Below the pieces are notes generated by a model. The model saw nothing but the letters and a program-made list of their open reading frames with translations, had not been told where the DNA came from and did no database searches. Made by a program: the position numbers and the translations under genes. 64,000 nucleotides of DNA, from the NCBI RefSeq assembly GCF_002976435.1, contig NZ_PUGF01000027.1, positions 1 to 64,000 of the forward strand. Reading direction: 5' to 3'. Of this stretch, positions 1 to 64,000 are shown piece after piece; positions within the stretch are counted from its first letter, which is position 1; the number at the start of each line of letters is the position of its first letter. This stretch comes from Solimicrobium silvestre. GTDB taxonomy: Bacteria > Pseudomonadota > Gammaproteobacteria > Burkholderiales > Burkholderiaceae_D.

Positions 1-76
1 CGGCTTTATAACCCGTTGAACCTTCCTGATACCGTTTAACAACGGCTAGTTTGAATTGCTTTGAATACTTACTCAT
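1..76 (-). CDS. IS3-family transposase OrfA, N-terminal fragment (cut by window edge)
   Basis: An ATG at 74-76 on the minus strand opens a frame that runs off the window after 25 codons. The peptide starts MSKYSKQFKLAVVKRYQEG, the usual opening of the helix-turn-helix OrfA of IS3/IS150-type elements. OrfA binds the terminal repeats and is normally joined to the DDE-containing OrfB by a programmed -1 frameshift. Nothing downstream is visible, so it cannot be said whether the transposase is intact. Confidence 0.7.
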   Translation of the reverse strand, partial: MSKYSKQFKLAVVKRYQEGSTGYKA

Positions 77-127
77 GAAAACACCCCAAAAGTTTGGACG
101 GATGTCCAACTTTTGGGGTGCAGTTCA
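1..127 (-). mobile_element. IS3-family insertion sequence, left part only
   Basis: The first 127 bases look like one end of an IS3-family element that continues beyond the window. On the minus strand the end begins with TGAACTGCACCCCAAAAG (TG being typical of IS3 termini). It is followed at 82-120 by an imperfect hairpin whose arms read CACCCCAAAAGTTTGGAC and its complement, with one extra T in one arm. An OrfA start lies just inside. The element ends about 36 bp beyond the stop codon of the neighbouring efflux permease, so it does not interrupt that gene. The target-site duplication cannot be checked because the other end is missing. Confidence 0.75.
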
Positions 128-162
128 ATTAGGGCGTTTTTCATTCCAGCTAGCTTTTGGTA

Positions 163-3100
163 CTAAGCCATTTCTGCAATTTTCTTATCTACCTCATTCA
201 CCGCCACATGCTCACCTGCAATAAACATGTACATCGCAGGAACGACGAATAACGTAAATAAAGTACCGATGGACAGCCCGGTGAAAATAATCAACCCCAT
301 CGCATGACGGCCTGCAGCACCAGCGCCAGATGCAATTACCAGTGGTAATACACCAAACACCATCGCAGCAGTTGTCATCAGAATCGGACGCAACCGTTCA
401 CTGGCAGCTTCTTCAATTGCTTCACGTTTGCTCATGCCTTTATTACGTAGCTGGTTGGCAAATTCCACAATCAAAATACCGTGCTTACTAATCAGCCCCA
501 TTAGGGTAACCAGCCCAACCTGAGTATAAATATTAATGGATGTAAAGCCCCAGAAAATAAATATTGTTGCACCAAACAGAGCCAGTGGAACTGAAACCAG
601 AATCACTAACGGATCGCGGAAGCTTTCAAACTGTGCTGCCAGCGCCAAAAACACAATAATCAATGCAAAGACCGCTGTCGCTGCAAAACCACCGGATTCA
701 TTCATAAATAGTCGAGATTGACCTGAATAATCCATTGTGTAACCGGTTGGAGCAACTTCTTTTAAAGCATTACGCAAAATATCCAATGCTTCACCTTGCG
801 AAACACCCGCTACACCAGAAATTGTTGCCGAATTAAGCTGCTGAAAGTGATTAATGGCTTCAGGAACTACAGTAGTCGTAATATGCGCAATAGTACTGGC
901 AGGGATCATATCGCCAGCCGGAGTTCTGATATGGAAATCCAATAAATCATCTGGATTTAAACGATTCACCTGCAGAACTTGCGGAATAACCTTATATGAA
1001 CGACCAGCGATCGAAAAGTAATTCACGTAGCCGCCACCTAATGCAGCACCCAAAGCCTGACCAACGTCTTGCTGAGTCATGCCTAAAGTCGCGATTTTGT
1101 CACGATCAACGACCAACGTTGCCTGTGGCTTATCTAGTTTCAAATCGTTATCAAGGAAATAGAATTTACCGGAAGCTTGTGCCTTCGCAATCACTTGCTG
1201 GGCAACTTCATTCAGATTTTCAAATGGTTCTGTAGTAGTGATCAACACTTGTACAGGAAGTCCAGACGAACCTGGCAGAGCAGGAAATTGGAATGCAACT
1301 ACCCGAACACCTGCAATTTTATTCCATTTTTCTTGCAACTCTAGTTGAACTTCTTTAGCACCACGGGTCCGTTGATCCCAATCTTTCAACAAAACACCGC
1401 CAATTCCCTGATTACTGGTAGGCACGCCAGTCAATTGGAACATTTGCTTATATTCTGGGAAATCTTTAGCGGCTTTAAAAATTTGATCTGCATAGGTTTG
1501 CATTTGATCAGCAGTCGCAGTTGGTGGTCCTGTCACCAAAGATAATACAATCCCTTGATCTTCCTCAGGCGCCAATTCTGATTTCGACATCTTAAACATC
1601 ATGACCCAGCAAACGATCAAAATCACAGCCATGACAATCAAAACTTGCCAAGTATTAAGTAAGCTGTGCAATATTCGCATATACCCGTGTCGCACTTTTT
1701 CAAAAATGCGATCAATGAACATCACAAAACGGCCAGTATCTTGTTCAGGTTTAAAGAAGCGTGAACACATCATCGGCGACAAAGTTAAAGCAACCACGCC
1801 TGACACAGCAACCGCACCTGCCAAGGTAAAGGCAAACTCAGTAAACAAAGCACCGGTTAATCCACCCTGGAAACCAATAGGAACGTACACGGCAATCAAC
1901 ACTACCGTCATTGCCAAAATCGGCCCACCAAGTTCACGTGCCGCCAGCAATGAAGATTCAAGCGGTGATTTACCTTCCTTCATATGTCGATCGACGTTTT
2001 CAACCACGATAATGGCGTCATCGACAACCAGACCAATTGCTAAAACGAGCGCCAATAAAGTCAGTAAATTGATGGAGTAACCTAACATCAGCATGATGAA
2101 AAAGGTACCAATCAAAGAAAGTGGCATTGCAATAACTGGTATCACCACAGCGCGGAAGCTACCGAGGAATAAGTAAATAACGATAGTAACAATCAGCAAA
2201 GCTTCCAACAATGTTTTAATAACTTCACTGATGGAGGTAGTAATAAATTCAGTCGAGTCATAAACAATTTTGCCGGTTAAACCATGTGGCAATTCTGATT
2301 GAAGCGCAGGAAATGCTTTGCGGACTCGCTCAGCAACATCAAGAATATTTGCTTCCGGTGCCACTTTAATACCGATAAAGACTGAGCGAACGCCGCTAAA
2401 TGCCACGTTAAAGTCATAATTTTCAGAGCCTAGAGTGACAGTAGCAACATCTTCCAAACGTACAATTGCCCCATTACTTTGCTTGACGGCCAATTGCTTA
2501 AACTCATCAACTGAATGTAAATCCGTACCCGCAGTTAATGGCACCGTGACCATTTGGCCCTTGGTTGCACCTAAAGCAGTCAGGTAATTATTGCTGGCTA
2601 ATGCAGCACTGACGTCAGCGGCAGTTACGCCAAAGGCCGCCATTTTTCCAGAGTCCAACCATGCCCGTAACGCAAAAGTACGTGCGCCCAATATTTCGGC
2701 CGTTTGCACGCCGTCAACCGAATCTAATTTTGGTTTAACAGCCCGCAACAAGAAGTCAGTCACATCATTCGTCGGCAATGTATCACTATAAAAACCCATG
2801 TACATCGCATCAGTAGTTTGACCAGTTTGCACCGTCATTACTGGCACTTGTGCTTGCGCTGGCAACTGATTTTTAACCGAATTAACCTGAGTACTAATTT
2901 CCGTCAAGGCTCGATTGGCATCGTAATTTAATCGCAGCGTCGCAGTAATAGTAGAGACACCATTAGTGCTGGAGGAAGAAAGGTAATCAATCCCTTGTGC
3001 CTGAGAAATTGCAGACTCAAGTGGTTGAGTAATAAATCCAGCAACTGTCTGCGCATCAGCGCCATAGTAAGCAGTAGATACGGTAACTATCGCATTTTGC

Positions 3101-3219
3101 GTTTTTGGATACTGGTTAACTGGCAAGCTAAATAGTGACTTCACACCGAGCACCACAATCAACAAGCTAACAACAATAGCTAAGACTGGGCGTCGTATAA
3201 AAAGATCGGTAAATTTCAT
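163..3219 (-). CDS. RND efflux transporter, inner-membrane permease (HAE-1, MexI-like)
   Basis: Proton-driven inner-membrane pump of a tripartite multidrug or metabolite exporter. The protein is about 1018 residues, the usual AcrB-family length. It begins MKFTDLFIRRPVLA with TM1 and has two large periplasmic loops. TM4, near residue 405, contains VVDDAIIVVENV, whose paired aspartates form the proton relay. The ATG at 3219 is chosen over an earlier in-frame start (3288) because an AGAGG ribosome-binding site precedes it and the earlier start would overlap the adaptor gene. It is the last gene of the operon, 10 bp after the adaptor stop. N-terminal residues resemble MexI-type permeases more than AcrB. 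The substrate cannot be read from sequence. It ends close to an IS3 element. Confidence 0.95.
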   Translation of the reverse strand: MKFTDLFIRRPVLAIVVSLLIVVLGVKSLFSLPVNQYPKTQNAIVTVSTAYYGADAQTVAGFITQPLESAISQAQGIDYLSSSSTNGVSTITATLRLNYDANRALTEISTQVNSVKNQLPAQAQVPVMTVQTGQTTDAMYMGFYSDTLPTNDVTDFLLRAVKPKLDSVDGVQTAEILGARTFALRAWLDSGKMAAFGVTAADVSAALASNNYLTALGATKGQMVTVPLTAGTDLHSVDEFKQLAVKQSNGAIVRLEDVATVTLGSENYDFNVAFSGVRSVFIGIKVAPEANILDVAERVRKAFPALQSELPHGLTGKIVYDSTEFITTSISEVIKTLLEALLIVTIVIYLFLGSFRAVVIPVIAMPLSLIGTFFIMLMLGYSINLLTLLALVLAIGLVVDDAIIVVENVDRHMKEGKSPLESSLLAARELGGPILAMTVVLIAVYVPIGFQGGLTGALFTEFAFTLAGAVAVSGVVALTLSPMMCSRFFKPEQDTGRFVMFIDRIFEKVRHGYMRILHSLLNTWQVLIVMAVILIVCWVMMFKMSKSELAPEEDQGIVLSLVTGPPTATADQMQTYADQIFKAAKDFPEYKQMFQLTGVPTSNQGIGGVLLKDWDQRTRGAKEVQLELQEKWNKIAGVRVVAFQFPALPGSSGLPVQVLITTTEPFENLNEVAQQVIAKAQASGKFYFLDNDLKLDKPQATLVVDRDKIATLGMTQQDVGQALGAALGGGYVNYFSIAGRSYKVIPQVLQVNRLNPDDLLDFHIRTPAGDMIPASTIAHITTTVVPEAINHFQQLNSATISGVAGVSQGEALDILRNALKEVAPTGYTMDYSGQSRLFMNESGGFAATAVFALIIVFLALAAQFESFRDPLVILVSVPLALFGATIFIFWGFTSINIYTQVGLVTLMGLISKHGILIVEFANQLRNKGMSKREAIEEAASERLRPILMTTAAMVFGVLPLVIASGAGAAGRHAMGLIIFTGLSIGTLFTLFVVPAMYMFIAGEHVAVNEVDKKIAEMA

Positions 3220-3229
3220 CGTTTGCCTC

Positions 3230-4351
3230 TTAATGCTCTTGAGGAGTCGGGTTTGGATCGTTAGCTGGAAGCACCGAATTATCCACAACTATCCAAGTGT
3301 CGTTTTTCAATTTAAGTTGACCACTCGTCACTACTTCTTGCCCTACTTCCAGGCCTTTAGTAATTGCAACCTGATCTCCGCGCGTTGCACCTGTCGTAAC
3401 AAAGACTTGGTTGACTTTCAACATCGCAGCGCCTTTATCGTCTTTGCCCTGCTTCACAACAAAAACTGTTGATCCGTATGGGTTATAAGTAATCGCGGTT
3501 TGTGGCAAGGTAATATATTTATTTTTATCGCCCACATCTAGACTGACATTGGCAAACATACCTGGCAATAATTGTTGCTTTTCATTGCTCAATTTTGCTT
3601 GCACTTGTACATTCCGACTACTGGCATCAACCACTGGATTAATAGCATTTACCTTGCCTGCAAATGGAGCTTCAGGATAAGCATCGCTAATAATTTTAAG
3701 ATTTTGATCCACTTTCAACATGGAACTTTGTTTTTGTGGAATAGAAAAATTCACATAAATTGGATCTATCGTTTGCAGAGTTACCAGTTTATCGCCAGGG
3801 TTCACGTATTGCCCTGGATTGATTGCGGTAATTCCTAAGCGGCCAGCAAACGGGGCGCGAATAGTTTTCTTTTCCACTAACGCGGTTTGTTGTGCTACCA
3901 ATGCTCGTTTATTTTTTAAATCGGCTTTATCAGCGTCAACTTGCGCTTGACTCACGCCTTCTACAGCCAACTGAGCCTCATCTCGTTTCAATACGGTCGC
4001 AGCCAATTCTGCAGAGGCTTCTAATGCTTGTAATTGCGCAATATCAGAGTCCGCATTAAGAGCGATTAAAAGATCACCCTTCTTAACGTGCTGACCGGAT
4101 TTAAATTTGATTTCACGAACCAAACCAGCAATTTCAGAAGTCACATCGACGCCGCGATAAGCGGTAACGGTTCCAACCGAAGATAATTGCGGCTGCCATT
4201 CGGCCGCAGCCACTTTGGTTGTCGTCACCGTTTGAGCACTAGGTTTTGGTGAACTCGCAATTAATTTTTGAATATGTAAATAAAAACCGAAAGCGATTCC
4301 GGCAATTAATACAACGATACATCCCAACATGATGAGCAAACGCTTAGTCAT
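3230..4351 (-). CDS. RND efflux periplasmic adaptor (membrane fusion protein)
   Basis: HlyD/AcrA-type adaptor of 373 residues that links the RND permease to the outer-membrane channel. It has an N-terminal membrane anchor or signal (about residues 5-25), then a lipoyl half-motif around GLVREIKFKSGQHVKKGD. A helical hairpin and the second lipoyl half (KTIRAPFAGRLGI) follow, then beta-barrel and membrane-proximal domains ending near VVTSGQLKLKNDTWIVV. The N-terminus lacks a lipobox cysteine, so it is probably held by its membrane helix rather than by lipid. It is the middle gene of the efflux operon, 87 bp after the channel gene and 10 bp before the permease. Confidence 0.93.
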   Translation of the reverse strand: MTKRLLIMLGCIVVLIAGIAFGFYLHIQKLIASSPKPSAQTVTTTKVAAAEWQPQLSSVGTVTAYRGVDVTSEIAGLVREIKFKSGQHVKKGDLLIALNADSDIAQLQALEASAELAATVLKRDEAQLAVEGVSQAQVDADKADLKNKRALVAQQTALVEKKTIRAPFAGRLGITAINPGQYVNPGDKLVTLQTIDPIYVNFSIPQKQSSMLKVDQNLKIISDAYPEAPFAGKVNAINPVVDASSRNVQVQAKLSNEKQQLLPGMFANVSLDVGDKNKYITLPQTAITYNPYGSTVFVVKQGKDDKGAAMLKVNQVFVTTGATRGDQVAITKGLEVGQEVVTSGQLKLKNDTWIVVDNSVLPANDPNPTPQEH

Positions 4352-4438
4352 GAATACTTCCCCTTACGATTCAATGTTCAAAATAATATGTAAATAAGAT
4401 GCTTCTCAATGTTACGTTTTACTGATTAAAGCCATTGC

Positions 4439-5986
4439 TTATTCATTTTTCACCGAAATATCTTTTAAATCCGGCCGGTTCCACCAACCACCACCCAGCG
4501 ATTGAAACAACGCTGCGGTATCGGCATAGCGTGCCGCTTGCGCTTGCACCAAACCAATACGTGCAGTTTGGTAAGTACGTTTTGCATCGAGTAACGCTAA
4601 AGAATTCACTGCACCCAAATTAAATTGCTGTGTAGTTAAATCCAAAGTTTGCTTAGCGATAGCTTCAACTTCCACTTGCTGCTTTAATGTTTTCGCATCA
4701 AAGTCCAAGGCTTGTAAACTGTCTGCAACGCTTTGGAAAGCCGACAAGACATTCGAACGATATTGCGCATCAATCTGATCATAAGCTGCAAGCGCCGCAC
4801 GACGCTTGGCTGACAGTGCCCCACCATTAAAAATGGGTTGAGTTATACCAGCGCCCAAACTCCATAAACTCCATTCTTTTTTAAATAGATTTCCTGGTGT
4901 AAGCGCTGCGGAACCATAACTGGCCGACAAGGTAAATTGGGGATATTGATTTGCTGTAGCCACCCCAACTTGCGCACTCGCCTGATGCAACAGTGCTTCG
5001 TTGGCACGAATATCTGGTCGTTGACGCACCAGCGCCGAAGGAATGGAAACTGGTAATTCTTGTGGCAACTGTAAAGAGTCTAAGTGGAACTCAGGCAAAC
5101 CCGTATCGCTAGGCAGTCGTCCGGCATACACAGCCAACTGATTGCGAGTTTGCTGTAACGATTTTTCTAATCCTGGCAAACTTGCGCGTGTCTGGGCAAG
5201 CAAATTACGTTGTTCTAAAACGCTGACTTTGGGAATTCCGCCTAAAGTTAATTGACGCTCCATAACCTCTAGCTGTTTGGCCTGAAATTGCAGAATTTCT
5301 TCTGTGGCTTGAATCTGAGCTCTTAAGGAAGCTTCTTTAATCGCAGTTGTGACCAAGTTAGCGGTGAGTGATAAATAAGCAGCTTCAACTTGGAAACGTT
5401 GATAATCTACCGCCGCCTGCATACTTTCCAGCTCACGCTTATTCGCCCCAAATATATCTAAGGTATACGACACATTCACCGATGCGTTATACAGGTTATA
5501 CAACTCGCCGCCAGGAACATTGGTCGATACAGCTGAAGCCAAGTCGCGCCCTGCTCCCAAATTAGCACTGACATTTGGGTAAAGCGTATTACCCGATTGC
5601 GCATTGTAATTTTCTTTTGCCTGACGTAATGCAGCTTGCGCCGAAGCCAAATCCGGACTTTGCGTTAATGCTTGGCGAATTAATGTGTCTAATTCTTCAG
5701 AGTGAAATACTTCCCACCATTGCGCAGGGATATCTTGCGCTACTACTAACTTTTGGGAAATGCCCGATTTTCCTTCTGACGCTTCAGTTTGTGTCGCTAC
5801 AGGTGTTGACGTATATGAGTATGCATCGGAAGAACTGGATACTGTCTGCGCTGGAGCCTCTGGCGCTTTAAAGTCTGGGCCAACGGCACAGCCACTTAAA
5901 GCTAAACCAAGAGAAAGGCCTAAAACTGCTCGCCCGCTTGTGCTTAGGGCCAATGTTTTTAAGGGAAATTCCATCATTTTTTTCAC
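4439..5986 (-). CDS. Outer-membrane efflux channel, NodT/OprM-family lipoprotein
   Basis: TolC-like outer-membrane factor of 515 residues that completes the efflux pump. A lipoprotein signal ends in a lipobox LSGC near residue 33, followed by AVGPDFKAPEAP, the characteristic NodT/OprM start. Two repeated coiled-coil/beta halves follow, with typical motifs such as RQRPDIRANEALLHQA and GAGITQPIFNGGAL. It is the first gene of the operon, so the order is channel, adaptor, permease, whereas many such operons place the channel last. The region upstream carries two copies of a promoter/operator module. No regulator gene is adjacent. Confidence 0.93.
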   Translation of the reverse strand: MKKMMEFPLKTLALSTSGRAVLGLSLGLALSGCAVGPDFKAPEAPAQTVSSSSDAYSYTSTPVATQTEASEGKSGISQKLVVAQDIPAQWWEVFHSEELDTLIRQALTQSPDLASAQAALRQAKENYNAQSGNTLYPNVSANLGAGRDLASAVSTNVPGGELYNLYNASVNVSYTLDIFGANKRELESMQAAVDYQRFQVEAAYLSLTANLVTTAIKEASLRAQIQATEEILQFQAKQLEVMERQLTLGGIPKVSVLEQRNLLAQTRASLPGLEKSLQQTRNQLAVYAGRLPSDTGLPEFHLDSLQLPQELPVSIPSALVRQRPDIRANEALLHQASAQVGVATANQYPQFTLSASYGSAALTPGNLFKKEWSLWSLGAGITQPIFNGGALSAKRRAALAAYDQIDAQYRSNVLSAFQSVADSLQALDFDAKTLKQQVEVEAIAKQTLDLTTQQFNLGAVNSLALLDAKRTYQTARIGLVQAQAARYADTAALFQSLGGGWWNRPDLKDISVKNE

Positions 5987-6010
5987 TAGTACACTCCTGA
6001 TTTGTGTTAA

Positions 6011-6037
6011 TGACTGAAAAGTCAGATAAATATTATA
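6011..6037 (-). promoter_or_regulatory. Promoter/operator module 1 of the efflux operon
   Basis: The palindrome TGACTGAAAAGTCA (6011-6024) lies 7 bp downstream (minus sense) of a perfect -10 hexamer TATAAT (6032-6037), so a bound repressor would cover the transcription start. The dyad TGACT-N4-AGTCA is typical of TetR/AcrR-family operators. No convincing -35 hexamer is seen 16-18 bp upstream. It lies about 25 bp from the start of the channel gene. Confidence 0.6.
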
Positions 6038-6116
6038 CCGTTTTTAAAAATTGATTATTTATTAGAATTAAAAACTTTCAATTTGGATGCGGCCTAAAAA
6101 CAGCTTAATTCATTAA

Positions 6117-6143
6117 TGACTCAAAAGTCAGAAGCGGATTATA
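6117..6143 (-). promoter_or_regulatory. Promoter/operator module 2 of the efflux operon (duplicate of module 1)
   Basis: The palindrome TGACTCAAAAGTCA (6117-6130) is again exactly 7 bp from a TATAAT (6138-6143), with the same flanking TTAA before the dyad and the same cgGTTTTTA run after it. Module spacing is 106 bp. The identical geometry indicates a tandem duplication of one promoter/operator. The -35 region is again poor. Confidence 0.55.
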
Positions 6144-6229
6144 ACGGTTTTTATTATTTTTACTTATTAAAATATTACAAATTAAATAAAAATGATGAAA
6201 TAGTTAAGTTCTCTATAAAAACATCATCA

Positions 6230-8116
6230 TTATTGCCATTGCCCACGCAAAGCTTGCACTTTTTCTTGCAAAAATTCAGGGGTTGCCAATTCAGATGGAA
6301 TTGGTTCACCGACAATTAACTCCAGTTTTGAGAATAACCCACGTCGGAATGTACGTTTGAATGGGTTGTCACTACCACGACTATATATACTGCCCCACAA
6401 TCCGCGTAATGCCATCGGAATTACTGGCACAGGAGTCCGCTCAATGATTTTTTGAATGCCATTTTTAAATGTATTCAATTCGCCGTTTTGGGTTAATCGG
6501 CCTTCTGGAAAAATACATACTAAATCTCCATCGTGCAATGCCTTGGCAATATCCACAAAAGCATGTTCCATGATCCACGGATCTTCTTTGGCAGAAGCAA
6601 TAGGTATCGCTTTACCAGTTTTAAATATCCAGGAGAATACCGGAATATTAAAGATCCGATGATCCATCACAAATCGAATCGGACGTGGCGCGCAAGCTGC
6701 AATAACCAACGCATCTAAATAACTGACGTGATTACAAACCAGCACCGCCGCACCTGTTTCCGGGATACGGCTAATGTCGATCCCACGCACGCGATGAATC
6801 GTATGTATGAGTAACCACACCAAAAACCGCATTAAAAACTCAGGTACCAAACTAAATATATAAATAGCGACTAAACCATTTAAGCAGGCTGTAACCAGAA
6901 AAATCTGTGGGATGCTTAAACCAGACTTAAGCATCACCATTGCTGACAGCGCAGCTACCACCATAAACAGCGAATTTAAAATATTCATGCCGGCAATAGT
7001 GCGCGACATGTGCTCTGGATCGCAACGAGTTTGAATGAGCGCAAATAAAGGGACTATATATAGGCCGCCAAAGATACCGATGCAAACAATGTCAAACAAG
7101 ATCCGCCAACTGCCCGTTTGCTGCACAAATTGAAACAAATCAACGCTGCTAGTATTAACGTATTGCACGCTAGATAAATATAAATCAATGCCAAACAGTG
7201 ACAGGCCGATGGCACCAAAGGGCACTAAACCGATTTCGACTTTATGTCCAGATAAACGTTCGCATAATAATGAGCCTGCGCCAATTCCAACCGAGAAAAC
7301 TGCCAGCAACAACACGAACACGCTATGATCACCATGCAAATATTCTTTAGCGTATTGCGGAAATTGTGCCAATACAATCGCGCCATAAAACCAAAACCAT
7401 GAATTACCTAGCAACGATAAAAAGACCGTGCGGTTTCGGCTGGAAAAACGGATATTGCGCACTGTTTCAGTAAACGGGTTCCAATTCATTACCAGATTAG
7501 GCGCGGGTGCTGGCGACCTTGGTATTTTCCAGCTCACAGCACAACCCAATATCGCTATTCCGATCGTGCCAAGTGCGACTAAATGAATCCCCCAAGGCTT
7601 ATGGACCACCAACACGGCGCCAATTATTTCACCCAACAAAATACCGACAAACGTGCCCATTTCAATAATGCCGTTACCTCCAACCAACTCATCGTTTTTT
7701 AAATGCTGTGGCAGGTAGGCGTATTTGACCGGTCCAAACAAAGTTGAATGCAGCCCCATTCCCGCAACGGCCACAATCAATAACCACAATTGATGCGAAA
7801 ACCAGCCAAGCGCAGCAACACTCATGATGAAAATTTCCAGCAATTTAACTGCTCTGGCTAGCTTGCCTTTTTCTACCTTGTCAGCAATTTGTCCTGCGCT
7901 CGCGGAAAATAACAAGAACGGCAAAATAAATAATCCGGGGATCAAATTATTCAGCACGCCGACATCCATCGTAGTCCAATTTAAAGCGTCGAACGTGAGG
8001 ATCGTGAGCAGCGCAGTTTTAAACACGTTATCGTTGAGCGCGCCCAAGAATTGAGTCCAAAAAAATGGGGCAAAACGGCGTTGTAGCAGCAGGACAAATT
8101 GATTTTTTGGTTTCAT
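6230..8116 (-). CDS. MFS transporter fused to PlsC-type acyltransferase (LplT-PlsC-like)
   Basis: Two-domain membrane protein of 628 residues. Residues about 10-420 are a 12-helix major facilitator domain beginning FWTQFLGALNDNVFKTALL, which resembles the lysophospholipid flippase LplT. Residues about 440-625 are a PlsC/glycerophosphate acyltransferase domain. It has the HX4D box NHVSYLD (His463), the FPEGRLT box and a VPVIPMAL block. This suggests import of lysophospholipid and its re-acylation at the inner membrane. The acyl-ACP synthetase (AMP-binding) domain found in Aas and in tri-domain fusions is absent, so the acyl donor would have to be made elsewhere. The function is inferred from the domains. 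The start overlaps no neighbour, and the FKBP gene is divergent. Confidence 0.85.
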   Translation of the reverse strand: MKPKNQFVLLLQRRFAPFFWTQFLGALNDNVFKTALLTILTFDALNWTTMDVGVLNNLIPGLFILPFLLFSASAGQIADKVEKGKLARAVKLLEIFIMSVAALGWFSHQLWLLIVAVAGMGLHSTLFGPVKYAYLPQHLKNDELVGGNGIIEMGTFVGILLGEIIGAVLVVHKPWGIHLVALGTIGIAILGCAVSWKIPRSPAPAPNLVMNWNPFTETVRNIRFSSRNRTVFLSLLGNSWFWFYGAIVLAQFPQYAKEYLHGDHSVFVLLLAVFSVGIGAGSLLCERLSGHKVEIGLVPFGAIGLSLFGIDLYLSSVQYVNTSSVDLFQFVQQTGSWRILFDIVCIGIFGGLYIVPLFALIQTRCDPEHMSRTIAGMNILNSLFMVVAALSAMVMLKSGLSIPQIFLVTACLNGLVAIYIFSLVPEFLMRFLVWLLIHTIHRVRGIDISRIPETGAAVLVCNHVSYLDALVIAACAPRPIRFVMDHRIFNIPVFSWIFKTGKAIPIASAKEDPWIMEHAFVDIAKALHDGDLVCIFPEGRLTQNGELNTFKNGIQKIIERTPVPVIPMALRGLWGSIYSRGSDNPFKRTFRRGLFSKLELIVGEPIPSELATPEFLQEKVQALRGQWQ

Positions 8117-8304
8117 TTGGGAAAGGAATTCTGGACAATTTAGCGAATATACATCAACATCTGAAAAAGATGTTGAATTTAAAACTTGCCAATAAAATTA
8201 AATCGCCCTTAGCAAAAAGTCGCTATGTAAATCAGTATAAATATATAATTACAACACCTGTTTTATCCCGACTCTGCCCACCCTTTCCATTTACTAAGTT
8301 AGAC

Positions 8305-8808
8305 ATGAAAATTTCTTATCAACTATTGCATCACACATCATTAATTTTGTTGCTATCTGCGGTATCCGGACTCTGTAGCGCACAAAGCAACACTCAAGCG
8401 GCTAGTACGCCAGTTGCCAGCACAGAAACAGTGCCAATGACTGTTGCCACAGCGCCTGCAAAAATAAATTCCTTGATTAAAATCGATGAAAAAATCGGCA
8501 CAGGCGCTGAAGCAACGAGAGGTTTATACGTTGACGTGCACTATACCGGCTGGATTTACAACCCGAATGCGGCAGACCGGCATGGCCTCAAATTTGATAG
8601 TTCTCGTGACAGCGGACAACCGCTGACATTCCAAGTGGATGCCAGAAACGTCATACGCGGATGGGATATGGGTGTAAGTGGAATGAAAGTGGGCGGTAAG
8701 CGCACCTTAATTATTCCAGGTTATCTGGCTTATGGCACTAAAGGCAGTAACTCAATACCGCCGAATGCAACCTTGATTTTTGATGTGGAATTGATGGACG
8801 TGAAGTAA
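8305..8808 (+). CDS. FKBP-type peptidyl-prolyl cis-trans isomerase, exported
   Basis: Protein of 167 residues starting at the ATG at 8305. This start is chosen because it begins a clear signal peptide (MKISYQLLHHTSLILLLSA, cleavage near SAQS); an earlier in-frame start at 8065 would bury it. After a Thr/Ala-rich linker there is one FKBP domain (about residues 60-167). It carries VDVHYTGWIY, FDSSRDSGQPLTF, VIRGWDMGVSGMKVGGKR and the C-terminal IPPNATLIFDVEL. These carry the tyrosine, aspartate and tryptophan of the binding pocket. It probably catalyses proline isomerisation in the periplasm. Confidence 0.92.
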   Translation: MKISYQLLHHTSLILLLSAVSGLCSAQSNTQAASTPVASTETVPMTVATAPAKINSLIKIDEKIGTGAEATRGLYVDVHYTGWIYNPNAADRHGLKFDSSRDSGQPLTFQVDARNVIRGWDMGVSGMKVGGKRTLIIPGYLAYGTKGSNSIPPNATLIFDVELMDVK

Positions 8809-8813
8809 ACACA

Positions 8814-8850
8814 CTAACTGGTCACCTTCATCAAAAAGTGACCAGCTTAG
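8814..8850. terminator. Hairpin between convergent fkp-type gene and cheV
   Basis: CTGGTCAC (8818-8825) pairs with GTGACCAG (8838-8845) across a 12-nt loop. The flanking CTAA/TTAG can extend the stem with one bulge. It lies between the two convergent stop codons, but no good T-run follows on either strand, so its role as a terminator is uncertain. Confidence 0.4.
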
Positions 8851-8884
8851 TTACCAGATTGATGACTATGCCGTAGCTTATTTA

Positions 8885-9856
8885 TTAACTGGCTTTAATT
8901 CTGGCATCCGATAACACTTTACGGATTGTCGCCGCTAACTCTTCCGCTACAAATTTGGCTACATAGGCATCCGCACCAACGTTTTTTACATGCTCTTCAT
9001 TGGTTGAGCCGGTCAATGACGAATGGATGACGACAGGTAGCGACTGGAAACGAGTATCGTGTTTGATTTTTCTGGTTAATGTAAAACCATCCATTTCTGG
9101 CATTTCTAAGTCAGTTAGTACCAATGCGACTTTGTCATGAATTGTTTTGCCCTGCGCTTCCAACTCATTCGACAATGCCTGTAATTTCTCCCAACACTCT
9201 TTACCGGTTTTAGTCATAATAAACGGCGCTCCCATTGCCGTTAAGCCGCGCTCAATCAAGGTACGTGCCATATGAGAATCATCGGCCGCAAGAATTAAGG
9301 TTCCCGGAGGCAACAGCAACGTTGGGCCTACCGTTTTTGCGTCAATTTCTGGCTCTTCAGGTTGTATTGAACGTAATATTTGCTCCACATCAAGCACTTG
9401 GGCTAAACGGGTGTTGGCAATATCGCCATCTAAACGCGCAATACTTGTGACCATCCCAGCTACCGAGCTTGATTCGGCTGAAAGCACTTGGCCCCAGTCT
9501 AAACGAACTATTTCTTCAACCGACTCAACCGCAAAACCTTGGGTCGAGCGGGCATATTCGGTGACTAATAAAATATTAAGCCCAGAACTTGGAACGCATC
9601 CAACTACCGTTGGCAAATCAATCACGGGAATAATTTGCCCACGCAAATTAACCACGCCCAGCATATTTTCTACTGCGCCAGCCACTTCTGTGATGCTAGG
9701 CATAGCGACAATTTCACGCACTTTAAAGACGTTAATCCCAAATAATTCAGCGTGCGAGGTATGTTTTGCGACTCCCAAACGGAACAAAAGCAGTTCAAAC
9801 TTGTTCGATGCCGTTAAATTGGTACGTTCATCAATTTCTTGTTGAATTGAACTCAT
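8885..9856 (-). CDS. cheV: Chemotaxis coupling protein CheV (CheW domain plus receiver)
   Basis: Protein of 323 residues. Residues about 20-165 form a CheW-type coupling domain (FELLLFRLG, LFGINVFKVREIV, VNLRGQIIPVIDL). Residues about 190-315 form a receiver domain with Asp249 in VLTDLEMPEMDG as the phospho-acceptor, and a conserved Ser/Thr and Lys (IHSSL, VAKF). CheV couples chemoreceptors to CheA and is thought to help adaptation by being phosphorylated. No other chemotaxis gene is in the window, so it is an orphan here. An AAGGAGG-like site is not evident, but GGAGG lies just upstream of the ATG (CCTCCAAGG on the plus strand). Confidence 0.93.
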   Translation of the reverse strand: MSSIQQEIDERTNLTASNKFELLLFRLGVAKHTSHAELFGINVFKVREIVAMPSITEVAGAVENMLGVVNLRGQIIPVIDLPTVVGCVPSSGLNILLVTEYARSTQGFAVESVEEIVRLDWGQVLSAESSSVAGMVTSIARLDGDIANTRLAQVLDVEQILRSIQPEEPEIDAKTVGPTLLLPPGTLILAADDSHMARTLIERGLTAMGAPFIMTKTGKECWEKLQALSNELEAQGKTIHDKVALVLTDLEMPEMDGFTLTRKIKHDTRFQSLPVVIHSSLTGSTNEEHVKNVGADAYVAKFVAEELAATIRKVLSDARIKAS

Positions 9857-9946
9857 GTTACCTCCAAGGAGTCGGTCGAAGTTACCCAGCTATGAATAGA
9901 TTATAGTGACGATTTCTAAACAGGCTAGGCATTTCCGACAGAAAAC

Positions 9947-11317
9947 TTATTTTATGATGCGATAGCAAGGTACGTAGAGTTTACCGGGCAACTTCATACG
10001 CTGTTGCTGCACAAAAGAAGTTAATAGCGCATCAATTGATTCCATTAAATCGGAATCGCCCGTCAACTCAAAATGTCCAAATTCTTCAATCGCGCGAATT
10101 CCGGCTTCTTTGACATTGCCCGCAACAATTCCTGAAAAGGCACGCCGCAAATTTGCCGCTAATAAATGCGTATCCTGATTTTTATGTAACTGTAATTGCC
10201 GCATATTCAAGTGATTCGGGATAAATGGGTGTTGGAATTCGTTAGGAATTTTCAGCGCCCAATTAAAATAATAGGCATCTGAAGTCGCTTTGCGATACGC
10301 CCTCACCTCACCAATACCGGCTAGCACTTGTTGCGCTACCAATACGGGATTATCAATAATGATCTGGTAACGGTTTTGTGCCTGAGCGCCTAACGTTGCA
10401 CCAATAAATTGATCAATTAATTTAAAGTAACCAGCCGCACTGGCAGGCCCGGTAAATATTAATGGGAAAGGCGTATCAACATTATCTGGATGCAACAAGA
10501 TGCCTAAAATATATAAAATCTCTTCGGTCGTGCCAGCCCCGCCAGGAAAGATCACGATGGCATGACCTAAGCGCACAAAGGCTTCCAGTCGCTTCTCTAT
10601 ATCAGGCAAAATCACCAGTTCATTAACGATGGCATTCGGTGCTTCTGCTGCAATAATTCCCGGCTCTGTTACCCCTAAATAGCGACCATTAGCAATGCGC
10701 TGTTTGGCATGCCCAATAGTTGCGCCCTTCATCGGCCCTTTCATAGCACCAGGCCCACAGCCGGTACAAATATTTAAACCACGCAAACCAAGCTGATAGC
10801 CAACGTGTTTGGTGTAATCATATTCGTTGCCGGAAATAGCATGCCCGCCCCAACAAACCACTAGGTTAGGATTAACTAGCGGATGCAATTGATTGGCATT
10901 ACGCAATATATGAAAGACAGCATCGGTAATTCCTTGCGAGGTCGTGATGTCAAATTGCGCGTTACCTTCAATTTCACTATTCAGAAAAATGATATCGCGC
11001 AACACAGCAAACACATGCTCCTGAATACCTTTAATCATCACGCCATCGACAAATGCACTAGCTGGTGCATTTTTTATGTCTAGCTTAATGCCGCGCTCGC
11101 GATGAATAATACTGATGGAAAAAGAAGGATACCTAGCGAGCAATTCTTTACCATCATCTAACGCGTTGCCGCTATTTAATACTGCTAAAGTACAGTGTCT
11201 GAAGATGGTATACAAGCCCCCATGGCTGGTATCAAGTAACTTATTGACTTCGGCTTTTAATAAAACGTCTAGCCTGCCTTCAGGGGAAATTTGAGTATCT
11301 AGAACCGGATATTCCAT
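9947..11317 (-). CDS. ppnN: Pyrimidine/purine nucleotide 5'-monophosphate nucleosidase (YgdH/PpnN)
   Basis: Protein of 456 residues matching the three-part PpnN architecture. An N-terminal DUF4478-type domain (about 1-125) is followed by a LOG/lysine-decarboxylase-like Rossmann domain (about 145-340) and a C-terminal DUF3412-type domain (about 340-456). The catalytic LOG signature PGGAGTTEEILYILG is present, with GCGPGAMKGPMKGA upstream. PpnN hydrolyses nucleoside monophosphates to base plus ribose 5-phosphate and, in E. coli, is activated by (p)ppGpp. The length is as expected. It stands alone on the minus strand, divergent from the kdp locus. Confidence 0.92.
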   Translation of the reverse strand: MEYPVLDTQISPEGRLDVLLKAEVNKLLDTSHGGLYTIFRHCTLAVLNSGNALDDGKELLARYPSFSISIIHRERGIKLDIKNAPASAFVDGVMIKGIQEHVFAVLRDIIFLNSEIEGNAQFDITTSQGITDAVFHILRNANQLHPLVNPNLVVCWGGHAISGNEYDYTKHVGYQLGLRGLNICTGCGPGAMKGPMKGATIGHAKQRIANGRYLGVTEPGIIAAEAPNAIVNELVILPDIEKRLEAFVRLGHAIVIFPGGAGTTEEILYILGILLHPDNVDTPFPLIFTGPASAAGYFKLIDQFIGATLGAQAQNRYQIIIDNPVLVAQQVLAGIGEVRAYRKATSDAYYFNWALKIPNEFQHPFIPNHLNMRQLQLHKNQDTHLLAANLRRAFSGIVAGNVKEAGIRAIEEFGHFELTGDSDLMESIDALLTSFVQQQRMKLPGKLYVPCYRIIK

Positions 11318-11595
11318 ATTGCCCTCATTGATGTAAATTGAAATGAAAGCTAAGTAATTAATTTAGCTTGCTGAAATCAGTGTAATTCAATTTAACAAAA
11401 TCGACACCATGCACTTAGTAATACGAGATTTTCAATTCCCCATACCAGGGTATTTATTTAATAAACAGCTTAATTATTTAGATAATAGAACGCGGTAAAA
11501 ATATACTGCCACAAAATAAAAAATCTACCTTTCTATGATCCACTCAATGCGTTAAAAAATATCAAAGATCAGCCGGAGTATATATTTACGCCGCG

Positions 11596-11612
11596 TTTAC
11601 ACTATTTTTACA
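11596..11612 (+). promoter_or_regulatory. Putative KdpE-binding site upstream of kdp
   Basis: TTTACACTATTTTTACA followed by CCC closely resembles the E. coli KdpE target (T/A-rich TTTATACTTTTTTTACACC as recalled). It lies about 75 bp upstream of the first kdp ORF in a 369-bp intergenic region. The rest of 11318-11686 holds no recognisable gene. A clear -10/-35 pair was not resolved; TTATACA near 11627 and TATCGT near 11655 are candidates. Confidence 0.5.
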
Positions 11613-11686
11613 CCCTCAATAGCGACTTATACAACAACTTTACCCAACTTTACGTATCGTACCCTCACCACATCAATGGAGTATGT

Positions 11687-11779
11687 ATGGATATTACCTA
11701 TCTGATCGGCATCTTCTTATTTGCCGCTATCACGCTATTAATTATCAAAGGTTGCAGCCGACTAGGAGGCGATAAATGA
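11687..11779 (+). CDS. Small single-pass membrane protein preceding kdpF
   Basis: An unannotated-looking ORF of 30 residues. It starts MDITYLIGIFLFAAI, has one hydrophobic helix (about residues 3-21) and a short basic/polar tail ending [14 protein letters not shown] ribosome-binding site lies 6 bp upstream of the ATG. Its TGA overlaps the kdpF ATG (ATGA), so the two are translationally coupled. It is the first ORF after the KdpE-like box. Function is unknown; position and topology suggest an accessory peptide of the Kdp complex, possibly a second KdpF-like subunit. Confidence 0.65.
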   Translation: MDITYLIGIFLFAAITLLIIKGCSRLGGDK

Positions 11780-11865
11780 ATAGCTTATTAATCATCGCTG
11801 GAATTATTGCCGCCTTATTGTTCGTGTATCTCGTTTATGCCTTATTAAAAGCGGAGACATTTTAA
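11776..11865 (+). CDS. kdpF: K+-transporting ATPase small subunit KdpF
   Basis: A 29-residue hydrophobic peptide ([19 protein letters not shown]...KAETF) with a single transmembrane helix, the length and hydrophobic pattern of KdpF. KdpF stabilises the KdpABC complex in the membrane. Its stop codon overlaps the kdpA start (TAATG), and its own start overlaps the stop of the preceding small ORF. Confidence 0.9.
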
Positions 11866-13688
11866 TGAATTCGTCTATTCACTTCCAACTCGCGCTGTTC
11901 TTGATTGTATTGATGCTGTGCGCCGTACCACTGGGGGGCTATATTGCCCGCATCATGTCCGGCGAAGGCAATGCCGTTACACGCCTGATCGGCCCAATTG
12001 AACGGTTTATTTACCGGATTTGCGGCGTTGACCACAACACCGAAATGGGCTGGAAAAGTTACGCTTTTGCCGTCATCCTGTTTAATTTATTAGGCGTACT
12101 TGCTGTATACGCTTTGCAGCGCCTGCAAGGTTTTTTACCGCTGAATCCGCAAGCCATGGCAGCTATTTCACCAGACTCTTCTTTTAATACCGCGATTAGT
12201 TTTGTTACCAACACCAACTGGCAAGGTTATACCGGCGAAGCGGCGATGAGTTATTTAACGCAAATGCTGGGCCTTGCAGTGCAAAACTTTTTTTCTGCAG
12301 CAACCGGCTTGGCGGTTGTCATCGCCATGATTCGCGGCTTTGCTCGGCACAGCATGCAAACTATCGGCAATTTTTGGGTCGATATCACACGCAGCGTGTT
12401 GTATATCTTGCTGCCGTTAGCGTTAATTATTGCCGTATTCTTTATGGGCCAAGGCGTTATTCAGAATTTCGACGAGTATAAAACCGTTAACCTGACTGAA
12501 GCACTGACCTATACACAACCTAAAGTAGATGCTGCCGGTGCTCCAGTATTAGACGCTAAAGGCGTAGCCGTACAAGAAACACTTACTACGACCACGCAAA
12601 CTTTGCCGATGGGGCCAGTCGCATCACAAGAAGCGATCAAAATGGTTGGGACCAACGGTGGCGGTTTCTTCAATGCGAATTCGGCACATCCTTATGAAAA
12701 TCCAACCCCACTGTCTAACTTCATCCAGATATTAGCGATCTTTTTAATTCCTGCTGCGTTGTGCATTGCATTCGGAAAAATGGTTGGCGATCCTCGTCAG
12801 GGATGGGCAGTATTAGCCGCCATGACGGTTATTTTCGTGGTCATGGCGTATTTTGCCAATGCCGCTGAAATGCAAGGCAATCCGGCATTGAATGGCATGG
12901 GAATTGACCAAACAGCGCAAGTCAGCAGCGGCAACTTTGCTCAGGCTGGCGGCAATATGGAAGGCAAAGAAACCCGTTTCGGGATTGTCGCTTCCAGCAT
13001 TTTCGCCACCGTCACTACGGCAGCGTCCTGCGGTGCGGTCAACGGCATGCACGATTCATTCACTGCTCTAGGTGGCATGGTGCCACTCTGGTTAATTCAA
13101 CTCGGTGAAGTGGTATTTGGCGGTGTTGGCTCAGGTTTGTACGGCATGTTGATTTTCGCGATATTAGCGGTATTTATTGCAGGTTTGATGATCGGTCGCA
13201 CACCAGAATATCTCGGCAAAAAAATCGAAGCCTTCGACATGAAAATGGTATCGATTGCGATTTTGGTAGGTCCATTTTTAGTCTTGGTTGGAACCGCCAT
13301 CGCGGTACTCGTGACCGATGGCAAAGCCGGCATTTTAAATCCGGGGGCACATGGTTTCACCGAAGTGCTGTATGCGTTTTCTTCGGCGGTCAATAACAAC
13401 GGTAGCGCGTTTGCCGGGATTTCTGCCAACACGCCGTTCTATAACATCATGTTAGCTATCGCCATGTGGTTTGGACGCTTCCTGGTCATTGTTCCGGTAT
13501 TGGCTATTGCTGGCTCCTTAGTACGTAAAAAACGCCTGGCCACCACTGTTGGCTCATTACCTACCCACGGCCCCTTGTTTGTGGTTCTGTTAATCGGCAG
13601 CGTGATTATTGTTGGCGCACTGACTTACATCCCTGCATTGGCACTTGGCCCTGTGATTGAACATTTGACACTTAGCGCTGGTCACTAA
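11865..13688 (+). CDS. kdpA: K+-transporting ATPase, potassium-binding subunit KdpA
   Basis: Polytopic membrane protein of 607 residues, the channel-like K+-selecting subunit of the Kdp P-type ATPase. It belongs to the superfamily of K+ transporters with four MPM repeats. The signature [20 protein letters not shown] (about residues 262-281) contains one selectivity-filter segment, and [13 protein letters not shown] near residue 510 is another. Length is slightly above the E. coli 557. It is translationally coupled to kdpF. It provides high-affinity K+ uptake at low external K+. Confidence 0.97.
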
Positions 13689-13722
13689 GATCAACAGCTA
13701 AGAGATATCAGCGAAAGCACAT

Positions 13723-15819
13723 ATGACTCATAAAATAAATCAATCCCTATTAAACCCAGACATTCTTAAAGTCGCGTTGGTCGACGCATTCCGTAAATTA
13801 TCGCCACGCACCCAGATTAAAAACCCGGTGATGTTTGTGGTGTTTATCGGTAGTTTGCTAACGACTGGCCTAGCCTTTCAAGCAGTATTCGGCAAGGGTG
13901 AAGCACCAGCCAACTTCATTATTGCCATCGCCTTATGGTTATGGTTTACCTTATTGTTTGCTAACTTTGCCGAGGCGCTAGCCGAAGGCCGCAGCAAAGC
14001 ACAAGCGGAATCATTGCGCGGCGCTAAACAAGACGTAAAAGCCAAAAAACTACAGCAACCTAAGTACGGTTCAACCCAGTTGCTAGTGAACGGCTCAACC
14101 CTGATCAAGGGCGATGTCGTGCTGGTAGAAGCGCACGATGTGATTCCTGCCGATGGTGAAGTCATTGAAGGCGCGGCATCAGTCGACGAATCTGCTATTA
14201 CCGGCGAATCGGCTCCGGTGATTCGTGAATCCGGTGGCGATTTTAGCTCTGTCACCGGTGGCACTCGCGTGCTGTCTGACTGGATCGTGGTACGTGTTTC
14301 GGTTAATCCCGGTGAGGCATTTTTAGATCGTATGATCGCCATGGTGGAAGGCGCTAAACGTCAAAAGACTCCGAATGAAATCGCTTTAACGATTTTATTG
14401 GTGGCACTGACGATTATCTTCTTGTTGGCAACGGTAACGCTGCTGCCGTTCTCGCTGTTTAGCGTAACAGCCGCTGGTGCTGGCTCGCCGATCACGATCA
14501 CCGTATTGGTCGCGTTATTAGTCTGCTTAATTCCAACGACGATCGGCGGTTTATTATCGTCCGTCGGTATTGCCGGTATGAGCCGCATGATGCAGGCCAA
14601 TGTGATTGCCACATCTGGTCGCGCAGTCGAAGCTGCTGGTGACGTCGATGTGCTGTTGCTGGATAAAACCGGCACGATTACTCTTGGCAACCGTCAAGCA
14701 TCTACCTTCCATCCGGCTACGGGTGTCACTGCGGAACAATTAGCCGATGCCGCACAGTTATCTTCCTTAGCAGATGAAACTCCGGAAGGTCGCAGCATCG
14801 TTATTTTGGCTAAGCAAAAATACCAATTACGCGAACGTAATATTCAGGCATTAGGCGCTACTTTTATTCCATTTACGGCACAAACTCGGATGAGTGGCGT
14901 CGATTTGGATGAATCTCATAGCGGCAATGCATCGGAAAAACGTCATATTCGCAAAGGCTCGGTTGAGGCAATTCGCCAATACGTGACTAACTTAGGACAC
15001 GCTTTCCCTAAAAACGTCAGTGACTTGGTCGAGCAAGTTGCAAAAAAAGGCAGTACGCCATTGGTCGTAGTGGATGGCAGCAAAGTGATGGGCGTGATTG
15101 AACTGAAAGACATCGTTAAAGGTGGCATTAAAGAACGCTTTGCAGAGTTACGCAAAATGGGCATTAAAACCATCATGATTACCGGTGACAACCACTTAAC
15201 CGCCGCCGCCATTGCCGCTGAAGCTGGGGTTGATGATTTTCTGGCAGAAGCTACACCGGAAGATAAATTAAAACTGATCCGTAGCCATCAGGCAGAAGGC
15301 AAGCTGGTTGCCATGACCGGTGACGGTACCAACGATGCGCCAGCATTAGCGCAAGCCGATGTGGCCGTAGCGATGAATACTGGTACTCAGGCAGCAAAAG
15401 AAGCTGGCAATATGGTGGATTTGGATTCCAATCCAACCAAGTTGATTGAAATCGTAGAAATCGGCAAACAAATGCTGATGACGCGCGGTTCACTCACCAC
15501 CTTCTCAATTGCGAATGACGTGGCCAAGTATTTTGCGATTATTCCAGCGGCCTTTGCCAGCACCTATCCGCAATTGAATACGCTGAACGTGATGCATTTA
15601 ACGACACCAGCCAGCGCCATTTTATCTGCGGTTATTTTTAATGCCTTAATTATTGTGTGCCTGATTCCGTTGGCGCTCAAAGGCTTGAAATACCGTGCTT
15701 TAGGCGCTGCCATATTATTGCGTCGCAATTTATTAATCTACGGCTTGGGTGGTTTGATTGTGCCTTTTATCGGCATTAAATTCATCGACGTTGTGTTGAC
15801 CATTCTTGGTTTAGCTTAA
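13723..15819 (+). CDS. kdpB: K+-transporting ATPase, ATP-hydrolysing subunit KdpB
   Basis: P-type ATPase (type IA) of 698 residues that energises K+ uptake through KdpA. The actuator motif TGES lies in [11 protein letters not shown]. The phosphorylation motif DKTGT has Asp314. The nucleotide domain has KGSVEAI, and the hinge motif [11 protein letters not shown] is intact. Transmembrane helices lie near residues 35-85, 215-285 and 585-690. It starts 34 bp after kdpA with a weak ribosome-binding site, so coupling through the operon is likely. Confidence 0.97.
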
Positions 15820-15828
15820 GGAACTCCT

Positions 15829-16401
15829 ATGAAAACCCTCATTCGCCCCGCAGTCAGTTTATTTGTCGTGCTTAGTATTCTGGTCGGATTGATTTACCCC
15901 ATGCTCACTACCGGCATCGGCAAAGTCGTTTTTTCCGATCAGGCCAACGGCAGTTTGATTGAAAAAGACCACAAAATCGTCGGTTCTAGCCTGATCGGTC
16001 AAAACTTCAGCGGCCCTGGTTATTTTTGGGGTCGTCCGTCAGCCACTAGCCCAATGCCTTATAACGGCTTGAACTCTGGCGGATCCAACTTTGGCCCATC
16101 TAACCCAGCGCAAAAAGCTGCTGTGGCAGATCGGATTAAAGCATTGCATGACGCTGACCCAAGCAATACGCAAGCGATTCCAGTTGATTTAGTCACCGCT
16201 TCCGGCAGTGGTTTAGATCCGCAAATTAGCCCGGCAGCAATCAATTATCAGTTGCAACGGGTTGCCAAAGCGCGCAACATTAATCCCGAAGTGCTAAAAC
16301 AGCTCGTGGCTAAATACACCGAAGCGCCACAACTCGGTATTTTTGGCGAAGCGCGAGTCAATGTGCTGCAGTTGAATTTAGCATTAGATATACAAAAATA
16401 A
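15829..16401 (+). CDS. kdpC: K+-transporting ATPase subunit KdpC
   Basis: Protein of 190 residues with one N-terminal transmembrane helix (about 8-28) and a periplasmic domain. It contains [24 protein letters not shown] and, near the C-terminus, [10 protein letters not shown]. KdpC is thought to raise ATP affinity or assist assembly of KdpAB. It starts 9 bp after kdpB behind an AAGGA site. A strong hairpin follows at 16451, before kdpD. Confidence 0.96.
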
Positions 16402-16450
16402 GATGCAAAAATAAGCTGCAAACACAAACTCAGCATTACAGCACCAAGCT

Positions 16451-16490
16451 ATGCAAGGACAGGTTCCAGACCTGCCCTTGCATTGTTAGT
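16451..16490 (+). terminator. Hairpin between kdpFABC and kdpDE, possible attenuator
   Basis: ATGCAAGGACAGGT (16451-16464) pairs with ACCTGCCCTTGCAT (16470-16483), a 13-pair stem with one A/C mismatch and a 5-nt loop. It is followed by TGTTAGTTTAG. The T-content after the stem is modest, so it may reduce rather than stop transcription into kdpDE. Confidence 0.55.
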
Positions 16491-16523
16491 TTAGAATATG
16501 TGAATTCATTTTAAGAAAAAATT

Positions 16524-19223
16524 ATGATTGATAGCCGACCAGATCCCGACGAACTGCTCGATAAAATTCAGCGCGAAGACGCCAAACAACAGCGCGGCCA
16601 TTTCAAGCTGTTTTTTGGATCTTGTGCCGGAGTGGGGAAAACTTTTTCCATGCTATCTGCTGCTAAAGCGCAGCAACTGCTCGGCGTGGATGTCATCGTT
16701 GGCGTAGTTGAAACCCATGGTCGCCGCGAAACCATTGCAATGACGGAGGGATTGGATATTCTCCCGCTGCAAAAAATTAATTACAACGACAAGCTGCGTG
16801 ATGAATTTGATCTTGATGGCGCATTAAAACGCAAACCAACGCTGATATTAATGGATGAATTAGCGCATTCAAATATCCCTGGTACGCGTCATCAAAAACG
16901 CTGGCAAGATGTAGAAGAATTATTAGCCGCAGGGATTAATGTGTATTCCACGGTCAACGTTCAACATCTGGAAAGTTTAAATGACATCGTTGGGCAAATT
17001 ACCGGCATTCGAGTCTGGGAAACCATCCCTGACCGCGTTTTTGATATGGCCGATGAAATCACCTTGGTTGATCTGCCGCCCGACGAATTATTACGCCGCT
17101 TAAAAGACGGCAAAGTATATATCCCACACCAAGCAGAACGTGCTTCCAAAAATTTTTTCCGCAAAGGTAACCTGATCGCATTACGCGAACTGGCTTTGCG
17201 CCGCACCGCCGATCAGGTTGACACGCAAATGCGCGACTATCGCGCAGATCAATCGATACATCACGTCTGGCAAGCCAAAGAACGCCTGCTGGTTTGTATC
17301 GGCCCGCATGACAGCAGCAATAAACTGGTACGTAGCGCAGCACGCCTGGCGGCTAGTTTGCGCGCTGATTTAATTGCGGTCTATATCGAAACAACGGCTT
17401 TACAAAAACTATCAGATAAACGCCGCGACGCGATACACAAAACCCTCAAACTGGCGCAGGAATTAGGTGCAGAAACCAGTACCTTATCCGGTGAAAAATT
17501 AGCCCCCGTATTACTCAGCTACGCACGCAGCCGTAACGTGACCAAACTGGTTATCGGCAAATCGATGCGCCCTACCTGGTCACGTGTGTTACGCACCAGC
17601 CTGGCAGACGAATTAGCCAGCCGCACCACCGATGTGGATGTCTATGTAGTTGGGCATGACATTGAACCGGAACCAATCAGCGGTGGTAGCCATACCCATT
17701 ACGATACGTTAACTGGGGCGGCGGGCAGCAACGACGTGCAACCCTGGGGTTATTTGTGGGCGGCAGCCATTTGTATAGCCGTCACAGGCATTACCGAAGG
17801 CTTACTCAATGTATTTGATTTGGCCAATGTCATCATGCTGTATTTGCTGGCCGCCGTATTAATTGCCATCCGCTTTGGACGCGGGCCGAGTATTTTTGCC
17901 TCTTTTCTCAGCGTCGCCACATTTGACTTTTTCTTCGTGCCGCCGCGTTATTCATTCTCTGTCTCGGACACCCAATACCTATTTACTTTTGTGATTATGT
18001 TGGCAGTCTCTCTGATCATCAGTAACTTGACCGCAAATTTGCGTTACCAAGCGCGTATTGCCAGTTATCGGGAGCGGCGCACCAATGCCTTGAATACCAT
18101 GAGTAAAGCGCTTTCATCGGCATTAATGGTGGAACAGATTATTGAAATAAGTAATGAGCATTTGGTTGGGATTTTTCAAGCAAAAATAGCGATCTTGCTG
18201 CCAGATAGCCATGAAAAAATTCGTCAGCCGTTAGCCAACACCAGCAGCGTTCCTGAGCACCTTGATCTCGGAGTTGCGCAATGGGTGTATGACCATCAAC
18301 AGCGTGCGGGCCTCGGAACCAACACCCTGCCCGCTAATGCTCTGCTGTATGTACCTTTACAAGCTCCGATGCGCACGCGTGGCGTAATAGCGATTGCACC
18401 ACTACAGCCAAGACAGATTTTTCAGCCTGAACAGCAGCAGTTGTTAGACACTTTTGCCGCGCAAATTGCGCTGGCACTCGAACGCGTACACTACGTGGAA
18501 GTCGCCCAGGATGCATTAATTAATATTGAAGCAGAACGCTTACGCAACTCACTACTCTCAGCGATTTCGCATGACTTACGTACACCGCTTACCGCAATTA
18601 TTGGCTTATCCAGTACATTGGTTGAACAATCGCAGTTAAGTGAAAAAATCCGCTCCGAATTAATTCATGGAATTAATGAAGAGGCACAGCACATGAACAG
18701 CTTGATTATTAACTTGCTGGATATGGCTAAACTGCAATCGGGGAAAGTAGTGCTTAACAAGCAATGGCAACCGATAGATGAAGTGATCGGCAGTGCGTTG
18801 CGCATCTCAAGCCAGCTAACGGCAAAACATCAGATTAAACTTGAAATAGATAAAAATTGTCCGATATTGTCATTTGATGCGGTGCTGATTGAACGCGTCT
18901 TGTGTAATTTAATTGAAAATGCCGTTAAATATGGGCACGATCAAATCTTAATAAAAGCAAAAGTAAAGGATGACGAGTTTATTTTAAGCGTTATTGATAA
19001 TGGCCGAGGCCTACCAGCTGGAATGGAAGAGAAAATATTTGAAAAATTTACCCGCGGTGAAAAAGAATCCGCCACGCATGGAGTGGGTTTAGGTTTGGCT
19101 ATTTGCAAAGCAATTATCGAAACCCATAACGGTAAAATATGGGCCACTAACGCACCAATGCAAGGTGCCAATATCAGTTTTTCGCTACCACTTGGCGATG
19201 CACCTAAAATTGAAAACGAATAA
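16524..19223 (+). CDS. kdpD: Osmosensitive K+ channel sensor histidine kinase KdpD
   Basis: Sensor kinase of 899 residues that phosphorylates KdpE when K+ is limiting. It has an N-terminal KdpD domain with Walker A GSCAGVGKT (residues 32-40), then a universal-stress-protein-like domain (about 250-370). Four close transmembrane helices lie around residues 400-500, then a GAF-like region. The HisKA box is SAISHDLRTP with His683. The ATPase domain has N box IENAVKYG and G boxes DNGRGLP and GVGLGLAI. It lies 122 bp after kdpC, separated by a hairpin, so it may have its own weak promoter. Confidence 0.97.
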   Translation: MIDSRPDPDELLDKIQREDAKQQRGHFKLFFGSCAGVGKTFSMLSAAKAQQLLGVDVIVGVVETHGRRETIAMTEGLDILPLQKINYNDKLRDEFDLDGALKRKPTLILMDELAHSNIPGTRHQKRWQDVEELLAAGINVYSTVNVQHLESLNDIVGQITGIRVWETIPDRVFDMADEITLVDLPPDELLRRLKDGKVYIPHQAERASKNFFRKGNLIALRELALRRTADQVDTQMRDYRADQSIHHVWQAKERLLVCIGPHDSSNKLVRSAARLAASLRADLIAVYIETTALQKLSDKRRDAIHKTLKLAQELGAETSTLSGEKLAPVLLSYARSRNVTKLVIGKSMRPTWSRVLRTSLADELASRTTDVDVYVVGHDIEPEPISGGSHTHYDTLTGAAGSNDVQPWGYLWAAAICIAVTGITEGLLNVFDLANVIMLYLLAAVLIAIRFGRGPSIFASFLSVATFDFFFVPPRYSFSVSDTQYLFTFVIMLAVSLIISNLTANLRYQARIASYRERRTNALNTMSKALSSALMVEQIIEISNEHLVGIFQAKIAILLPDSHEKIRQPLANTSSVPEHLDLGVAQWVYDHQQRAGLGTNTLPANALLYVPLQAPMRTRGVIAIAPLQPRQIFQPEQQQLLDTFAAQIALALERVHYVEVAQDALINIEAERLRNSLLSAISHDLRTPLTAIIGLSSTLVEQSQLSEKIRSELIHGINEEAQHMNSLIINLLDMAKLQSGKVVLNKQWQPIDEVIGSALRISSQLTAKHQIKLEIDKNCPILSFDAVLIERVLCNLIENAVKYGHDQILIKAKVKDDEFILSVIDNGRGLPAGMEEKIFEKFTRGEKESATHGVGLGLAICKAIIETHNGKIWATNAPMQGANISFSLPLGDAPKIENE

Positions 19224-19237
19224 CTCAAAACTTACTA

Positions 19238-19951
19238 ATGACTAACGAAACCACCATCAATCTAGTTTTAATCGAAGACGAAAAACAAATCAGGCGCTTT
19301 TTAAGTGCCGCGTTAATCAATGAAGGTATCAACGTCCATGAGGCTGAAACGGGCAAGCAAGGCTTGATCGAATGCGCCACCAGAAAACCCGACATTATCA
19401 TTGTCGACTTAGGCTTGCCGGACATCAGCGGTATTGAACTCATCCGTGAAGTACGAAGCTGGAGCGAAGTACCTATCATCGTGCTATCCGCACGTACCCA
19501 GGAACATGAAAAGGTGGATGCACTGGATGCTGGTGCTGACGATTATTTAAGCAAACCGTTTGGCACCGCTGAACTCATTGCACGGATCCGCGCTCATTTG
19601 CGACGCCGCCAACCAAGCGCAACCTCAAACGACCATCTATTTCAATTTGGCGACGTTACCGTCGATTTTTCTTTACGCACCGTGACTAAAAATGAAGAAG
19701 CAATTCATTTAAGCCCCATCGAATATCGCCTGTTATCGGTATTGGCACGCAATGCCGGCAAAGTGCTGACACACCGCCAGCTACTGAATGATGTCTGGGG
19801 ACCGAACCACTCAGAGAGCAATCATTATTTGCGCATTTACATGGCTAATTTACGTCAAAAATTAGAGCAGGCACCTGCCCAACCAAAACACTTTTTAACT
19901 GAAACTGGTGTTGGCTATCGACTTGTTATTCAAGACAGCCGTAAATCTTAA
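19238..19951 (+). CDS. kdpE: Transcriptional response regulator KdpE
   Basis: OmpR-family regulator of 237 residues. The receiver domain (about 8-120) has the acidic pair ED, Asp57 in VDLGLPD, and the conserved Lys in DYLSKPFG. The winged-helix DNA-binding domain (about 140-232) has LSPIEYRLLSVLARNAGKV and the C-terminal GVGYRLV. It starts 14 bp after kdpD. It activates the kdp operon, probably through the box at 11596. A strong terminator follows. Confidence 0.96.
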   Translation: MTNETTINLVLIEDEKQIRRFLSAALINEGINVHEAETGKQGLIECATRKPDIIIVDLGLPDISGIELIREVRSWSEVPIIVLSARTQEHEKVDALDAGADDYLSKPFGTAELIARIRAHLRRRQPSATSNDHLFQFGDVTVDFSLRTVTKNEEAIHLSPIEYRLLSVLARNAGKVLTHRQLLNDVWGPNHSESNHYLRIYMANLRQKLEQAPAQPKHFLTETGVGYRLVIQDSRKS

Positions 19952-19970
19952 AGCTCTTCAACAAGATGCA

Positions 19971-20000
19971 AAAAAGGGTAGCCGAAGCTACCCTTTTTTA
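19971..20000. terminator. Bidirectional intrinsic terminator between kdpE and ppiD
   Basis: AAAAAGGGTAGC (19971-19982), loop CGAA, then GCTACCC and a T-run (19987-20000). The A-run on the left makes it work on both strands, for kdpE (plus) and ppiD (minus). Confidence 0.92.
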
Positions 20001-20017
20001 TTTAACTCATTACTAAT

Positions 20018-21949
20018 TTAAGAAGCTGCTTTAGCGCCAGCGAGTTCTGCTGGTGTTGCAACAAAAGGCTTAACAATTTTTACATTCCCTTTTTGTTTTA
20101 ACATTTCAACGTAGGCAAAAAACTCATCTGAGGCAGTAACATTATCAACCTGCTTGGCGATTTCCGCAGTACGTCCTTCATCAGGGGCTGCTTGCTGGAT
20201 TTTGTTGATGCGGTACACAGCATATGCTTGTCCAGGCAATTCAACGCCAACAAAGGCTGGTAATTTACGTGTGTCTGCCTTCATGATTAAATCAAACGCA
20301 GCACCCGGAATACCACCTTGCTGAATCCGTGAAACCAGTTTTGTATCACCAAAACCAGCCGCATCAGGTGTCGCTATCAAACTGGCCAATTTTGCTTGAC
20401 CCGCTTTTTGTGCTAATGATTCAGACTCAGCTAAAGTAACACGTGCAGTAATCACATCTTTAACTTCATCAAAAGGACGCTTGCTGGCTGGCTTGTGTTC
20501 CACAATGCGCGCCGATACCAGCGTGTTTGCGCCTAGTTCCAATGCTTCCGTATTACGTTTATTTTTGATAGCGTCATCCGAGAACAATGCCTTCAAAAAT
20601 TTAGGGTTAGCCAAAATTGGATTGGAATGATTAACCGAATTTGGAACACGGGTAAGATTATCAGCAGTTGCTATAGTCAGCTTCAATTTATCCGCTACTG
20701 GTTGCAAACTAGTTGATTGCTCGTACACAGTATTGGTAAACGTCTCTGCCATTTCGCTAAATTTCTTGCCAGCTTTTTGCTTTTTAATGTCAGCACTAAT
20801 TTGATCTTTTACTTGATCCAACGGTTTAACCGATGTTGGCTTAATCGCTGTTAAATGAATGATGTGAAAGCCAAAATCTGACTCAACCAAATCACTAATT
20901 TCATTTTCTTTTAATTTATATGTTGCATCTTCAAACGGTTTTAACATCATTCCTTTAGCGAAGAAATCAAGATCGCCGCCTTGTGCTTTAGAGCCTTCAT
21001 CTTCTGAATATTGCTTAGCTAACTGAGCAAAGTTTTCCGGCTGCTTGCGCACTAAAGCCAACACTTCCTCAGCCTTCGCTTTGGCAGCGGCTTTTTCAGC
21101 GGCACTAGCGCCCTTATTCACTTTAATTAAAATATGACTGGCGCGACGTTGCTCGTCTACGCTGTAATTTTTAATATTTTGATCGTAGTAAGCTTTAATT
21201 TCTTCGTCAGACGCGGTCATTTGCGCTGCAATAGTTTCGCCGCTCAATACCACATACTCAATTTTAGCCATTTCTGGAATCTGAAATTGAGCGCCATTTT
21301 TATCGTAATAGGCTTTGAGCATTGCATCAGTAATTTTGACCTGACTCACAAAATCAGCTGCTTTAAAGTCAATTGATTGTATTTCACGCTCTTGACTGGT
21401 GATTGCATTGACTTGGGCGAGAACTGCTTTAGGAACAAAAGCACTGCCTTCTATGGCGGTAGTTAATTGTTGTTGAGCCAAGCGCTCTCTTTCGCCACTT
21501 TCATACATTGTAGGAGTCAGACGTTGCGCCGCTAAAGCGTTCTTATATCCTTCATTATCAAACGAGCCATTCGGCAATGTCAGACCAGGGATAGCCAAAA
21601 TATTTTGTTGCAAAACTTGATCAGGGATGCTGAGGTTTTGATTCTTCACTTCTGCTCTTAATACGCGTTGAGCAATCAAATTATCCAGGATAGATTTTTT
21701 TGCTTCTACCGTATTAAACATCGCTTCATCAAACTTATCGCCAAACCGCTGACGCATTTTATCCATCTGCTGACGTAACGCATCATCAAACTCTTGTTGC
21801 GAGATATTTTCGCCGGCTACTTTAGCTACAGTTTCTTCGTTGTTACCACGAACGTAACTAGATATGCCAACTAGGGCGAAAGATGGAACGATAAATAACA
21901 GCAAAATGAACTGCATTAAACGCTGGTGGGTACGTACATATTCAAACAT
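20018..21949 (-). CDS. ppiD: Periplasmic folding chaperone PpiD (SurA-N / parvulin)
   Basis: Membrane-anchored periplasmic chaperone of 643 residues. It begins with a short cytoplasmic segment and one transmembrane helix (about 12-32, MQFILLLFIVPSFALVGIS). A SurA-like N-terminal chaperone domain follows (about 35-190, VAKVAGENISQQEFDDAL). A parvulin domain (about 265-365) has RRASHILIKV, YSEDEGSKAQGGDLDFF and FGFHIIHLT, and a long C-terminal region follows. PpiD assists newly exported proteins at the Sec translocon. The order hupB, two tRNAs, ppiD is common in Burkholderiales and recalls E. coli hupB-ppiD. Confidence 0.93.
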   Translation of the reverse strand: MFEYVRTHQRLMQFILLLFIVPSFALVGISSYVRGNNEETVAKVAGENISQQEFDDALRQQMDKMRQRFGDKFDEAMFNTVEAKKSILDNLIAQRVLRAEVKNQNLSIPDQVLQQNILAIPGLTLPNGSFDNEGYKNALAAQRLTPTMYESGERERLAQQQLTTAIEGSAFVPKAVLAQVNAITSQEREIQSIDFKAADFVSQVKITDAMLKAYYDKNGAQFQIPEMAKIEYVVLSGETIAAQMTASDEEIKAYYDQNIKNYSVDEQRRASHILIKVNKGASAAEKAAAKAKAEEVLALVRKQPENFAQLAKQYSEDEGSKAQGGDLDFFAKGMMLKPFEDATYKLKENEISDLVESDFGFHIIHLTAIKPTSVKPLDQVKDQISADIKKQKAGKKFSEMAETFTNTVYEQSTSLQPVADKLKLTIATADNLTRVPNSVNHSNPILANPKFLKALFSDDAIKNKRNTEALELGANTLVSARIVEHKPASKRPFDEVKDVITARVTLAESESLAQKAGQAKLASLIATPDAAGFGDTKLVSRIQQGGIPGAAFDLIMKADTRKLPAFVGVELPGQAYAVYRINKIQQAAPDEGRTAEIAKQVDNVTASDEFFAYVEMLKQKGNVKIVKPFVATPAELAGAKAAS

Positions 21950-22160
21950 GGTGGATCACTCATTCACATGCTGGTGGGCGCTCAGGCGGCTTCGATATTT
22001 TATAAAGGCCATTGCATATAAAAAAAAGGAACTTACGTTCACTTTTAAAATTTCTGGTGGAATCTGGTAGAAACGAAGTGCGATTCTAGCAGTGTTTTAA
22101 GGATTATTACAACACTGCAAAGGAAAAATCATTAGAAGCTACGCAGGTGGCTTTTTCTCG

Positions 22161-22330
22161 CCACAAATAAAACGCCTGCTTGTCAGGGAATTTATATTTG
22201 GCTACGTTATGAGGGCTCGTATACATACCGCTGACTGGAGAATCGCTTCGAATCTCTTTGGCACCCGCACTGGCGACTCACTCCATTCCACAAATAAAAA
22301 TACCCGCTTGCGCGGGCATTTGTATTTGGC
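22161..22330 (-). repeat. Decayed tandem duplication beside the tRNA-Asp 3' end
   Basis: The stretch 22161-22201 (CCACAAATAAAACGCCTGCT...) is a degraded copy of 22288-22330 (CCACAAATAAAAATACCCGC...), which spans the tRNA operon terminator and the last bases before tRNA-Asp. The copies are offset by about 127-129 bp and each ends in TATTTGGC. The 22202-22287 segment between them does not fold into a recognisable tRNA. It may be a leftover of a lost duplicate tRNA/terminator unit. Confidence 0.5.
22296..22320 (-). terminator. Terminator after tRNA-Asp
   Basis: In minus sense CCCGC (22312-22316) pairs with GCGGG (22303-22307) across GCAA, followed by TATTTTTATTT. It ends the hupB / tRNA-Val / tRNA-Asp transcript. 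Confidence 0.75.
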
Positions 22331-22403
22331 GGAGTGGACGGGACTCGAACCCGCGACCCCCGGCGTGACAGGCCGGTATTCTAACCAACTGAACTACCAC
22401 TCC
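22327..22403 (-). tRNA. tRNA-Asp (GTC)
   Basis: A complete cloverleaf. The acceptor GGAGTGG pairs with CCACTCC, followed by discriminator G and encoded CCA. The D-arm has AGTTGGTTAGA. The anticodon loop CTGTCAC gives anticodon GTC, and the T-arm GCGGGTTCGAGTCCCGT is intact. It lies 27 bp after tRNA-Val on the same strand. Confidence 0.97.
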
Positions 22404-22430
22404 TGTGTTTGGCCATGCAACTTGTTTAAT

Positions 22431-22506
22431 TGGTGGGTGCTGAGAGGCTCGAACTCCCGACCTACGCCTTGTAAGGGCGCCGCTCTACCAACTGAGCTAA
22501 GCACCC
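22431..22506 (-). tRNA. tRNA-Val (TAC)
   Basis: A complete cloverleaf. The acceptor GGGTGCT pairs with AGCACCC, followed by discriminator A and encoded CCA. The D-arm has AGCTCAGTTGGTAGAGC. The anticodon loop CTTACAA gives TAC, and the T-arm GGGAGTTCGAGCCTCTC is good. It starts 29 bp after the hupB stop and is probably cotranscribed with it. Confidence 0.97.
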
Positions 22507-22535
22507 AACTAAACAGCTAAGCTGCATTGAGGGCG

Positions 22536-22808
22536 TTAGTTTACCGCATCTTTCAAACCTTTGCCAGGTTTAAATTTTGGTACTTTCGCCGCTTTAATTT
22601 TAATGGCTTCGCCAGTTCTTGGATTACGACCCACACGTGCGGCACGTTTTCCAACTGAAAAAGTACCGAAACCGACCAAGGTTACAGTGCCATTTTTTTT
22701 CAGGGTTACTTTAACTGCGCCTATCATCGCGTCTAACGAACGTGTTGCCGCAGCTTTGGAAATATCTGCTGTTTTGGCGATATGTTCAATCAATTCGGTT
22801 TTATTCAC
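22536..22808 (-). CDS. hupB: DNA-binding protein HU-beta
   Basis: Histone-like nucleoid protein of 90 residues starting [20 protein letters not shown], with the DNA-binding arm signature [21 protein letters not shown]. It bends and compacts DNA as a dimer. The start codon is GTG (22806-22808), supported by AGGGGA five bases upstream. It is followed closely by two tRNA genes and then ppiD. Confidence 0.96.
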
Positions 22809-23065
22809 TTACGTCCCCTAGCAAAAGTTAATTTCTGTGTCGATGCTTATCGACATTCAATGTTCGCGCATCATCACGCGTCAATTCATTTGGTTTTTGT
22901 TCATTCTCACTTCTTCCCACCTTTTACGGCAGAAAATCAGCCCTCGTATTAAACAAGTCCTACAGCACGGTGTCAAGCGGTTTAACTAAATTTTACTAAG
23001 GAATAAAAAAATAATGCGTGAAAATCGTACGCGGCTTACTAATCAGTATAATTTAGGGTCTTTCA

Positions 23066-24322
23066 ATGCTGCAGTGCTTCCTTCAAAATATGAATAAATC
23101 CTCTAATTCCGCCAACAATATCTCCGTGCAAATTGGCACTCCCTTATCACATAGCGCAACCAAAGTTATGCTGCTAGGCTCCGGCGAACTCGGCAAAGAA
23201 GTGATTATTTCATTACAACGTTTAGGCGTTGAAGTGATTGCTGTTGATCGTTATGCAGATGCTCCAGGCCACCAAGTTGCGCATCGCTCGCACGTTATTG
23301 ATATGACGGACGGTGTAGCACTCGCCAACTTAATAGCTGTAGAACAACCTGACTTAATCGTGCCTGAAATTGAGGCCATTGCGACGCTTACGTTAGTTGA
23401 ATTAGAAGCCGCCGGCAAAGTACGGGTTATCCCCACTGCCAGAGCCACCTGGCTAACTATGAACCGCGAAGGAATTCGACGTTTAGTGGCCGAAGAATTA
23501 AGCCTGCCAACATCACCTTACCGCTTTGCAGATACGTTGGAAGAAATGCGTGCCGCTTGCGATTTTATCGGCTATCCATGCATTATTAAACCGGTCATGT
23601 CTTCATCAGGAAAAGGCCAGTCAAAGATTGATAATGCCAGCGAAGTTGACGCTGCCTGGGAATACGCCGCAAGCGGTGGCCGGGTACAAAATGGCCGCGT
23701 AATTGTGGAAGGCTTCATCGATTTTGACTATGAAATTACGCTGTTGACAGTGCGTGCATTAGACGCTAACGGCCAGCCAGCGACCCATTACTGCGAACCA
23801 ATCGGCCATGTACAAGTACAAGGTGATTATGTTGAGTCTTGGCAGCCTCAGGCGATGCATCCGCAAGCCCTTGAAAATGCCCGCAACATCGCTAAAAAAG
23901 TCACTGATAATTTAGGCGGACTGGGACTGTTCGGCGTTGAGTTATTTGTTAAAAACGAGATGGTCTGGTTTTCAGAAGTCAGCCCGCGCCCGCATGATAC
24001 CGGTATGGTAACGATGGCGTCACAGGTGCAAAATGAATTCGAGTTGCATGCCAAAGCGATTCTTGGTTTGCCGGTGGATACCAGCTTACGCTGCCCTGCC
24101 GCATCGGCGGTTATTTATGGCGAACACAACGCTCGTGCGATTGCATTCCAAGGCGTCGCGGATGCGCTCTCGGTACCCGGCACGGATATTCGCTTATTCG
24201 GCAAGCCGGAATCATTTACCCGTCGTCGCATGGGTGTGACTTTAGCTACGGCTCCAGACACGGATACGGCTCGCACTAAAGCCAAACAAGCAGCAGCTAA
24301 AGTGAAGCCGGTCGTCGTTTAA
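23066..24322 (+). CDS. purT: Formate-dependent phosphoribosylglycinamide formyltransferase PurT
   Basis: ATP-grasp enzyme of up to 418 residues that makes formyl-GAR from GAR, formate and ATP in purine synthesis, as an alternative to the folate-dependent PurN. The N-terminal block is [20 protein letters not shown]. Downstream are [15 protein letters not shown], the ATP-grasp core [14 protein letters not shown], and metal-binding [16 protein letters not shown]. Two starts are possible. The ATG at 23066 follows AGGG by 7 bp. The ATG at 23090 lies closer to the usual E. coli N-terminus but lacks a ribosome-binding site. A TATAAT at 23047-23052 lies just upstream without a clear -35. Confidence 0.95.
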
Positions 24323-24444
24323 CGCGCTTATTTGGCATGGCTAATAGTCTTTAAACAATGACGCAGCTCGTATTTGTTGAAAATGTTTTACCGTTTTCAA
24401 CAAAGCGTCTATAGTTTAGCCCACTCACATCTTCTAGACGAATC

Positions 24445-26100
24445 ATGAATTACGACGTTGCAATCATTGGAAGCGGGTTAGCGGGCTTTTCAGTCGCGCT
24501 ACACTTGGCAGAAAATCACAAAGTAGCCATTTTTTCTAAACGCAGTTTATTAGATGGCTCAAGTAGCTGGGCGCAAGGCGGCATTGCTGCAGTATTAGAC
24601 TCTGGCGACAGCGTTGAGCAGCATTTATCGGACACTATCATCGCCGGAGGCGGTTTATGCGATGAAGCGGCCACACGCTATATTTTAGAAAACGGTCGCA
24701 GCGCAATTGATTGGCTTATCGCTCAAGGTGTGCCCTTTACCCCAGATGCAGATGCCGAGCTTGGCTACCATTTGACCCGTGAAGGAGGCCACAGTCAGCG
24801 CCGGATTATTCATGCAGCGGATGCCACCGGACACGCGGTGCAAGTCACGCTAGAACAGCAAATTCGCAACCATCCCAACATCACGTTATTTGAGCATCAT
24901 TACGCGATTGATCTGATTACGTCAGATAAATTAGCCGATCCTGCCAGCGCCAACGTCAACCCAACACCAGCGCGCTGTTTAGGCTTATATGTGCAAGACG
25001 TTCAAACCGGAAAAGTGCATACCGTCACCGCGCAACATACAGTATTAGCGACCGGCGGCGCAGGCAAAGTGTATTTGTACACAACCAATCCAGACACGGC
25101 CACCGGCGACGGCATTGCCATGGCATGGCGCGCCGGTTGCCGGATTGCGAATATGGAATTTATTCAATTTCATCCGACCTGTTTGTATCACCCGTATGCC
25201 AAATCTTTTTTGATTTCCGAAGCGGTACGCGGTGAAGGCGGTTTATTGAAACTGCCCGCCGAAGCAGGTACATCTGCAGGAAAACGGTTTATGCCAGCGC
25301 ACGACGAGCGTGCTGAATTAGCGCCGCGTGATGTTGTGGCGCGCGCGATTGACTTTGAAATGAAAAAACGCGGTTTAGACCATGTTGATTTAGACATCAC
25401 CCATCAACCGCCTGAGTTTTTACAAGAACACTTCCCCACTATTTATGCACGCTGCCTGGAATTAGGCATCGACATCACCAAACAACCGATTCCCGTCGTG
25501 CCAGCAGCGCATTACACCTGCGGCGGCATCGTCACCGACATGACTGGACGCACCGATTTAGCAGGTTTATATGCAGTTGGTGAAACTTCGTATACCGGTT
25601 TGCATGGCGCAAATCGGCTTGCCAGTAACTCATTATTAGAATGTTTGGTGATCGGCAAAGCGGTGGCCGAACAAATTGCCGATCAAGAAATTTTGCGCTC
25701 GCCTGACTTACCAAGTTGGGATGAAAGCCGTGTAACCGACGCCGACGAAGAAGTTGTCATCGCTCATAACTGGGATGAATTGCGCCGCTTTATGTGGAAT
25801 TATGTCGGCATTGTGCGCACCACTAAACGTCTGGAACGCGCCCAGCATCGGATTCGTTTATTGAAAGAAGAAATCGACGAATATTACGCCAACTTCCGCA
25901 TCACCAATCACTTGCTGGAATTGCGTAATTTGGTCGATGTGGCGTCACTGATCGTCAACAGCGCGCTATCACGTCGCGAAAGCCGCGGCCTGCATTTTAG
26001 TCGCGATTTCCCGGATACCTTACCTAAAGCAATTCCAACGGTATTGGCTCCGCAACTGCGTGAAAAAACACGGAATGGAAAAATTCGGCACGGGCGTTAA
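24445..26100 (+). CDS. nadB: L-aspartate oxidase NadB
   Basis: FAD-dependent enzyme of 551 residues that oxidises L-aspartate to iminoaspartate, the first step of de novo NAD synthesis. It has the dinucleotide fold [15 protein letters not shown] at the N-terminus. The succinate-dehydrogenase-like block [13 protein letters not shown] follows, then [23 protein letters not shown] and [10 protein letters not shown]. The C-terminal helical domain ends with [15 protein letters not shown]. The length is normal. NadA and NadC are not in the window. Confidence 0.96.
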
Positions 26101-26122
26101 CGCTGATAAATTACTCAATATT

Positions 26123-26876
<754 letters not shown>

Positions 26877-26918
26877 AAGTCGTTATAAAATTCAGCATAA
26901 AAGCAAAATGAGAGAAAT

Positions 26919-27308
26919 ATGAATAAATCCGCACTTTACGCCCACGGCGCAACCGCCTCGCTCATCGCCATTATTGCGCTCGGTATTATTGGTGAAATGT
27001 GGCTGGCACCGTTGCGCCCGGGCGGTTCCTGGTTAGTATTAAAAGTAGTGCCTTTATTGTTTTCTTTACGCGGTGTAATGAAGCGCGACAATTACACAAT
27101 GCAATGGTCATCGATGTTGATTTTGCTGTATTTCACAGAAGGAATCGTGCGCGCAACGTCCGACAAAACGACACTGTCCGCACAGCTAGGCTGGCTGCAA
27201 GTTGCCCTTTGTTTGGCTTTCTTTTTTTGCGTATTAAGTTATTTACGTCCATTAAAAAAAGCGGCTAAAGCAGCTGCAAAAAAAGCTCAAGAACAAGCAT
27301 CGCAATGA
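26919..27308 (+). CDS. DUF2069 family membrane protein
   Basis: Inner-membrane protein of 129 residues with about four helices, among them ASLIAIIALGIIGEMWLAPL, WLVLKVVPLLFSLRGVMKR and ALCLAFFFCVLSYLRPL. It has a Lys/Ala-rich cytoplasmic tail. The pattern is that of DUF2069, a small family of unknown function often placed after wrbA in betaproteobacteria. A GAGAGAAAT site precedes the ATG. Its stop overlaps the next start by 4 bp (ATGA), so it is translationally coupled to the FAD enzyme. Confidence 0.85.
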   Translation: MNKSALYAHGATASLIAIIALGIIGEMWLAPLRPGGSWLVLKVVPLLFSLRGVMKRDNYTMQWSSMLILLYFTEGIVRATSDKTTLSAQLGWLQVALCLAFFFCVLSYLRPLKKAAKAAAKKAQEQASQ

Positions 27309-28726
27309 AACATTTTATCGATCAATGTCGCCAACTAATAGGAAGCACCCATGTGCTCACCGACAGTAGCGACATGACGAGCTATTTAACCGATTACCGA
27401 CAACGCTACATCGGCACCGCTGCAGCCATATTAAAACCAGCAAATACCGAACAAGTCGCAGAAATCGTCAAATTATGCGCGCAGCACCGGATAGCGATTA
27501 CCCCGCAAGGCGGCAACACAGGTCTGGTACTGGGCAGCGTCCCAGACCAAACTGGCCGCTCGATAGTTTTATCGCTGCTGCGCTTAAATCAGATCCGTCA
27601 CATCGACGACATCAACAACACCATCACCGTCGAAGCTGGCTGTATTTTGCAACAAGTGCAAAACGCCGCGAACTCGGTTGATCGCTTATTCCCCTTATCG
27701 CTCGCATCCGAAGGCAGCTGCACAATAGGCGGCAATCTTTCCAGCAACGCGGGCGGCACAGCGGTTCTGCATTATGGTAATTGCCGCGCCTTATGTTTGG
27801 GCCTGGAAGTGGTCACGCCACAAGGCGATATCTGGAACGGCTTGCGCGCTTTAAGAAAAGATAATAGCGGTTACGATTTACGTGATGTGTATATCGGTGC
27901 AGAAGGCACTTTGGGCGTTATCACCGCAGCCGTTTTGCAGTTATTTCCCAAGCCAGCCAGCCAATTAACGGCATTTGTAGCGATCAATTCTGTTGAGGCC
28001 GCATTAGCCTTATTAAATCTGGCGCGTTCCAACAGCAAAGATACGGTACTCAGCGCGTTTGAAATCATGTCCAGTTACAGCCTGGCTTTAGTTAAACAGC
28101 ACTTCCCTGAACTAAAACAGCCGGCACTAAAAGAACATCCCTATTATGTGTTGATTGAATTTTCCAGCCAAGATAGCGAAGCGGCCAATTGTGCGGCATT
28201 AGAAAATTTAATGACTATCGCCCTCGATACTGGCACAGCGCAAGATGCAGTACTAGCCACTTCACTGGCGCAATCCAACACGCTATGGCAGTTGCGCGAA
28301 TCCATTTCTTCAGCACAGGCGGCGGAAGGAAAAAATATCAAGCACGATATTTCCCTGCCCATTTCGCAGATAGGTACCTTCATCCAGCAAACCGACGCGC
28401 TTTTGCAGCAGAAATTCAACGGGTGCCGCATGGTGACTTTCGGGCATTTGGGTGACGGTAATTTGCATTACAACGTATCCGCACCAAAAAATAGTTCGAT
28501 TGATGACTTTCTCGCGCAACAAAATGCAATAAACCGGGTCGTATATGACAGCGTAGCCCAGTTTTCCGGCTCTATCTCTGCCGAACACGGTTTGGGTGCG
28601 CAGAAACGCGACGAGATTTTGCGCTACAAAAGTCCGGTCGAAATGCAATTAATGCGCAGCATTAAACAAGCACTTGATCCGCTCAACATCATGAACCCGG
28701 GAAAGGTGGTACAGCCTTTGCCATAG
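27305..28726 (+). CDS. FAD-binding oxidoreductase, D-2-hydroxyacid dehydrogenase type (D2HGDH/GlcD-like)
   Basis: Flavoprotein of 473 residues. The N-terminal PCMH-type FAD domain has ITPQGGNTGLVLGSVPD and TIGGNLSSNAGGTAVLHYGN. The C-terminal FAD-oxidase domain has the metal-binding FGHLGDGNLHYN and ends with ISAEHGLGAQKRDEI...LDPLNIMNPGKV. This fits the D-2-hydroxyglutarate / D-lactate dehydrogenase group, which passes electrons from a D-2-hydroxyacid to a carrier. The precise substrate is not readable. It is coupled to the DUF2069 gene. Confidence 0.88.
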   Translation: MKHFIDQCRQLIGSTHVLTDSSDMTSYLTDYRQRYIGTAAAILKPANTEQVAEIVKLCAQHRIAITPQGGNTGLVLGSVPDQTGRSIVLSLLRLNQIRHIDDINNTITVEAGCILQQVQNAANSVDRLFPLSLASEGSCTIGGNLSSNAGGTAVLHYGNCRALCLGLEVVTPQGDIWNGLRALRKDNSGYDLRDVYIGAEGTLGVITAAVLQLFPKPASQLTAFVAINSVEAALALLNLARSNSKDTVLSAFEIMSSYSLALVKQHFPELKQPALKEHPYYVLIEFSSQDSEAANCAALENLMTIALDTGTAQDAVLATSLAQSNTLWQLRESISSAQAAEGKNIKHDISLPISQIGTFIQQTDALLQQKFNGCRMVTFGHLGDGNLHYNVSAPKNSSIDDFLAQQNAINRVVYDSVAQFSGSISAEHGLGAQKRDEILRYKSPVEMQLMRSIKQALDPLNIMNPGKVVQPLP

Positions 28727-28738
28727 AAAGCCCGCACT

Positions 28739-29233
28739 ATGCGCAAAGAAAATGTAACCCGCCAATTCTCCTTCCACATCGTATTCACTTCTGCGGCACT
28801 GACTTTATTGCTCAGTTCAAACGCTGCATATGCCATACATAAATGCATTCTAAACGGCAGCATCACCTATTCGGACATGCCTTGTCCTGCCAATGCAAAT
28901 GTCTTACCTTTTACTCCATCAATCAGTCCACCTAACGACCCCGCAGCAGCAAAACAGCGCTACCTTTCCGATCTCCAGCAACTCAAGAAAATTGAACAAC
29001 AAAAGGAAAAAGAAGAGACACAACAAAAACGTGAAGCGCTAATCTTGATAAATGAAAATAAACAAGCCAGAGATAAAAAATTTAAGTGTAAAGATTTGGA
29101 TTTGAAACGAAAAATAGCTAAACAACAGCGCGACAAGCCGCAATCAAAACGAAAAAACAAGAATAATGAACAGACCGAAATACGTGTTCAGCAAGCTGAA
29201 AACAATTACCAATATTTTTGTAAAACAGAATAG
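28739..29233 (+). CDS. DUF4124-containing exported protein with basic coiled-coil tail
   Basis: Hypothetical protein of 164 residues. A signal-like hydrophobic segment (about 12-32) is followed by a short DUF4124-type motif AIHKCILNGSITYSDMPCP, with two cysteines likely to form a disulfide. The rest is a long Lys/Gln/Glu-rich coiled coil (about 80-164). DUF4124 proteins are common and uncharacterised in betaproteobacterial envelopes. It begins 12 bp after the preceding gene and probably shares its transcript. Confidence 0.7.
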   Translation: MRKENVTRQFSFHIVFTSAALTLLLSSNAAYAIHKCILNGSITYSDMPCPANANVLPFTPSISPPNDPAAAKQRYLSDLQQLKKIEQQKEKEETQQKREALILINENKQARDKKFKCKDLDLKRKIAKQQRDKPQSKRKNKNNEQTEIRVQQAENNYQYFCKTE

Positions 29234-29365
29234 TAGATTGGTATAAATAGCATTTTTTAAAACCTCAACAGCCTCTTATGCTTTGAAAGCTTCACTCTTC
29301 TTTCATTCACTACAGGTTGAATATTCCAAGTAAGATCCTGCCTCACCACGATACTCATCATCACA

Positions 29366-29400
29366 AATAAAAATGAGGGCTCAAGCCCTCATTTTTATTG
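29366..29400. terminator. Bidirectional intrinsic terminator
   Basis: AAAAATGAGGGCT, short loop, AGCCCTCATTTTT around 29369-29397. The A-run and T-run on both sides serve both the DUF4124 gene (plus) and the S9 peptidase (minus). Confidence 0.9.
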
Positions 29401-29422
29401 CGCTAGAAAATCTCAAACGTTA

Positions 29423-31489
29423 TTACTGCTTCAAATGCTGATCCAGCCAATCTAAAACAGTGTGATGCCACAGCACAGAATTAGCAGGTTTCAATACCCA
29501 ATGGTTTTCATCCGGGAAAACCAGGAACTTGCTCTCTATACCCTGACGTTGCAGTGCCGTGAACGCGCCCATAGCTTGAGTGAACGGAATACGGAAATCT
29601 TGCTCGCCCTGCACTACCAACATCGGCGTTTTCCAATTAGTGACGAAATTCACAGGGTTGAATTTTTCGTGGCCTTGCGGATTTTTGTAATAAGTGCCAC
29701 CGTTTTCCCATTCGTTGAACCAGAGTTCGTCGGTTGAGTAATACATTGCACGGTTATCAAACACGCCGTCATGATTAACAATGCAACGGAAACCGTCCGG
29801 CCAGTTGCCTTCGATCCAGTTCATCATGTAGCCGCCGTACGAAGCACCGAGTGCGCAGGAATGGCCACGATCCAGCCATGGGAATTGCTTAACCGCTGCT
29901 TCCAGTCCCTTTTGTAAATCTTCCAGTGGTGCGCCGCCCCAGTCCTGGCTGATTGCATCGGTGAATTTTTGGCCGTAACCGGTGGAACCGTGGAAATCAA
30001 TGAAGACTGACGCATAACCGGCACCAGCGTAAATCTGCGGATTCCAACGATAACTCCATTCGTTGCCAAAGCTACCTTGCGGGCCGCCATGCACGATGAA
30101 TGCGATCGGATATTTACCACCCTCTTTTGCATTCCAAGGCTTCATCACATAACCGTATACCTTGTCGCCGTTGTGGCCTGCAAATGAAAACTGTTCATAC
30201 TCGCCAAACTTAACATCGGCCAGCGCCTGCGCATTGTTATGCGTCAGTTGCGTCATCTCAGGGGAACCGAGCTTCAGCTTAAACAGCTGTGCAGCAGAAG
30301 CTAAATTTTGATATGTAACCAACAGCATGTCATGCTTAACATCAAAACCGGAAACCCAACCCGGACCAGTCAAGGACTTGACGCTACCGCTGGCAACATC
30401 AATTGCAAATACGCGATGTTGGCCAACATCGTCAGCGCCAGCGTACAAAGTTTTACTGTCCGACGACCAAGCGTAATCGGCAACCGAATGATCCCAGTTG
30501 TTCGCCAACGTGCGTTTTTTACCGCTCGCAATATCCATCAACACAACATGAAAACGATCGGCTTCAAAGCCGGCACGGTCCATCGCCAGATAAGCCAACG
30601 TATGACCATCCGGTGAAAACGTCGGTTTGCCATCCCATGCAGGATTGTCCGCAGTCAGGTTGCGCGGAGCCTTACCACCGGCTGCCGGCACTTCATAAAT
30701 GTCAAAGTTGGTTGACCAGGCTTCGGTCTTACCAGCCAGACGCAGCGAGAATGCGATGGTGGTGCCATCAGGGCTGAATTGATAGTCGTCATGGTCACCT
30801 GAAGGTTTGGACGGCACATCGCCATCCAGTGAGCCGGACAAATTGGCTAACTCACCACGCGCATGACCGGTAGCATCCAGCGCAGTTGAGTACAGCACGG
30901 TGTTGCGGCCATCGGCCCAAGTGTCCCAATGACGCACGAACAGTTTGTCAAATACGTGGCCGGATGCTTGCGTCTTGGTTTGCTCATCAAGACGTTTTTT
31001 GGTGCACGCCAGATCCGCACAATCACGGAATACTTCAACGCTCAGCGCAATGCGATCTGCACGCGGTGACAAACGGAAGCTGGTAACGTCCAGCGGCAAG
31101 TCCGTTGCCATCTCAGCTTCGCCGCCGTTCATAGGTAAGCGCCATACTTGTGATGTACCCGAACGCGCCGACAGGAAATATACTGCGTCACCGTTCGGTG
31201 ACCATTCCGGATCAGAGCTGCTAGCGGCTGCATGGGTTAAGCGATGAGGCATTGCATGTGCATCACGAAGGTCGAGCATCCAGATTTCGGTATGACCAGC
31301 GTTTTTTGCACTATCGGTACTGCGCACGGTGTAAATTACCTTGCTCGCATCCGGAGACATGAGCGGGCTGCCAACACGTTCCATCTTGACCATGTCTTCA
31401 ACGGTGAATCCACGCGGTGCAGCGAGCGCGTGAGTGGTGGTGAACTGCGCAGCGCACAGCGCCGTGATCAGCAATAAACGTAATTTCAT
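29423..31489 (-). CDS. S9-family prolyl oligopeptidase / dipeptidyl aminopeptidase, exported
   Basis: Serine peptidase of 688 residues starting at ATG 31489, chosen because a GGAG site precedes it and it opens a signal peptide (MKLRLLLITALCAAQ, cleavage near ALA-AP). Residues about 30-400 form a beta-propeller of WD/TolB-like repeats (SPDASKVIY, WSPNGDAVYFLS, FSPDGHTLAYL). Residues about 430-688 are the alpha/beta hydrolase. The nucleophile is Ser550 in GASYGG, the acid is Asp in QGEQDFRIP, and His is in DENHWVL. It is probably periplasmic and cleaves short peptides. It lies 134 bp after an OPT peptide transporter on the same strand, and both are richer in G+C than their neighbours. Confidence 0.93.
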   Translation of the reverse strand: MKLRLLLITALCAAQFTTTHALAAPRGFTVEDMVKMERVGSPLMSPDASKVIYTVRSTDSAKNAGHTEIWMLDLRDAHAMPHRLTHAAASSSDPEWSPNGDAVYFLSARSGTSQVWRLPMNGGEAEMATDLPLDVTSFRLSPRADRIALSVEVFRDCADLACTKKRLDEQTKTQASGHVFDKLFVRHWDTWADGRNTVLYSTALDATGHARGELANLSGSLDGDVPSKPSGDHDDYQFSPDGTTIAFSLRLAGKTEAWSTNFDIYEVPAAGGKAPRNLTADNPAWDGKPTFSPDGHTLAYLAMDRAGFEADRFHVVLMDIASGKKRTLANNWDHSVADYAWSSDSKTLYAGADDVGQHRVFAIDVASGSVKSLTGPGWVSGFDVKHDMLLVTYQNLASAAQLFKLKLGSPEMTQLTHNNAQALADVKFGEYEQFSFAGHNGDKVYGYVMKPWNAKEGGKYPIAFIVHGGPQGSFGNEWSYRWNPQIYAGAGYASVFIDFHGSTGYGQKFTDAISQDWGGAPLEDLQKGLEAAVKQFPWLDRGHSCALGASYGGYMMNWIEGNWPDGFRCIVNHDGVFDNRAMYYSTDELWFNEWENGGTYYKNPQGHEKFNPVNFVTNWKTPMLVVQGEQDFRIPFTQAMGAFTALQRQGIESKFLVFPDENHWVLKPANSVLWHHTVLDWLDQHLKQ

Positions 31490-31623
31490 TGATGTATCTC
31501 CTCTTTCTATTTTGATACGCCCCCAACACGGGGAGCGGTATTTCATTAACTATTACTGTTATTTCAACTACCTGATCTGATTATCACGCGAAGCAGTGCC
31601 AGCATGACAGTTCGACCAGTTTG

Positions 31624-33600
31624 TTACCCCAATTTGCCGCGCTTTGCCGCCCACCGATACAGGCCGGTAACAACGGTCGCACCCACAACCAGCGCAATGG
31701 TCATGGATTGACCTCCGCTCAAGCTATTCGCAATCGCCAGTGGCTCACCCTTGCCGGACAAAACGATCAGGCCAGCGAGAGCGACATTGAATAGACTTTC
31801 ACCCACGATGAATCCCGACATGATCAGTACGCCAAGACGCTTGGCAGATTCACCCCAACTATGTTTTGAAACGGCCCGCTCAAAAAACCAGCCGCTAAAA
31901 GCACCAATGATTACCGGAAGGGTAACAGCGCCGGGCAGGTAAATAGCAAGTCCGACACCGAGTGGCGGCAGGCTGTATTTATCATTACTCGATTTCTTGA
32001 GAATAAAATTGATCAAGACCAGCCCCAGTCCAATCACTGCGCCAAACAGTATCAAATCCCAGCGCAGATCGCCTCCGATCACGCCCTTAGCCAGAGTCGT
32101 GATCAGCGTTGCCTGCGGCGCACTAAGCGGTTGATTGGAAATGGCATCCAGATTCGGTGCACCGACAAAGCCGTTGGCATGGTTCAGCAATTCCAACACC
32201 GGCGGCACTACGACTGAGCCAGCCAGAACACCGATCAGCAAACCTACCTGCTGACGCCACGGCGTTGCATCGACCAGTTGGCCGGTCTTCAAATCTTGCA
32301 GATTGTCGTTACCGATTACCGCCACCGCCAGCACAACCGTAGTAATGAACAAGGCATAAGCAACCAGAGCCTGAGCGACATCCGGCCCGATCAAATGACG
32401 CGCGACTGCGCCAACGCTCAACGCAGCGCCAAGTATGGTCAGGATAGCGATACCGGAGACGGGCGAGTTGGACGAGCCGATCAAACCAGCCATATAACCA
32501 CAGACTGCCGCAGCAAACATACCGGCAATCAGAATGTAGGCAATGCCAACAGCAACCAGTGGCACACTCACGCTTTGCAATACGCCGCCTTGCAGGAAGC
32601 TTGTCAGCAACCAGCCAGCAGGCAACATTGAGAACAAGGTCACCAGACCGACAATAAAAATCGGCAAATCCTGTTCAGTACGTGGGATGTCGGTGCTACC
32701 CTCTTTGACACGACGTGCGGTATCGAGTGCTGATTTAAGCCCGCCAATAACGGGTTTCGCCATACCGGCCAGCGTGATGATCGCTGCGGTACCGATCGCA
32801 CCTGCGCCGATCATGCGAACATTGGTTGACCAGATTTTAAGTGCATGGTCGACCAACGATAATCCTGGAAGCGGATACATATTAGTCAGAATAGGAACCA
32901 GTATTCCCCAAGCGATGATCTGGCCAGCCAGCATCGCTACACCGACCGTAATGCCCATCAGGTGACCGGCACCGATCAAGGCTAATGAACTTGATGCACC
33001 GATTCCGGTTGAACCATTCCCGACACGGAAATAAATCGACATTTCGTCAGCCATCAGTTTGAGAGCGGAACCGGCCGCATAAAGTGCGGATGCCAGACTA
33101 CCCCAGATAACAGCCCACAATCCGGCCTGACCTTCCGCAGCGCCAGCGCGTGAAGACATACCGACCTTCAAAACTTCAGCCGCAGCCACGCCTTCCGGAT
33201 ACGGCAAATCAGATTGCGACACCAATGCGCGGCGCAGCGGCATTGTGTACATCACACCAAGTACACCGCCGATGGCGCAGGCACCAAATGTAGGCCAGAA
33301 CGGCACATGTACCCACCAACCTATCATTAACAGTCCGGGCAACACAAAGATCACTGAAGCCAGCGTACCTGCGGCCGAAGCGATGGTTTGAACAATATTG
33401 TTTTCCTGGATCGATGCATCTTTGAATGCGCTCAACAGGGCCATTGAAATAACAGCCGCCGGAATCGATGTAGCGAAAGTGAGACCGACCTTCAGGCCCA
33501 GGTAGACCTGCGCCGCGGTGAAAATCAGGGTGATTAAGATGCCTAAGATCACCCCACGCAATGTGATCTCTTTTGGCATTGACGCTGTAACACTGTTCAT
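31624..33600 (-). CDS. OPT-family oligopeptide transporter
   Basis: Polytopic membrane protein of 658 residues with about 14-16 helices. It opens EITLRGVILGILITLIFTAAQVYLGLKVGLTFATSIPAAVISM, the signature of bacterial OPT transporters, with SDLPYPEGVAAAEVLK downstream. The C-terminal GVGLAIYLPGAVTLPVIIGA is also typical. OPT proteins import oligopeptides or metal chelates by proton symport. With the peptidase downstream it forms an import-and-digest pair. Base composition is clearly more GC-rich than the flanks, suggesting acquisition or expression-driven codon bias. Confidence 0.93.
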   Translation of the reverse strand: MNSVTASMPKEITLRGVILGILITLIFTAAQVYLGLKVGLTFATSIPAAVISMALLSAFKDASIQENNIVQTIASAAGTLASVIFVLPGLLMIGWWVHVPFWPTFGACAIGGVLGVMYTMPLRRALVSQSDLPYPEGVAAAEVLKVGMSSRAGAAEGQAGLWAVIWGSLASALYAAGSALKLMADEMSIYFRVGNGSTGIGASSSLALIGAGHLMGITVGVAMLAGQIIAWGILVPILTNMYPLPGLSLVDHALKIWSTNVRMIGAGAIGTAAIITLAGMAKPVIGGLKSALDTARRVKEGSTDIPRTEQDLPIFIVGLVTLFSMLPAGWLLTSFLQGGVLQSVSVPLVAVGIAYILIAGMFAAAVCGYMAGLIGSSNSPVSGIAILTILGAALSVGAVARHLIGPDVAQALVAYALFITTVVLAVAVIGNDNLQDLKTGQLVDATPWRQQVGLLIGVLAGSVVVPPVLELLNHANGFVGAPNLDAISNQPLSAPQATLITTLAKGVIGGDLRWDLILFGAVIGLGLVLINFILKKSSNDKYSLPPLGVGLAIYLPGAVTLPVIIGAFSGWFFERAVSKHSWGESAKRLGVLIMSGFIVGESLFNVALAGLIVLSGKGEPLAIANSLSGGQSMTIALVVGATVVTGLYRWAAKRGKLG

Positions 33601-33703
33601 TCCTGGGCTCCGCTCGTTAGTTATGGTTTGTTTTTAGAAAAGCGCGACTATCATATCCGACTTTTGGCATCAAGCAACATAGTTGTGGCTGCGCATGTCA
33701 CAG

Positions 33704-33715
33704 CACCGTACGGTG
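33704..33715. promoter_or_regulatory. Perfect 12-bp palindrome upstream of the OPT gene
   Basis: CACCGTACGGTG lies about 105 bp upstream of the OPT start in a 343-bp intergenic region (33601-33943). It is compatible with an operator for an unknown regulator, but such a short dyad can occur by chance. No other clear signal was found in this gap apart from the hairpin at 33829. Confidence 0.25.
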
Positions 33716-33828
33716 ACGCGGTGGCACTGTGCGCGGACAATATAACAATATTCACAGAATTAATTCAGATTGCCCGACTGGTTGATTGCGGTCAGGATTG
33801 TGCCAGTTTTATGGCCGTTTGAGAATAA

Positions 33829-33850
33829 TGCCACCAAGGAATTGGTGGCA
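33829..33850. terminator. Hairpin downstream of the CYTH gene
   Basis: TGCCACC (33829-33835) pairs with GGTGGCA (33844-33850) across an 8-nt loop. On the minus strand it is followed by TTATTCTC, on the plus strand by CATTTTGAT. It is placed to end the M14/CYTH transcript, but the T-tract is weak. Confidence 0.45.
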
Positions 33851-33943
33851 CATTTTGATGATTATCGGCTGATTATTGTGAGTTTCAGCTTTTGAAGATG
33901 GAATACATTTGCTTTTTAATATGGTAGACAGCTTGCCAGCACT

Positions 33944-34405
33944 CTACCAAGTTGAAAATGGATGGCGCAGTAAATTCGCATTCAAATAACGCTTATCATC
34001 CGTCACTTCTTCGCCAACCCAAGCGGGCTTGCTAAAAGTTTGCCCTTCACTTTCAAGCTCGATTTCAGCGACCACCAAACCTGCATTGTCACCAATAAAA
34101 ACATCCAATTCCCACAGCATTCCGTCGTGAGGTATCCGGTAGCGGTATTTTTCTATCAGCGGCTGCTCGCATAATTTCAGCAATTCATCCGCATCAGCTA
34201 AAGGAATCGGATATTCCCATTCGCTCCGCACGATGCCCTGCATGGCGCCTTTAATAGTAAGCATAGCGTCGGCTCCTTCAATCCGAACCCGCACTACACG
34301 TTCCGGGCTAGCCAGAAGATAGCCTTGGCGCATTACTGCGCTCCGTGGCAAATCTTGCCACGGGCTGCCTAACACCAAAAATTTACGTTCTATTTCAAGC
34401 GCCAT
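33944..34405 (-). CDS. CYTH-domain triphosphate tunnel metalloenzyme
   Basis: Protein of 153 residues with the CYTH N-terminal signature EIERKF (ExExK) at residues 4-9. Strands rich in charged residues follow (RVRIEGADAMLTIKG, WEYPIPLADADELL, YRYRIPHDGMLWELDVF, VVAEIELESEGQTF). These build the triphosphate tunnel. Short bacterial CYTH proteins of this size mostly hydrolyse inorganic triphosphate or related polyphosphates. It lies 14 bp after an M14 carboxypeptidase gene and is likely cotranscribed with it. Confidence 0.88.
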   Translation of the reverse strand: MALEIERKFLVLGSPWQDLPRSAVMRQGYLLASPERVVRVRIEGADAMLTIKGAMQGIVRSEWEYPIPLADADELLKLCEQPLIEKYRYRIPHDGMLWELDVFIGDNAGLVVAEIELESEGQTFSKPAWVGEEVTDDKRYLNANLLRHPFSTW

Positions 34406-34419
34406 GATGAGATGAGTTC

Positions 34420-35562
34420 CTACTTAGTTTTTACTTGATTTCTGTTCAAATGCTGCAAAATAGGTTGCAACATTGCTTCACCTAATTTTGCACTACGATC
34501 GCCATCCCAGCCCACTACGTCATCCGGCATATCGGCATTGTCTTTAAATGGCAATTCCAAGGTCAGTGAAGTGCATTTGAAATGATGTCCAACATATTTA
34601 GAAGCGAGTTTTAATACGTCTTCATAATATTTATCAGTTGGATACCCAAATTTCGTTTGGAAGTCCGGGCTAGCAGCAACAAAGCTCTGCACAAACGCGT
34701 TTTGCTCTGCCATTTGCTGTTCGGTAAAACCTTGCAACATTTCGCTACCGGCTACGAAGTTATATGGCAAGCCTTCGTCACCATGAATATCTAAAAATAA
34801 ATCACAGCCTGTTTCATGGATTTTATTTTTAACATAGAAAACTTCCGGGCTAGTTTCCAGACTTGGCGTCATCCACTCACGATTCAAATTGGCACCTGCC
34901 GCATTGGTACGTAAATTGCCGCGCACTGAACCGTCTGGATTCATATTCGGCACCACATACAACACGGCTTTTTGTAAGATCTTGCGGGCAATCGGGTTTG
35001 CCACATCCAGCAAGGCATCCAACATTCCCTCTACCAGCCATTCGGCCATGCTTTCGCCCGGATGTTGACGTGCAATCACCCACACTTTTTGCTCAGCGGC
35101 TTCATCACCGATGACCAGCATATTTAAATCGCGACCATCTACCGTGTTACCTAAATCTTCAATTCGAACCTGCGGAGAGTAAGCCGCGCGGCCCAATAAA
35201 GACAAATGACGTTCCCATGAATACGGCTCAAAATAGGCGTAATAAACGCTGTCTTCAGTCGGCGTATGCTTAATAGTCAGTACCTTGCCATCGTATTCGG
35301 TGTCGACCCGAAACCATTCTTCGCGATCATAACTAGCAACTGCCCGATACCCTTCCCAACCCGACGGATACGTTGCCGCGCCCGCATTCAGAATACGTAA
35401 CGTACACGCTTCATCGCGCGCACCTTGCAGTCGGAAATAAAACCATTGCATAAAATCGGCATTGGAATCTTTACGTAGATTTAAATTGATTTGGCTAGGC
35501 TGTGCAGTGCTAACGACTTCAATCGCACCTGCATCAAAATGAGAACTGATTTTGATCGACAT
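34420..35562 (-). CDS. M14-family cytosolic carboxypeptidase (Nna1/CCP-like)
   Basis: Zinc carboxypeptidase of 380 residues without a signal peptide. An N-terminal beta-sandwich (about 1-125) of the kind found in cytosolic carboxypeptidases precedes the M14 domain. Zinc ligands lie in RQHPGES and DIHGDEG, the substrate-binding Arg/Asn in NPDGSVRGNLRTNAAGANLNREW, and the catalytic Glu in LTLELPF. Eukaryotic homologues remove C-terminal glutamates from tubulin; the bacterial target is unknown. It pairs with the downstream CYTH gene. Confidence 0.88.
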   Translation of the reverse strand: MSIKISSHFDAGAIEVVSTAQPSQINLNLRKDSNADFMQWFYFRLQGARDEACTLRILNAGAATYPSGWEGYRAVASYDREEWFRVDTEYDGKVLTIKHTPTEDSVYYAYFEPYSWERHLSLLGRAAYSPQVRIEDLGNTVDGRDLNMLVIGDEAAEQKVWVIARQHPGESMAEWLVEGMLDALLDVANPIARKILQKAVLYVVPNMNPDGSVRGNLRTNAAGANLNREWMTPSLETSPEVFYVKNKIHETGCDLFLDIHGDEGLPYNFVAGSEMLQGFTEQQMAEQNAFVQSFVAASPDFQTKFGYPTDKYYEDVLKLASKYVGHHFKCTSLTLELPFKDNADMPDDVVGWDGDRSAKLGEAMLQPILQHLNRNQVKTK

Positions 35563-35692
35563 AATAAAAAGATCTGCAAGGATCGGAAAAGGAAAACCGC
35601 TATTGTCCTCCTATTGCCAAGTTTTCGCCAAGCAACCTGCAAATTTTCTTCGTAACAGAGGCGTAAGTCTGGTAATTGAATAAAAAATTTAC

Positions 35693-35698
35693 TATAAT
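35693..35698 (+). promoter_or_regulatory. -10 element of the tRNA-Pro promoter
   Basis: TATAAT followed by the GC-rich discriminator CGGCGC, 11 bp before tRNA-Pro. A GC discriminator is typical of stringently controlled stable-RNA promoters. No good -35 was recognised. Confidence 0.5.
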
Positions 35699-35709
35699 CG
35701 GCGCTTCGT

Positions 35710-35786
35710 CGGGGCGTAGCGCAGCCTGGTAGCGTACATGCATGGGGTGCATGGGGTCGTGTGTTCGAATCACACCGTCCCGACCA
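35710..35786 (+). tRNA. tRNA-Pro (GGG)
   Basis: Cloverleaf with acceptor CGGGGCG/CGTCCCG (one G-T pair), discriminator A and encoded CCA. The D-arm contains AGCGCAGCCTGGTAGCGT. The anticodon stem CATGC/GCATG encloses loop ATGGGGT, giving anticodon GGG. The T-arm is GTGTGTTCGAATCACAC. Confidence 0.96.
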
Positions 35787-36155
35787 AATTACTATTTAAA
35801 GTCAATAAGTTGCAGCGCATTCGGATGCCTATCCGTAATGTTCTAGAAGATAAAACTCTATCATTGACAACCTAAACCACTCATCTCATCGCGCTGGAAG
35901 CGGAGAATTAAATCTTCTGGCGACTAAGTGATTCGCCCCAATCCGGACCAAGCCTTCGCCCAATAGCTGCCACTCAAGATATTTCCTCTAGTAAAGAAAA
36001 ATCACGGCAGCATTACACTCTACCCTGGCTATTTGGTAAATCTATACGTCCTAAATAGTTGGATCTATATGATGTTCAGTACTGAATTCAAAGGCGTATA
36101 ATTTTAATTGAACCAACGAGCAAGAATGGTTGAGTTCCATTTAATGGGGTGTTCC
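35787..36155. other. Gene-free interval after tRNA-Pro
   Basis: About 370 bp of ordinary composition. No ORF with a ribosome-binding site, RNA gene, repeat or att-like duplication of the tRNA 3' end was seen. Confidence 0.5.
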
Positions 36156-36263
36156 ATGAAAATTCCAAACGAATTGAAAATACCACTAATAGTATTTACG
36201 CTGGAATCAGCGGTTGTAGCTGGGTTTATCGTGATTTTTACGTTTATTTTGAAGCTATCTTAA
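36156..36263 (+). CDS. Possible 35-residue membrane peptide
   Basis: An ATG at 36156 opens 35 codons (MKIPNELKIPLIVFTLESAV...ILKLS) with one strongly hydrophobic helix (about residues 10-33) after a basic start. The upstream TGGGGTG is a weak ribosome-binding site. Nothing identifies it. It lies alone between tRNA-Pro and a SpoIIAA-like gene on the other strand, so chance cannot be excluded. Confidence 0.35.
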   Translation: MKIPNELKIPLIVFTLESAVVAGFIVIFTFILKLS

Positions 36264-36556
36264 CTAGGGTCGGCGTTGATTTTTTTGCCTCGAAGCACTA
36301 GTTAAATACGCGATAAATTCAATGTGAAAATGGATCGCACTTATTCAAGTGCGACGGATTGGTTTTGATTAAAACAAATACTTTTCCTTGAAATTAACGG
36401 CTCTTCCAAATCATCATAATTCCGAGATTTGAATATATACGGCCATGCATCATCTTCTGTCAGATATCCAGCCAAATACTCCTTGTCTGAACAAATTAAT
36501 CATAGATAGCTAATTCACTCATCGGTATTAATAAACTCAATAAATTAGCGTTTATT

Positions 36557-36922
36557 TCAGAAAGTCTCCAACCATTTCAAAGCCTGCACATCATCAGCAA
36601 AAGGAAAGTGTTTTATTTCGGCCGATATAAAATGCTTGCCAAGTGATTCTGCTATGTCGGCGAAATGAGTATCTGTCACGATCGCCACGCGTTCGACCTT
36701 CTTATGATGTTCGCTAACAAAATGCATATGAGCAACAAATCCTCCGAAGTTCTCCCAACCGGGAAATCCCTTTGTGTGAATTAACACGCCCTTGAGTTTG
36801 AGGTGCTCGGAAAGATAAGCATCGACAACCACGCTGAGACCGTCGAAATCCTCTTTGCTTAGCGGTGTTTGGGGCTTGAGCACTAAAATGCCTGCGTGCG
36901 TCATTATCGAATAGTTGAGCAT
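36557..36922 (-). CDS. SpoIIAA/STAS-like protein
   Basis: Protein of 121 residues. The ATG at 36922 is used because a strong GGAGG lies 6 bp upstream; a longer in-frame start at 36958 lacks one. The fold pattern is that of SpoIIAA-like (DUF3478) proteins: LNYSIMTHAGILVLKPQTPLSKEDF, then KLKGVLIHTKGFPGWENFGGF and VERVAIVTDTHFADI. These bind lipophilic ligands or act in small regulatory roles, mostly unknown. About 290 bp on its 3' side (36264-36556) hold nothing recognisable. Confidence 0.8.
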   Translation of the reverse strand: MLNYSIMTHAGILVLKPQTPLSKEDFDGLSVVVDAYLSEHLKLKGVLIHTKGFPGWENFGGFVAHMHFVSEHHKKVERVAIVTDTHFADIAESLGKHFISAEIKHFPFADDVQALKWLETF

Positions 36923-37655
36923 TTGATCCTCCATGAATATATACGTCATGCTACGCAATAATGATTAACCACTCTGTTCGCCAGAGTACATAAGAGAATC
37001 TTTGCCAGCGCAACGTTATACGAAGAGGCATTCGCGTTCCTATAAAGCCTCACCGTAAAGTTAACTGATTTCACTATTCTGAAATTGCGGCTAATCAACG
37101 TATTCACCAGCTAATTTTTAATTGGATGTGAGTGCGGAAATTAAGATATTGAGCATAAATATCAATAAGCGCTTAAAAGTCTAGGATTGAATCGTAATTT
37201 GTATAGTTGAAAAAAATAGATTTAACCGTTCCCAGAGTCATCGTTTCGTCATAATTAATTTCGCAAAACCGTGACTAAATCTTATTCGCATATCGACCAC
37301 CTAAAGCGCCCGATAACCCACTTTTTTTGCACTAGAACGTAGGATATTTTGATTGTGCCTAAAAATTACCCACAACACCGAATTCACCCACATCTAAAGG
37401 TGCTTTTAATTGCTTTTAGAAAATTCAAAATGCCCTAAATAGGGCATTTACTTCGATTGAATAGCTATATATGCTACCTACAAATGCAAAACAACAACAA
37501 TTACAAAATAAAACTATTTAGGTGTTGCAATGAGGCAACAACAAAATGGCCGTTAGATAACAGTGTCTATTGCCACAAGGGGAACGACGCCCAGAGTAAA
37601 AATGAACACCAGGCACTACACATTGCTTAATACAACAGTTTAAAAAGGGAACCAT
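36923..37655. other. Gene-poor interval of about 730 bp
   Basis: No ORF longer than 60 codons with plausible start signals was found on either strand. It contains a perfect hairpin (37428-37449) and a small dyad TGTTGC-N6-GCAACA near 37514-37531. The latter part (37550-37655) probably carries the promoter and leader of the 75-residue ORF that follows. Confidence 0.45.
37428..37449. terminator. Hairpin of unknown partner
   Basis: AAATGCCCT, loop AAAT, AGGGCATTT: nine perfect pairs. It is followed by ACTTCG on plus and by TGAATTTTC on minus, so the T-tract is weak both ways. No gene ends next to it, so it could terminate a small RNA or be a leftover of a lost gene. Confidence 0.4.
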
Positions 37656-37883
37656 ATGATCTTAGATGAAGAAAAAATTGAAGAGCAAGTAGGAGAAAAA
37701 TTAGACGCATGGTTGGATCGCGCCGATAAGGATATTGAAGCCGCAGTAAATCGCGGCTTGGCAGTTGCTTTATTGGAGGGTGTTTCAGCTGGCGCAAAGG
37801 TAATGTATGAAGAAGGTGTTCCGGTAGAAATCAGTACCCGAGTGCTAACCAATCATAAACGACGTTCTTCCGATTGGCAGTAA
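37656..37883 (+). CDS. Small acidic hypothetical protein
   Basis: Protein of 75 residues, mostly helical and acidic (MILDEEKIEEQVGEKLDAWLDRADKD...), with a basic C-terminal end (NHKRRSSDWQ) and no signal or membrane segment. An AAGGGA site precedes the ATG. The family is not recognised. It stands alone in a gene-poor region. The good ribosome-binding site and protein-like composition support a real gene. Confidence 0.6.
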   Translation: MILDEEKIEEQVGEKLDAWLDRADKDIEAAVNRGLAVALLEGVSAGAKVMYEEGVPVEISTRVLTNHKRRSSDWQ

Positions 37884-38270
37884 TTTGCTGGCTCAGCAAC
37901 ATACAACAAAACTGACATTAAGTTTTGGATTGTAAGACTGGATTTTGCACCATTGAATCGAAACTTAAAATCTCTCCATTTAAATTTTTGATTGCTATCT
38001 GATAAATTTAAACTTAATTGACTGGCAGATCACCGCCAGTTAATAGGCAATAAATTTTATGCGGGGACTATCCCTAATTTGGCGACATCACGCAGCCTAT
38101 GCTAAAAACGGTCAAAAAAGATCAAAAATATTCGACTTATTTGAATACACATTTTCATCTTCTTTGGATCTGCATTCCCATAGTGTGGATGTGAATTTAT
38201 TTTCAAATTACAAGAGACTGCAACAGGCAGTTATGGGCAGCCCGCCGCCTTATGTTTCATGTCAACTGCC
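37884..38270. other. Gene-free interval
   Basis: About 390 bp. A 71-codon frame at 38059-38274 has no ribosome-binding site, unusual composition and overlaps the end of the convergent monooxygenase gene, so it is not called. Nothing else is seen. Confidence 0.45.
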
Positions 38271-38573
38271 CTAAGCATGATTCTCAAGAATAGACTCATA
38301 ATGCTCAACAGTTGGGAACGGATCATAAAAATGGTGAAGGAATCGTTTCCATTCTTGATATTCCTGTGATCCTCGAAAGCCAACCGTGTGGTCTTCCAAA
38401 CTCTGCCAATTCACAAGCAAAATATACCTACTTTTATTTTCCAAACATCGTTGAAGCTGATGTGAGACATAGCCATTCATATTTGAAATAATTTCTGAAG
38501 CTTTACAGAATGCCGTTTCAAATTGCTGTTCCTGACCTGCTCGAACATCGAGTGTAGCAACTTCTAAAATCAT
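38271..38573 (-). CDS. Antibiotic biosynthesis monooxygenase (ABM) family protein
   Basis: Protein of 100 residues of the dimeric alpha+beta barrel ABM fold. It starts MILEVATLDVRAGQEQQFETAFCKASEII, then has YVSHQLQRCLENKSRYILLVNWQSLEDH and a C-terminal FYDPFPTVEHYESI. Members include cofactor-free monooxygenases, haem-degrading enzymes and YgiN-like quinol monooxygenases. The length and the last motif fit the common stand-alone type, whose substrate is unknown. It is not linked to an obvious operon. Confidence 0.85.
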   Translation of the reverse strand: MILEVATLDVRAGQEQQFETAFCKASEIISNMNGYVSHQLQRCLENKSRYILLVNWQSLEDHTVGFRGSQEYQEWKRFLHHFYDPFPTVEHYESILENHA

Positions 38574-38760
38574 TAAATTCCCCAGTGATCAAAAGTAATG
38601 ATATTCAACGCGATGGCTAGATTTTAGAGCGTTCTCCGATGATGGCAAAGTGCCTTCTGCCTTACAAAGTCACGTCTAGTACAAACTAGTATACGGATCG
38701 GCAGTTCCCCACCTACTGGAACCGCCGATGTAGTTACTTCAAAGAAAGCCCACTACACCG

Positions 38761-40737
38761 TTATTTCAACGGCTGCAAAATCGTAGTCAAACGATCCGGC
38801 GTTCCTTCGATGCGGACTAAATGCGGATATTTCAACCCGTCATGATAATCAATGCTCACGGTATGGTAACGATCATCCTTTTTAAGCAGCAATTCGATCG
38901 GCTGTTTGCTGGTTTTTGCTGCCGTTATAACCTCTTTTAACAGCTCCGCTTTATAGCTACGTCCATTTACCGCTAGCAGCGTCGCGCCAATTGTCATGCC
39001 ATGCTTGAAGGCGACGCCATCCCACGCGACATAATCTAAACGCCCTTCTTTACCAACTGTGAAGCCGAGTGAATAAGCATAATCCGTCACATGACGTTCT
39101 TCCTCTTCGCTCTTGGTAGCTTCGCTGCGTTCTTCGGTGTAAGCCAACTTCCAACCCGCACGAGTTAAGCCGTCTTTAGGGCCTTCTTTTGCATGTCCAT
39201 CTAAACGCGTGCGCAGGAAAGTTGCCCAGTCATAGGGTTGTATTGCATTGAGCGTGCTCACTACGTCGTCAAAGGTGTAAGTCAATGCGCTATGGCGACC
39301 ATTTTCGACGCCGAAGAAAGTGTGCGCAAAATCATTTAATGATTTTTGCTCACCCGACATTTCGCGAATTTTGGTATCCACATCCAACCAGACTAATTGG
39401 CCTTCGCGGTAGTAATCTTCTGGACGCTGCCAAGATACCCATGCCAACGGACTGCGGCGCGAAATGATCGGCATGTTGGTGGTGTCTTGCAATGCGCGCC
39501 ATGTGCGGCCTACGCGTTGATCATAAGAAGCTGCGATATTGGCCAAAGTATCGCGAGTTTGCTCGACGCTGACTAAACCGGAGCGCGCGGCTAATACATC
39601 GCCCCAGTATTCGGTTTGTCCTTCATATACCCATAGCAAGGAATTTTGCATCGGGACGTTGAAATTAGGCGTCCATAAATCGGCGGGGCGACGAAATTTG
39701 CCATCCCATGAATGAGTAAATTCATGCGGTAGCAAACCACGCGTTCCCCACGTTTTACTCCATTCGGTAAAATAATTCGGCTTAACCCCATTTTCGCTCG
39801 ATTGATGATGCTCCAAACCGATACCGGTAAATTCATCGCTCAACGACAACAGGAAATCATAGTGCACATAATGTTGCGAACCATACAGCTTATAAGCCTG
39901 CTGCACCAAAGCACGATGCGCATCAATTTGTTCTGGCTTGGTGACTAAATTTTCCGGTCTGTCTGCAACCACATTCAAAAATACCGGTACTTTTGCGCCC
40001 GGATCCAGATCAAAACGTTTGAAGTATTTACCGGCAAAAAGCGGTGAATCAATCAAATCATCTAAATTGGTTTGTTTAAACTGGGCTTGTGTACCTACTT
40101 GCTGGGCAAGCTCTAACGCAGTGCCAAACTTCCAATCGGCAGGCAGCGTTACGCTCGGCTTAAAGCTGATGCCGCGGGCATAGTATCCGGCCGGATAAAG
40201 CACTACAGCATTCCATTGCACGCCAACGATTTCCTGTGTGGCGGTAATGCGGCCTTGGTTACCTTCAACGGGTGACAGGAACTGATAATCGGCATCAATA
40301 AATTTGACGTTGGCAGGGACAGTCAGATGAAAGGCGAACATGTTGAGCGTGTCACGCTTCCATTCAACCGGTTGACCATTCGCTGTCAGCATTAAGCCCG
40401 CAAGCTGCGAGATTGGCCCAGTCGGAGCATGGTTACCTGGCAACCATTGCGGATAAAATAGCGTTAATTTACCGGCCGTGACAGGGATTCTTTCATGCAC
40501 TTTAAAAATCTTTTGGTCGAGGTTCGTCACATCGACGTCCAGTTGAATAGTACCTGGATAAACTTTATCGACGGGCGGCGGAATTTCCTGCGCGACAGCA
40601 ACATGAAACGCTGTTGCCGCTAATAAAGTAGCGATTAATTTGGCGTTAGGTAACTTGCCAGAAATAGCCTTATGTTCGCTTGAAAATGGCATATATATCC
40701 GATCATTTAAAAACTTGCTAGAAGATTGAAACTTCAT
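38761..40737 (-). CDS. M61-family metallopeptidase (glycyl aminopeptidase-like), exported
   Basis: Protein of up to 658 residues. The zinc site is HEFTH (His338, Glu339, His342), with the third ligand probably the Glu in YEGQTEYWG. The N-terminal beta domain starts IQLDVDVTNLDQKIFKVHERIPV, and a PDZ domain lies at the C-terminus (about 540-640, LGFTVGKEGRLDYVAWDGVAFKHG). A signal-like stretch (LIATLLAATAFHVAVAQ) sits at residues 40-56, unusually far in. The true start may therefore be ATG 40689 (16 codons later), still giving a long n-region. M61 enzymes remove N-terminal Gly or Ala from peptides. Confidence 0.9.
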   Translation of the reverse strand: MKFQSSSKFLNDRIYMPFSSEHKAISGKLPNAKLIATLLAATAFHVAVAQEIPPPVDKVYPGTIQLDVDVTNLDQKIFKVHERIPVTAGKLTLFYPQWLPGNHAPTGPISQLAGLMLTANGQPVEWKRDTLNMFAFHLTVPANVKFIDADYQFLSPVEGNQGRITATQEIVGVQWNAVVLYPAGYYARGISFKPSVTLPADWKFGTALELAQQVGTQAQFKQTNLDDLIDSPLFAGKYFKRFDLDPGAKVPVFLNVVADRPENLVTKPEQIDAHRALVQQAYKLYGSQHYVHYDFLLSLSDEFTGIGLEHHQSSENGVKPNYFTEWSKTWGTRGLLPHEFTHSWDGKFRRPADLWTPNFNVPMQNSLLWVYEGQTEYWGDVLAARSGLVSVEQTRDTLANIAASYDQRVGRTWRALQDTTNMPIISRRSPLAWVSWQRPEDYYREGQLVWLDVDTKIREMSGEQKSLNDFAHTFFGVENGRHSALTYTFDDVVSTLNAIQPYDWATFLRTRLDGHAKEGPKDGLTRAGWKLAYTEERSEATKSEEEERHVTDYAYSLGFTVGKEGRLDYVAWDGVAFKHGMTIGATLLAVNGRSYKAELLKEVITAAKTSKQPIELLLKKDDRYHTVSIDYHDGLKYPHLVRIEGTPDRLTTILQPLK

Positions 40738-41014
40738 GATGTTATTTTTTATATTTCACCACCCAGTTGAGTAAAACCCAGGCAGTCCAAAGAGAGTCTG
40801 CTTTACTTTACATTTAAAGTTTCGATAGTTTATACCGCTGTCATTATTTTTGCTTAACAGCAACAATAATGATGTTCCGTTTATACAACTTGTTAAATTA
40901 CTTGCAATAGCTATTCGTTTAGGAAATACTTTCAGTGGCATCTGAATTGCGTATTTTTCTATTCAAGAATTCCTGCATCTCTCTCAACCAATTACATAGT
41001 GCTAAAGGATTAAA

Positions 41015-41350
41015 ATGACATTCGCCGAATCCATCCGTATTTGCTTTAATAAATATGCCGACTTCAATGGTCGCGCTTCCCGTTCTGAATTTTGGTGGTT
41101 TGCATTATTCACTTTCTTAGTCTCCGCTGCATTAAATATCATCAACAGATCAGGCACCCTGAGCGGATTATTTTCTCTGGCAACGCTGATCCCATCATTA
41201 GCAGTTGGCGCACGCAGATTGCACGACACAAACCGTAGCGGCTGGCTGCAATTGCTTTGGTTCATTCCAATCATCGGCTGGATTTTTCTTCTTATTTGGG
41301 ATGTGCAAGACAGCGACAAAGAAGCTAACCGTTTCGACACGGCTGCATAA
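41015..41350 (+). CDS. DUF805 inner-membrane protein (YhaH-like)
   Basis: Protein of 111 residues with about three helices. It begins MTFAESIRICFNKYADFNGRASRSEFWWFALF, the hallmark of DUF805, with PSLAVGARRLHDTNRSGWL later and WDVQDSDKEANRF at the end. Inner-membrane location is clear and function unknown. The preceding 277 bp (40738-41014) carry no recognisable gene. Confidence 0.92.
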   Translation: MTFAESIRICFNKYADFNGRASRSEFWWFALFTFLVSAALNIINRSGTLSGLFSLATLIPSLAVGARRLHDTNRSGWLQLLWFIPIIGWIFLLIWDVQDSDKEANRFDTAA

Positions 41351-41420
41351 TTCAGATTCAAATTAACATGGGCTGACAATGCGTCAGCCCTGCAATACCT
41401 CCTCCCATCAACTCGCTGAA

Positions 41421-41451
41421 ATATATGTGGCATTTTAAATGCAACATATAT
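41421..41451 (+). promoter_or_regulatory. NsrR-type operator overlapping the nsrR promoter
   Basis: A 31-bp dyad centred on T41436. The core GCATTT-T-AAATGC is flanked by ATATATGT and ACATATAT, with one mismatched pair (G/A). This matches the known NsrR half-site pattern (ATGxATTT-N-AAATxCAT). It overlaps a TATAAT (41451-41456), so binding would block transcription. It lies 50 bp before the nsrR start and 610 bp before hmp, suggesting control of both as one unit. Confidence 0.75.
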
Positions 41452-41501
41452 ATAATTCAAACATCCCATCAGCAATCGCAACCTTGAGTTGCGTTTTTTC
41501 C

Positions 41502-41960
41502 ATGCAGCTTACCCATTTTACTGATTTCGGCTTGCGTATTTTGATTTACCTCACCGGCGTACCGGACGGCGAAGTAGTCACGATTAAAGAGATTTCAGCG
41601 CAATTCAATGTGCCGCAAAATCATCTGAATAAAATCGCTAACCGACTTGGCAAATTGGGCTGGGTAGAGGCCACGCCAGGGCGTAACGGTGGCTTACGTC
41701 TGAATATCGAACCAGCTAGTTTGCTGTTGGGCGATATTTTGCAAACGCTGGAAGGCCATCCAGCTTTGGTTGATTGCGAAAAACCCGCTTGCGCACTGAA
41801 AGGCAACTGCAATTTAAAACGCATTCTTGATCTTGGCTTACGTGACTTTTTTGCTGCGATGAATCAATACAGTCTGGCAGACTTAACCCAATCACCTACT
41901 TCGGATGTGATCGCCCGTATGCATTTTCAACCGCGTAGTTTGTCGGCACGACCGCACTAA
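41502..41960 (+). CDS. nsrR: Nitric-oxide-sensing Rrf2-family repressor NsrR
   Basis: Repressor of 152 residues starting MQLTHFTDFGLRILIYL at ATG 41502; an upstream in-frame start at 41439 lies inside the operator and is rejected. The winged-helix domain has IKEISAQFNVPQNHLNKI and GRNGGLRL. Three cysteines at residues 92, 97 and 103 (DCEKPACALKGNC) have the spacing that binds the [Fe-S] cluster in NsrR. Nitric oxide damages the cluster and releases DNA. The flavohaemoglobin gene follows 100 bp later. Confidence 0.93.
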   Translation: MQLTHFTDFGLRILIYLTGVPDGEVVTIKEISAQFNVPQNHLNKIANRLGKLGWVEATPGRNGGLRLNIEPASLLLGDILQTLEGHPALVDCEKPACALKGNCNLKRILDLGLRDFFAAMNQYSLADLTQSPTSDVIARMHFQPRSLSARPH

Positions 41961-42060
41961 ATATCCCACTACTATTTTGTTAGTTTGACCCGGCATCATC
42001 ACGCCGTTTAGAAACACGTTTTATTTGTCGCATATTATTTACCACAATAAGGAATTACTG

Positions 42061-43293
42061 ATGTTATCAATAGAAACCAGAGCTGTATTAGACGCTTCAG
42101 TCCCCGTACTACGTGAGCACGGCGTAGCAATTACCACCAGTTTTTATGCAAGCATGTTTGCTGCCCATCCTGAATTAAAAAACATCTTCAACATGGGAAA
42201 TCAAAAATCAGGCGCGCAACAACAATCACTAGCTAGCGCCCTATTCGCTTACGCCGCCAATTATGATAATCAGGCTGCGCTCTTGCCGGTAGTGAGCCGG
42301 ATTGTACAAAAACACGTTAGCGTAGGGATTCGTGCCGACCACTACCCTATCGTTGGGAAGTATTTACTGGGCGGAATTGCTCATGTATTGGGTGCCGCCG
42401 CCACACCGGCCTTGTTGGCGGCATGGGGCGATGCCTATGGTGATCTGGCTGGACTATTTATCTCCGAAGAGCAAGCCCAATATCGCAGCAAAAGTATAGA
42501 ACCGGGACAATGCAGACAAGTTACGGTAAATAAAAAAGTAATCGAGAGTGAGCAAGTTACGTCGTTTTATCTGGTTGCCACCGATGGCAATCCTTTGCCG
42601 GCTTTTTTACCTGGTCAATATATCAGCGTGGCGATGCAAGTAGCTGATGGCGGAAAACAGCTGCGTCAGCTACGTCAATACAGCCTGTCAGACGCAGCGG
42701 ATAAGCCGTACTGGCGGATTAGCGTTAAGCGCGAAGTTGCGCAGGCTGAACTAGATGCCGGCATGGTGTCCGGGTTAATCCATGATCAAATTCAGGTTGG
42801 CGACACGCTTTGGGTCGGCATGCCTTGCGGTGACTTTGTGTTACATCACGAGTCCGAACTTGCAAGCAACCGTGCGCCATTAATATTAATCAGTGCTGGG
42901 GTCGGCATTACGCCGGTGATGAGTATGCTGCACAGCAGTTTGGCTAAGCAGCAGCGCCAGGTACGATTTTTCCACGCAACACGAAGCGGAAAATATCATG
43001 CCTTACGCTCTGAATTGCATGCATTGGCGCAGCATAATAAGCAGTTGGATATACATATTTGCTATGAACATCCTGAGACCAGCGATGTCATTGGACGTGA
43101 TTACATATCGGCTGGCAAGCTTGATTTAAACGCCGTCAACGCCGACCTGCTACCCACAAATGGGCACTATTATTTATGCGGCCCTAGCCCATTCATGCAA
43201 CAACAACGTCGCGCCTTAATAGCGCGTGGTATTCCAGAGGCGCAAATTCGTCATGAAGTATTTGGCCCGGAATTGATTGGTCATTTGGCTTAA
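42061..43293 (+). CDS. hmp: Flavohaemoprotein, nitric oxide dioxygenase
   Basis: Protein of 410 residues from the ATG at 42061 (AAGGAA site upstream). Residues about 1-135 form a globin domain, with the proximal His in QKHVSVGIRADHYPIVGKYL. Residues about 150-260 bind FAD (RQYSLSD), and 270-405 bind NAD(P)H (GVGITPVMSML, CGPSPFMQQ). It oxidises nitric oxide to nitrate using oxygen and NADH. It lies behind nsrR and is presumably repressed by it. No second NsrR site is seen directly upstream. Confidence 0.95.
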   Translation: MLSIETRAVLDASVPVLREHGVAITTSFYASMFAAHPELKNIFNMGNQKSGAQQQSLASALFAYAANYDNQAALLPVVSRIVQKHVSVGIRADHYPIVGKYLLGGIAHVLGAAATPALLAAWGDAYGDLAGLFISEEQAQYRSKSIEPGQCRQVTVNKKVIESEQVTSFYLVATDGNPLPAFLPGQYISVAMQVADGGKQLRQLRQYSLSDAADKPYWRISVKREVAQAELDAGMVSGLIHDQIQVGDTLWVGMPCGDFVLHHESELASNRAPLILISAGVGITPVMSMLHSSLAKQQRQVRFFHATRSGKYHALRSELHALAQHNKQLDIHICYEHPETSDVIGRDYISAGKLDLNAVNADLLPTNGHYYLCGPSPFMQQQRRALIARGIPEAQIRHEVFGPELIGHLA

Positions 43294-43314
43294 ATAAGCT
43301 CCTGCTTAAAAACG

Positions 43315-43351
43315 TTTTTTGCCAGAAATTATCACCATTTCTGGCAAAAAA
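43315..43351. repeat. Long A/T-flanked hairpin after hmp
   Basis: TTTTTTGCCAGAAAT pairs with ATTTCTGGCAAAAAA across about 7 nt. The stem is long, but on both strands the T-run precedes it and an A-run follows, the reverse of an intrinsic terminator. It may still stabilise the mRNA end. Confidence 0.5.
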
Positions 43352-43440
43352 CCACGCAATCTGCGCGCCCCCGTCTCGTTTGTTGCCCTATAATGCGCGC
43401 TCGTGCTTTACTCTCCAATCGCGCATTCAATCACAGACTT

Positions 43441-44250
43441 ATGGCCGTTAATCATTACGAAAACTTCCCGGTTGCCTCCTTTTTGCTGCCCGCCCGCTTG
43501 CGCCCTGCGGTGCGTGCCTTGTACACATTTGCGCGTAGTGCGGACGATATTGCCGACGAGGGAGATGCGAATGACGAACAACGCATAGCCGGTTTAAATT
43601 CGTATGCGGCGCAATTAGCGCAAATTAAACGGGGCGATACGCCGGATGATGCACAGTTTCAAGTTCTACAACAAACCATTGCGCAATATCAGCTACCGAT
43701 TCAACCGCTCTATCAATTACTTTCCGCCTTTAAGCAAGATGTCGTTAAAAAACGTTATGCCAATTATGCTGAGTTGTTAGATTATTGCGACCGCTCGGCC
43801 AATCCGGTCGGTAATTTAATTTTGCATCTATATGGCGCAGCCACTCCGCAAAACTTGCACGATTCCGACGCGATTTGCTCGGCATTACAACTAATTAATT
43901 TTTGGCAGGATGTAGCCATCGACTGGCAAAAGCAGCGCATTTATATTCCACTTGACGATATGCAGCGCTTTGGCGTTTCAGAGCAAACCATTGGCGAACA
44001 AATTTGCGACCCGGCCTGGCGCGCACTAATGCAATTTGAAGTGCAACGAACCCGCGAACTAATGCTCTCCGGCAGTCAATTAGCTTGCCGCTTACCAGGC
44101 AGAATTGGGCTGGAGTTACGCGCAGTCGTTCAGGGGGGATTAAGAATTTTAGAAAAGATTGAACTAAAGCAAGAAAACGTTTTCCAAGACAGGCCAAAAT
44201 TAAACAAGTGGGATAGTCTGGTGATTGCCTGGCGGGTAATTTGGATGTAA
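43441..44250 (+). CDS. hpnC: Squalene-synthesis protein HpnC (phytoene/squalene synthase family)
   Basis: Protein of 269 residues from ATG 43441, where the family begins (MAVNHYENFPVASFLLPA). The two aspartate-rich motifs are RSADDIADEGDA and NFWQDVAIDWQ. In hopanoid producers HpnC converts presqualene diphosphate to hydroxysqualene, acting with HpnD (first step) and HpnE (final reduction). Neither hpnD nor hpnE lies within the window after it. An earlier in-frame start at 43393 lacks support. Confidence 0.9.
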   Translation: MAVNHYENFPVASFLLPARLRPAVRALYTFARSADDIADEGDANDEQRIAGLNSYAAQLAQIKRGDTPDDAQFQVLQQTIAQYQLPIQPLYQLLSAFKQDVVKKRYANYAELLDYCDRSANPVGNLILHLYGAATPQNLHDSDAICSALQLINFWQDVAIDWQKQRIYIPLDDMQRFGVSEQTIGEQICDPAWRALMQFEVQRTRELMLSGSQLACRLPGRIGLELRAVVQGGLRILEKIELKQENVFQDRPKLNKWDSLVIAWRVIWM

Positions 44251-44459
44251 TAAGATAACAAATTATATTTCAGCCTACCTTAGGTGAAGCAGGAGTTTCG
44301 CGGAATATGTCCATGCCTGCATTTCAGACAAGTAAACAGGTGTAAATGATTGTGTTACGAGAATAAAATACTAAACTGAACTTGACTAAGTACTTAACAA
44401 GATCTACATTCTTCACCTTTGCGGCACCAAATACAAATCGACGGAAAAATATTCCAACA

Positions 44460-44798
44460 ATGTTCCAGCAACAGCGAAAATCATCTGCCACGTCCCGCTT
44501 CACCTTGAAACTAAAGGCGAAATCGTGGTGCGCGCTAGTAGCGTTGATAACGGCGCTGGCCTTTATCTCGCTGATTTCGATTGCGGCAACACATCACCAT
44601 AGCACCGTCCAAGAATCCCAAGACTGCTCGTTTTGCAGTGCTGTTTCCGATAAAATCGGCGGTAACTTAGCTGCACCGTCCTTATTCGTCGCCAGTTTCT
44701 TTGTCCTGTTTAGGGTCGCAGTTCAAACTCTACGCAGTACTTTCTACGTCACTTCCAAACTTTTTCCACCTAGCTGCGGCCCGCCTAGCATCGCTTAA
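44460..44798 (+). CDS. DUF2946-like exported protein upstream of a TonB receptor
   Basis: Protein of 112 residues (start ATG 44460; a longer frame begins at 44382). A basic N-terminus and hydrophobic helix (about 22-42) precede HHHSTVQESQDCSFCSAVSD, a His/Cys cluster typical of DUF2946. A second hydrophobic stretch (LFVASFFVLFRVAVQ) and a tail SCGPPSIA follow; the RxPP-type ending is common in the family. DUF2946 genes often precede TonB-dependent receptors, as here. The metal-ligand-like residues hint at a copper or other metal role, which is inference only. Confidence 0.6.
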   Translation: MFQQQRKSSATSRFTLKLKAKSWCALVALITALAFISLISIAATHHHSTVQESQDCSFCSAVSDKIGGNLAAPSLFVASFFVLFRVAVQTLRSTFYVTSKLFPPSCGPPSIA

Positions 44799-44988
44799 TC
44801 ACACCTGAAGAGTATTGCTCGTCTACCGCGTTCACACGCGACGTGGAATCGCGCAGCTTATCTCTCATTCTGTCTTACATGTCATCTTGATTGGCGGCTA
44901 AGCATATTCCCTGAATGGATATCGCGTTAGCCACGCTAGCCATATTTTTTTAATATTCGTTTTGCACCTATATCATCCGAGGTTTTTC

Positions 44989-47181
44989 ATGCAACGTACT
45001 TCATCAACATTAACGCGACGCAAGCTATCGCTGGCTATTGCGGGTATTTTAGCGGCCAGTTCCGGCTATTCCACGTTACTGTATGCAGCAGATCCCGCGG
45101 CTACCCCGCCACTACCAGCCGAAACGCCAACCAATTCCGCCAACACGGTAGTCATCACTGCTCCTGAGCGCCTAAAAAGTGCCCGGACAGAGTTACTGCC
45201 CAACATCGGCACCACCGTTTATTCCGTTGATAAGCACATGATCGACAGCTTAGGCCAAGGCGACAGCACGCCATTTGATGATGTATTACTGCGCATGCCC
45301 GGCGTGGTGCAAGATTCAAAAGCGTCCGGCTCGTTACATATTCGAGATGACCATGGCAATGTGCAATACCGAATTAATGGCGTTGAATTACCGGAAGGGA
45401 TTTCAGGATTTGGTCAAGCAGTGGACACACGCTTTATTGATAATATCGACTTCGTAACCGGCGCACTGCCAGCCCAGTACGGCTTGCGCACGGCGGGCAT
45501 TATTGACATTCAAACCAAAGAAGGCAGTGTTGAGCCGGGCGGACGAATTGGGATGCTGATTGGCAGCAATCATTACGTAGAACCAAGTGCAGAAGTGTTC
45601 GGTAGCCGCGGCGCGTTTAACTATTATTTGTCCGGCAGTTATTTGCAAAACTCCATCGGCATTGAAAATCCAACTGCCTCCAAAAATCCGATTCATGATG
45701 ACACCCATCAAACCAAATCTTTTGGTAATTTGTCGTATTACTTAAATGACGATTCACGCATTAGCCTGTTGTTTGGCACGTATGACGGCAAATTTCAAAT
45801 CCCGAATAACCCGAATCAAACAGCGCAATATTCGCTAACTGGCTACAGCGATCTCACTACCGGCTTTAACAGCGTGCCCTCTTCTTCATTGAATGAACGG
45901 CAAAATGAAGAAAACCGTTTCATGGTGCTGTCGTATCAAAAAACCCTGGGTAATTTGAATTTCCAAATTTCGGGCTACCACCAATATTCAGAAACCTTGT
46001 ATACCCCTGATGTTGCCGGCGATTTGATTTACAACGGTATTGCCGCGCAAGCGATGCGCAACAGCTCATCGAACGGCCTGCAATTTGATACTAGCTACAA
46101 ACTCAACGCGCAGCACACAGTGCGCGGCGGCTTTGCTTACAATCGACAAGATACCGAGAGCAATAACAGCTCGCAGGTATTCCCGATCGCGAATGGCGTC
46201 ACCAGCGCTGATCCAGTAACGATCATCGACAATTCCAGCAAAACAGGCACTACCGGCAGTTTTTATATGCAAGATCAGTGGACAATTACCAAAGCACTGA
46301 CATTTAACTATGGCGCGCGCTACGACCAAGTTTCAGCTTTCATCCAGGAGCATCAATGGAGCCCGCGCTTAAATTTGGCATTTAAGGCTACTGAAGATAC
46401 CGCCCTGCATGCTGGCTATTCACGGTACTTTACGCCGCCATCGCAAGAATTATTGTCGCAAAATAGTATTGATAAATACGCAGGCACCACCGGCGCAGCT
46501 AATGTCCCAACGTCAGATCCGGTCAAAGCAGAACGCACCAATTATTTTGATATGGGCATTAGCCACAAAGTCAATGCACAGTTATCGGTGACCGCGGATG
46601 TGTACTACAAACAAATCACCAATTTGTTAGATGAGGGCCAGTTCGGTCAAGCCTTGATTTTGTCGCCTTTTAATTATGCCAAAGGCTATGCAAAAGGCTT
46701 GGAATTGTCCGCCATTTACAATGAAAAAAACTGGGGCGGCTTTCTGAATTTATCCGCTCAAAAAGCACAAGGTACCGATATTATTTCTGGACAAGCCACG
46801 TTTGGACCGGATGAATTAGCCTATATCGCCAACCATTATGTGTATTTGGATCACGACCAAACCTTCTCAATTTCCGGTGGTGCTAACACAAAGTTAGGCG
46901 ACTACAAACTGAGTGGTGATTTCATCTACGGCAGCGGCTTACGCAACACACCAACTGGCGGCGCACCGAATTCCGCCTCACTGCCGGACTACATCACTTT
47001 CAATAGCAATATAACCCGCACTTGGAAAGACACCGCAATTGGCAGCATTGAAGGTCGTATCGCTTTATTGAATATTTTTGACCGCTCCTACGAGTTGCGC
47101 GACGGCACGGGGATTGGTGTTGGAGCACCGCAATATGGCGCGCGACGGACTTTGTTTGTAGGAATGTCGACGAGTTTTTAA
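44989..47181 (+). CDS. TonB-dependent outer-membrane receptor
   Basis: Receptor of 730 residues from ATG 44989 (AGG site upstream; an earlier start at 44962 is less likely). A signal peptide ends near LLYAADP. A possible TonB box is TVVITAPE (about residue 48). The plug domain follows to about residue 190 (DVLLRMPGVVQDSK, YRINGVELPEGISGFGQ, LPAQYGLRTAGIIDIQTK). A 22-strand barrel follows, ending in GARRTLFVGMSTSF with the terminal aromatic residue. It imports a chelate or cofactor using TonB energy. The substrate is unknown; the adjacent DUF2946 gene makes a metal compound plausible. Confidence 0.93.
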   Translation: MQRTSSTLTRRKLSLAIAGILAASSGYSTLLYAADPAATPPLPAETPTNSANTVVITAPERLKSARTELLPNIGTTVYSVDKHMIDSLGQGDSTPFDDVLLRMPGVVQDSKASGSLHIRDDHGNVQYRINGVELPEGISGFGQAVDTRFIDNIDFVTGALPAQYGLRTAGIIDIQTKEGSVEPGGRIGMLIGSNHYVEPSAEVFGSRGAFNYYLSGSYLQNSIGIENPTASKNPIHDDTHQTKSFGNLSYYLNDDSRISLLFGTYDGKFQIPNNPNQTAQYSLTGYSDLTTGFNSVPSSSLNERQNEENRFMVLSYQKTLGNLNFQISGYHQYSETLYTPDVAGDLIYNGIAAQAMRNSSSNGLQFDTSYKLNAQHTVRGGFAYNRQDTESNNSSQVFPIANGVTSADPVTIIDNSSKTGTTGSFYMQDQWTITKALTFNYGARYDQVSAFIQEHQWSPRLNLAFKATEDTALHAGYSRYFTPPSQELLSQNSIDKYAGTTGAANVPTSDPVKAERTNYFDMGISHKVNAQLSVTADVYYKQITNLLDEGQFGQALILSPFNYAKGYAKGLELSAIYNEKNWGGFLNLSAQKAQGTDIISGQATFGPDELAYIANHYVYLDHDQTFSISGGANTKLGDYKLSGDFIYGSGLRNTPTGGAPNSASLPDYITFNSNITRTWKDTAIGSIEGRIALLNIFDRSYELRDGTGIGVGAPQYGARRTLFVGMSTSF

Positions 47182-47185
47182 TGGT

Positions 47186-47227
47186 AAAAAAGGCCGCTCA
47201 GTTGTTTAAATTGAGCGGCCTTTTTTT
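47186..47227. terminator. Bidirectional intrinsic terminator
   Basis: AAAAAAGGCCGCTCA (47186-47200) pairs with TGAGCGGCCTTTTTT (47212-47226). It serves both the TonB receptor (plus) and nemA (minus). Confidence 0.95.
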
Positions 47228-47241
47228 AATGCTATAAGCGC

Positions 47242-48333
47242 TTACAAGGTCGGATAATCCGTATAACCCTTTGCATCACCACCATAAAACGTCGCACGAT
47301 CCGGCATATTCAATTCCGCGCCTTGCGAGAACCGGGTTACCAAATCAGGATTAGCAATAAATGGCCGGCCAAACGCAACTGCGTCGCCAAAACCTTGCTC
47401 AATTAATGTTTCCGCTTCAGCCGCACTGTAATTGCCACAATAAATTAATGTGCCCTTAAATACCGAGCGCAATTGATTACGGAACGCATCCGACAATAAC
47501 GGTCCACCAGCCCAATCAGGTTCTGCTACGTGCAGATATGCAATGCCACGTGCAGAAAATTCTTTTGCCAAATACAAGGCCATCGCATCTGCTTCGGTAT
47601 CAAGAATACCGTGCGCGACAAAGTGTGGTGAAATCCGAACACCAACGCGATCTGCACCCATTTCTGCAATCGCAGCATCAACCGCCTCCAGACTCAAGCG
47701 CGCACGATTTTCCAAACTACCACCGTAAATATCGGTGCGATGATTACTGTTAGTTGACATGAACTGCTGCAATAAATACCCATTTGCCGCATGCACTTCA
47801 ACCAGATCAAAACCAGCGCGTTTGGCGCGTTGCGCTGCCTGACGATATTGCGCAACAATGCCCGGCATTTCTGTCAATTCTAAAGCACGTGGCATTTCGG
47901 TTGGCACATTAGCCGGCGTACCGTCTGGTAACACGACAAATGATTGGCTATTTTCAGCAAGCAACGCCGATGGCGCAACCGGCGCACCGCCATTTTCTTG
48001 CAACAAAGAATGTGAAATACGGCCCACATGCCACAACTGCAAAGCAATCCGTCCGCCTTTAGCATGCACAGCAGCAACAACTTGCTTCCATCCCGCTTCT
48101 TGCTCATCAGTATAAATACCCGGAGTCCAAGCATAACCTTGGCCTTGGCGTGAAATTTGACTGGCCTCAGTAACGATTAATCCAGCACTCGCGCGCTGTT
48201 GATAGTATTCAACATTTAAAGCGCGCGGCACATCGCCCTGACCAGCTCGTGAACGAGTTAATGGAGCCATCACAACGCGATTTGTCAGCGCTATTGAACC
48301 AGTTGTTACTGGGGAGAGTAATTTTTTATACAT
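47242..48333 (-). CDS. nemA: Old-yellow-enzyme family alkene reductase (N-ethylmaleimide reductase-like)
   Basis: FMN-dependent TIM-barrel enzyme of 363 residues. It starts KKLLSPVTTGSIALTNRVVMAPLTRSRA. The substrate-binding residues lie in FDLVEVHAANGYLLQQFMSTNSNHRTDIYGGSLENR. FMN phosphate contacts are in LIYCGNYSAAEAETLI and AVAFGRPFIANPDLV. It reduces activated alkenes, nitroesters and quinones with NAD(P)H. It lies 108 bp downstream of nemR, with its own copy of the operator just before its start (48349-48363). Confidence 0.94.
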   Translation of the reverse strand: MYKKLLSPVTTGSIALTNRVVMAPLTRSRAGQGDVPRALNVEYYQQRASAGLIVTEASQISRQGQGYAWTPGIYTDEQEAGWKQVVAAVHAKGGRIALQLWHVGRISHSLLQENGGAPVAPSALLAENSQSFVVLPDGTPANVPTEMPRALELTEMPGIVAQYRQAAQRAKRAGFDLVEVHAANGYLLQQFMSTNSNHRTDIYGGSLENRARLSLEAVDAAIAEMGADRVGVRISPHFVAHGILDTEADAMALYLAKEFSARGIAYLHVAEPDWAGGPLLSDAFRNQLRSVFKGTLIYCGNYSAAEAETLIEQGFGDAVAFGRPFIANPDLVTRFSQGAELNMPDRATFYGGDAKGYTDYPTL

Positions 48334-48348
48334 AAAATCCCTTAATAT

Positions 48349-48363
48349 TAGACCAGTCGTCTA
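48349..48363 (-). promoter_or_regulatory. NemR-type operator before nemA
   Basis: TAGACCAGTCGTCTA, a 15-bp dyad (TAGAC/GTCTA around CAGTC), 15 bp upstream of the nemA start codon. It is identical to the site before nemR, and matches the NemR box of E. coli as recalled. Confidence 0.85.
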
Positions 48364-48441
48364 AAAGACATATTAAAAAAATGAGCGACAAATGAATAAT
48401 TCATGCGCCCAATCTTATTGGCTCAAATACAGCCTAAAACC

Positions 48442-49032
48442 TTAACTTACCAATAATTCCGTTTGTTGCAGCGCTAAATCCAGTGGCAGCAAGTCGTGCT
48501 TTACCTTCGCCACCAGCGATGCACCGACCCACATTGAATACAAAATTTCAGCCAATTGCGCCGCATCCATTTGCATCGAAACGCTGCCTTCCGCTTGCGC
48601 CAAACTCAGCGCTGCGGCCAACTGTCCAGTAATACGGCTCATGCCGAGCGCTAAAGCACAACGCATCGGTTCCGACAAATCAGAAACTTCCGCCGCTAAT
48701 TTCACTACCAAGCAGGTGCTATTACATGCATGCTCCGCCGACGTGGCGTGCCAACCTTTAAAGTACGACATGACGCGTTCACGCATAGTCATCGTTTGGT
48801 CGGCAAATAAAATCGTCAGGCGCTCATCGTATTCAGAAAAATAGCGCTCTAGTAACGCGACGCCAAAACCTTCTTTTGATTGAAAGTAATGGTAAAAAGA
48901 ACCTTTAGGGACTTTTGCCGTAGTTAAAATCTCACTCAAGCCCAACGCAGAAAAGCCGCGCCCAACGATCAAACTCTCGCCTACGGCAAGAATGCGTTGT
49001 TTGGTATCTTGAAAATGCACTGTTTTTTCCAT
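48442..49032 (-). CDS. nemR: TetR-family electrophile-sensing repressor NemR
   Basis: Repressor of 196 residues. The helix-turn-helix is LGLSEILTTAKVPKGSFYHYFQSKEGF (about residues 31-57). Cysteines at 103 and 107 (HACNSTCLVV) sit where NemR has its reactive Cys106, which senses quinones, aldehydes and HOCl. The operator overlaps its promoter at 49046, so it controls itself and nemA. It is the nearest TetR gene to the efflux operon but its operator differs from TGACT-N4-AGTCA, so it is not the obvious regulator there. Confidence 0.92.
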   Translation of the reverse strand: MEKTVHFQDTKQRILAVGESLIVGRGFSALGLSEILTTAKVPKGSFYHYFQSKEGFGVALLERYFSEYDERLTILFADQTMTMRERVMSYFKGWHATSAEHACNSTCLVVKLAAEVSDLSEPMRCALALGMSRITGQLAAALSLAQAEGSVSMQMDAAQLAEILYSMWVGASLVAKVKHDLLPLDLALQQTELLVS

Positions 49033-49045
49033 TTGCGAATATTAT

Positions 49046-49060
49046 TAGACCAGTCGTCTA
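49046..49060 (-). promoter_or_regulatory. NemR-type operator before nemR
   Basis: A second identical TAGACCAGTCGTCTA, 13 bp upstream of the nemR start codon, for autoregulation. Confidence 0.88.
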
Positions 49061-49238
49061 GTGTCAAGCGATTTTAGATAATTCAATTTACTTCGACCAA
49101 ACTAAAACTTGTTTTATAAACCAAATAAGGGCAAGATCTTCCGTCGACACAAATTGTGCTCGTTCATCCTTAATGATACTAAGTTTGAAATAAGTTCGAA
49201 AAAATCACCACTATTCAGAACCTTCTTGCCCATAAATT

Positions 49239-50570
49239 ATGAATTCAACCCAAACCAGCATGCCGCACGCAGCTTCAAGCTCAAAAAATTCTGCAATGCA
49301 TTCCCGTTCGTTAAATAAAAGCGACGTTAAGGTGCTTTCCTTAGCGTCCTTAGGTGGTGCGCTGGAATATTACGACTTCATTATTTTTATCTTCTTTGCC
49401 AGCGTTTTTAGCGGTCAATTTTTCCCCGCCGATCTCAGCCCGTTCTGGAAAACACTCAACACTTACGGCGCATTTGCGATTGCTTATTTTATGCGCCCGA
49501 TTGGCGGCGTGATAATGGCGCATTTTGGTGATTTGGTTGGTCGCAAACGGATGTTCACTTTATCAATAGTATTAATGGCCTTGCCCACTCTTTGCATTGG
49601 CTTCTTACCGACTTTCGAGCACATAGGTTATGCCGCACCGATTTTGCTATTACTCATGCGCATGCTGCAAGGGATTGCCATCGGCGGAGAAATTCCAGGT
49701 GCATGGGTATTTGTATCCGAACACGTGCCCGCTAAGCGTATTGGACTCGCGAATGGCATGGTTACCAGCGGCTTAACGCTGGGGATTTTACTCGGGTCAT
49801 TAATGGCACTGCTTATTAATAGCACTTTCTCAAAAAGCGACATCGCCGAATACGCCTGGCGAATTCCCTTCATCGTCGGTGGCCTGCTGGGCTTTGTTAC
49901 CGTATACCTGCGTCGCTACTTACATGAAACACCGGTCTTTAAAGAAATGCAGGAACGTAAAGCATTAAATCAAGGCTTGCCTATTGCCGCGGTGATTAAA
50001 GATCATAAACCCGCTATCTTAATTTCTGTTTTAGCGACCTGGCTATTGACCGCCGGTATCGTCGTAATTATTTTATTTGCGCCGGAGTTAATGAAATCGG
50101 ACATATTTAATGTCCCCGCCAAAGTTGCGTTAACCATGCAAAGCTTCACGATTGTGGCGTTAGCCCTCGGCTGCATCACTACCGGCCAACTGTGCGACAA
50201 ATTTGGCGTAGGTAAAACTTTTATTGTAATGTGCAGCGCATTGGCAATTAGCAGCAGTGTTTTTTATCACAGCATCGGCCACGTAGATTACCCAACGCTC
50301 ACCGTGATGTATGCAATTACCGGGTTTTTTGTTGGTATTGTCGGTGGCGTTCCTTACATTATGGTGCACGCCTTCCCTGCCAAGATCCGATTCAGCGGCC
50401 TATCTTTTTCATATAATTTGTCCTATGCGATTTTTGGCGGATTAACACCATTATTCTTAGGAATAGTGAATAAAATCAATCCCTTGAGCGCTTCTTACTA
50501 TGTAGTATTCTTAAGTATTATGGGTGTGTTTTGCGGTATTTATTTGCTCAAGGATTCGGCAAAAAAATAA
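49239..50570 (+). CDS. MFS transporter, metabolite:H+ symporter (MHS) type
   Basis: Twelve-helix transporter of up to 443 residues. The first helix follows VKVLSLASLGGALEYYDFIIFIFF, typical of the MHS group (citrate, proline/betaine, shikimate, ketoglutarate symporters). The MFS loop motif is HFGDLVGRKRMF, with LRRYLHETPVF in the central loop. The start is uncertain: 49239 has no good ribosome-binding site, and ATGs at 49260 and 49299 are alternatives. The substrate cannot be predicted. A bidirectional terminator follows. Confidence 0.9.
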   Translation: MNSTQTSMPHAASSSKNSAMHSRSLNKSDVKVLSLASLGGALEYYDFIIFIFFASVFSGQFFPADLSPFWKTLNTYGAFAIAYFMRPIGGVIMAHFGDLVGRKRMFTLSIVLMALPTLCIGFLPTFEHIGYAAPILLLLMRMLQGIAIGGEIPGAWVFVSEHVPAKRIGLANGMVTSGLTLGILLGSLMALLINSTFSKSDIAEYAWRIPFIVGGLLGFVTVYLRRYLHETPVFKEMQERKALNQGLPIAAVIKDHKPAILISVLATWLLTAGIVVIILFAPELMKSDIFNVPAKVALTMQSFTIVALALGCITTGQLCDKFGVGKTFIVMCSALAISSSVFYHSIGHVDYPTLTVMYAITGFFVGIVGGVPYIMVHAFPAKIRFSGLSFSYNLSYAIFGGLTPLFLGIVNKINPLSASYYVVFLSIMGVFCGIYLLKDSAKK

Positions 50571-50590
50571 TTTTTGGAAAAAATGATAAA

Positions 50591-50627
50591 AAAATAGCTG
50601 CTTATTTAATTTAAGCAGCTTTTTTTA
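50591..50627. terminator. Bidirectional terminator between MFS gene and 4.5S RNA
   Basis: AGCTGCTTA (50596-50604) pairs with TAAGCAGCT (50612-50620), followed by TTTTTT on plus and ATTTTTTT on minus. It ends both the MFS gene and the ffs transcript. Confidence 0.88.
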
Positions 50628-50664
50628 TTGATCCGTACACTAAATTAGTGCGGAGTAAGAAGTT

Positions 50665-50760
50665 GGCGAGCCTGATCTGCGGCACTTACGGGAAATGACT
50701 GTGGCTGCTTCGTTCCCGACCTGACCAGATTGGTCACACCGCAATGCGCAGGGACCCGCC
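50665..50760 (-). ncRNA. ffs: 4.5S signal recognition particle RNA
   Basis: In minus sense the RNA starts GGCGGGTCCCTGCGCATT and contains the SRP domain IV core: GGTCAGGTCGGGAACGAAGC followed by AGCCACAG, with the conserved asymmetric loop and GGAA-type tetraloop region. It ends GGCTCGCC, which can pair with the 5' end. About 96 nt, the size of bacterial small SRP RNA. It binds Ffh and guides inner-membrane proteins to FtsY. Exact 3' end is uncertain. Confidence 0.93.
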
Positions 50761-50767
50761 AGCGCGA

Positions 50768-50796
50768 ATTATACTGCAATAAATCCGCGCTGTGAA
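50768..50796 (-). promoter_or_regulatory. Sigma-70 promoter of ffs
   Basis: In minus sense TTCACA (50791-50796), 17-bp spacer, TATAAT (50768-50773), and a 7-bp discriminator TCGCGCT before the RNA start at 50760. Confidence 0.85.
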
Positions 50797-50934
50797 CCAC
50801 TATAAACAACGATTCTCGCTTACTCCCATTTTTAGCTTAACAACATCTGCCTCTGCCTTTATGGGCAGTGTTATGATAATCTTCAATTTTAAGAGATCCA
50901 TGGCACAACCCTCAATCGGAAAAGGCGGCGAACA

Positions 50935-51141
50935 ATGAGAACGACAGACAACTCAGGCGCAAAAATGTACGCGGTTGAAATTGAACAAATCCACACTGAT
51001 ATCAGCAAAATGATGGCTGAGACAGCAAAACTAAATAGTGAAGCTAGCTGGTATCCCATTATTGTTGCGGTAGGCATTATGGGTGGAACGGCGGCAGTGC
51101 TGGCTGGTATTGCCGCATTCGTTAACGCATTTTCTGAATAA
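50935..51141 (+). CDS. Small membrane protein, hypothetical
   Basis: Protein of 68 residues (or 58 from a second ATG at 50965). A polar helical N-terminus (YAVEIEQIHTDISKMMAETAKLNSEASW) is followed by one hydrophobic helix (YPIIVAVGIMGGTAAVLAGIAAFV). The architecture resembles small phage- or stress-type inner-membrane proteins. AAGG lies about 12 bp upstream, a poor site. A weak GC hairpin (51149-51171) follows. The frame on the opposite strand (50889-51173) is judged a shadow. Confidence 0.5.
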   Translation: MRTTDNSGAKMYAVEIEQIHTDISKMMAETAKLNSEASWYPIIVAVGIMGGTAAVLAGIAAFVNAFSE

Positions 51142-51203
51142 TTCAGTAGCCCCGCAAGTTTCTGCCGGGGCACTGCACTGCTGATATCCCTCAGTATTGA
51201 TCG

Positions 51204-52688
51204 CTATAAACCCAATTCCTGCCAAATTCCGTCAATTCGTTTTTTGACATCCGGCGACATCGTAATAACTTGCCCCCATTCCCGATTGGTTTCACCCGGC
51301 CATTTATTGGTCGCATCCAAACCCATTTTGCTACCCAAACCACTCACCGGCGACGCAAAATCCAGATAATCGATTGGCGTATTGTCGACCAAGGTTGTGT
51401 CGCGCAAGGGATCAACGCGCGTGGTTATTGCCCACATGACCTCTTTCCAGTCGCGGATATTCACGTCTTCATCCACCACAATAATGAATTTGGTGTACAT
51501 AAACTGACGTAAAAAACTCCAGACGCCAAACATCACCCGCTTTGCGTGCCCTGCGTAAGATTTTTTAATCTGCACAATCGCCATCCGATAACTACAACCT
51601 TCCGGCGGCAAATAGAAATCAGTAATTTCACTAAATTGCTTTTGCAATAAGGGCACGAAGACTTCATTGAGCGCCACACCCAGCACCGCCGGCTCATCTG
51701 GCGGCTTACCTGTATATGTAGAGTGATAAATCGGATTTTCACGCATGGTAATGCGGTCTATCGTAAACACCGGAAAAGAGTCTTGCTCATTATAGTAACC
51801 AGTGTGGTCGCCATACGGCCCCTCCAAGGCGTGCTCATAGCCGCTAGGATGGTTTGCATCGGGATAAATATGCCCTTCCAATACAATTTCGGCGCTTGCC
51901 GGTACTCGCAACTCGCTACCGATTGCTTTTACCAATTCAGTGCGACTACCGCGCAACAACCCTGCAAACTGATATTCAGACAAACTATCCGGCACTGGCG
52001 TCACCGCTCCCAATATAGTTGCCGGGTCAGCGCCTAATGCAACCGCCACCGGATAAGGCTGACCTTTATTAACGATGCCATGCTCACGGAAGTCCAGCGC
52101 ACCACCACGATGTGCCAACCAACGCATAATGACTTTATTCCGAGATAAAACCTGCTGACGATATATTCCTAAATTTTGGCGTTTTTTAAACGGCCCTTTA
52201 GTAATAACAAGTCCCCAGGTAATAAGTGGTGCGACATCACCCGGCCAGCAGTGCTGAATAGGCAAGCGCCCCAAATCAACTTGCGCGCCTTCCCAAACAA
52301 TAGTTTGGCAAGGTGCGCTGCGTAATTCTTTGGGGGCCATATCCCATACCGCTTTCACCAGACTGCCTAAACCCAATAAATCTTTAAATCCTTTCGGCGG
52401 TTCAGGTTCTTTTAAGCTGGCTAACACATGGCCGATTTTGCGTAACTCAGTGAGATCTTGTGCGCCCATACCCAAGGCTACACGCCGCGTTGTGCCAAAT
52501 AAATTGCCTAATACCGGTATATCAAAACCGGTTGGTTGCGTAAATAAAAGTGCCGGACCTTCTGCGCGCAATGTGCGATCACAGACTTCCGTCATCTCTA
52601 AAATGGGTGAAATTGGGGTATTTATTTCTTTTAGCTCCCCTTCTATTTTCAATTTAGCAATAAAATCGCGTAAGTCTTCGTATTTCAT
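51204..52688 (-). CDS. ubiD: 4-hydroxy-3-polyprenylbenzoate decarboxylase UbiD
   Basis: Prenylated-FMN-dependent decarboxylase of 494 residues in ubiquinone synthesis. It starts [22 protein letters not shown]. The metal/prFMN site lies in [17 protein letters not shown] (about 170-190). Substrate/catalytic motifs are [11 protein letters not shown] and [23 protein letters not shown], and the C-terminal domain has [11 protein letters not shown]. The size matches E. coli UbiD (497). It needs the flavin prenyltransferase UbiX, which is not in the window. Confidence 0.96.
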
Positions 52689-52821
52689 ACAATTTTTAAG
52701 TTTTTCTCAGGTTAAACGGCTCAATCAAGAAAAATCAGCAAGTGATTGATTTAATTGAATTTTATTGCGGCGCAGCATAAATAATTAGATTTATAAGTAA
52801 TAGCTTTTAGTTTTAATAGTA

Positions 52822-52850
52822 TTGACTTGATATAAACAGCCCCCTACAAT
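52822..52850 (+). promoter_or_regulatory. Strong sigma-70-like promoter far upstream of the lytic transglycosylase
   Basis: TTGACT (52822-52827), 17-bp spacer, TACAAT (52845-52850). A start near 52857 would give a leader of about 370 nt before the gene at 53227, or a separate small RNA. Confidence 0.65.
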
Positions 52851-53226
52851 GCGCCAAATTCAGAAATAGTTGATCTAAGCATTCATTGCTAAAAATAAAC
52901 TAATTACTCAATTCGGGATACCATTAGATTTAAGGATGGTTGCAGTACCAGCCAAAAAAACGGCGCCCCCGACAAGTTGTTTGCCACTATGTTTTCACGT
53001 TCATTCACAGTGCAGGATGTTAGGCTAATTTATTAGCCAACACCAGACAACTCCGGCATCTGGTTTTAAGTAACTTACATGAGCCACGCAATATTCTTGT
53101 AGCTCCTCCAAAGTTATCTTTGCAATTTAAAAAGTGCAAAGCCAGATGATGTATCTGATTCGCATTATTTGTCTACCTATGATTCATCAGCGGTAATCGA
53201 GCAAAGCGACATTTCAGGAGAAAAAT
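52851..53226 (+). other. Long leader or small-RNA region
   Basis: No ORF is convincing. It contains a dyad GGCTAAT-TT-ATTAGCC (about 53023-53038) and then CCAGA...TCTGG followed by TTTT (about 53044-53068), which could end a small RNA of about 210 nt started at the promoter above. A second part, with GCAAAGCC and a CAGAT/ATCTG stem near 53140-53165, precedes an AGGAG ribosome-binding site. No known riboswitch class was recognised. Confidence 0.4.
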
Positions 53227-54099
53227 ATGTTTCAACAGATGTTTAATTCCGCGCCAAGTTTTAGCGAACCTAGCGCTCCATTGCAAATTATTGTATCGAA
53301 ACAACGCAACACACTCATTACCATTTTGCATCACACCATGATGGTATTAGGCATAGCAGCAATTACTGCCTTAGGACTCATGTTTGTAAAACCTGAGCTC
53401 ACCGACGAATTTCAAGCTATTTCGCCCTTCTTTAAAGAAGCAGCCGATATAGATGAACCAGCACCAGTTTCACTGGCAACGATTGCAACCGATACCGCCA
53501 TCAATCAAGCGGCCAACGCGGCTGACGCCCAATTAATCGGTGATGCCAAACAACAGCGCTCGGTAACGAACTGGCTTTCCAAACGCTATCGCGTTGCCAA
53601 TGATGCAACCGACATGCTCGTTTCAGCGGCTTACCTGACGGCGAAAGAGATTAAACTCGATCCCTTATTGATTTTATCGGTTATGGCGATTGAATCAGGT
53701 TTAAACCCGTTCGCAGAAAGCCCGGTTGGAGCTCAAGGTTTGATGCAAGTCATGTCCAAGGTACATCAAGAGAAGTTTGACGATTTAGGCGGCGTTAAAG
53801 CGGCATTAAATCCAGTTGCAAATATTCGGGTTGGCGCACAAATTCTTAAAGAATACGTCACTCGTGGTGGTTCAGTCGAAGCTGGCCTGAAGTTATACGT
53901 CGGTGCTGCCATGTCAGACAGCGACGGCGGCTACGGCAATAAAGTGATCGCTGAATACAAACGCTTGAAAGACGTGGCGAATGGAAAATCCGTCCCTACT
54001 TTCACAGTGAATACAGTCAACGCATCGATTACTGCCAAACCGGCGATTATTAAAGTAAATGAGACACGTGTTGAAGCGGAACATTTAGCGGCGATTTAA
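53227..54099 (+). CDS. Lytic transglycosylase, SLT domain (membrane-anchored)
   Basis: Protein of 290 residues. A single transmembrane anchor lies at about 33-55 (TILHHTMMVLGIAAITALGLM), then a low-complexity linker. The SLT domain (about 130-265) has catalytic Glu156 in MAIESGLNPFAESPVGAQGLMQV, then NIRVGAQILKEY and a modified GLKLYVGAA in place of the usual ALAAYNAG. It cleaves peptidoglycan glycan strands. A strong AGGAG site precedes the ATG. An efficient terminator follows. Confidence 0.9.
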   Translation: MFQQMFNSAPSFSEPSAPLQIIVSKQRNTLITILHHTMMVLGIAAITALGLMFVKPELTDEFQAISPFFKEAADIDEPAPVSLATIATDTAINQAANAADAQLIGDAKQQRSVTNWLSKRYRVANDATDMLVSAAYLTAKEIKLDPLLILSVMAIESGLNPFAESPVGAQGLMQVMSKVHQEKFDDLGGVKAALNPVANIRVGAQILKEYVTRGGSVEAGLKLYVGAAMSDSDGGYGNKVIAEYKRLKDVANGKSVPTFTVNTVNASITAKPAIIKVNETRVEAEHLAAI

Positions 54100-54120
54100 T
54101 CAAGTCACCAGCATCTCAAT

Positions 54121-54156
54121 AAAAAGCGGCACTTACTAAGTAAGTGCCGCTTTTTT
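54121..54156. terminator. Bidirectional intrinsic terminator
   Basis: AAAAAGCGGCACTTA (54121-54135), loop CTAAG, TAAGTGCCGCTTTTTT (54141-54156). It separates the transglycosylase (plus) from nusB (minus). Confidence 0.95.
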
Positions 54157-54179
54157 ATTCACAACAACTAAGCCACTAA

Positions 54180-54647
54180 TTACGCTTTACCAGCAGCTAT
54201 CTCAACTTGACGCAGTTGGCTTGATAATTTATCCAATACGCCATTCACAAATTTATGACCATCTATTCCGCCGAATGACTTAGTCAGCTCAACGGCTTCA
54301 TTAATCACTACGCGATACGGAATTTCTAAATGGTTTTTCAATTCGTACGCGCCAATTAATAAAGCAGCGTGCTCAACTGGCGACAATTCAGAAATAGGAC
54401 GATCCAGCAACGGAGCAATGCTGTTGCGCAGCGCAGCCACATCTTTAATGCTGCCGTAGATTACGGCGTCAAAATGCTCAATATCGGCTTTTTCGAAACC
54501 GTGTGCCTGACGGATATGTGCTTCAATCACGGCGACATCTTCGTGATTTAAAAGCCATTGGTAAATTCCTTGCAAAGCAAATTCACGAGCGCGATGGCGC
54601 GGTGAACGGCTTTTACTTGGATTGGCATGCTGGGTTTTAGTATTCAT
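54180..54647 (-). CDS. nusB: Transcription antitermination factor NusB
   Basis: Helical protein of 155 residues. It has [18 protein letters not shown] at the N-terminus, then [52 protein letters not shown], all conserved in NusB. With NusE it binds boxA RNA and supports rRNA antitermination. It is the last gene of the ribB-type / ribH / nusB row, 18 bp after ribH. Confidence 0.96.
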
Positions 54648-54665
54648 TTAGTTCAATCATTTCAC

Positions 54666-55166
54666 TTAAGCGTCAAAATTAGCGTCTTTGGCATTTTCTG
54701 CCAGTTCTTCCAAAGCCAACGTCAGATTAGCCATTTCCACCGCTACGCGCGCTGCGTCACGGCCTTTTTCATGCATACGAGCGACTGCTTGTGCGTCGTT
54801 TTCGGTTGTGAGTACGGCATTCGCGATAGGGAGTCCGAAATCCAAACCGATACGTGTAATGCCCGCACCAGATTCGTTCGATACTAATTCAAAGTGATAA
54901 GTCTCACCGCGAATAATGGCACCGAGCGCGATTAAAGCGTCAAATTGCTGGGTGTCGGCGAGCTTTTGCAGGGCTAACGGGATTTCTAACGCACCTGGCA
55001 CGGTGACGTGCAAAATATCTTCACCGATTACGCCTAACGCTTGCAATTCAGCTACGCAGGCTGTAAATAATGCGTCGCCGATTTCTGGATTAAAACGTGC
55101 CTGAACAATACCAACGCGTACGCCAGCACCGTCTAAATTCATTTCGTAAGCTCCAACTGTCATCAT
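54666..55166 (-). CDS. ribH: 6,7-dimethyl-8-ribityllumazine synthase RibH
   Basis: Protein of 166 residues, taking ATG 55166 (or 55163). The longer frame to 55265 overlaps the ribB-like gene and is rejected. Motifs are [46 protein letters not shown] and [17 protein letters not shown]. It condenses the pyrimidine with the 3,4-dihydroxy-2-butanone phosphate made by the upstream enzyme. The ribosome-binding site is weak (AAGAAAG). Confidence 0.95.
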
Positions 55167-55236
55167 ATTCTTTCTTGCGCCTTGTCGCGCTTTAGTCATT
55201 TTTAATAAGGGAAATCTTTGCTTTAAAATCTTTACT

Positions 55237-56349
55237 TTAATTCGCTGGTTTTTCTTGATAACCAACCACTTCTAAATTAAAACCGGTCATGGAAGGCATT
55301 TTGCGTGGGCTGGCCAATAACTGCATTTTGCCGACGCCTACATCTTTTAAAATTTGCGCGCCTATTCCATAAGTGCGTAAATCCATGCTCGCGGCGCGTC
55401 CTTGCGGTTTGGCTTTAGGTGATGTGAGTGCGGTAAATTGGGCAAACATTTGTTCCGCCGATTCTTCGCAATTCAACAAAACCAGTACGCCATTCGGTGA
55501 CGCTTGAATTGCCTGCATAGCCGAAGCTAAATTCCACGAATGAGTGGTCACGCTGCATTCCAGTAAATCAAGCACTGATACCGGTTGATGCACCCGCACC
55601 AAAGCAACCTGATCAGCAGAAACATCACCATGCACCAACGCCAAATGAGCAGAGCCACTTGGTTTGTCGCGGTAGGCAATGGCATTAAATGTGCCATGCG
55701 CAGTAACCATGGAGCGCTCTGCTACGCGCTCAACAAAACTCTCCGTCAGGCTTCGATAATGAATCAGGTCAGCAATCGTGCCGATTTTGAGGTCGTGTTG
55801 CTTTGCAAATTCGATTAAATCGGGCAAACGCGCCATGCTGCCGTCGTCGTTCATGATTTCGCAAATCACTGCGGCGGGAGTTAAACCGGCCAGTTCAGCG
55901 AAATCGCAACCAGCTTCGGTATGACCTGCACGCATTAACACGCCGCCTTTTTGGGCCCGTAATGGAAATATATGGCCGGGCTGCACGATGTCGGCAGCGT
56001 CGCTCATCGGATCAACGGCAACTTGAATTGTTTTAGCACGATCTGCGGCGGAAATACCGGTGGTAACGCCTTCGGCGGCTTCGATGGAAACAGTGAAATT
56101 GGTGCCGTAGGCGGTGCCGTTGCGGGTCGTCATCATCGGCAACTGCAATTGGTCACAACGTTCTGCGGTGAGCGTTAAGCAAACCAGGCCGCGACCATAT
56201 TTGGTCATAAAGTTGATCGCTTCGGTGGTGACAAATTCAGCCGCCATAACCAGGTCGCCTTCATTTTCACGGTCTTCTTCATCGACCAAAATAACCATGC
56301 GACCGGCGCGTAATTCAGCAACAATTTCCAGGGTAGTTGAGATAGACAT
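55237..56349 (-). CDS. ribB: 3,4-dihydroxy-2-butanone 4-phosphate synthase with degenerate GCHII domain (RibBX-type)
   Basis: Protein of 370 residues. Residues about 1-200 are a complete DHBP synthase domain ([49 protein letters not shown]), which makes the four-carbon precursor of riboflavin. Residues about 205-365 have the shape of GTP cyclohydrolase II. The zinc motif (CxxG...CxC after RVHSEC) is missing: the site reads [17 protein letters not shown]. Only the later [12 protein letters not shown] remains. So the second activity is probably lost, as in RibBX proteins, and a separate RibA must exist. No FMN riboswitch is seen upstream. Confidence 0.93.
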
Positions 56350-56726
56350 TTATATATATTCTAGTAACGTAAAAACCGCGTTGATACTGAAAGCCGAAAA
56401 CGGCATTTCAATGAATAGGGGATAAGGCAGCATTTTATAGGATTTACGACGCAAGCAAGGCATAACATCGCATTTGCCGGCATAGTCATGCAAAAAAATC
56501 CGCTATTTAGGCAAAACGCTGAAATAAGAATTAGGATTTATGATTGGGAATACTGGGGCATATATTTTGTTTTTATCAGCTAAGCGTATTATTTTACTTT
56601 AAGCTCTATACATACTGTCAAAAAACAGGTTTTTTGATGCTCGCAAAACCATTGAATACGTTAAAATTTTTAAAAAACAGTGGGGGGTATATTAAACCGC
56701 CTGAAAATAAGCCGAAAAAACACGAT
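56350..56726. other. Intergenic region upstream of the riboflavin genes
   Basis: About 380 bp between divergent-to-tail genes. No FMN (RFN) element, tRNA or supported gene is visible; a 76-codon plus-strand frame at 56544-56774 is not protein-like. The start of the ribB-like gene lacks a clear ribosome-binding site. Confidence 0.5.
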
Positions 56727-56993
56727 TTATTTAAAATTCACTGCCATGAGCAACACTGGTCTCCCGCCGTTTAACTCAAGATAGTTACGCGCTGTTTGCA
56801 GAATTTCTTCTTTACTCATATGAAATGAGTACAGCAAATCGTTTCCATCCATCGAATGCGCGCCGAAATGATCACGCAATGCTTCGCATGAAATTTCGCA
56901 CCAGATATACTCACCATCAACGAGTGTTTGAAAAGATATGGTACCCATGGCCGTTACTTTGGGCATTACCAAATTGGGAAAACTGATTTCCAT
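56727..56993 (-). CDS. DUF1488 family protein
   Basis: Protein of 88 residues beginning MEISFPNLV at ATG 56993, ten bases after GAGG; a TTG-initiated longer form is unlikely. The pattern FQTLVDGEYIWCEISCEALRDHFG, then ARNYLELNGGRPVLL fits DUF1488, small soluble proteins of unknown role. It is single on the minus strand. Confidence 0.75.
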   Translation of the reverse strand: MEISFPNLVMPKVTAMGTISFQTLVDGEYIWCEISCEALRDHFGAHSMDGNDLLYSFHMSKEEILQTARNYLELNGGRPVLLMAVNFK

Positions 56994-57204
56994 TTGCAAC
57001 CTCAAGATTCAATTAATACGCGCGGGAGTTCAAACTGCGTTCCAATTGCATTCCCTAAATCGACACAATTCACCATCTACAAATATAAGCACATTAATGT
57101 GATCAAGCAATTATTAATTGACGCAAACAACAATTTAATTCGATTTATTAGACGGCTTGGTACATCAAGGGATACCATACAGCAACTAAAAACCACCGAG
57201 CACC

Positions 57205-57645
57205 ATGAAAAATCTGATGACGGCAAGACCGCCCAAGCTATTCGCATTACTTCTCCTGACCTTGGCTTGCGCCAATATCAACGCTCAACCGCTGCTACGC
57301 TGTGAAATTACATACGCCGGAACCACCCACACGCTAGAAGCGCGCATCAGCGTTGACGCTAACGCAGATGCTGGCGGCGCTTACACAACCGAAGCAATGG
57401 ATATAGGTGGACGGTTCCGCTTTAAAGCGCTCATGCTGGGGACCGAGCAACATGTAGACAGCATCAAACTGTATGCCTATTACGAAACGCACCGGCAAGC
57501 GGTTTTGTTACAGGAAGTGAAGTATGTCGCGCCATTTACACTATCAACGACAGCGTATGGTTTGACTGGACTGAATTACCTCTATTCGCCACCGCTGGGG
57601 CGTGAACTCCAATACGGCTGCGCGTTATTGGAGGCCAAATCATGA
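57205..57645 (+). CDS. Unknown exported protein coupled to a CapA-like gene
   Basis: Protein of 146 residues with a signal peptide (PKLFALLLLTLACANINAQ, cleavage near residue 28). The rest looks like an all-beta domain with two cysteines (LLRCEITYAG near the start and LQYGCALLEAKS at the end), which may form a disulfide. The family is not recognised. Its stop overlaps the next start by 4 bp (ATGA), so the two are coupled and probably work together in the periplasm. Confidence 0.75.
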   Translation: MKNLMTARPPKLFALLLLTLACANINAQPLLRCEITYAGTTHTLEARISVDANADAGGAYTTEAMDIGGRFRFKALMLGTEQHVDSIKLYAYYETHRQAVLLQEVKYVAPFTLSTTAYGLTGLNYLYSPPLGRELQYGCALLEAKS

Positions 57646-58619
57646 TTAAACTCGCCGTCGCATTAGCCTTAAGCATCGCAACCTGCACAGCAGGCGCTGA
57701 GTCAAACTCCCCTACCGTTAGTTTGCTGTTTGCTGGCGATATTGTTTTAGACGGTCAACCCGGTAAAGTCATTGAACAAGGACATGATCCATTTGCCGCC
57801 TTTTCCGACATTATAAATAGCGCCGATATTCGGGTCGGCAATCTGGAATGCGTGATTGCCACAGTCGGTGATCCCGAAGACAAAAATTATAATTTCCGCG
57901 CCCATCCACGTACTTTACCGATACTCAAACAACACTTTGATGCGGTGTCCATTGCCAATAATCATTCCGGCGATTTTGGTCGCCCTGCGTTTGAAGAAAT
58001 GCTAGGCTTACTCGACCAAAGCGGCATTAAACGGTTTGGCGGCGGGCACAATTTAAGCGAGGCGCACACGCCGTTAATCATCGAACGCAATGGCCTACGG
58101 ATTGCCCTGCTTGGCTATAACGAATTTATGCCACGTAGTTTTGAAGCCGATGAGCATGGCGCCGGTACCGCATGGAGCGAAGACGAGCAAGTCAGTGCCG
58201 ACATTCATAAAGCACGCGATGTTTATAAAGCAGATCTGGTGATTCCCGTCATGCATTGGGGCTGGGAGAACGAGCCACATTCCAGCGCTCGCCAACAACA
58301 ACTAGCGCATTTAATGATTAATGCCGGTGCAGATTTAATCATCGGTGGGCATCCGCATGTGACGGAAGAAATTGAATATTACCGGGGCAAGCTGATTGTC
58401 TACAGTGTCGGCAACTTCATGATTGATGCCTTGGATAACGCAGCTCAAATGCGTGGATGGGTTATGCATTTCACGCTGGATCGTAATGGCGTTAAAAGCT
58501 GGAGTACCAGCGTTGCACATATTGACGACAATGGCATCCCTACCCCGGCGCTACAAGAAAAAAGCCCGTGCGGAACAAGAGAGTCAACGCAAATTGACAT
58601 GTGTACCAATGGGAAATAA
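57642..58619 (+). CDS. CapA/PgsA-family metallophosphoesterase-like protein, exported
   Basis: Protein of 325 residues. A short signal peptide (IKLAVALALSIATCTAGA) is followed by a CapA domain with SLLFAGDIVLDGQPG, VGNLECVIA, SIANNHSGDFG, VIPVMHWGWENEP and IIGGHPHVTEEIEYYRGKLIVYSVGNF. These carry the Asp/Asn/His metal ligands. CapA proteins act in poly-gamma-glutamate synthesis in Bacillus, but most proteobacterial members are uncharacterised. No CapB/CapC genes are present. It is coupled to the upstream exported protein. Confidence 0.88.
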   Translation: MIKLAVALALSIATCTAGAESNSPTVSLLFAGDIVLDGQPGKVIEQGHDPFAAFSDIINSADIRVGNLECVIATVGDPEDKNYNFRAHPRTLPILKQHFDAVSIANNHSGDFGRPAFEEMLGLLDQSGIKRFGGGHNLSEAHTPLIIERNGLRIALLGYNEFMPRSFEADEHGAGTAWSEDEQVSADIHKARDVYKADLVIPVMHWGWENEPHSSARQQQLAHLMINAGADLIIGGHPHVTEEIEYYRGKLIVYSVGNFMIDALDNAAQMRGWVMHFTLDRNGVKSWSTSVAHIDDNGIPTPALQEKSPCGTRESTQIDMCTNGK

Positions 58620-58644
58620 AGGCAGAAATAGCTGAAGGGGTAAC

Positions 58645-59238
58645 TTATTTGCTTTGTGTTTTACTGACATCAATGTAGTCAGTAACTAGACTCAGCAGTT
58701 GGTCAAAAGGAGCCGACTTGGAAAACTTGGTCACACCAGGCGGAAACCCGCCTCGCTTTTCTACTTCCTCATCTTCATGCAACTCAGACGCCACAATAAT
58801 CTTCATGGTTTGCACAAACGCGGTATTTTGCAGTGCTTTCAACATTTGCAGGCCATCCATGTTGGGCATGAATAAATCTGTGATCAGTAGATTGGGGCAA
58901 CGCTCACCCATTTGTATCAACGCCTCAAAACCATTACTCACTTTTCGTATTCGTACTTGTGAGCCAAGCGCAGTTAATTGCTCCTCCATTAAACTAACTG
59001 CCGTTGCATCGCCCGAACAAATCAAAATCTCAAAAAATTCACTTACATTCGGCATCGCAGTGCGTGCCGCTAACATCTCATTCACCGATTGGCGGAAAAT
59101 ACGCCGATGTCCACCTGGCGTTTTCCAAGCCTGCAAACTACCGCTTTCCACCCACAACTGAACCGTACGAACACTTACCCCCAAACACTTTGCGGCATCC
59201 CGTGTCGACATAATTTCATCAGAATGGTCGCTCTGCAT
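58645..59238 (-). CDS. Excisionase-type HTH fused to a receiver domain
   Basis: Protein of 197 residues. Residues about 9-60 form a MerR/excisionase-like winged helix (MSTRDAAKCLGVSVRTVQLWV, WKTPGGHRRIF). Residues about 68-190 form a receiver with the acceptor Asp in LLITDLFMPNMDG and Lys in KFSKSAP. The first acidic pair is reduced (ILICSGDAT instead of DD), so phosphorylation may be weak. It starts one base after the HD-GYP gene stop, with AAGGG upstream, so the two are cotranscribed. Likely the DNA-binding output of the cluster. Confidence 0.88.
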   Translation of the reverse strand: MQSDHSDEIMSTRDAAKCLGVSVRTVQLWVESGSLQAWKTPGGHRRIFRQSVNEMLAARTAMPNVSEFFEILICSGDATAVSLMEEQLTALGSQVRIRKVSNGFEALIQMGERCPNLLITDLFMPNMDGLQMLKALQNTAFVQTMKIIVASELHEDEEVEKRGGFPPGVTKFSKSAPFDQLLSLVTDYIDVSKTQSK

Positions 59239-59239
59239 A

Positions 59240-60829
59240 TCAATGCCCTTCAGCGATAATCCAGTCTGGCTTATTTGTACTAAGGAAGTTCATGAGTGCC
59301 TGTATGACGTCAGGATCGAACTGGGTACCGCTCCGGTCGTTAATATAGGTAATCACTTCAGGTAGAGGCCAAGGCTTCTTATAAGGGCGCGCGTGTAGCA
59401 ACGCATCAAATACATCAACCACCGCAACGATACGCGCGGAAAGAGGAATCGCCTCCCCTTTTAAACCGCGTGGGTAACCATTTCCATCAAAGTGTTCGTG
59501 ATGTCCACCCGCAATTTCTGCGCCAAGGCTAAGGCTGCTAACACCTTCCACAGCACCGGCAGCGTGCGCTAATACGGTTTCTCCGATAAGTGCGTGGCCT
59601 TGCATAATGATGCGTTCTTCCGGCGTATGCGAACCCGGTTTCAAGAGTATCGCATCAGGAATTCCTACTTTGCCGACATCATGCAAAATGCTGGCAAGGC
59701 CAACAAAAGTCATAAAATTGGGGTCGATATCAACCGGCAACTTACCTGTATCCAAGAGCTCTCCAGCGATCGCTTCGGTCAGCCGGCAAACACGCCGCAC
59801 GTGCCCACCTGTTGTTGCATCACGTGATTCGGCCAGATCTGCCAAGGCAATTACAGTGGCTTCCTGAGTGGTTTTGAGAAGATCAAACATGTGCAGATTA
59901 TCAAATGCTGCGGCAATCCGGTCACAAAAGATATCAAGCAAATTACATTCAAGCGGGGTCAATGGGCGAGCCGGAGCGAAGGCGACCGCAAACTGTTTAC
60001 CATGTGCCGCGATGATAGACAGTACGTCGACCATTGGACTAAAAAAATTCTTTTTATCATGGAATGTCTGAAGAATTGCCTCTGACCACGGATGCGTGTT
60101 GGGCAGCACATTCTGTTCTCGCAACGAAATTGATTGCCCGATCGTGGCAATCACAATCGGTACCACTTCCTTGGAATTAGTGGAGCTCATCACACACAAG
60201 ATGCCTTCAGTACCAAAGTTAAGGATGGCGCTTATTTGCGTTAACACACCCGAAGCCAAGTCTTTCAGCGAATCAATTTGATACAGGTTATTGACGGCAT
60301 GAAGAATTTTATCCAAACCACGCCGGTTGGCTTCAATAGTCTTTAGCCCTTCATAAGCGCGCAATGAGGAGATTACGCAGGTAAACATTTTTTGCGCGGT
60401 CAGTTCAGTTTTTAATTTGTAATCGTTAATATCATAGTCAACGATAATTTTTTGCTCTGGTGCCTGACCCGGCTGACCGGTGCGAAGTATGATGCGCACC
60501 AGATCGTTATGCAATTCTTCACGAATTCGCTGCGCTAAAATCAAACCGGCGTTCTCAACTTCCATCACCACATCCAGCAAAACCATGCAAATGTCTGGCT
60601 CTCTTGCCAACACCTCAAAGCCCTCTGCTCCGGAGTAAGCGGAGAGGATTTCAATCTCTTGGTTTTTAAAGGTAATGTTTTTTAACGCTAAACGGGTAAC
60701 GGCATGTACATCAAGCTCGTCATCAACGATTAATATGCGCCATTTCGTTACGCATTTCACCGTGGAGTCGATGACTTCACCTTCATCTTCCAGCCAACCT
60801 TCGTCGTCGTCATCCGGTAGTTGAGACAT
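59240..60829 (-). CDS. REC-DUF3369-HD-GYP response regulator, cyclic-di-GMP phosphodiesterase
   Basis: Protein of 529 residues. The receiver (about 30-155) has WRILIVDDELDVHAV and Asp in MVLLDVVMEVE. DUF3369 (about 170-325) is a GAF-like sensor linker. The HD-GYP domain (about 335-525) has His383-Asp384 in ILHDVGKVGIPD, then GHHEHFDGNGYPRGLKGE, all metal and substrate ligands present. It should hydrolyse cyclic-di-GMP under control of a kinase, probably the one encoded upstream (61043). A 213-bp gap with a palindromic repeat separates them. Confidence 0.93.
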   Translation of the reverse strand: MSQLPDDDDEGWLEDEGEVIDSTVKCVTKWRILIVDDELDVHAVTRLALKNITFKNQEIEILSAYSGAEGFEVLAREPDICMVLLDVVMEVENAGLILAQRIREELHNDLVRIILRTGQPGQAPEQKIIVDYDINDYKLKTELTAQKMFTCVISSLRAYEGLKTIEANRRGLDKILHAVNNLYQIDSLKDLASGVLTQISAILNFGTEGILCVMSSTNSKEVVPIVIATIGQSISLREQNVLPNTHPWSEAILQTFHDKKNFFSPMVDVLSIIAAHGKQFAVAFAPARPLTPLECNLLDIFCDRIAAAFDNLHMFDLLKTTQEATVIALADLAESRDATTGGHVRRVCRLTEAIAGELLDTGKLPVDIDPNFMTFVGLASILHDVGKVGIPDAILLKPGSHTPEERIIMQGHALIGETVLAHAAGAVEGVSSLSLGAEIAGGHHEHFDGNGYPRGLKGEAIPLSARIVAVVDVFDALLHARPYKKPWPLPEVITYINDRSGTQFDPDVIQALMNFLSTNKPDWIIAEGH

Positions 60830-60974
60830 TTACTAATCCCTCTAGTTAAATTAAGGGTGGATTCTGTAACTTGCTTTGTATTAATTTAGGATAGCAGATA
60901 GCTTGAAAACTTCAATTTCACCTATTGAAATACATAAAAACAATGGCATTGCATTATTAATAAAACTTTTAGGG

Positions 60975-61033
60975 CTTACGCAAAACTGTTCCGGCAAGGA
61001 CAGCGCATCGCCGCTGGAACGGTTTTGCGTAAG
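60975..61033. repeat. Palindromic element between the kinase and HD-GYP genes
   Basis: CTTACGCAAAACTGTTCC (60975-60992) is repeated inverted at 61016-61033 (GGAACGGTTTTGCGTAAG) with one mismatch. The 23-bp centre is GC-rich and may fold further. There is no T-tract. It looks like a small dispersed palindrome or MITE-like element; it may also reduce read-through from the kinase gene. Confidence 0.7.
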
Positions 61034-61042
61034 TGCTACTTT

Positions 61043-63487
61043 TTAAGGGATCCGAATATATTCATTATCTGACAACTGCCTGGTAATTCTGGGGATGTTT
61101 ATTTTAAATAGCGCACCACCGTCAGCATTATTGTGCGCGCTGATGGTGCCGCTAAATTGTTTACTTACAATATTAAACACAATATTCAGCCCCAAGCCTG
61201 TGCCGCCCTGACCGCGCCGCGTGGTAAAAAAGGGATCGAAGATTTTGCCAAGAATATCTTCGGGAATACCGCAACCGTCGTCTCGGAAATTAATCAACAC
61301 ATGATCATCTGCCAAGTTTGTTTCAATAATAATATGTCCAAAATCACGATTATTAAAAGCATGCGTCACTGAGTTCATGGTCAAATTAGTTACAACCTGT
61401 GCAAGAAGCCCCGGATAGCTATCCATCCGAATTTGACTGATACCGCCGGGCCTCATTTCAATTTTAGTTTTTGCTTTACGCAAGGTCGGATTCAGACTCG
61501 TGATTAACTCGTGTAAAAATTCATGCAACTCAAACTCGCGCCGTTGTTCGCTAGTTTGATCAACTGCGACCTGTTTAAAACTCTGAATTAACCGTGCTGC
61601 CCGGTTAGCATTAGCAATGATGAGACGAGAACTTTCAATCGCCACATGAATATATTCCACAATTTGTGACTTACGAATATTCCCTTCATTCACATTATTA
61701 TTGATCTCAGTACTGGCATCATTTAACACCGACGCACTAGTAACTATAATGCCGACCGGCGTATTAATTTCATGCGCGACACCGGCTACCAGCGAACCAA
61801 GAGCGGCTAATTTTTCAGAACGAACCAACTCCCCTTTGGTTAAATTAAGCGATTCCAGCGCAAGATTAAGCTCTTCATTGGTTTTTTGCAGCTGGGCAGT
61901 ACGTGACAGAACTCGCGATTCCAGTTGCAAATTATTTTCCTGAATTTCGAGCTCTGCGGCACGCTGACCCGTGATATCCACTGGCGCAAAGATAAAAAAT
62001 GTATCGTCCTGGAATTTAATCGGACGACCCGACATTAAACAAATCAAAATACGGCCATCTTTCGTTCTTTGCCTGATTTCAAACCGATTCACCACTTTCG
62101 TTTGCTTGATTTGATCCAACGCCAGATTACGATCAGAAATATCCAGCCACAACTTCATTTCCATCGAAGTGCGGCCAATAATTTCATTCCTTGAATAGCC
62201 AAATTGATCCAGCCAAAAATCATTCACATCAATAAACTCACCGGTTTCAATACGCACTAACGCCAGCGGCATAGGCGCTTGTTTAAAAATACTGGCGAAC
62301 TTATATTGGCTGTCCAGCAGATCTTGCTCATACTGCAAACGCATTCTGTGCGTATCTAAAAACTCGTTAAACCACACCACCAGTTCACTGATTTCATCCT
62401 TGCTTTTCGGGACAACCAAGTGGTGAGCCAAGTTAATATTTTTATCCTGTATGCGGCGAAAGCCATCTGAAATTGCCTGTATAGGCGCCACCATATTGCG
62501 CCTGAAAATTTGACTCGCGAAAAAGATAACAATAAAACTTAATATCACCAGCATCATCAATATCTGAGTCAGTCGATTCATCGGCGCCAATAAGGTTTCT
62601 TGCGGGATGATGCCAAACACCCGCCAGGTTTTGGTATCCAGCTTGGCCATACTGACTAAATTATCTCGGCCATTAATATGAATAATGCTACTGCCACTAT
62701 TTAATTCCATTTGATTTTTAAGCTGGCTCTTAATCTCATCAGACATGACCTGCCCAATCTTGCCGCGCTCCGGCGAATAGATCATTCGCCCTTCTGAATC
62801 CGTGACGATCATGTACGAATGCAGGCCCAAATCAACTTGACTGAAGTGATCAAACAAATAGTCTGTTGAGTAATTAATCAGCAACATACCGACCGGCTCT
62901 GACAATTGCGACGTAGCTGAAAAATGCCGAATAACTTTTATGGCGGTCAATACTTTATGTGCGGTAGATGCGGTATTTAAATTATTTTCAACACCGCGCC
63001 AATACACGGGCTTTTTTTCAGCAATAGCGGCAATGAAAAGTGCGACCCGGACTTTATCATCCACCAGAGGCTCGGAAAGCGTATCACCGACATAAAATTG
63101 ATGCCCCCTGACTGAAAATAAATCAATCGATACAATGCCTTTCAGACTGCTATACAGACTTAAACTTTGCCTGATTTCTGCCTGGGTTGATAATTCATCA
63201 AAGGTATTATGTTCTCTGTTATTTGTGGAATCTGCTTTAACTAATACCGCACTGATTTCCTCACTGCTGGCGATGCGGGTAGCTAAATTTTCAATTTGCT
63301 CCACCACTTGCTGCTGTAAATAGTCACGCTGATTACCGACCAGTTGGGTACTGTATTGCCCGGTCAGATCCAAAATCGTATCGCGCACCACATCATAAGA
63401 AATGATTGCAAAGATCAACAGAGGGAGCGCGCTGACAATGACGAGGTAACCAATCAGCTTATAAATGATGTTGAGCTTTAGTTTCAA
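61043..63487 (-). CDS. Membrane sensor histidine kinase (Cache-HAMP-PAS-HisKA-HATPase)
   Basis: Kinase of 814 residues. Two transmembrane helices (about 10-32 and 308-330) frame a long periplasmic Cache-type sensor. HAMP follows (about 330-385), then a PAS domain (about 395-510, APMPLALVRIETGEFIDVND), a coiled coil (about 520-560), and HisKA with His572 in GSLVAGVAHEINTP. The ATPase domain (about 680-800) has N box LTMNSVTHAF and G boxes DDGCGIP and GTGLGLNI. No receiver is attached. It starts 11 bp after the binding-protein gene stop, so the two are cotranscribed and likely form one sensor. Confidence 0.93.
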   Translation of the reverse strand: MKLKLNIIYKLIGYLVIVSALPLLIFAIISYDVVRDTILDLTGQYSTQLVGNQRDYLQQQVVEQIENLATRIASSEEISAVLVKADSTNNREHNTFDELSTQAEIRQSLSLYSSLKGIVSIDLFSVRGHQFYVGDTLSEPLVDDKVRVALFIAAIAEKKPVYWRGVENNLNTASTAHKVLTAIKVIRHFSATSQLSEPVGMLLINYSTDYLFDHFSQVDLGLHSYMIVTDSEGRMIYSPERGKIGQVMSDEIKSQLKNQMELNSGSSIIHINGRDNLVSMAKLDTKTWRVFGIIPQETLLAPMNRLTQILMMLVILSFIVIFFASQIFRRNMVAPIQAISDGFRRIQDKNINLAHHLVVPKSKDEISELVVWFNEFLDTHRMRLQYEQDLLDSQYKFASIFKQAPMPLALVRIETGEFIDVNDFWLDQFGYSRNEIIGRTSMEMKLWLDISDRNLALDQIKQTKVVNRFEIRQRTKDGRILICLMSGRPIKFQDDTFFIFAPVDITGQRAAELEIQENNLQLESRVLSRTAQLQKTNEELNLALESLNLTKGELVRSEKLAALGSLVAGVAHEINTPVGIIVTSASVLNDASTEINNNVNEGNIRKSQIVEYIHVAIESSRLIIANANRAARLIQSFKQVAVDQTSEQRREFELHEFLHELITSLNPTLRKAKTKIEMRPGGISQIRMDSYPGLLAQVVTNLTMNSVTHAFNNRDFGHIIIETNLADDHVLINFRDDGCGIPEDILGKIFDPFFTTRRGQGGTGLGLNIVFNIVSKQFSGTISAHNNADGGALFKINIPRITRQLSDNEYIRIP

Positions 63488-63498
63488 GCCAGATTTCC

Positions 63499-64000
63499 CT
63501 ATTTCAGCGTATCAGCCGTTATTACCCGGGTATCAATGATCAAAACGGGAGGTATTTTTTCACCCTTAAGAGCGCGCACGGCAAGTGCCACGCCTTGGTA
63601 GCCTTGTTCGGCTGCTTGCTGATCTACAGTTGCCAGCATCGTTCCGGCCTTAATCGCCGCGCGGGCTTCATCCAGTGCATCGTAACCAACCACCAGCACA
63701 TTTTTGCGGCCACTGTCAGCTAAATACTGAATTGCCCCTAATGCCATCATGTCGTTGGCACAAATTAAAGCACCCACCTTAGGGTGCATCATAAAAATGT
63801 GCCTGGCTACTTCATGGGCCTCATCAATCTTCCAATGCGCAGTCTCTTCTGCAACAAGATGCATCATTGGATTTTGCTTGATCGCCCGTAACGCGCCATT
63901 CGTCCGCATCACCGCATTTCCTGCACCGGGCAATCCTTCTAACAAAGCGACTTGGGTAGGCTTATGAATTTTATCCGCCACCAGCATCGAAACGTGATAA
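63499..64000 (-). CDS. Periplasmic sugar-type binding protein (RbsB/LacI-like fold), 5' end cut off
   Basis: C-terminal 167 residues of a periplasmic binding protein; the frame stays open to the window edge, so the internal ATG at 63987 is not the start. Motifs are QVALLEGLPGAGNAVMRTNG, ALICANDMMALGAIQYL, VLVVGYDALDEARAAIKAG and ATVDQQAAEQGYQGV, the signature of type 1 (RbsB-like) proteins. No ABC transporter genes follow; the next gene is a sensor kinase. This suggests a ligand receptor acting through the kinase, as in LuxP-LuxQ. Ligand unknown. Confidence 0.88.
   Translation of the reverse strand, partial: YHVSMLVADKIHKPTQVALLEGLPGAGNAVMRTNGALRAIKQNPMMHLVAEETAHWKIDEAHEVARHIFMMHPKVGALICANDMMALGAIQYLADSGRKNVLVVGYDALDEARAAIKAGTMLATVDQQAAEQGYQGVALAVRALKGEKIPPVLIIDTRVITADTLK

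Follow-up and report, generated by a model that had tools for sequence, protein, structure and literature searches.

The 64,000-nucleotide stretch of Solimicrobium silvestre DNA analyzed here, hereafter the window, ends in four minus-strand genes that raise the question of whether a periplasmic binding protein, a membrane sensor kinase, and two receiver proteins constitute one signaling system and, if they do not, which of them belong together. The binding protein gene is followed after 11 bases by the kinase gene, then by a gene for a REC-DUF3369-HD-GYP protein, and one base later by a gene for an HTH-REC protein, and Pfam domains and open reading frame coordinates confirmed this order and these positions, as given in a preliminary description of the locus; they also show a spacing of 213 bases between the kinase and HD-GYP genes, which that description does not mention. 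That description also noted the absence of ABC transporter genes from the window and suggested extending the sequence past position 64000. The contig continues for just 2158 bases beyond the window, and beyond the binding protein it carries a divergent HutC/GntR-UTRA gene and then an exbD fragment, up to the contig end; no ABC permease or ATPase genes adjoin the binding protein, either downstream, where the kinase lies, or upstream, to the end of the contig.

The binding protein gene (63499..64000, minus strand, extending on the contig to 64488) encodes a sugar-type substrate-binding protein (Peripla_BP_4, 3.7e-57) of the RbsB/AlsB-like family, complete on the contig at 329 aa (ORF L002:5500-6489). 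Its start carries a lipobox-like LASC-G, the sole basis on which it is predicted to be a lipoprotein. Among PDB relatives whose ligand is named, D-allose-binding proteins come first, at ranks 3 and 4, and the ligand is probably a pyranose-like sugar. The protein scores far below cut-off against models of TorT (TIGR02955, 25.5 of 310 bits; PRK10936, 46.5 of 200 bits) and reaches 56.4 bits, with a cut-off of 384, against that of LsrB, the other AI-2 receptor. The genes for its more distant relatives are frequently part of runs that, judged by size and order, resemble sugar-transport clusters.

The kinase gene (61043..63487, minus strand, TTG start) encodes an 814-aa membrane sensor histidine kinase for which Pfam gives dCache_1 (49-292), HAMP (328-378), PAS (414-506), HisKA (563-627), and HATPase_c (694-800) domains only, with neither a LuxQ model nor a receiver among the matches, the latter in agreement with the earlier description. 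HisKA, at 24.6 bits, is under its cut-off of 26.9, and the H-, G1-, F-, and G2-boxes of the kinase core are all present. The dCache fold of the sensor is supported by AlphaFold2 and Foldseek; many of the Foldseek matches are ligand complexes, and LuxQ is absent from the best 50 of the 158 fold matches (E<=0.001). Against solved structures, the sensor profile A1 produced weak matches only, the best of them being chemoreceptors. The third gene (59240..60829, minus strand) encodes a 529-aa response regulator and predicted c-di-GMP phosphodiesterase (Pfam, HD_5) in which the REC domain, at 27.4 bits, is under its cut-off of 30.2 and the motifs are intact (the receiver Asp in LLDVVM, HD, and HHExxDGxGYP), while the fourth (58645..59238, minus strand) encodes a 197-aa protein with HTH_17 (excisionase/MerR-type) and REC domains (Pfam), the receiver Asp and Lys being present.

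The 213-base gap between the kinase and HD-GYP genes contains two elements. A palindromic dispersed repeat (60975..61048, unstranded; fold -33.3 kcal/mol, z -3.97) overlaps the kinase stop and has 23 matches in its own genome, two of them its own site and 21 elsewhere. Upstream of the HD-GYP gene lies a promoter-like TTGAAG-N16-TATCCT, with TGC before the second hexamer (60888..60915, minus strand); a consensus promoter scanner did not list it, and by eye the same motif, equally spaced, is found upstream of the HD-GYP gene in three congeners (G002, G003, and G004). Because of these two elements, the four genes do not make up a single compact operon. They are two joined units, one comprising the binding protein and the dCache sensor and the other the HD-GYP and HTH-REC proteins.

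There is nevertheless sequence support for a link from the kinase to the HD-GYP protein. The order of binding protein, kinase, and HD-GYP recurs in two other genera (gaps of -4 and 12 in G661, and of 9 and 134 in G660). In a tree of 54 kinase cores, those of the window, G660, and G661 form a clade (100/100) with a stand-alone kinase encoded next to the HD-GYP gene of U. jejuense, and the five receptor kinases that have no HD-GYP gene beside them fall elsewhere (92/85); an AU test, from which L032 had been removed as a long branch, rejects a single clade of all eight receptor kinases (p 1.2e-6). A 95/95 clade unites the sensors of the window, G660, and G661 with that of U. jejuense, so the core was exchanged while the sensor stayed the same. 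The fork uniting all HD-GYP-linked cores is weak (85/75), and that half of the tree also contains 11 unlinked rows; L108 was set by hand as not HD-GYP-linked, as an FdhD gene lies in between. Among the 51 best-scoring HD-GYP loci, some of them just 37-42% identical and with flanks of at most 1.5 kb, a related kinase core lies beside the HD-GYP gene in 18 (17 distinct places), so that the pairing is far from universal.

We consider it likely that the locus represents a LuxPQ-like receptor module placed on an HD-GYP two-component pair. The periplasmic sugar receptor, probably lipid-anchored, would form a two-part input with the kinase's dCache domain, used in the manner of LuxP and LuxQ, in which ligand-dependent closure of the binding protein would alter the dCache domain, then HAMP and PAS, and then the kinase core. 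The likeliest phospho-target would be the neighboring HD-GYP protein, because the kinase core belongs to a lineage that partners REC-DUF3369-HD-GYP proteins, and its c-di-GMP phosphodiesterase activity would be set thereby. This reading builds on what is visible in the sequences themselves, namely the domain make-up, the motifs, the co-occurrence of receptor and sensor, the recurrence of the three-gene order across three genera, and the grouping of the window core with an HD-GYP-adjacent one; physical contact between receptor and dCache domain, phosphotransfer, and its sign are steps that we infer.

An unlikely alternative is that the binding protein and kinase alone are the unit, an orphan receptor kinase whose regulator is encoded elsewhere, with the HD-GYP and HTH-REC genes as unrelated neighbors under their own promoter. 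It would accommodate the five loci that carry the pair without an HD-GYP neighbor in the stretches read (U. jejuense, a Rugamonas MAG, G688, G626, and G539), the two of four congeners (G002 and G004) that retain the HD-GYP and HTH-REC genes without the receptor pair, and the separate promoter-like sequence and palindrome ahead of the HD-GYP gene, but not the recurrence of the three-gene order in three genera or the finding that the core type follows the HD-GYP protein rather than the receptor. The HD-GYP gene is kept in G002, G003, and G004, and the window kinase is present in none of the four congeners (1e-90), so the HD-GYP protein can work without this kinase; G001, 81% complete, has no HD-GYP match at 1e-140, and the G003 locus (L034) starts 526 bases before the HD-GYP gene, placing the gene upstream outside its reach. 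Since the HD-GYP and core trees both put the U. jejuense pair outside the window, G660, and G661, an older cluster with later loss of the receptor genes in G002-G004 is favored over a gain in G000.

The preliminary description had gone further, proposing a four-gene system in which a single kinase acts on the HD-GYP and HTH-REC proteins alike and thereby controls c-di-GMP breakdown as well as a transcriptional output. While compatible with a LuxPQ-like module acting on the HD-GYP protein, this extension seems unlikely to us. The HTH-REC gene lies one base from the HD-GYP gene, occupies the same place in G002 and G004, and encodes a receiver with the Asp and Lys noted above. Yet the four-gene order is repeated in no other genome examined, and the proposed check on conserved co-occurrence found HTH-REC adjoining HD-GYP in only 3 of the 51 loci within flanks of at most 1.5 kb (G000, G002, and G004), all of one genus. 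HTH-REC is not beside the HD-GYP gene in G660, G661, or U. jejuense, and in G003 it is absent between HD-GYP and PGA_cap, with no relative found at 1e-15; the remaining relatives found sit away from HD-GYP genes of this type. Of the two outputs, the link to the HD-GYP protein is supported by the core clade and the three-gene order, whereas the HTH-REC receiver is tied to the kinase by adjacency alone. A single four-gene operon was rejected as stated, with the congeners, the G660 and G661 order, the promoter-like sequence, and the palindrome all speaking against it. The HTH-REC protein would be a genus-level companion of the HD-GYP protein outside the wider conserved unit, and may or may not receive phosphate.

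The association of the binding protein with the sensor extends well beyond this locus. The sensor (E<=1e-15) occurs in 8 of 392 family genomes and the binding protein (E<=1e-60) in the same 8, the next-best family binding proteins dropping to 1.1e-53. At the order level, the sensor was accompanied by the binding protein in both genomes found besides its own, and in a scan of genome contigs this was so at 9 of the 10 loci at E<=1e-40, the exception (L166) being 31% identical; the same scan gave nine weaker sensor loci (24-35% over parts), at which no such binding protein occurs. A search of 72,556 plasmid records for the binding protein (E<=1e-60) gave four matches, all from Aeromonas. These four are also the top records for the sensor (2e-43), and in each of them the two genes matched are adjacent; the sensor search returned 22 records, the other 18 being weaker (3e-12 for the best among those listed). 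A branch supported at 94/96 splits 17 sensor-linked binding proteins from 11 unlinked ones, and an alternative tree separates 16 linked from 16 unlinked (94/88). L147, which is on one contig with L159, and L162, in which the binding-protein match is broken, were omitted from the trees; both binding-protein trees use L096 and L097 in place of L132 and L142 (same genes), and the 17-versus-11 tree also omits L136-L141 and adds L224. The genes of each linked pair are neighbors on one strand; with mechanically called starts, the gap lies between -17 and 85 bases in all but one of the 17 pairs, and is 771 in that one. A study of SBP-sensor kinase couples gives the genes as neighbors in 10 of 11 characterized cases (PMC11113362), and the binding protein and kinase genes of the window, 11 bases apart on one strand, share this arrangement. 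As the preliminary description anticipated, the binding protein seems to serve the dCache protein as its own receptor subunit, given its occurrence in the same 8 of 392 genomes and the lack of an ABC neighbor.

dCache domains often bind ligands directly, and for this reason the binding protein might be dispensable, merely scavenging or modulating while the dCache domain binds the ligand itself. In fold the sensor resembles dCache domains that bind their ligands directly, and there is a precedent in AsrK-AsrR of Vibrio furnissii, in which a dCache_1 kinase adjoins and phosphorylates a REC-HD-GYP phosphodiesterase and the dCache domain binds AI-2 directly, with no binding protein involved in the passages covered (PMC11796354; compared by description). 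We nevertheless judge direct sensing to be improbable here, as the sensor is rarely found without the binding protein (accompanied in 8/8 family, 2/2 order-level, and 9/10 contig-scan loci). That the binding protein is a stray subunit of a sugar ABC importer, as its RbsB/AlsB-like family and the setting of its distant relatives might imply, was rejected as very improbable, because no ABC genes adjoin it, those relatives fall outside its clade, and it is tied to the sensor in every family genome that has it.

Returning to the dedicated receptor, the outputs behind the pair elsewhere include kinases, a hybrid kinase, and GGDEF and GGDEF-EAL enzymes, also on the Aeromonas plasmids. On balance, we lean toward regarding the lipid-anchored, single-clade receptor and the dCache domain as a portable cassette, placed on several kinds of output across Beta- and Gammaproteobacteria and also on mobilizable and conjugative plasmids, often in connection with c-di-GMP. 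Its outputs would comprise kinases of several sorts (one partnering an HD-GYP protein, orphans, a hybrid with Hpt, and one close to a REC-SpoIIE regulator) as well as GGDEF, GGDEF-EAL, and GGDEF-EAL-CZB proteins, and in the lineage of the window the core exchange would have carried the same signal to an HD-GYP phosphodiesterase.

LuxP-LuxQ likewise pairs a receptor of the ribose-binding-protein family with a dCache-like sensor kinase encoded alongside it, without an ABC partner. The two differ in that the kinase of the window lacks a receiver and shows no LuxQ model among its Pfam matches, the binding protein is a predicted lipoprotein, and the likely target is an HD-GYP enzyme. TorT-TorS shares the activation of a kinase by a binding protein, but the binding protein of the window scores far below the TorT cut-offs, and TorS is a hybrid kinase, in agreement with its NCBIfam name. 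In NspS-MbaA of Vibrio cholerae and Sinorhizobium meliloti, a membrane protein of c-di-GMP metabolism is reported to be controlled by a binding protein (PMC9993111, PMC8967002, PMC5646818). Compared by description, this plan is similar to that of the GGDEF-EAL forms of the module; NspS senses polyamines, and the version in the window would act via a kinase.

No paper describing the three-gene order was found in the literature searched, which covers few subscription journals, nor was any binding-protein-activated receptor tied to an HD-GYP enzyme, and the covered passages of published work on DUF3369 make no link to a binding protein. If the proposed module is real, it would provide a periplasmic sugar-receptor route into c-di-GMP breakdown; c-di-GMP is a biofilm signal, and from its sequence the kinase looks built to control an enzyme that degrades it. 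Receptors activated by binding proteins are known, and their signals are hard to find. Here a single receptor clade can be followed across several outputs, so that identifying its ligand would explain many systems at once. The natural exchange of the core also makes it possible to compare directly which kinase residues determine the choice of regulator. In 13 cores selected from the 54, the stretch directly after the phospho-His reads EINTPVGxxxT(S/G)ASVL in the eight HD-GYP-linked cores and ELNTPIGNSVTVASTL in the five receptor kinases that have no HD-GYP neighbor.

The four minus-strand genes, encoding a binding protein, a dCache receptor kinase, an HD-GYP protein (REC-DUF3369-HD-GYP), and an HTH-REC protein (HTH_17 plus REC), were all found where the preliminary description had placed them. 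The binding protein is truncated at the window edge and has a full length of 329 aa on the contig (66158 bases). The earlier reading that no ABC genes accompany it held as far as the contig reaches, because none was found between position 64000 and the contig end (66158). What lies upstream is an exbD fragment and, divergent from the binding protein and outside the window, a HutC-type GntR-UTRA regulator (contig 64682-65398, corresponding to 6683-7399 of L002, the stretch reaching past the window edge; TIGR02018, 290 bits versus a cut-off of 220). The proposal that the four genes form a single system was not supported by comparison, since none of the other genomes examined showed the full order. 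The kinase was detected in none of the four congeners at 1e-90 and the binding protein in none at 1e-45. In the congener G004, ExbD, HutC, HD-GYP, HTH-REC, and PGA_cap genes are collinear with the window and the binding protein and kinase are missing, with the HutC-type repressor divergent from HD-GYP. In G002, an FdhD gene lies upstream of HD-GYP and HTH-REC, and G003 has HD-GYP, with HTH-REC missing before PGA_cap. The PGA_cap-family gene of the window (57642-58619) is convergent with HTH-REC and occupies the same place in three congeners.

The kinase and HD-GYP genes are separated by a gap of 213 bases that the preliminary description did not mention. A palindrome at 60975-61048 overlaps the kinase stop (fold -33.3 kcal/mol, z -3.97) and belongs to a dispersed repeat roughly 70 bases long, for which the same genome has 21 further matches (23 rows, two of which are this place), possibly a REP- or MITE-like element. 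The HD-GYP-proximal part of the gap carries a promoter-like arrangement, TTGAAG-16-TATCCT with TGC ahead of the second hexamer (60888-60915), which is absent from the list of a consensus scanner and, read by eye, also precedes HD-GYP in G002, G003, and G004 amid poorly conserved flanking sequence. Given this conserved promoter-like sequence and the palindrome, HD-GYP and HTH-REC are probably transcribed independently, whether or not transcripts of the kinase gene also read through into them.

The dCache half of the kinase, here termed the sensor, was matched in 3 of 399 genomes of the order, including that of S. silvestre itself, in 8 of 392 family genomes, at 19 loci of the genome collection, and in 22 plasmid records (15 of the 22 among the matches listed). 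At nine of the 19 loci (L156-L164), a binding protein lies upstream on the same strand, in L162 as a broken match; L166, a 31% match to the sensor, and nine weak partial matches were without one. Searching the family with the binding protein at E<=1e-60 returned exactly the eight sensor genomes, the next match dropping from 2.6e-81 to 1.1e-53, and the same reciprocity was found on plasmids (four Aeromonas records). The 17 linked binding proteins, those paired with such a sensor, fall on one side of a branch (supports 94/96). From this reciprocity, the upstream same-strand placement, and the separate branch, we conclude that the binding protein and sensor would constitute a dedicated receptor pair rather than part of a transporter. 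The window binding protein begins with a lipobox-like stretch (LASC-G); among the 16 linked starts printed (of 17), a Cys behind a short hydrophobic stretch was seen by eye in all 16, and a crude lipobox pattern matched at that Cys in 13.

The closest solved structures with a named ligand to the binding protein are D-allose-binding proteins, followed by ribose-binding ones. The polar positions that we take to contact the sugar in the D-allose-binding protein (Lys9, Asn13, Asp91, Arg145, Asn197, Asp223, and Gln242) look matched in a sequence alignment, and a pyranose-like sugar is therefore our best guess for a putative ligand. The predicted sensor structure is a dCache fold (mean pLDDT 86.9), with chemoreceptor and kinase dCache domains as best matches. 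RxWYxxA is an amino-acid-binding motif of dCache domains; it was not seen in the sensor alignment, which would fit indirect sensing without proving it.

G661 (genus g33) and G660 (genus g27) share with the window the order binding protein, kinase, HD-GYP. U. jejuense has an HD-GYP orthologue (73%) beside a 519-aa kinase without a dCache match, and its receptor kinase is encoded on a different contig. In a tree of 54 catalytic cores, the window, G660, and G661 kinases group with this HD-GYP-adjacent U. jejuense kinase (100/100), the five receptor kinases that have no HD-GYP neighbour fall into a separate group (92/85), and a single clade of all eight receptor kinases is rejected (AU test, p 1.2e-6; 8 rows versus 45). 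The sensor tree instead unites the window, U. jejuense, G660, and G661 (95/95). This disagreement between the trees indicates that the kinase core travels with HD-GYP and that the sensor has a separate history. The window core shares 62-66% identity with its three clade-mates versus 45-51% with the five receptor kinases lacking an HD-GYP neighbour. Residues directly after the phosphorylated His and in the second helix govern partner choice in kinases, and at these places the HD-GYP-linked cores differ from those of the receptor kinases lacking that neighbour (13 cores printed). HD-GYP relatives at E<=1e-140 occur in 126 of 392 family genomes and in seven of the eight sensor genomes (G539 is the exception), genome counts that are not independent events. 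Among 51 HD-GYP loci read, the best-scoring of the matches listed, the short flanks of 18 (17 distinct places) hold a related kinase core, so the HD-GYP protein may often work with something other than such a kinase; HTH-REC lies beside HD-GYP in three, all of this genus.

The window system would be a variation on known signalling through SBP-kinase couples and c-di-GMP. Neighbouring genes are reported for 10 of 11 characterised SBP-kinase couples (PMC11113362), and NspS-MbaA is a c-di-GMP system under SBP control (PMC9993111, PMC8967002, PMC5646818). Within the periplasmic-binding clan, only the SBP_bac_3 family has been studied in c-di-GMP networks, according to a review on c-di-GMP sensing (PMC8846402). 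No description of a binding protein-kinase-DUF3369-HD-GYP cluster was found in the literature searched, which covered few subscription journals. Since the REC-HD-GYP protein AsrR of V. furnissii is reported to be more active unphosphorylated (PMC11796354), the ligand could either raise or lower c-di-GMP in the window system.

The receptor is joined to various outputs, assigned by Pfam. Plain kinases are found in the window, G660, G661, U. jejuense, and a Rugamonas MAG (in the last two, HATPase_c was reported at 0.001 and HisKA was not), and the proteins of the genomes G539, G626, and G688 are predicted kinases from the similarity of their cores to the window core. In the genome G005, the output is a hybrid kinase that carries a receiver and Hpt, and a REC-PAS protein follows it. 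Locus L158 (8210-12244), from a MAG labelled Chloroflexi, encodes a kinase separated from the binding-protein gene by 771 bases, with a REC-SpoIIE gene two genes downstream; the binding protein of this contig belongs to a mostly proteobacterial clade. GGDEF is found in a Giesbergeria MAG, GGDEF-EAL in the genome G189, Azohydromonas, and a beta MAG, and GGDEF-EAL-CZB on the Aeromonas plasmid pKAM330_4; contig ends truncate the Competibacter loci. In Laribacter, locus L159 corresponds to the contig underlying the genome G317, and its protein closely resembles the G189 protein. At L223 (NZ_AP023402.1 23048-27314), the receptor pair with its GGDEF-EAL-CZB output belongs to a mobilizable Aeromonas plasmid of 43 kb, nearby recombinase genes flank it on both sides, and three further Aeromonas plasmids carry the same receptor pair. 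In G189 (L146 10689-13160), the receptor pair is preceded on the same strand by an Orn/Lys/Arg decarboxylase gene, and an ORF of comparable length occupies a similar position in G317.
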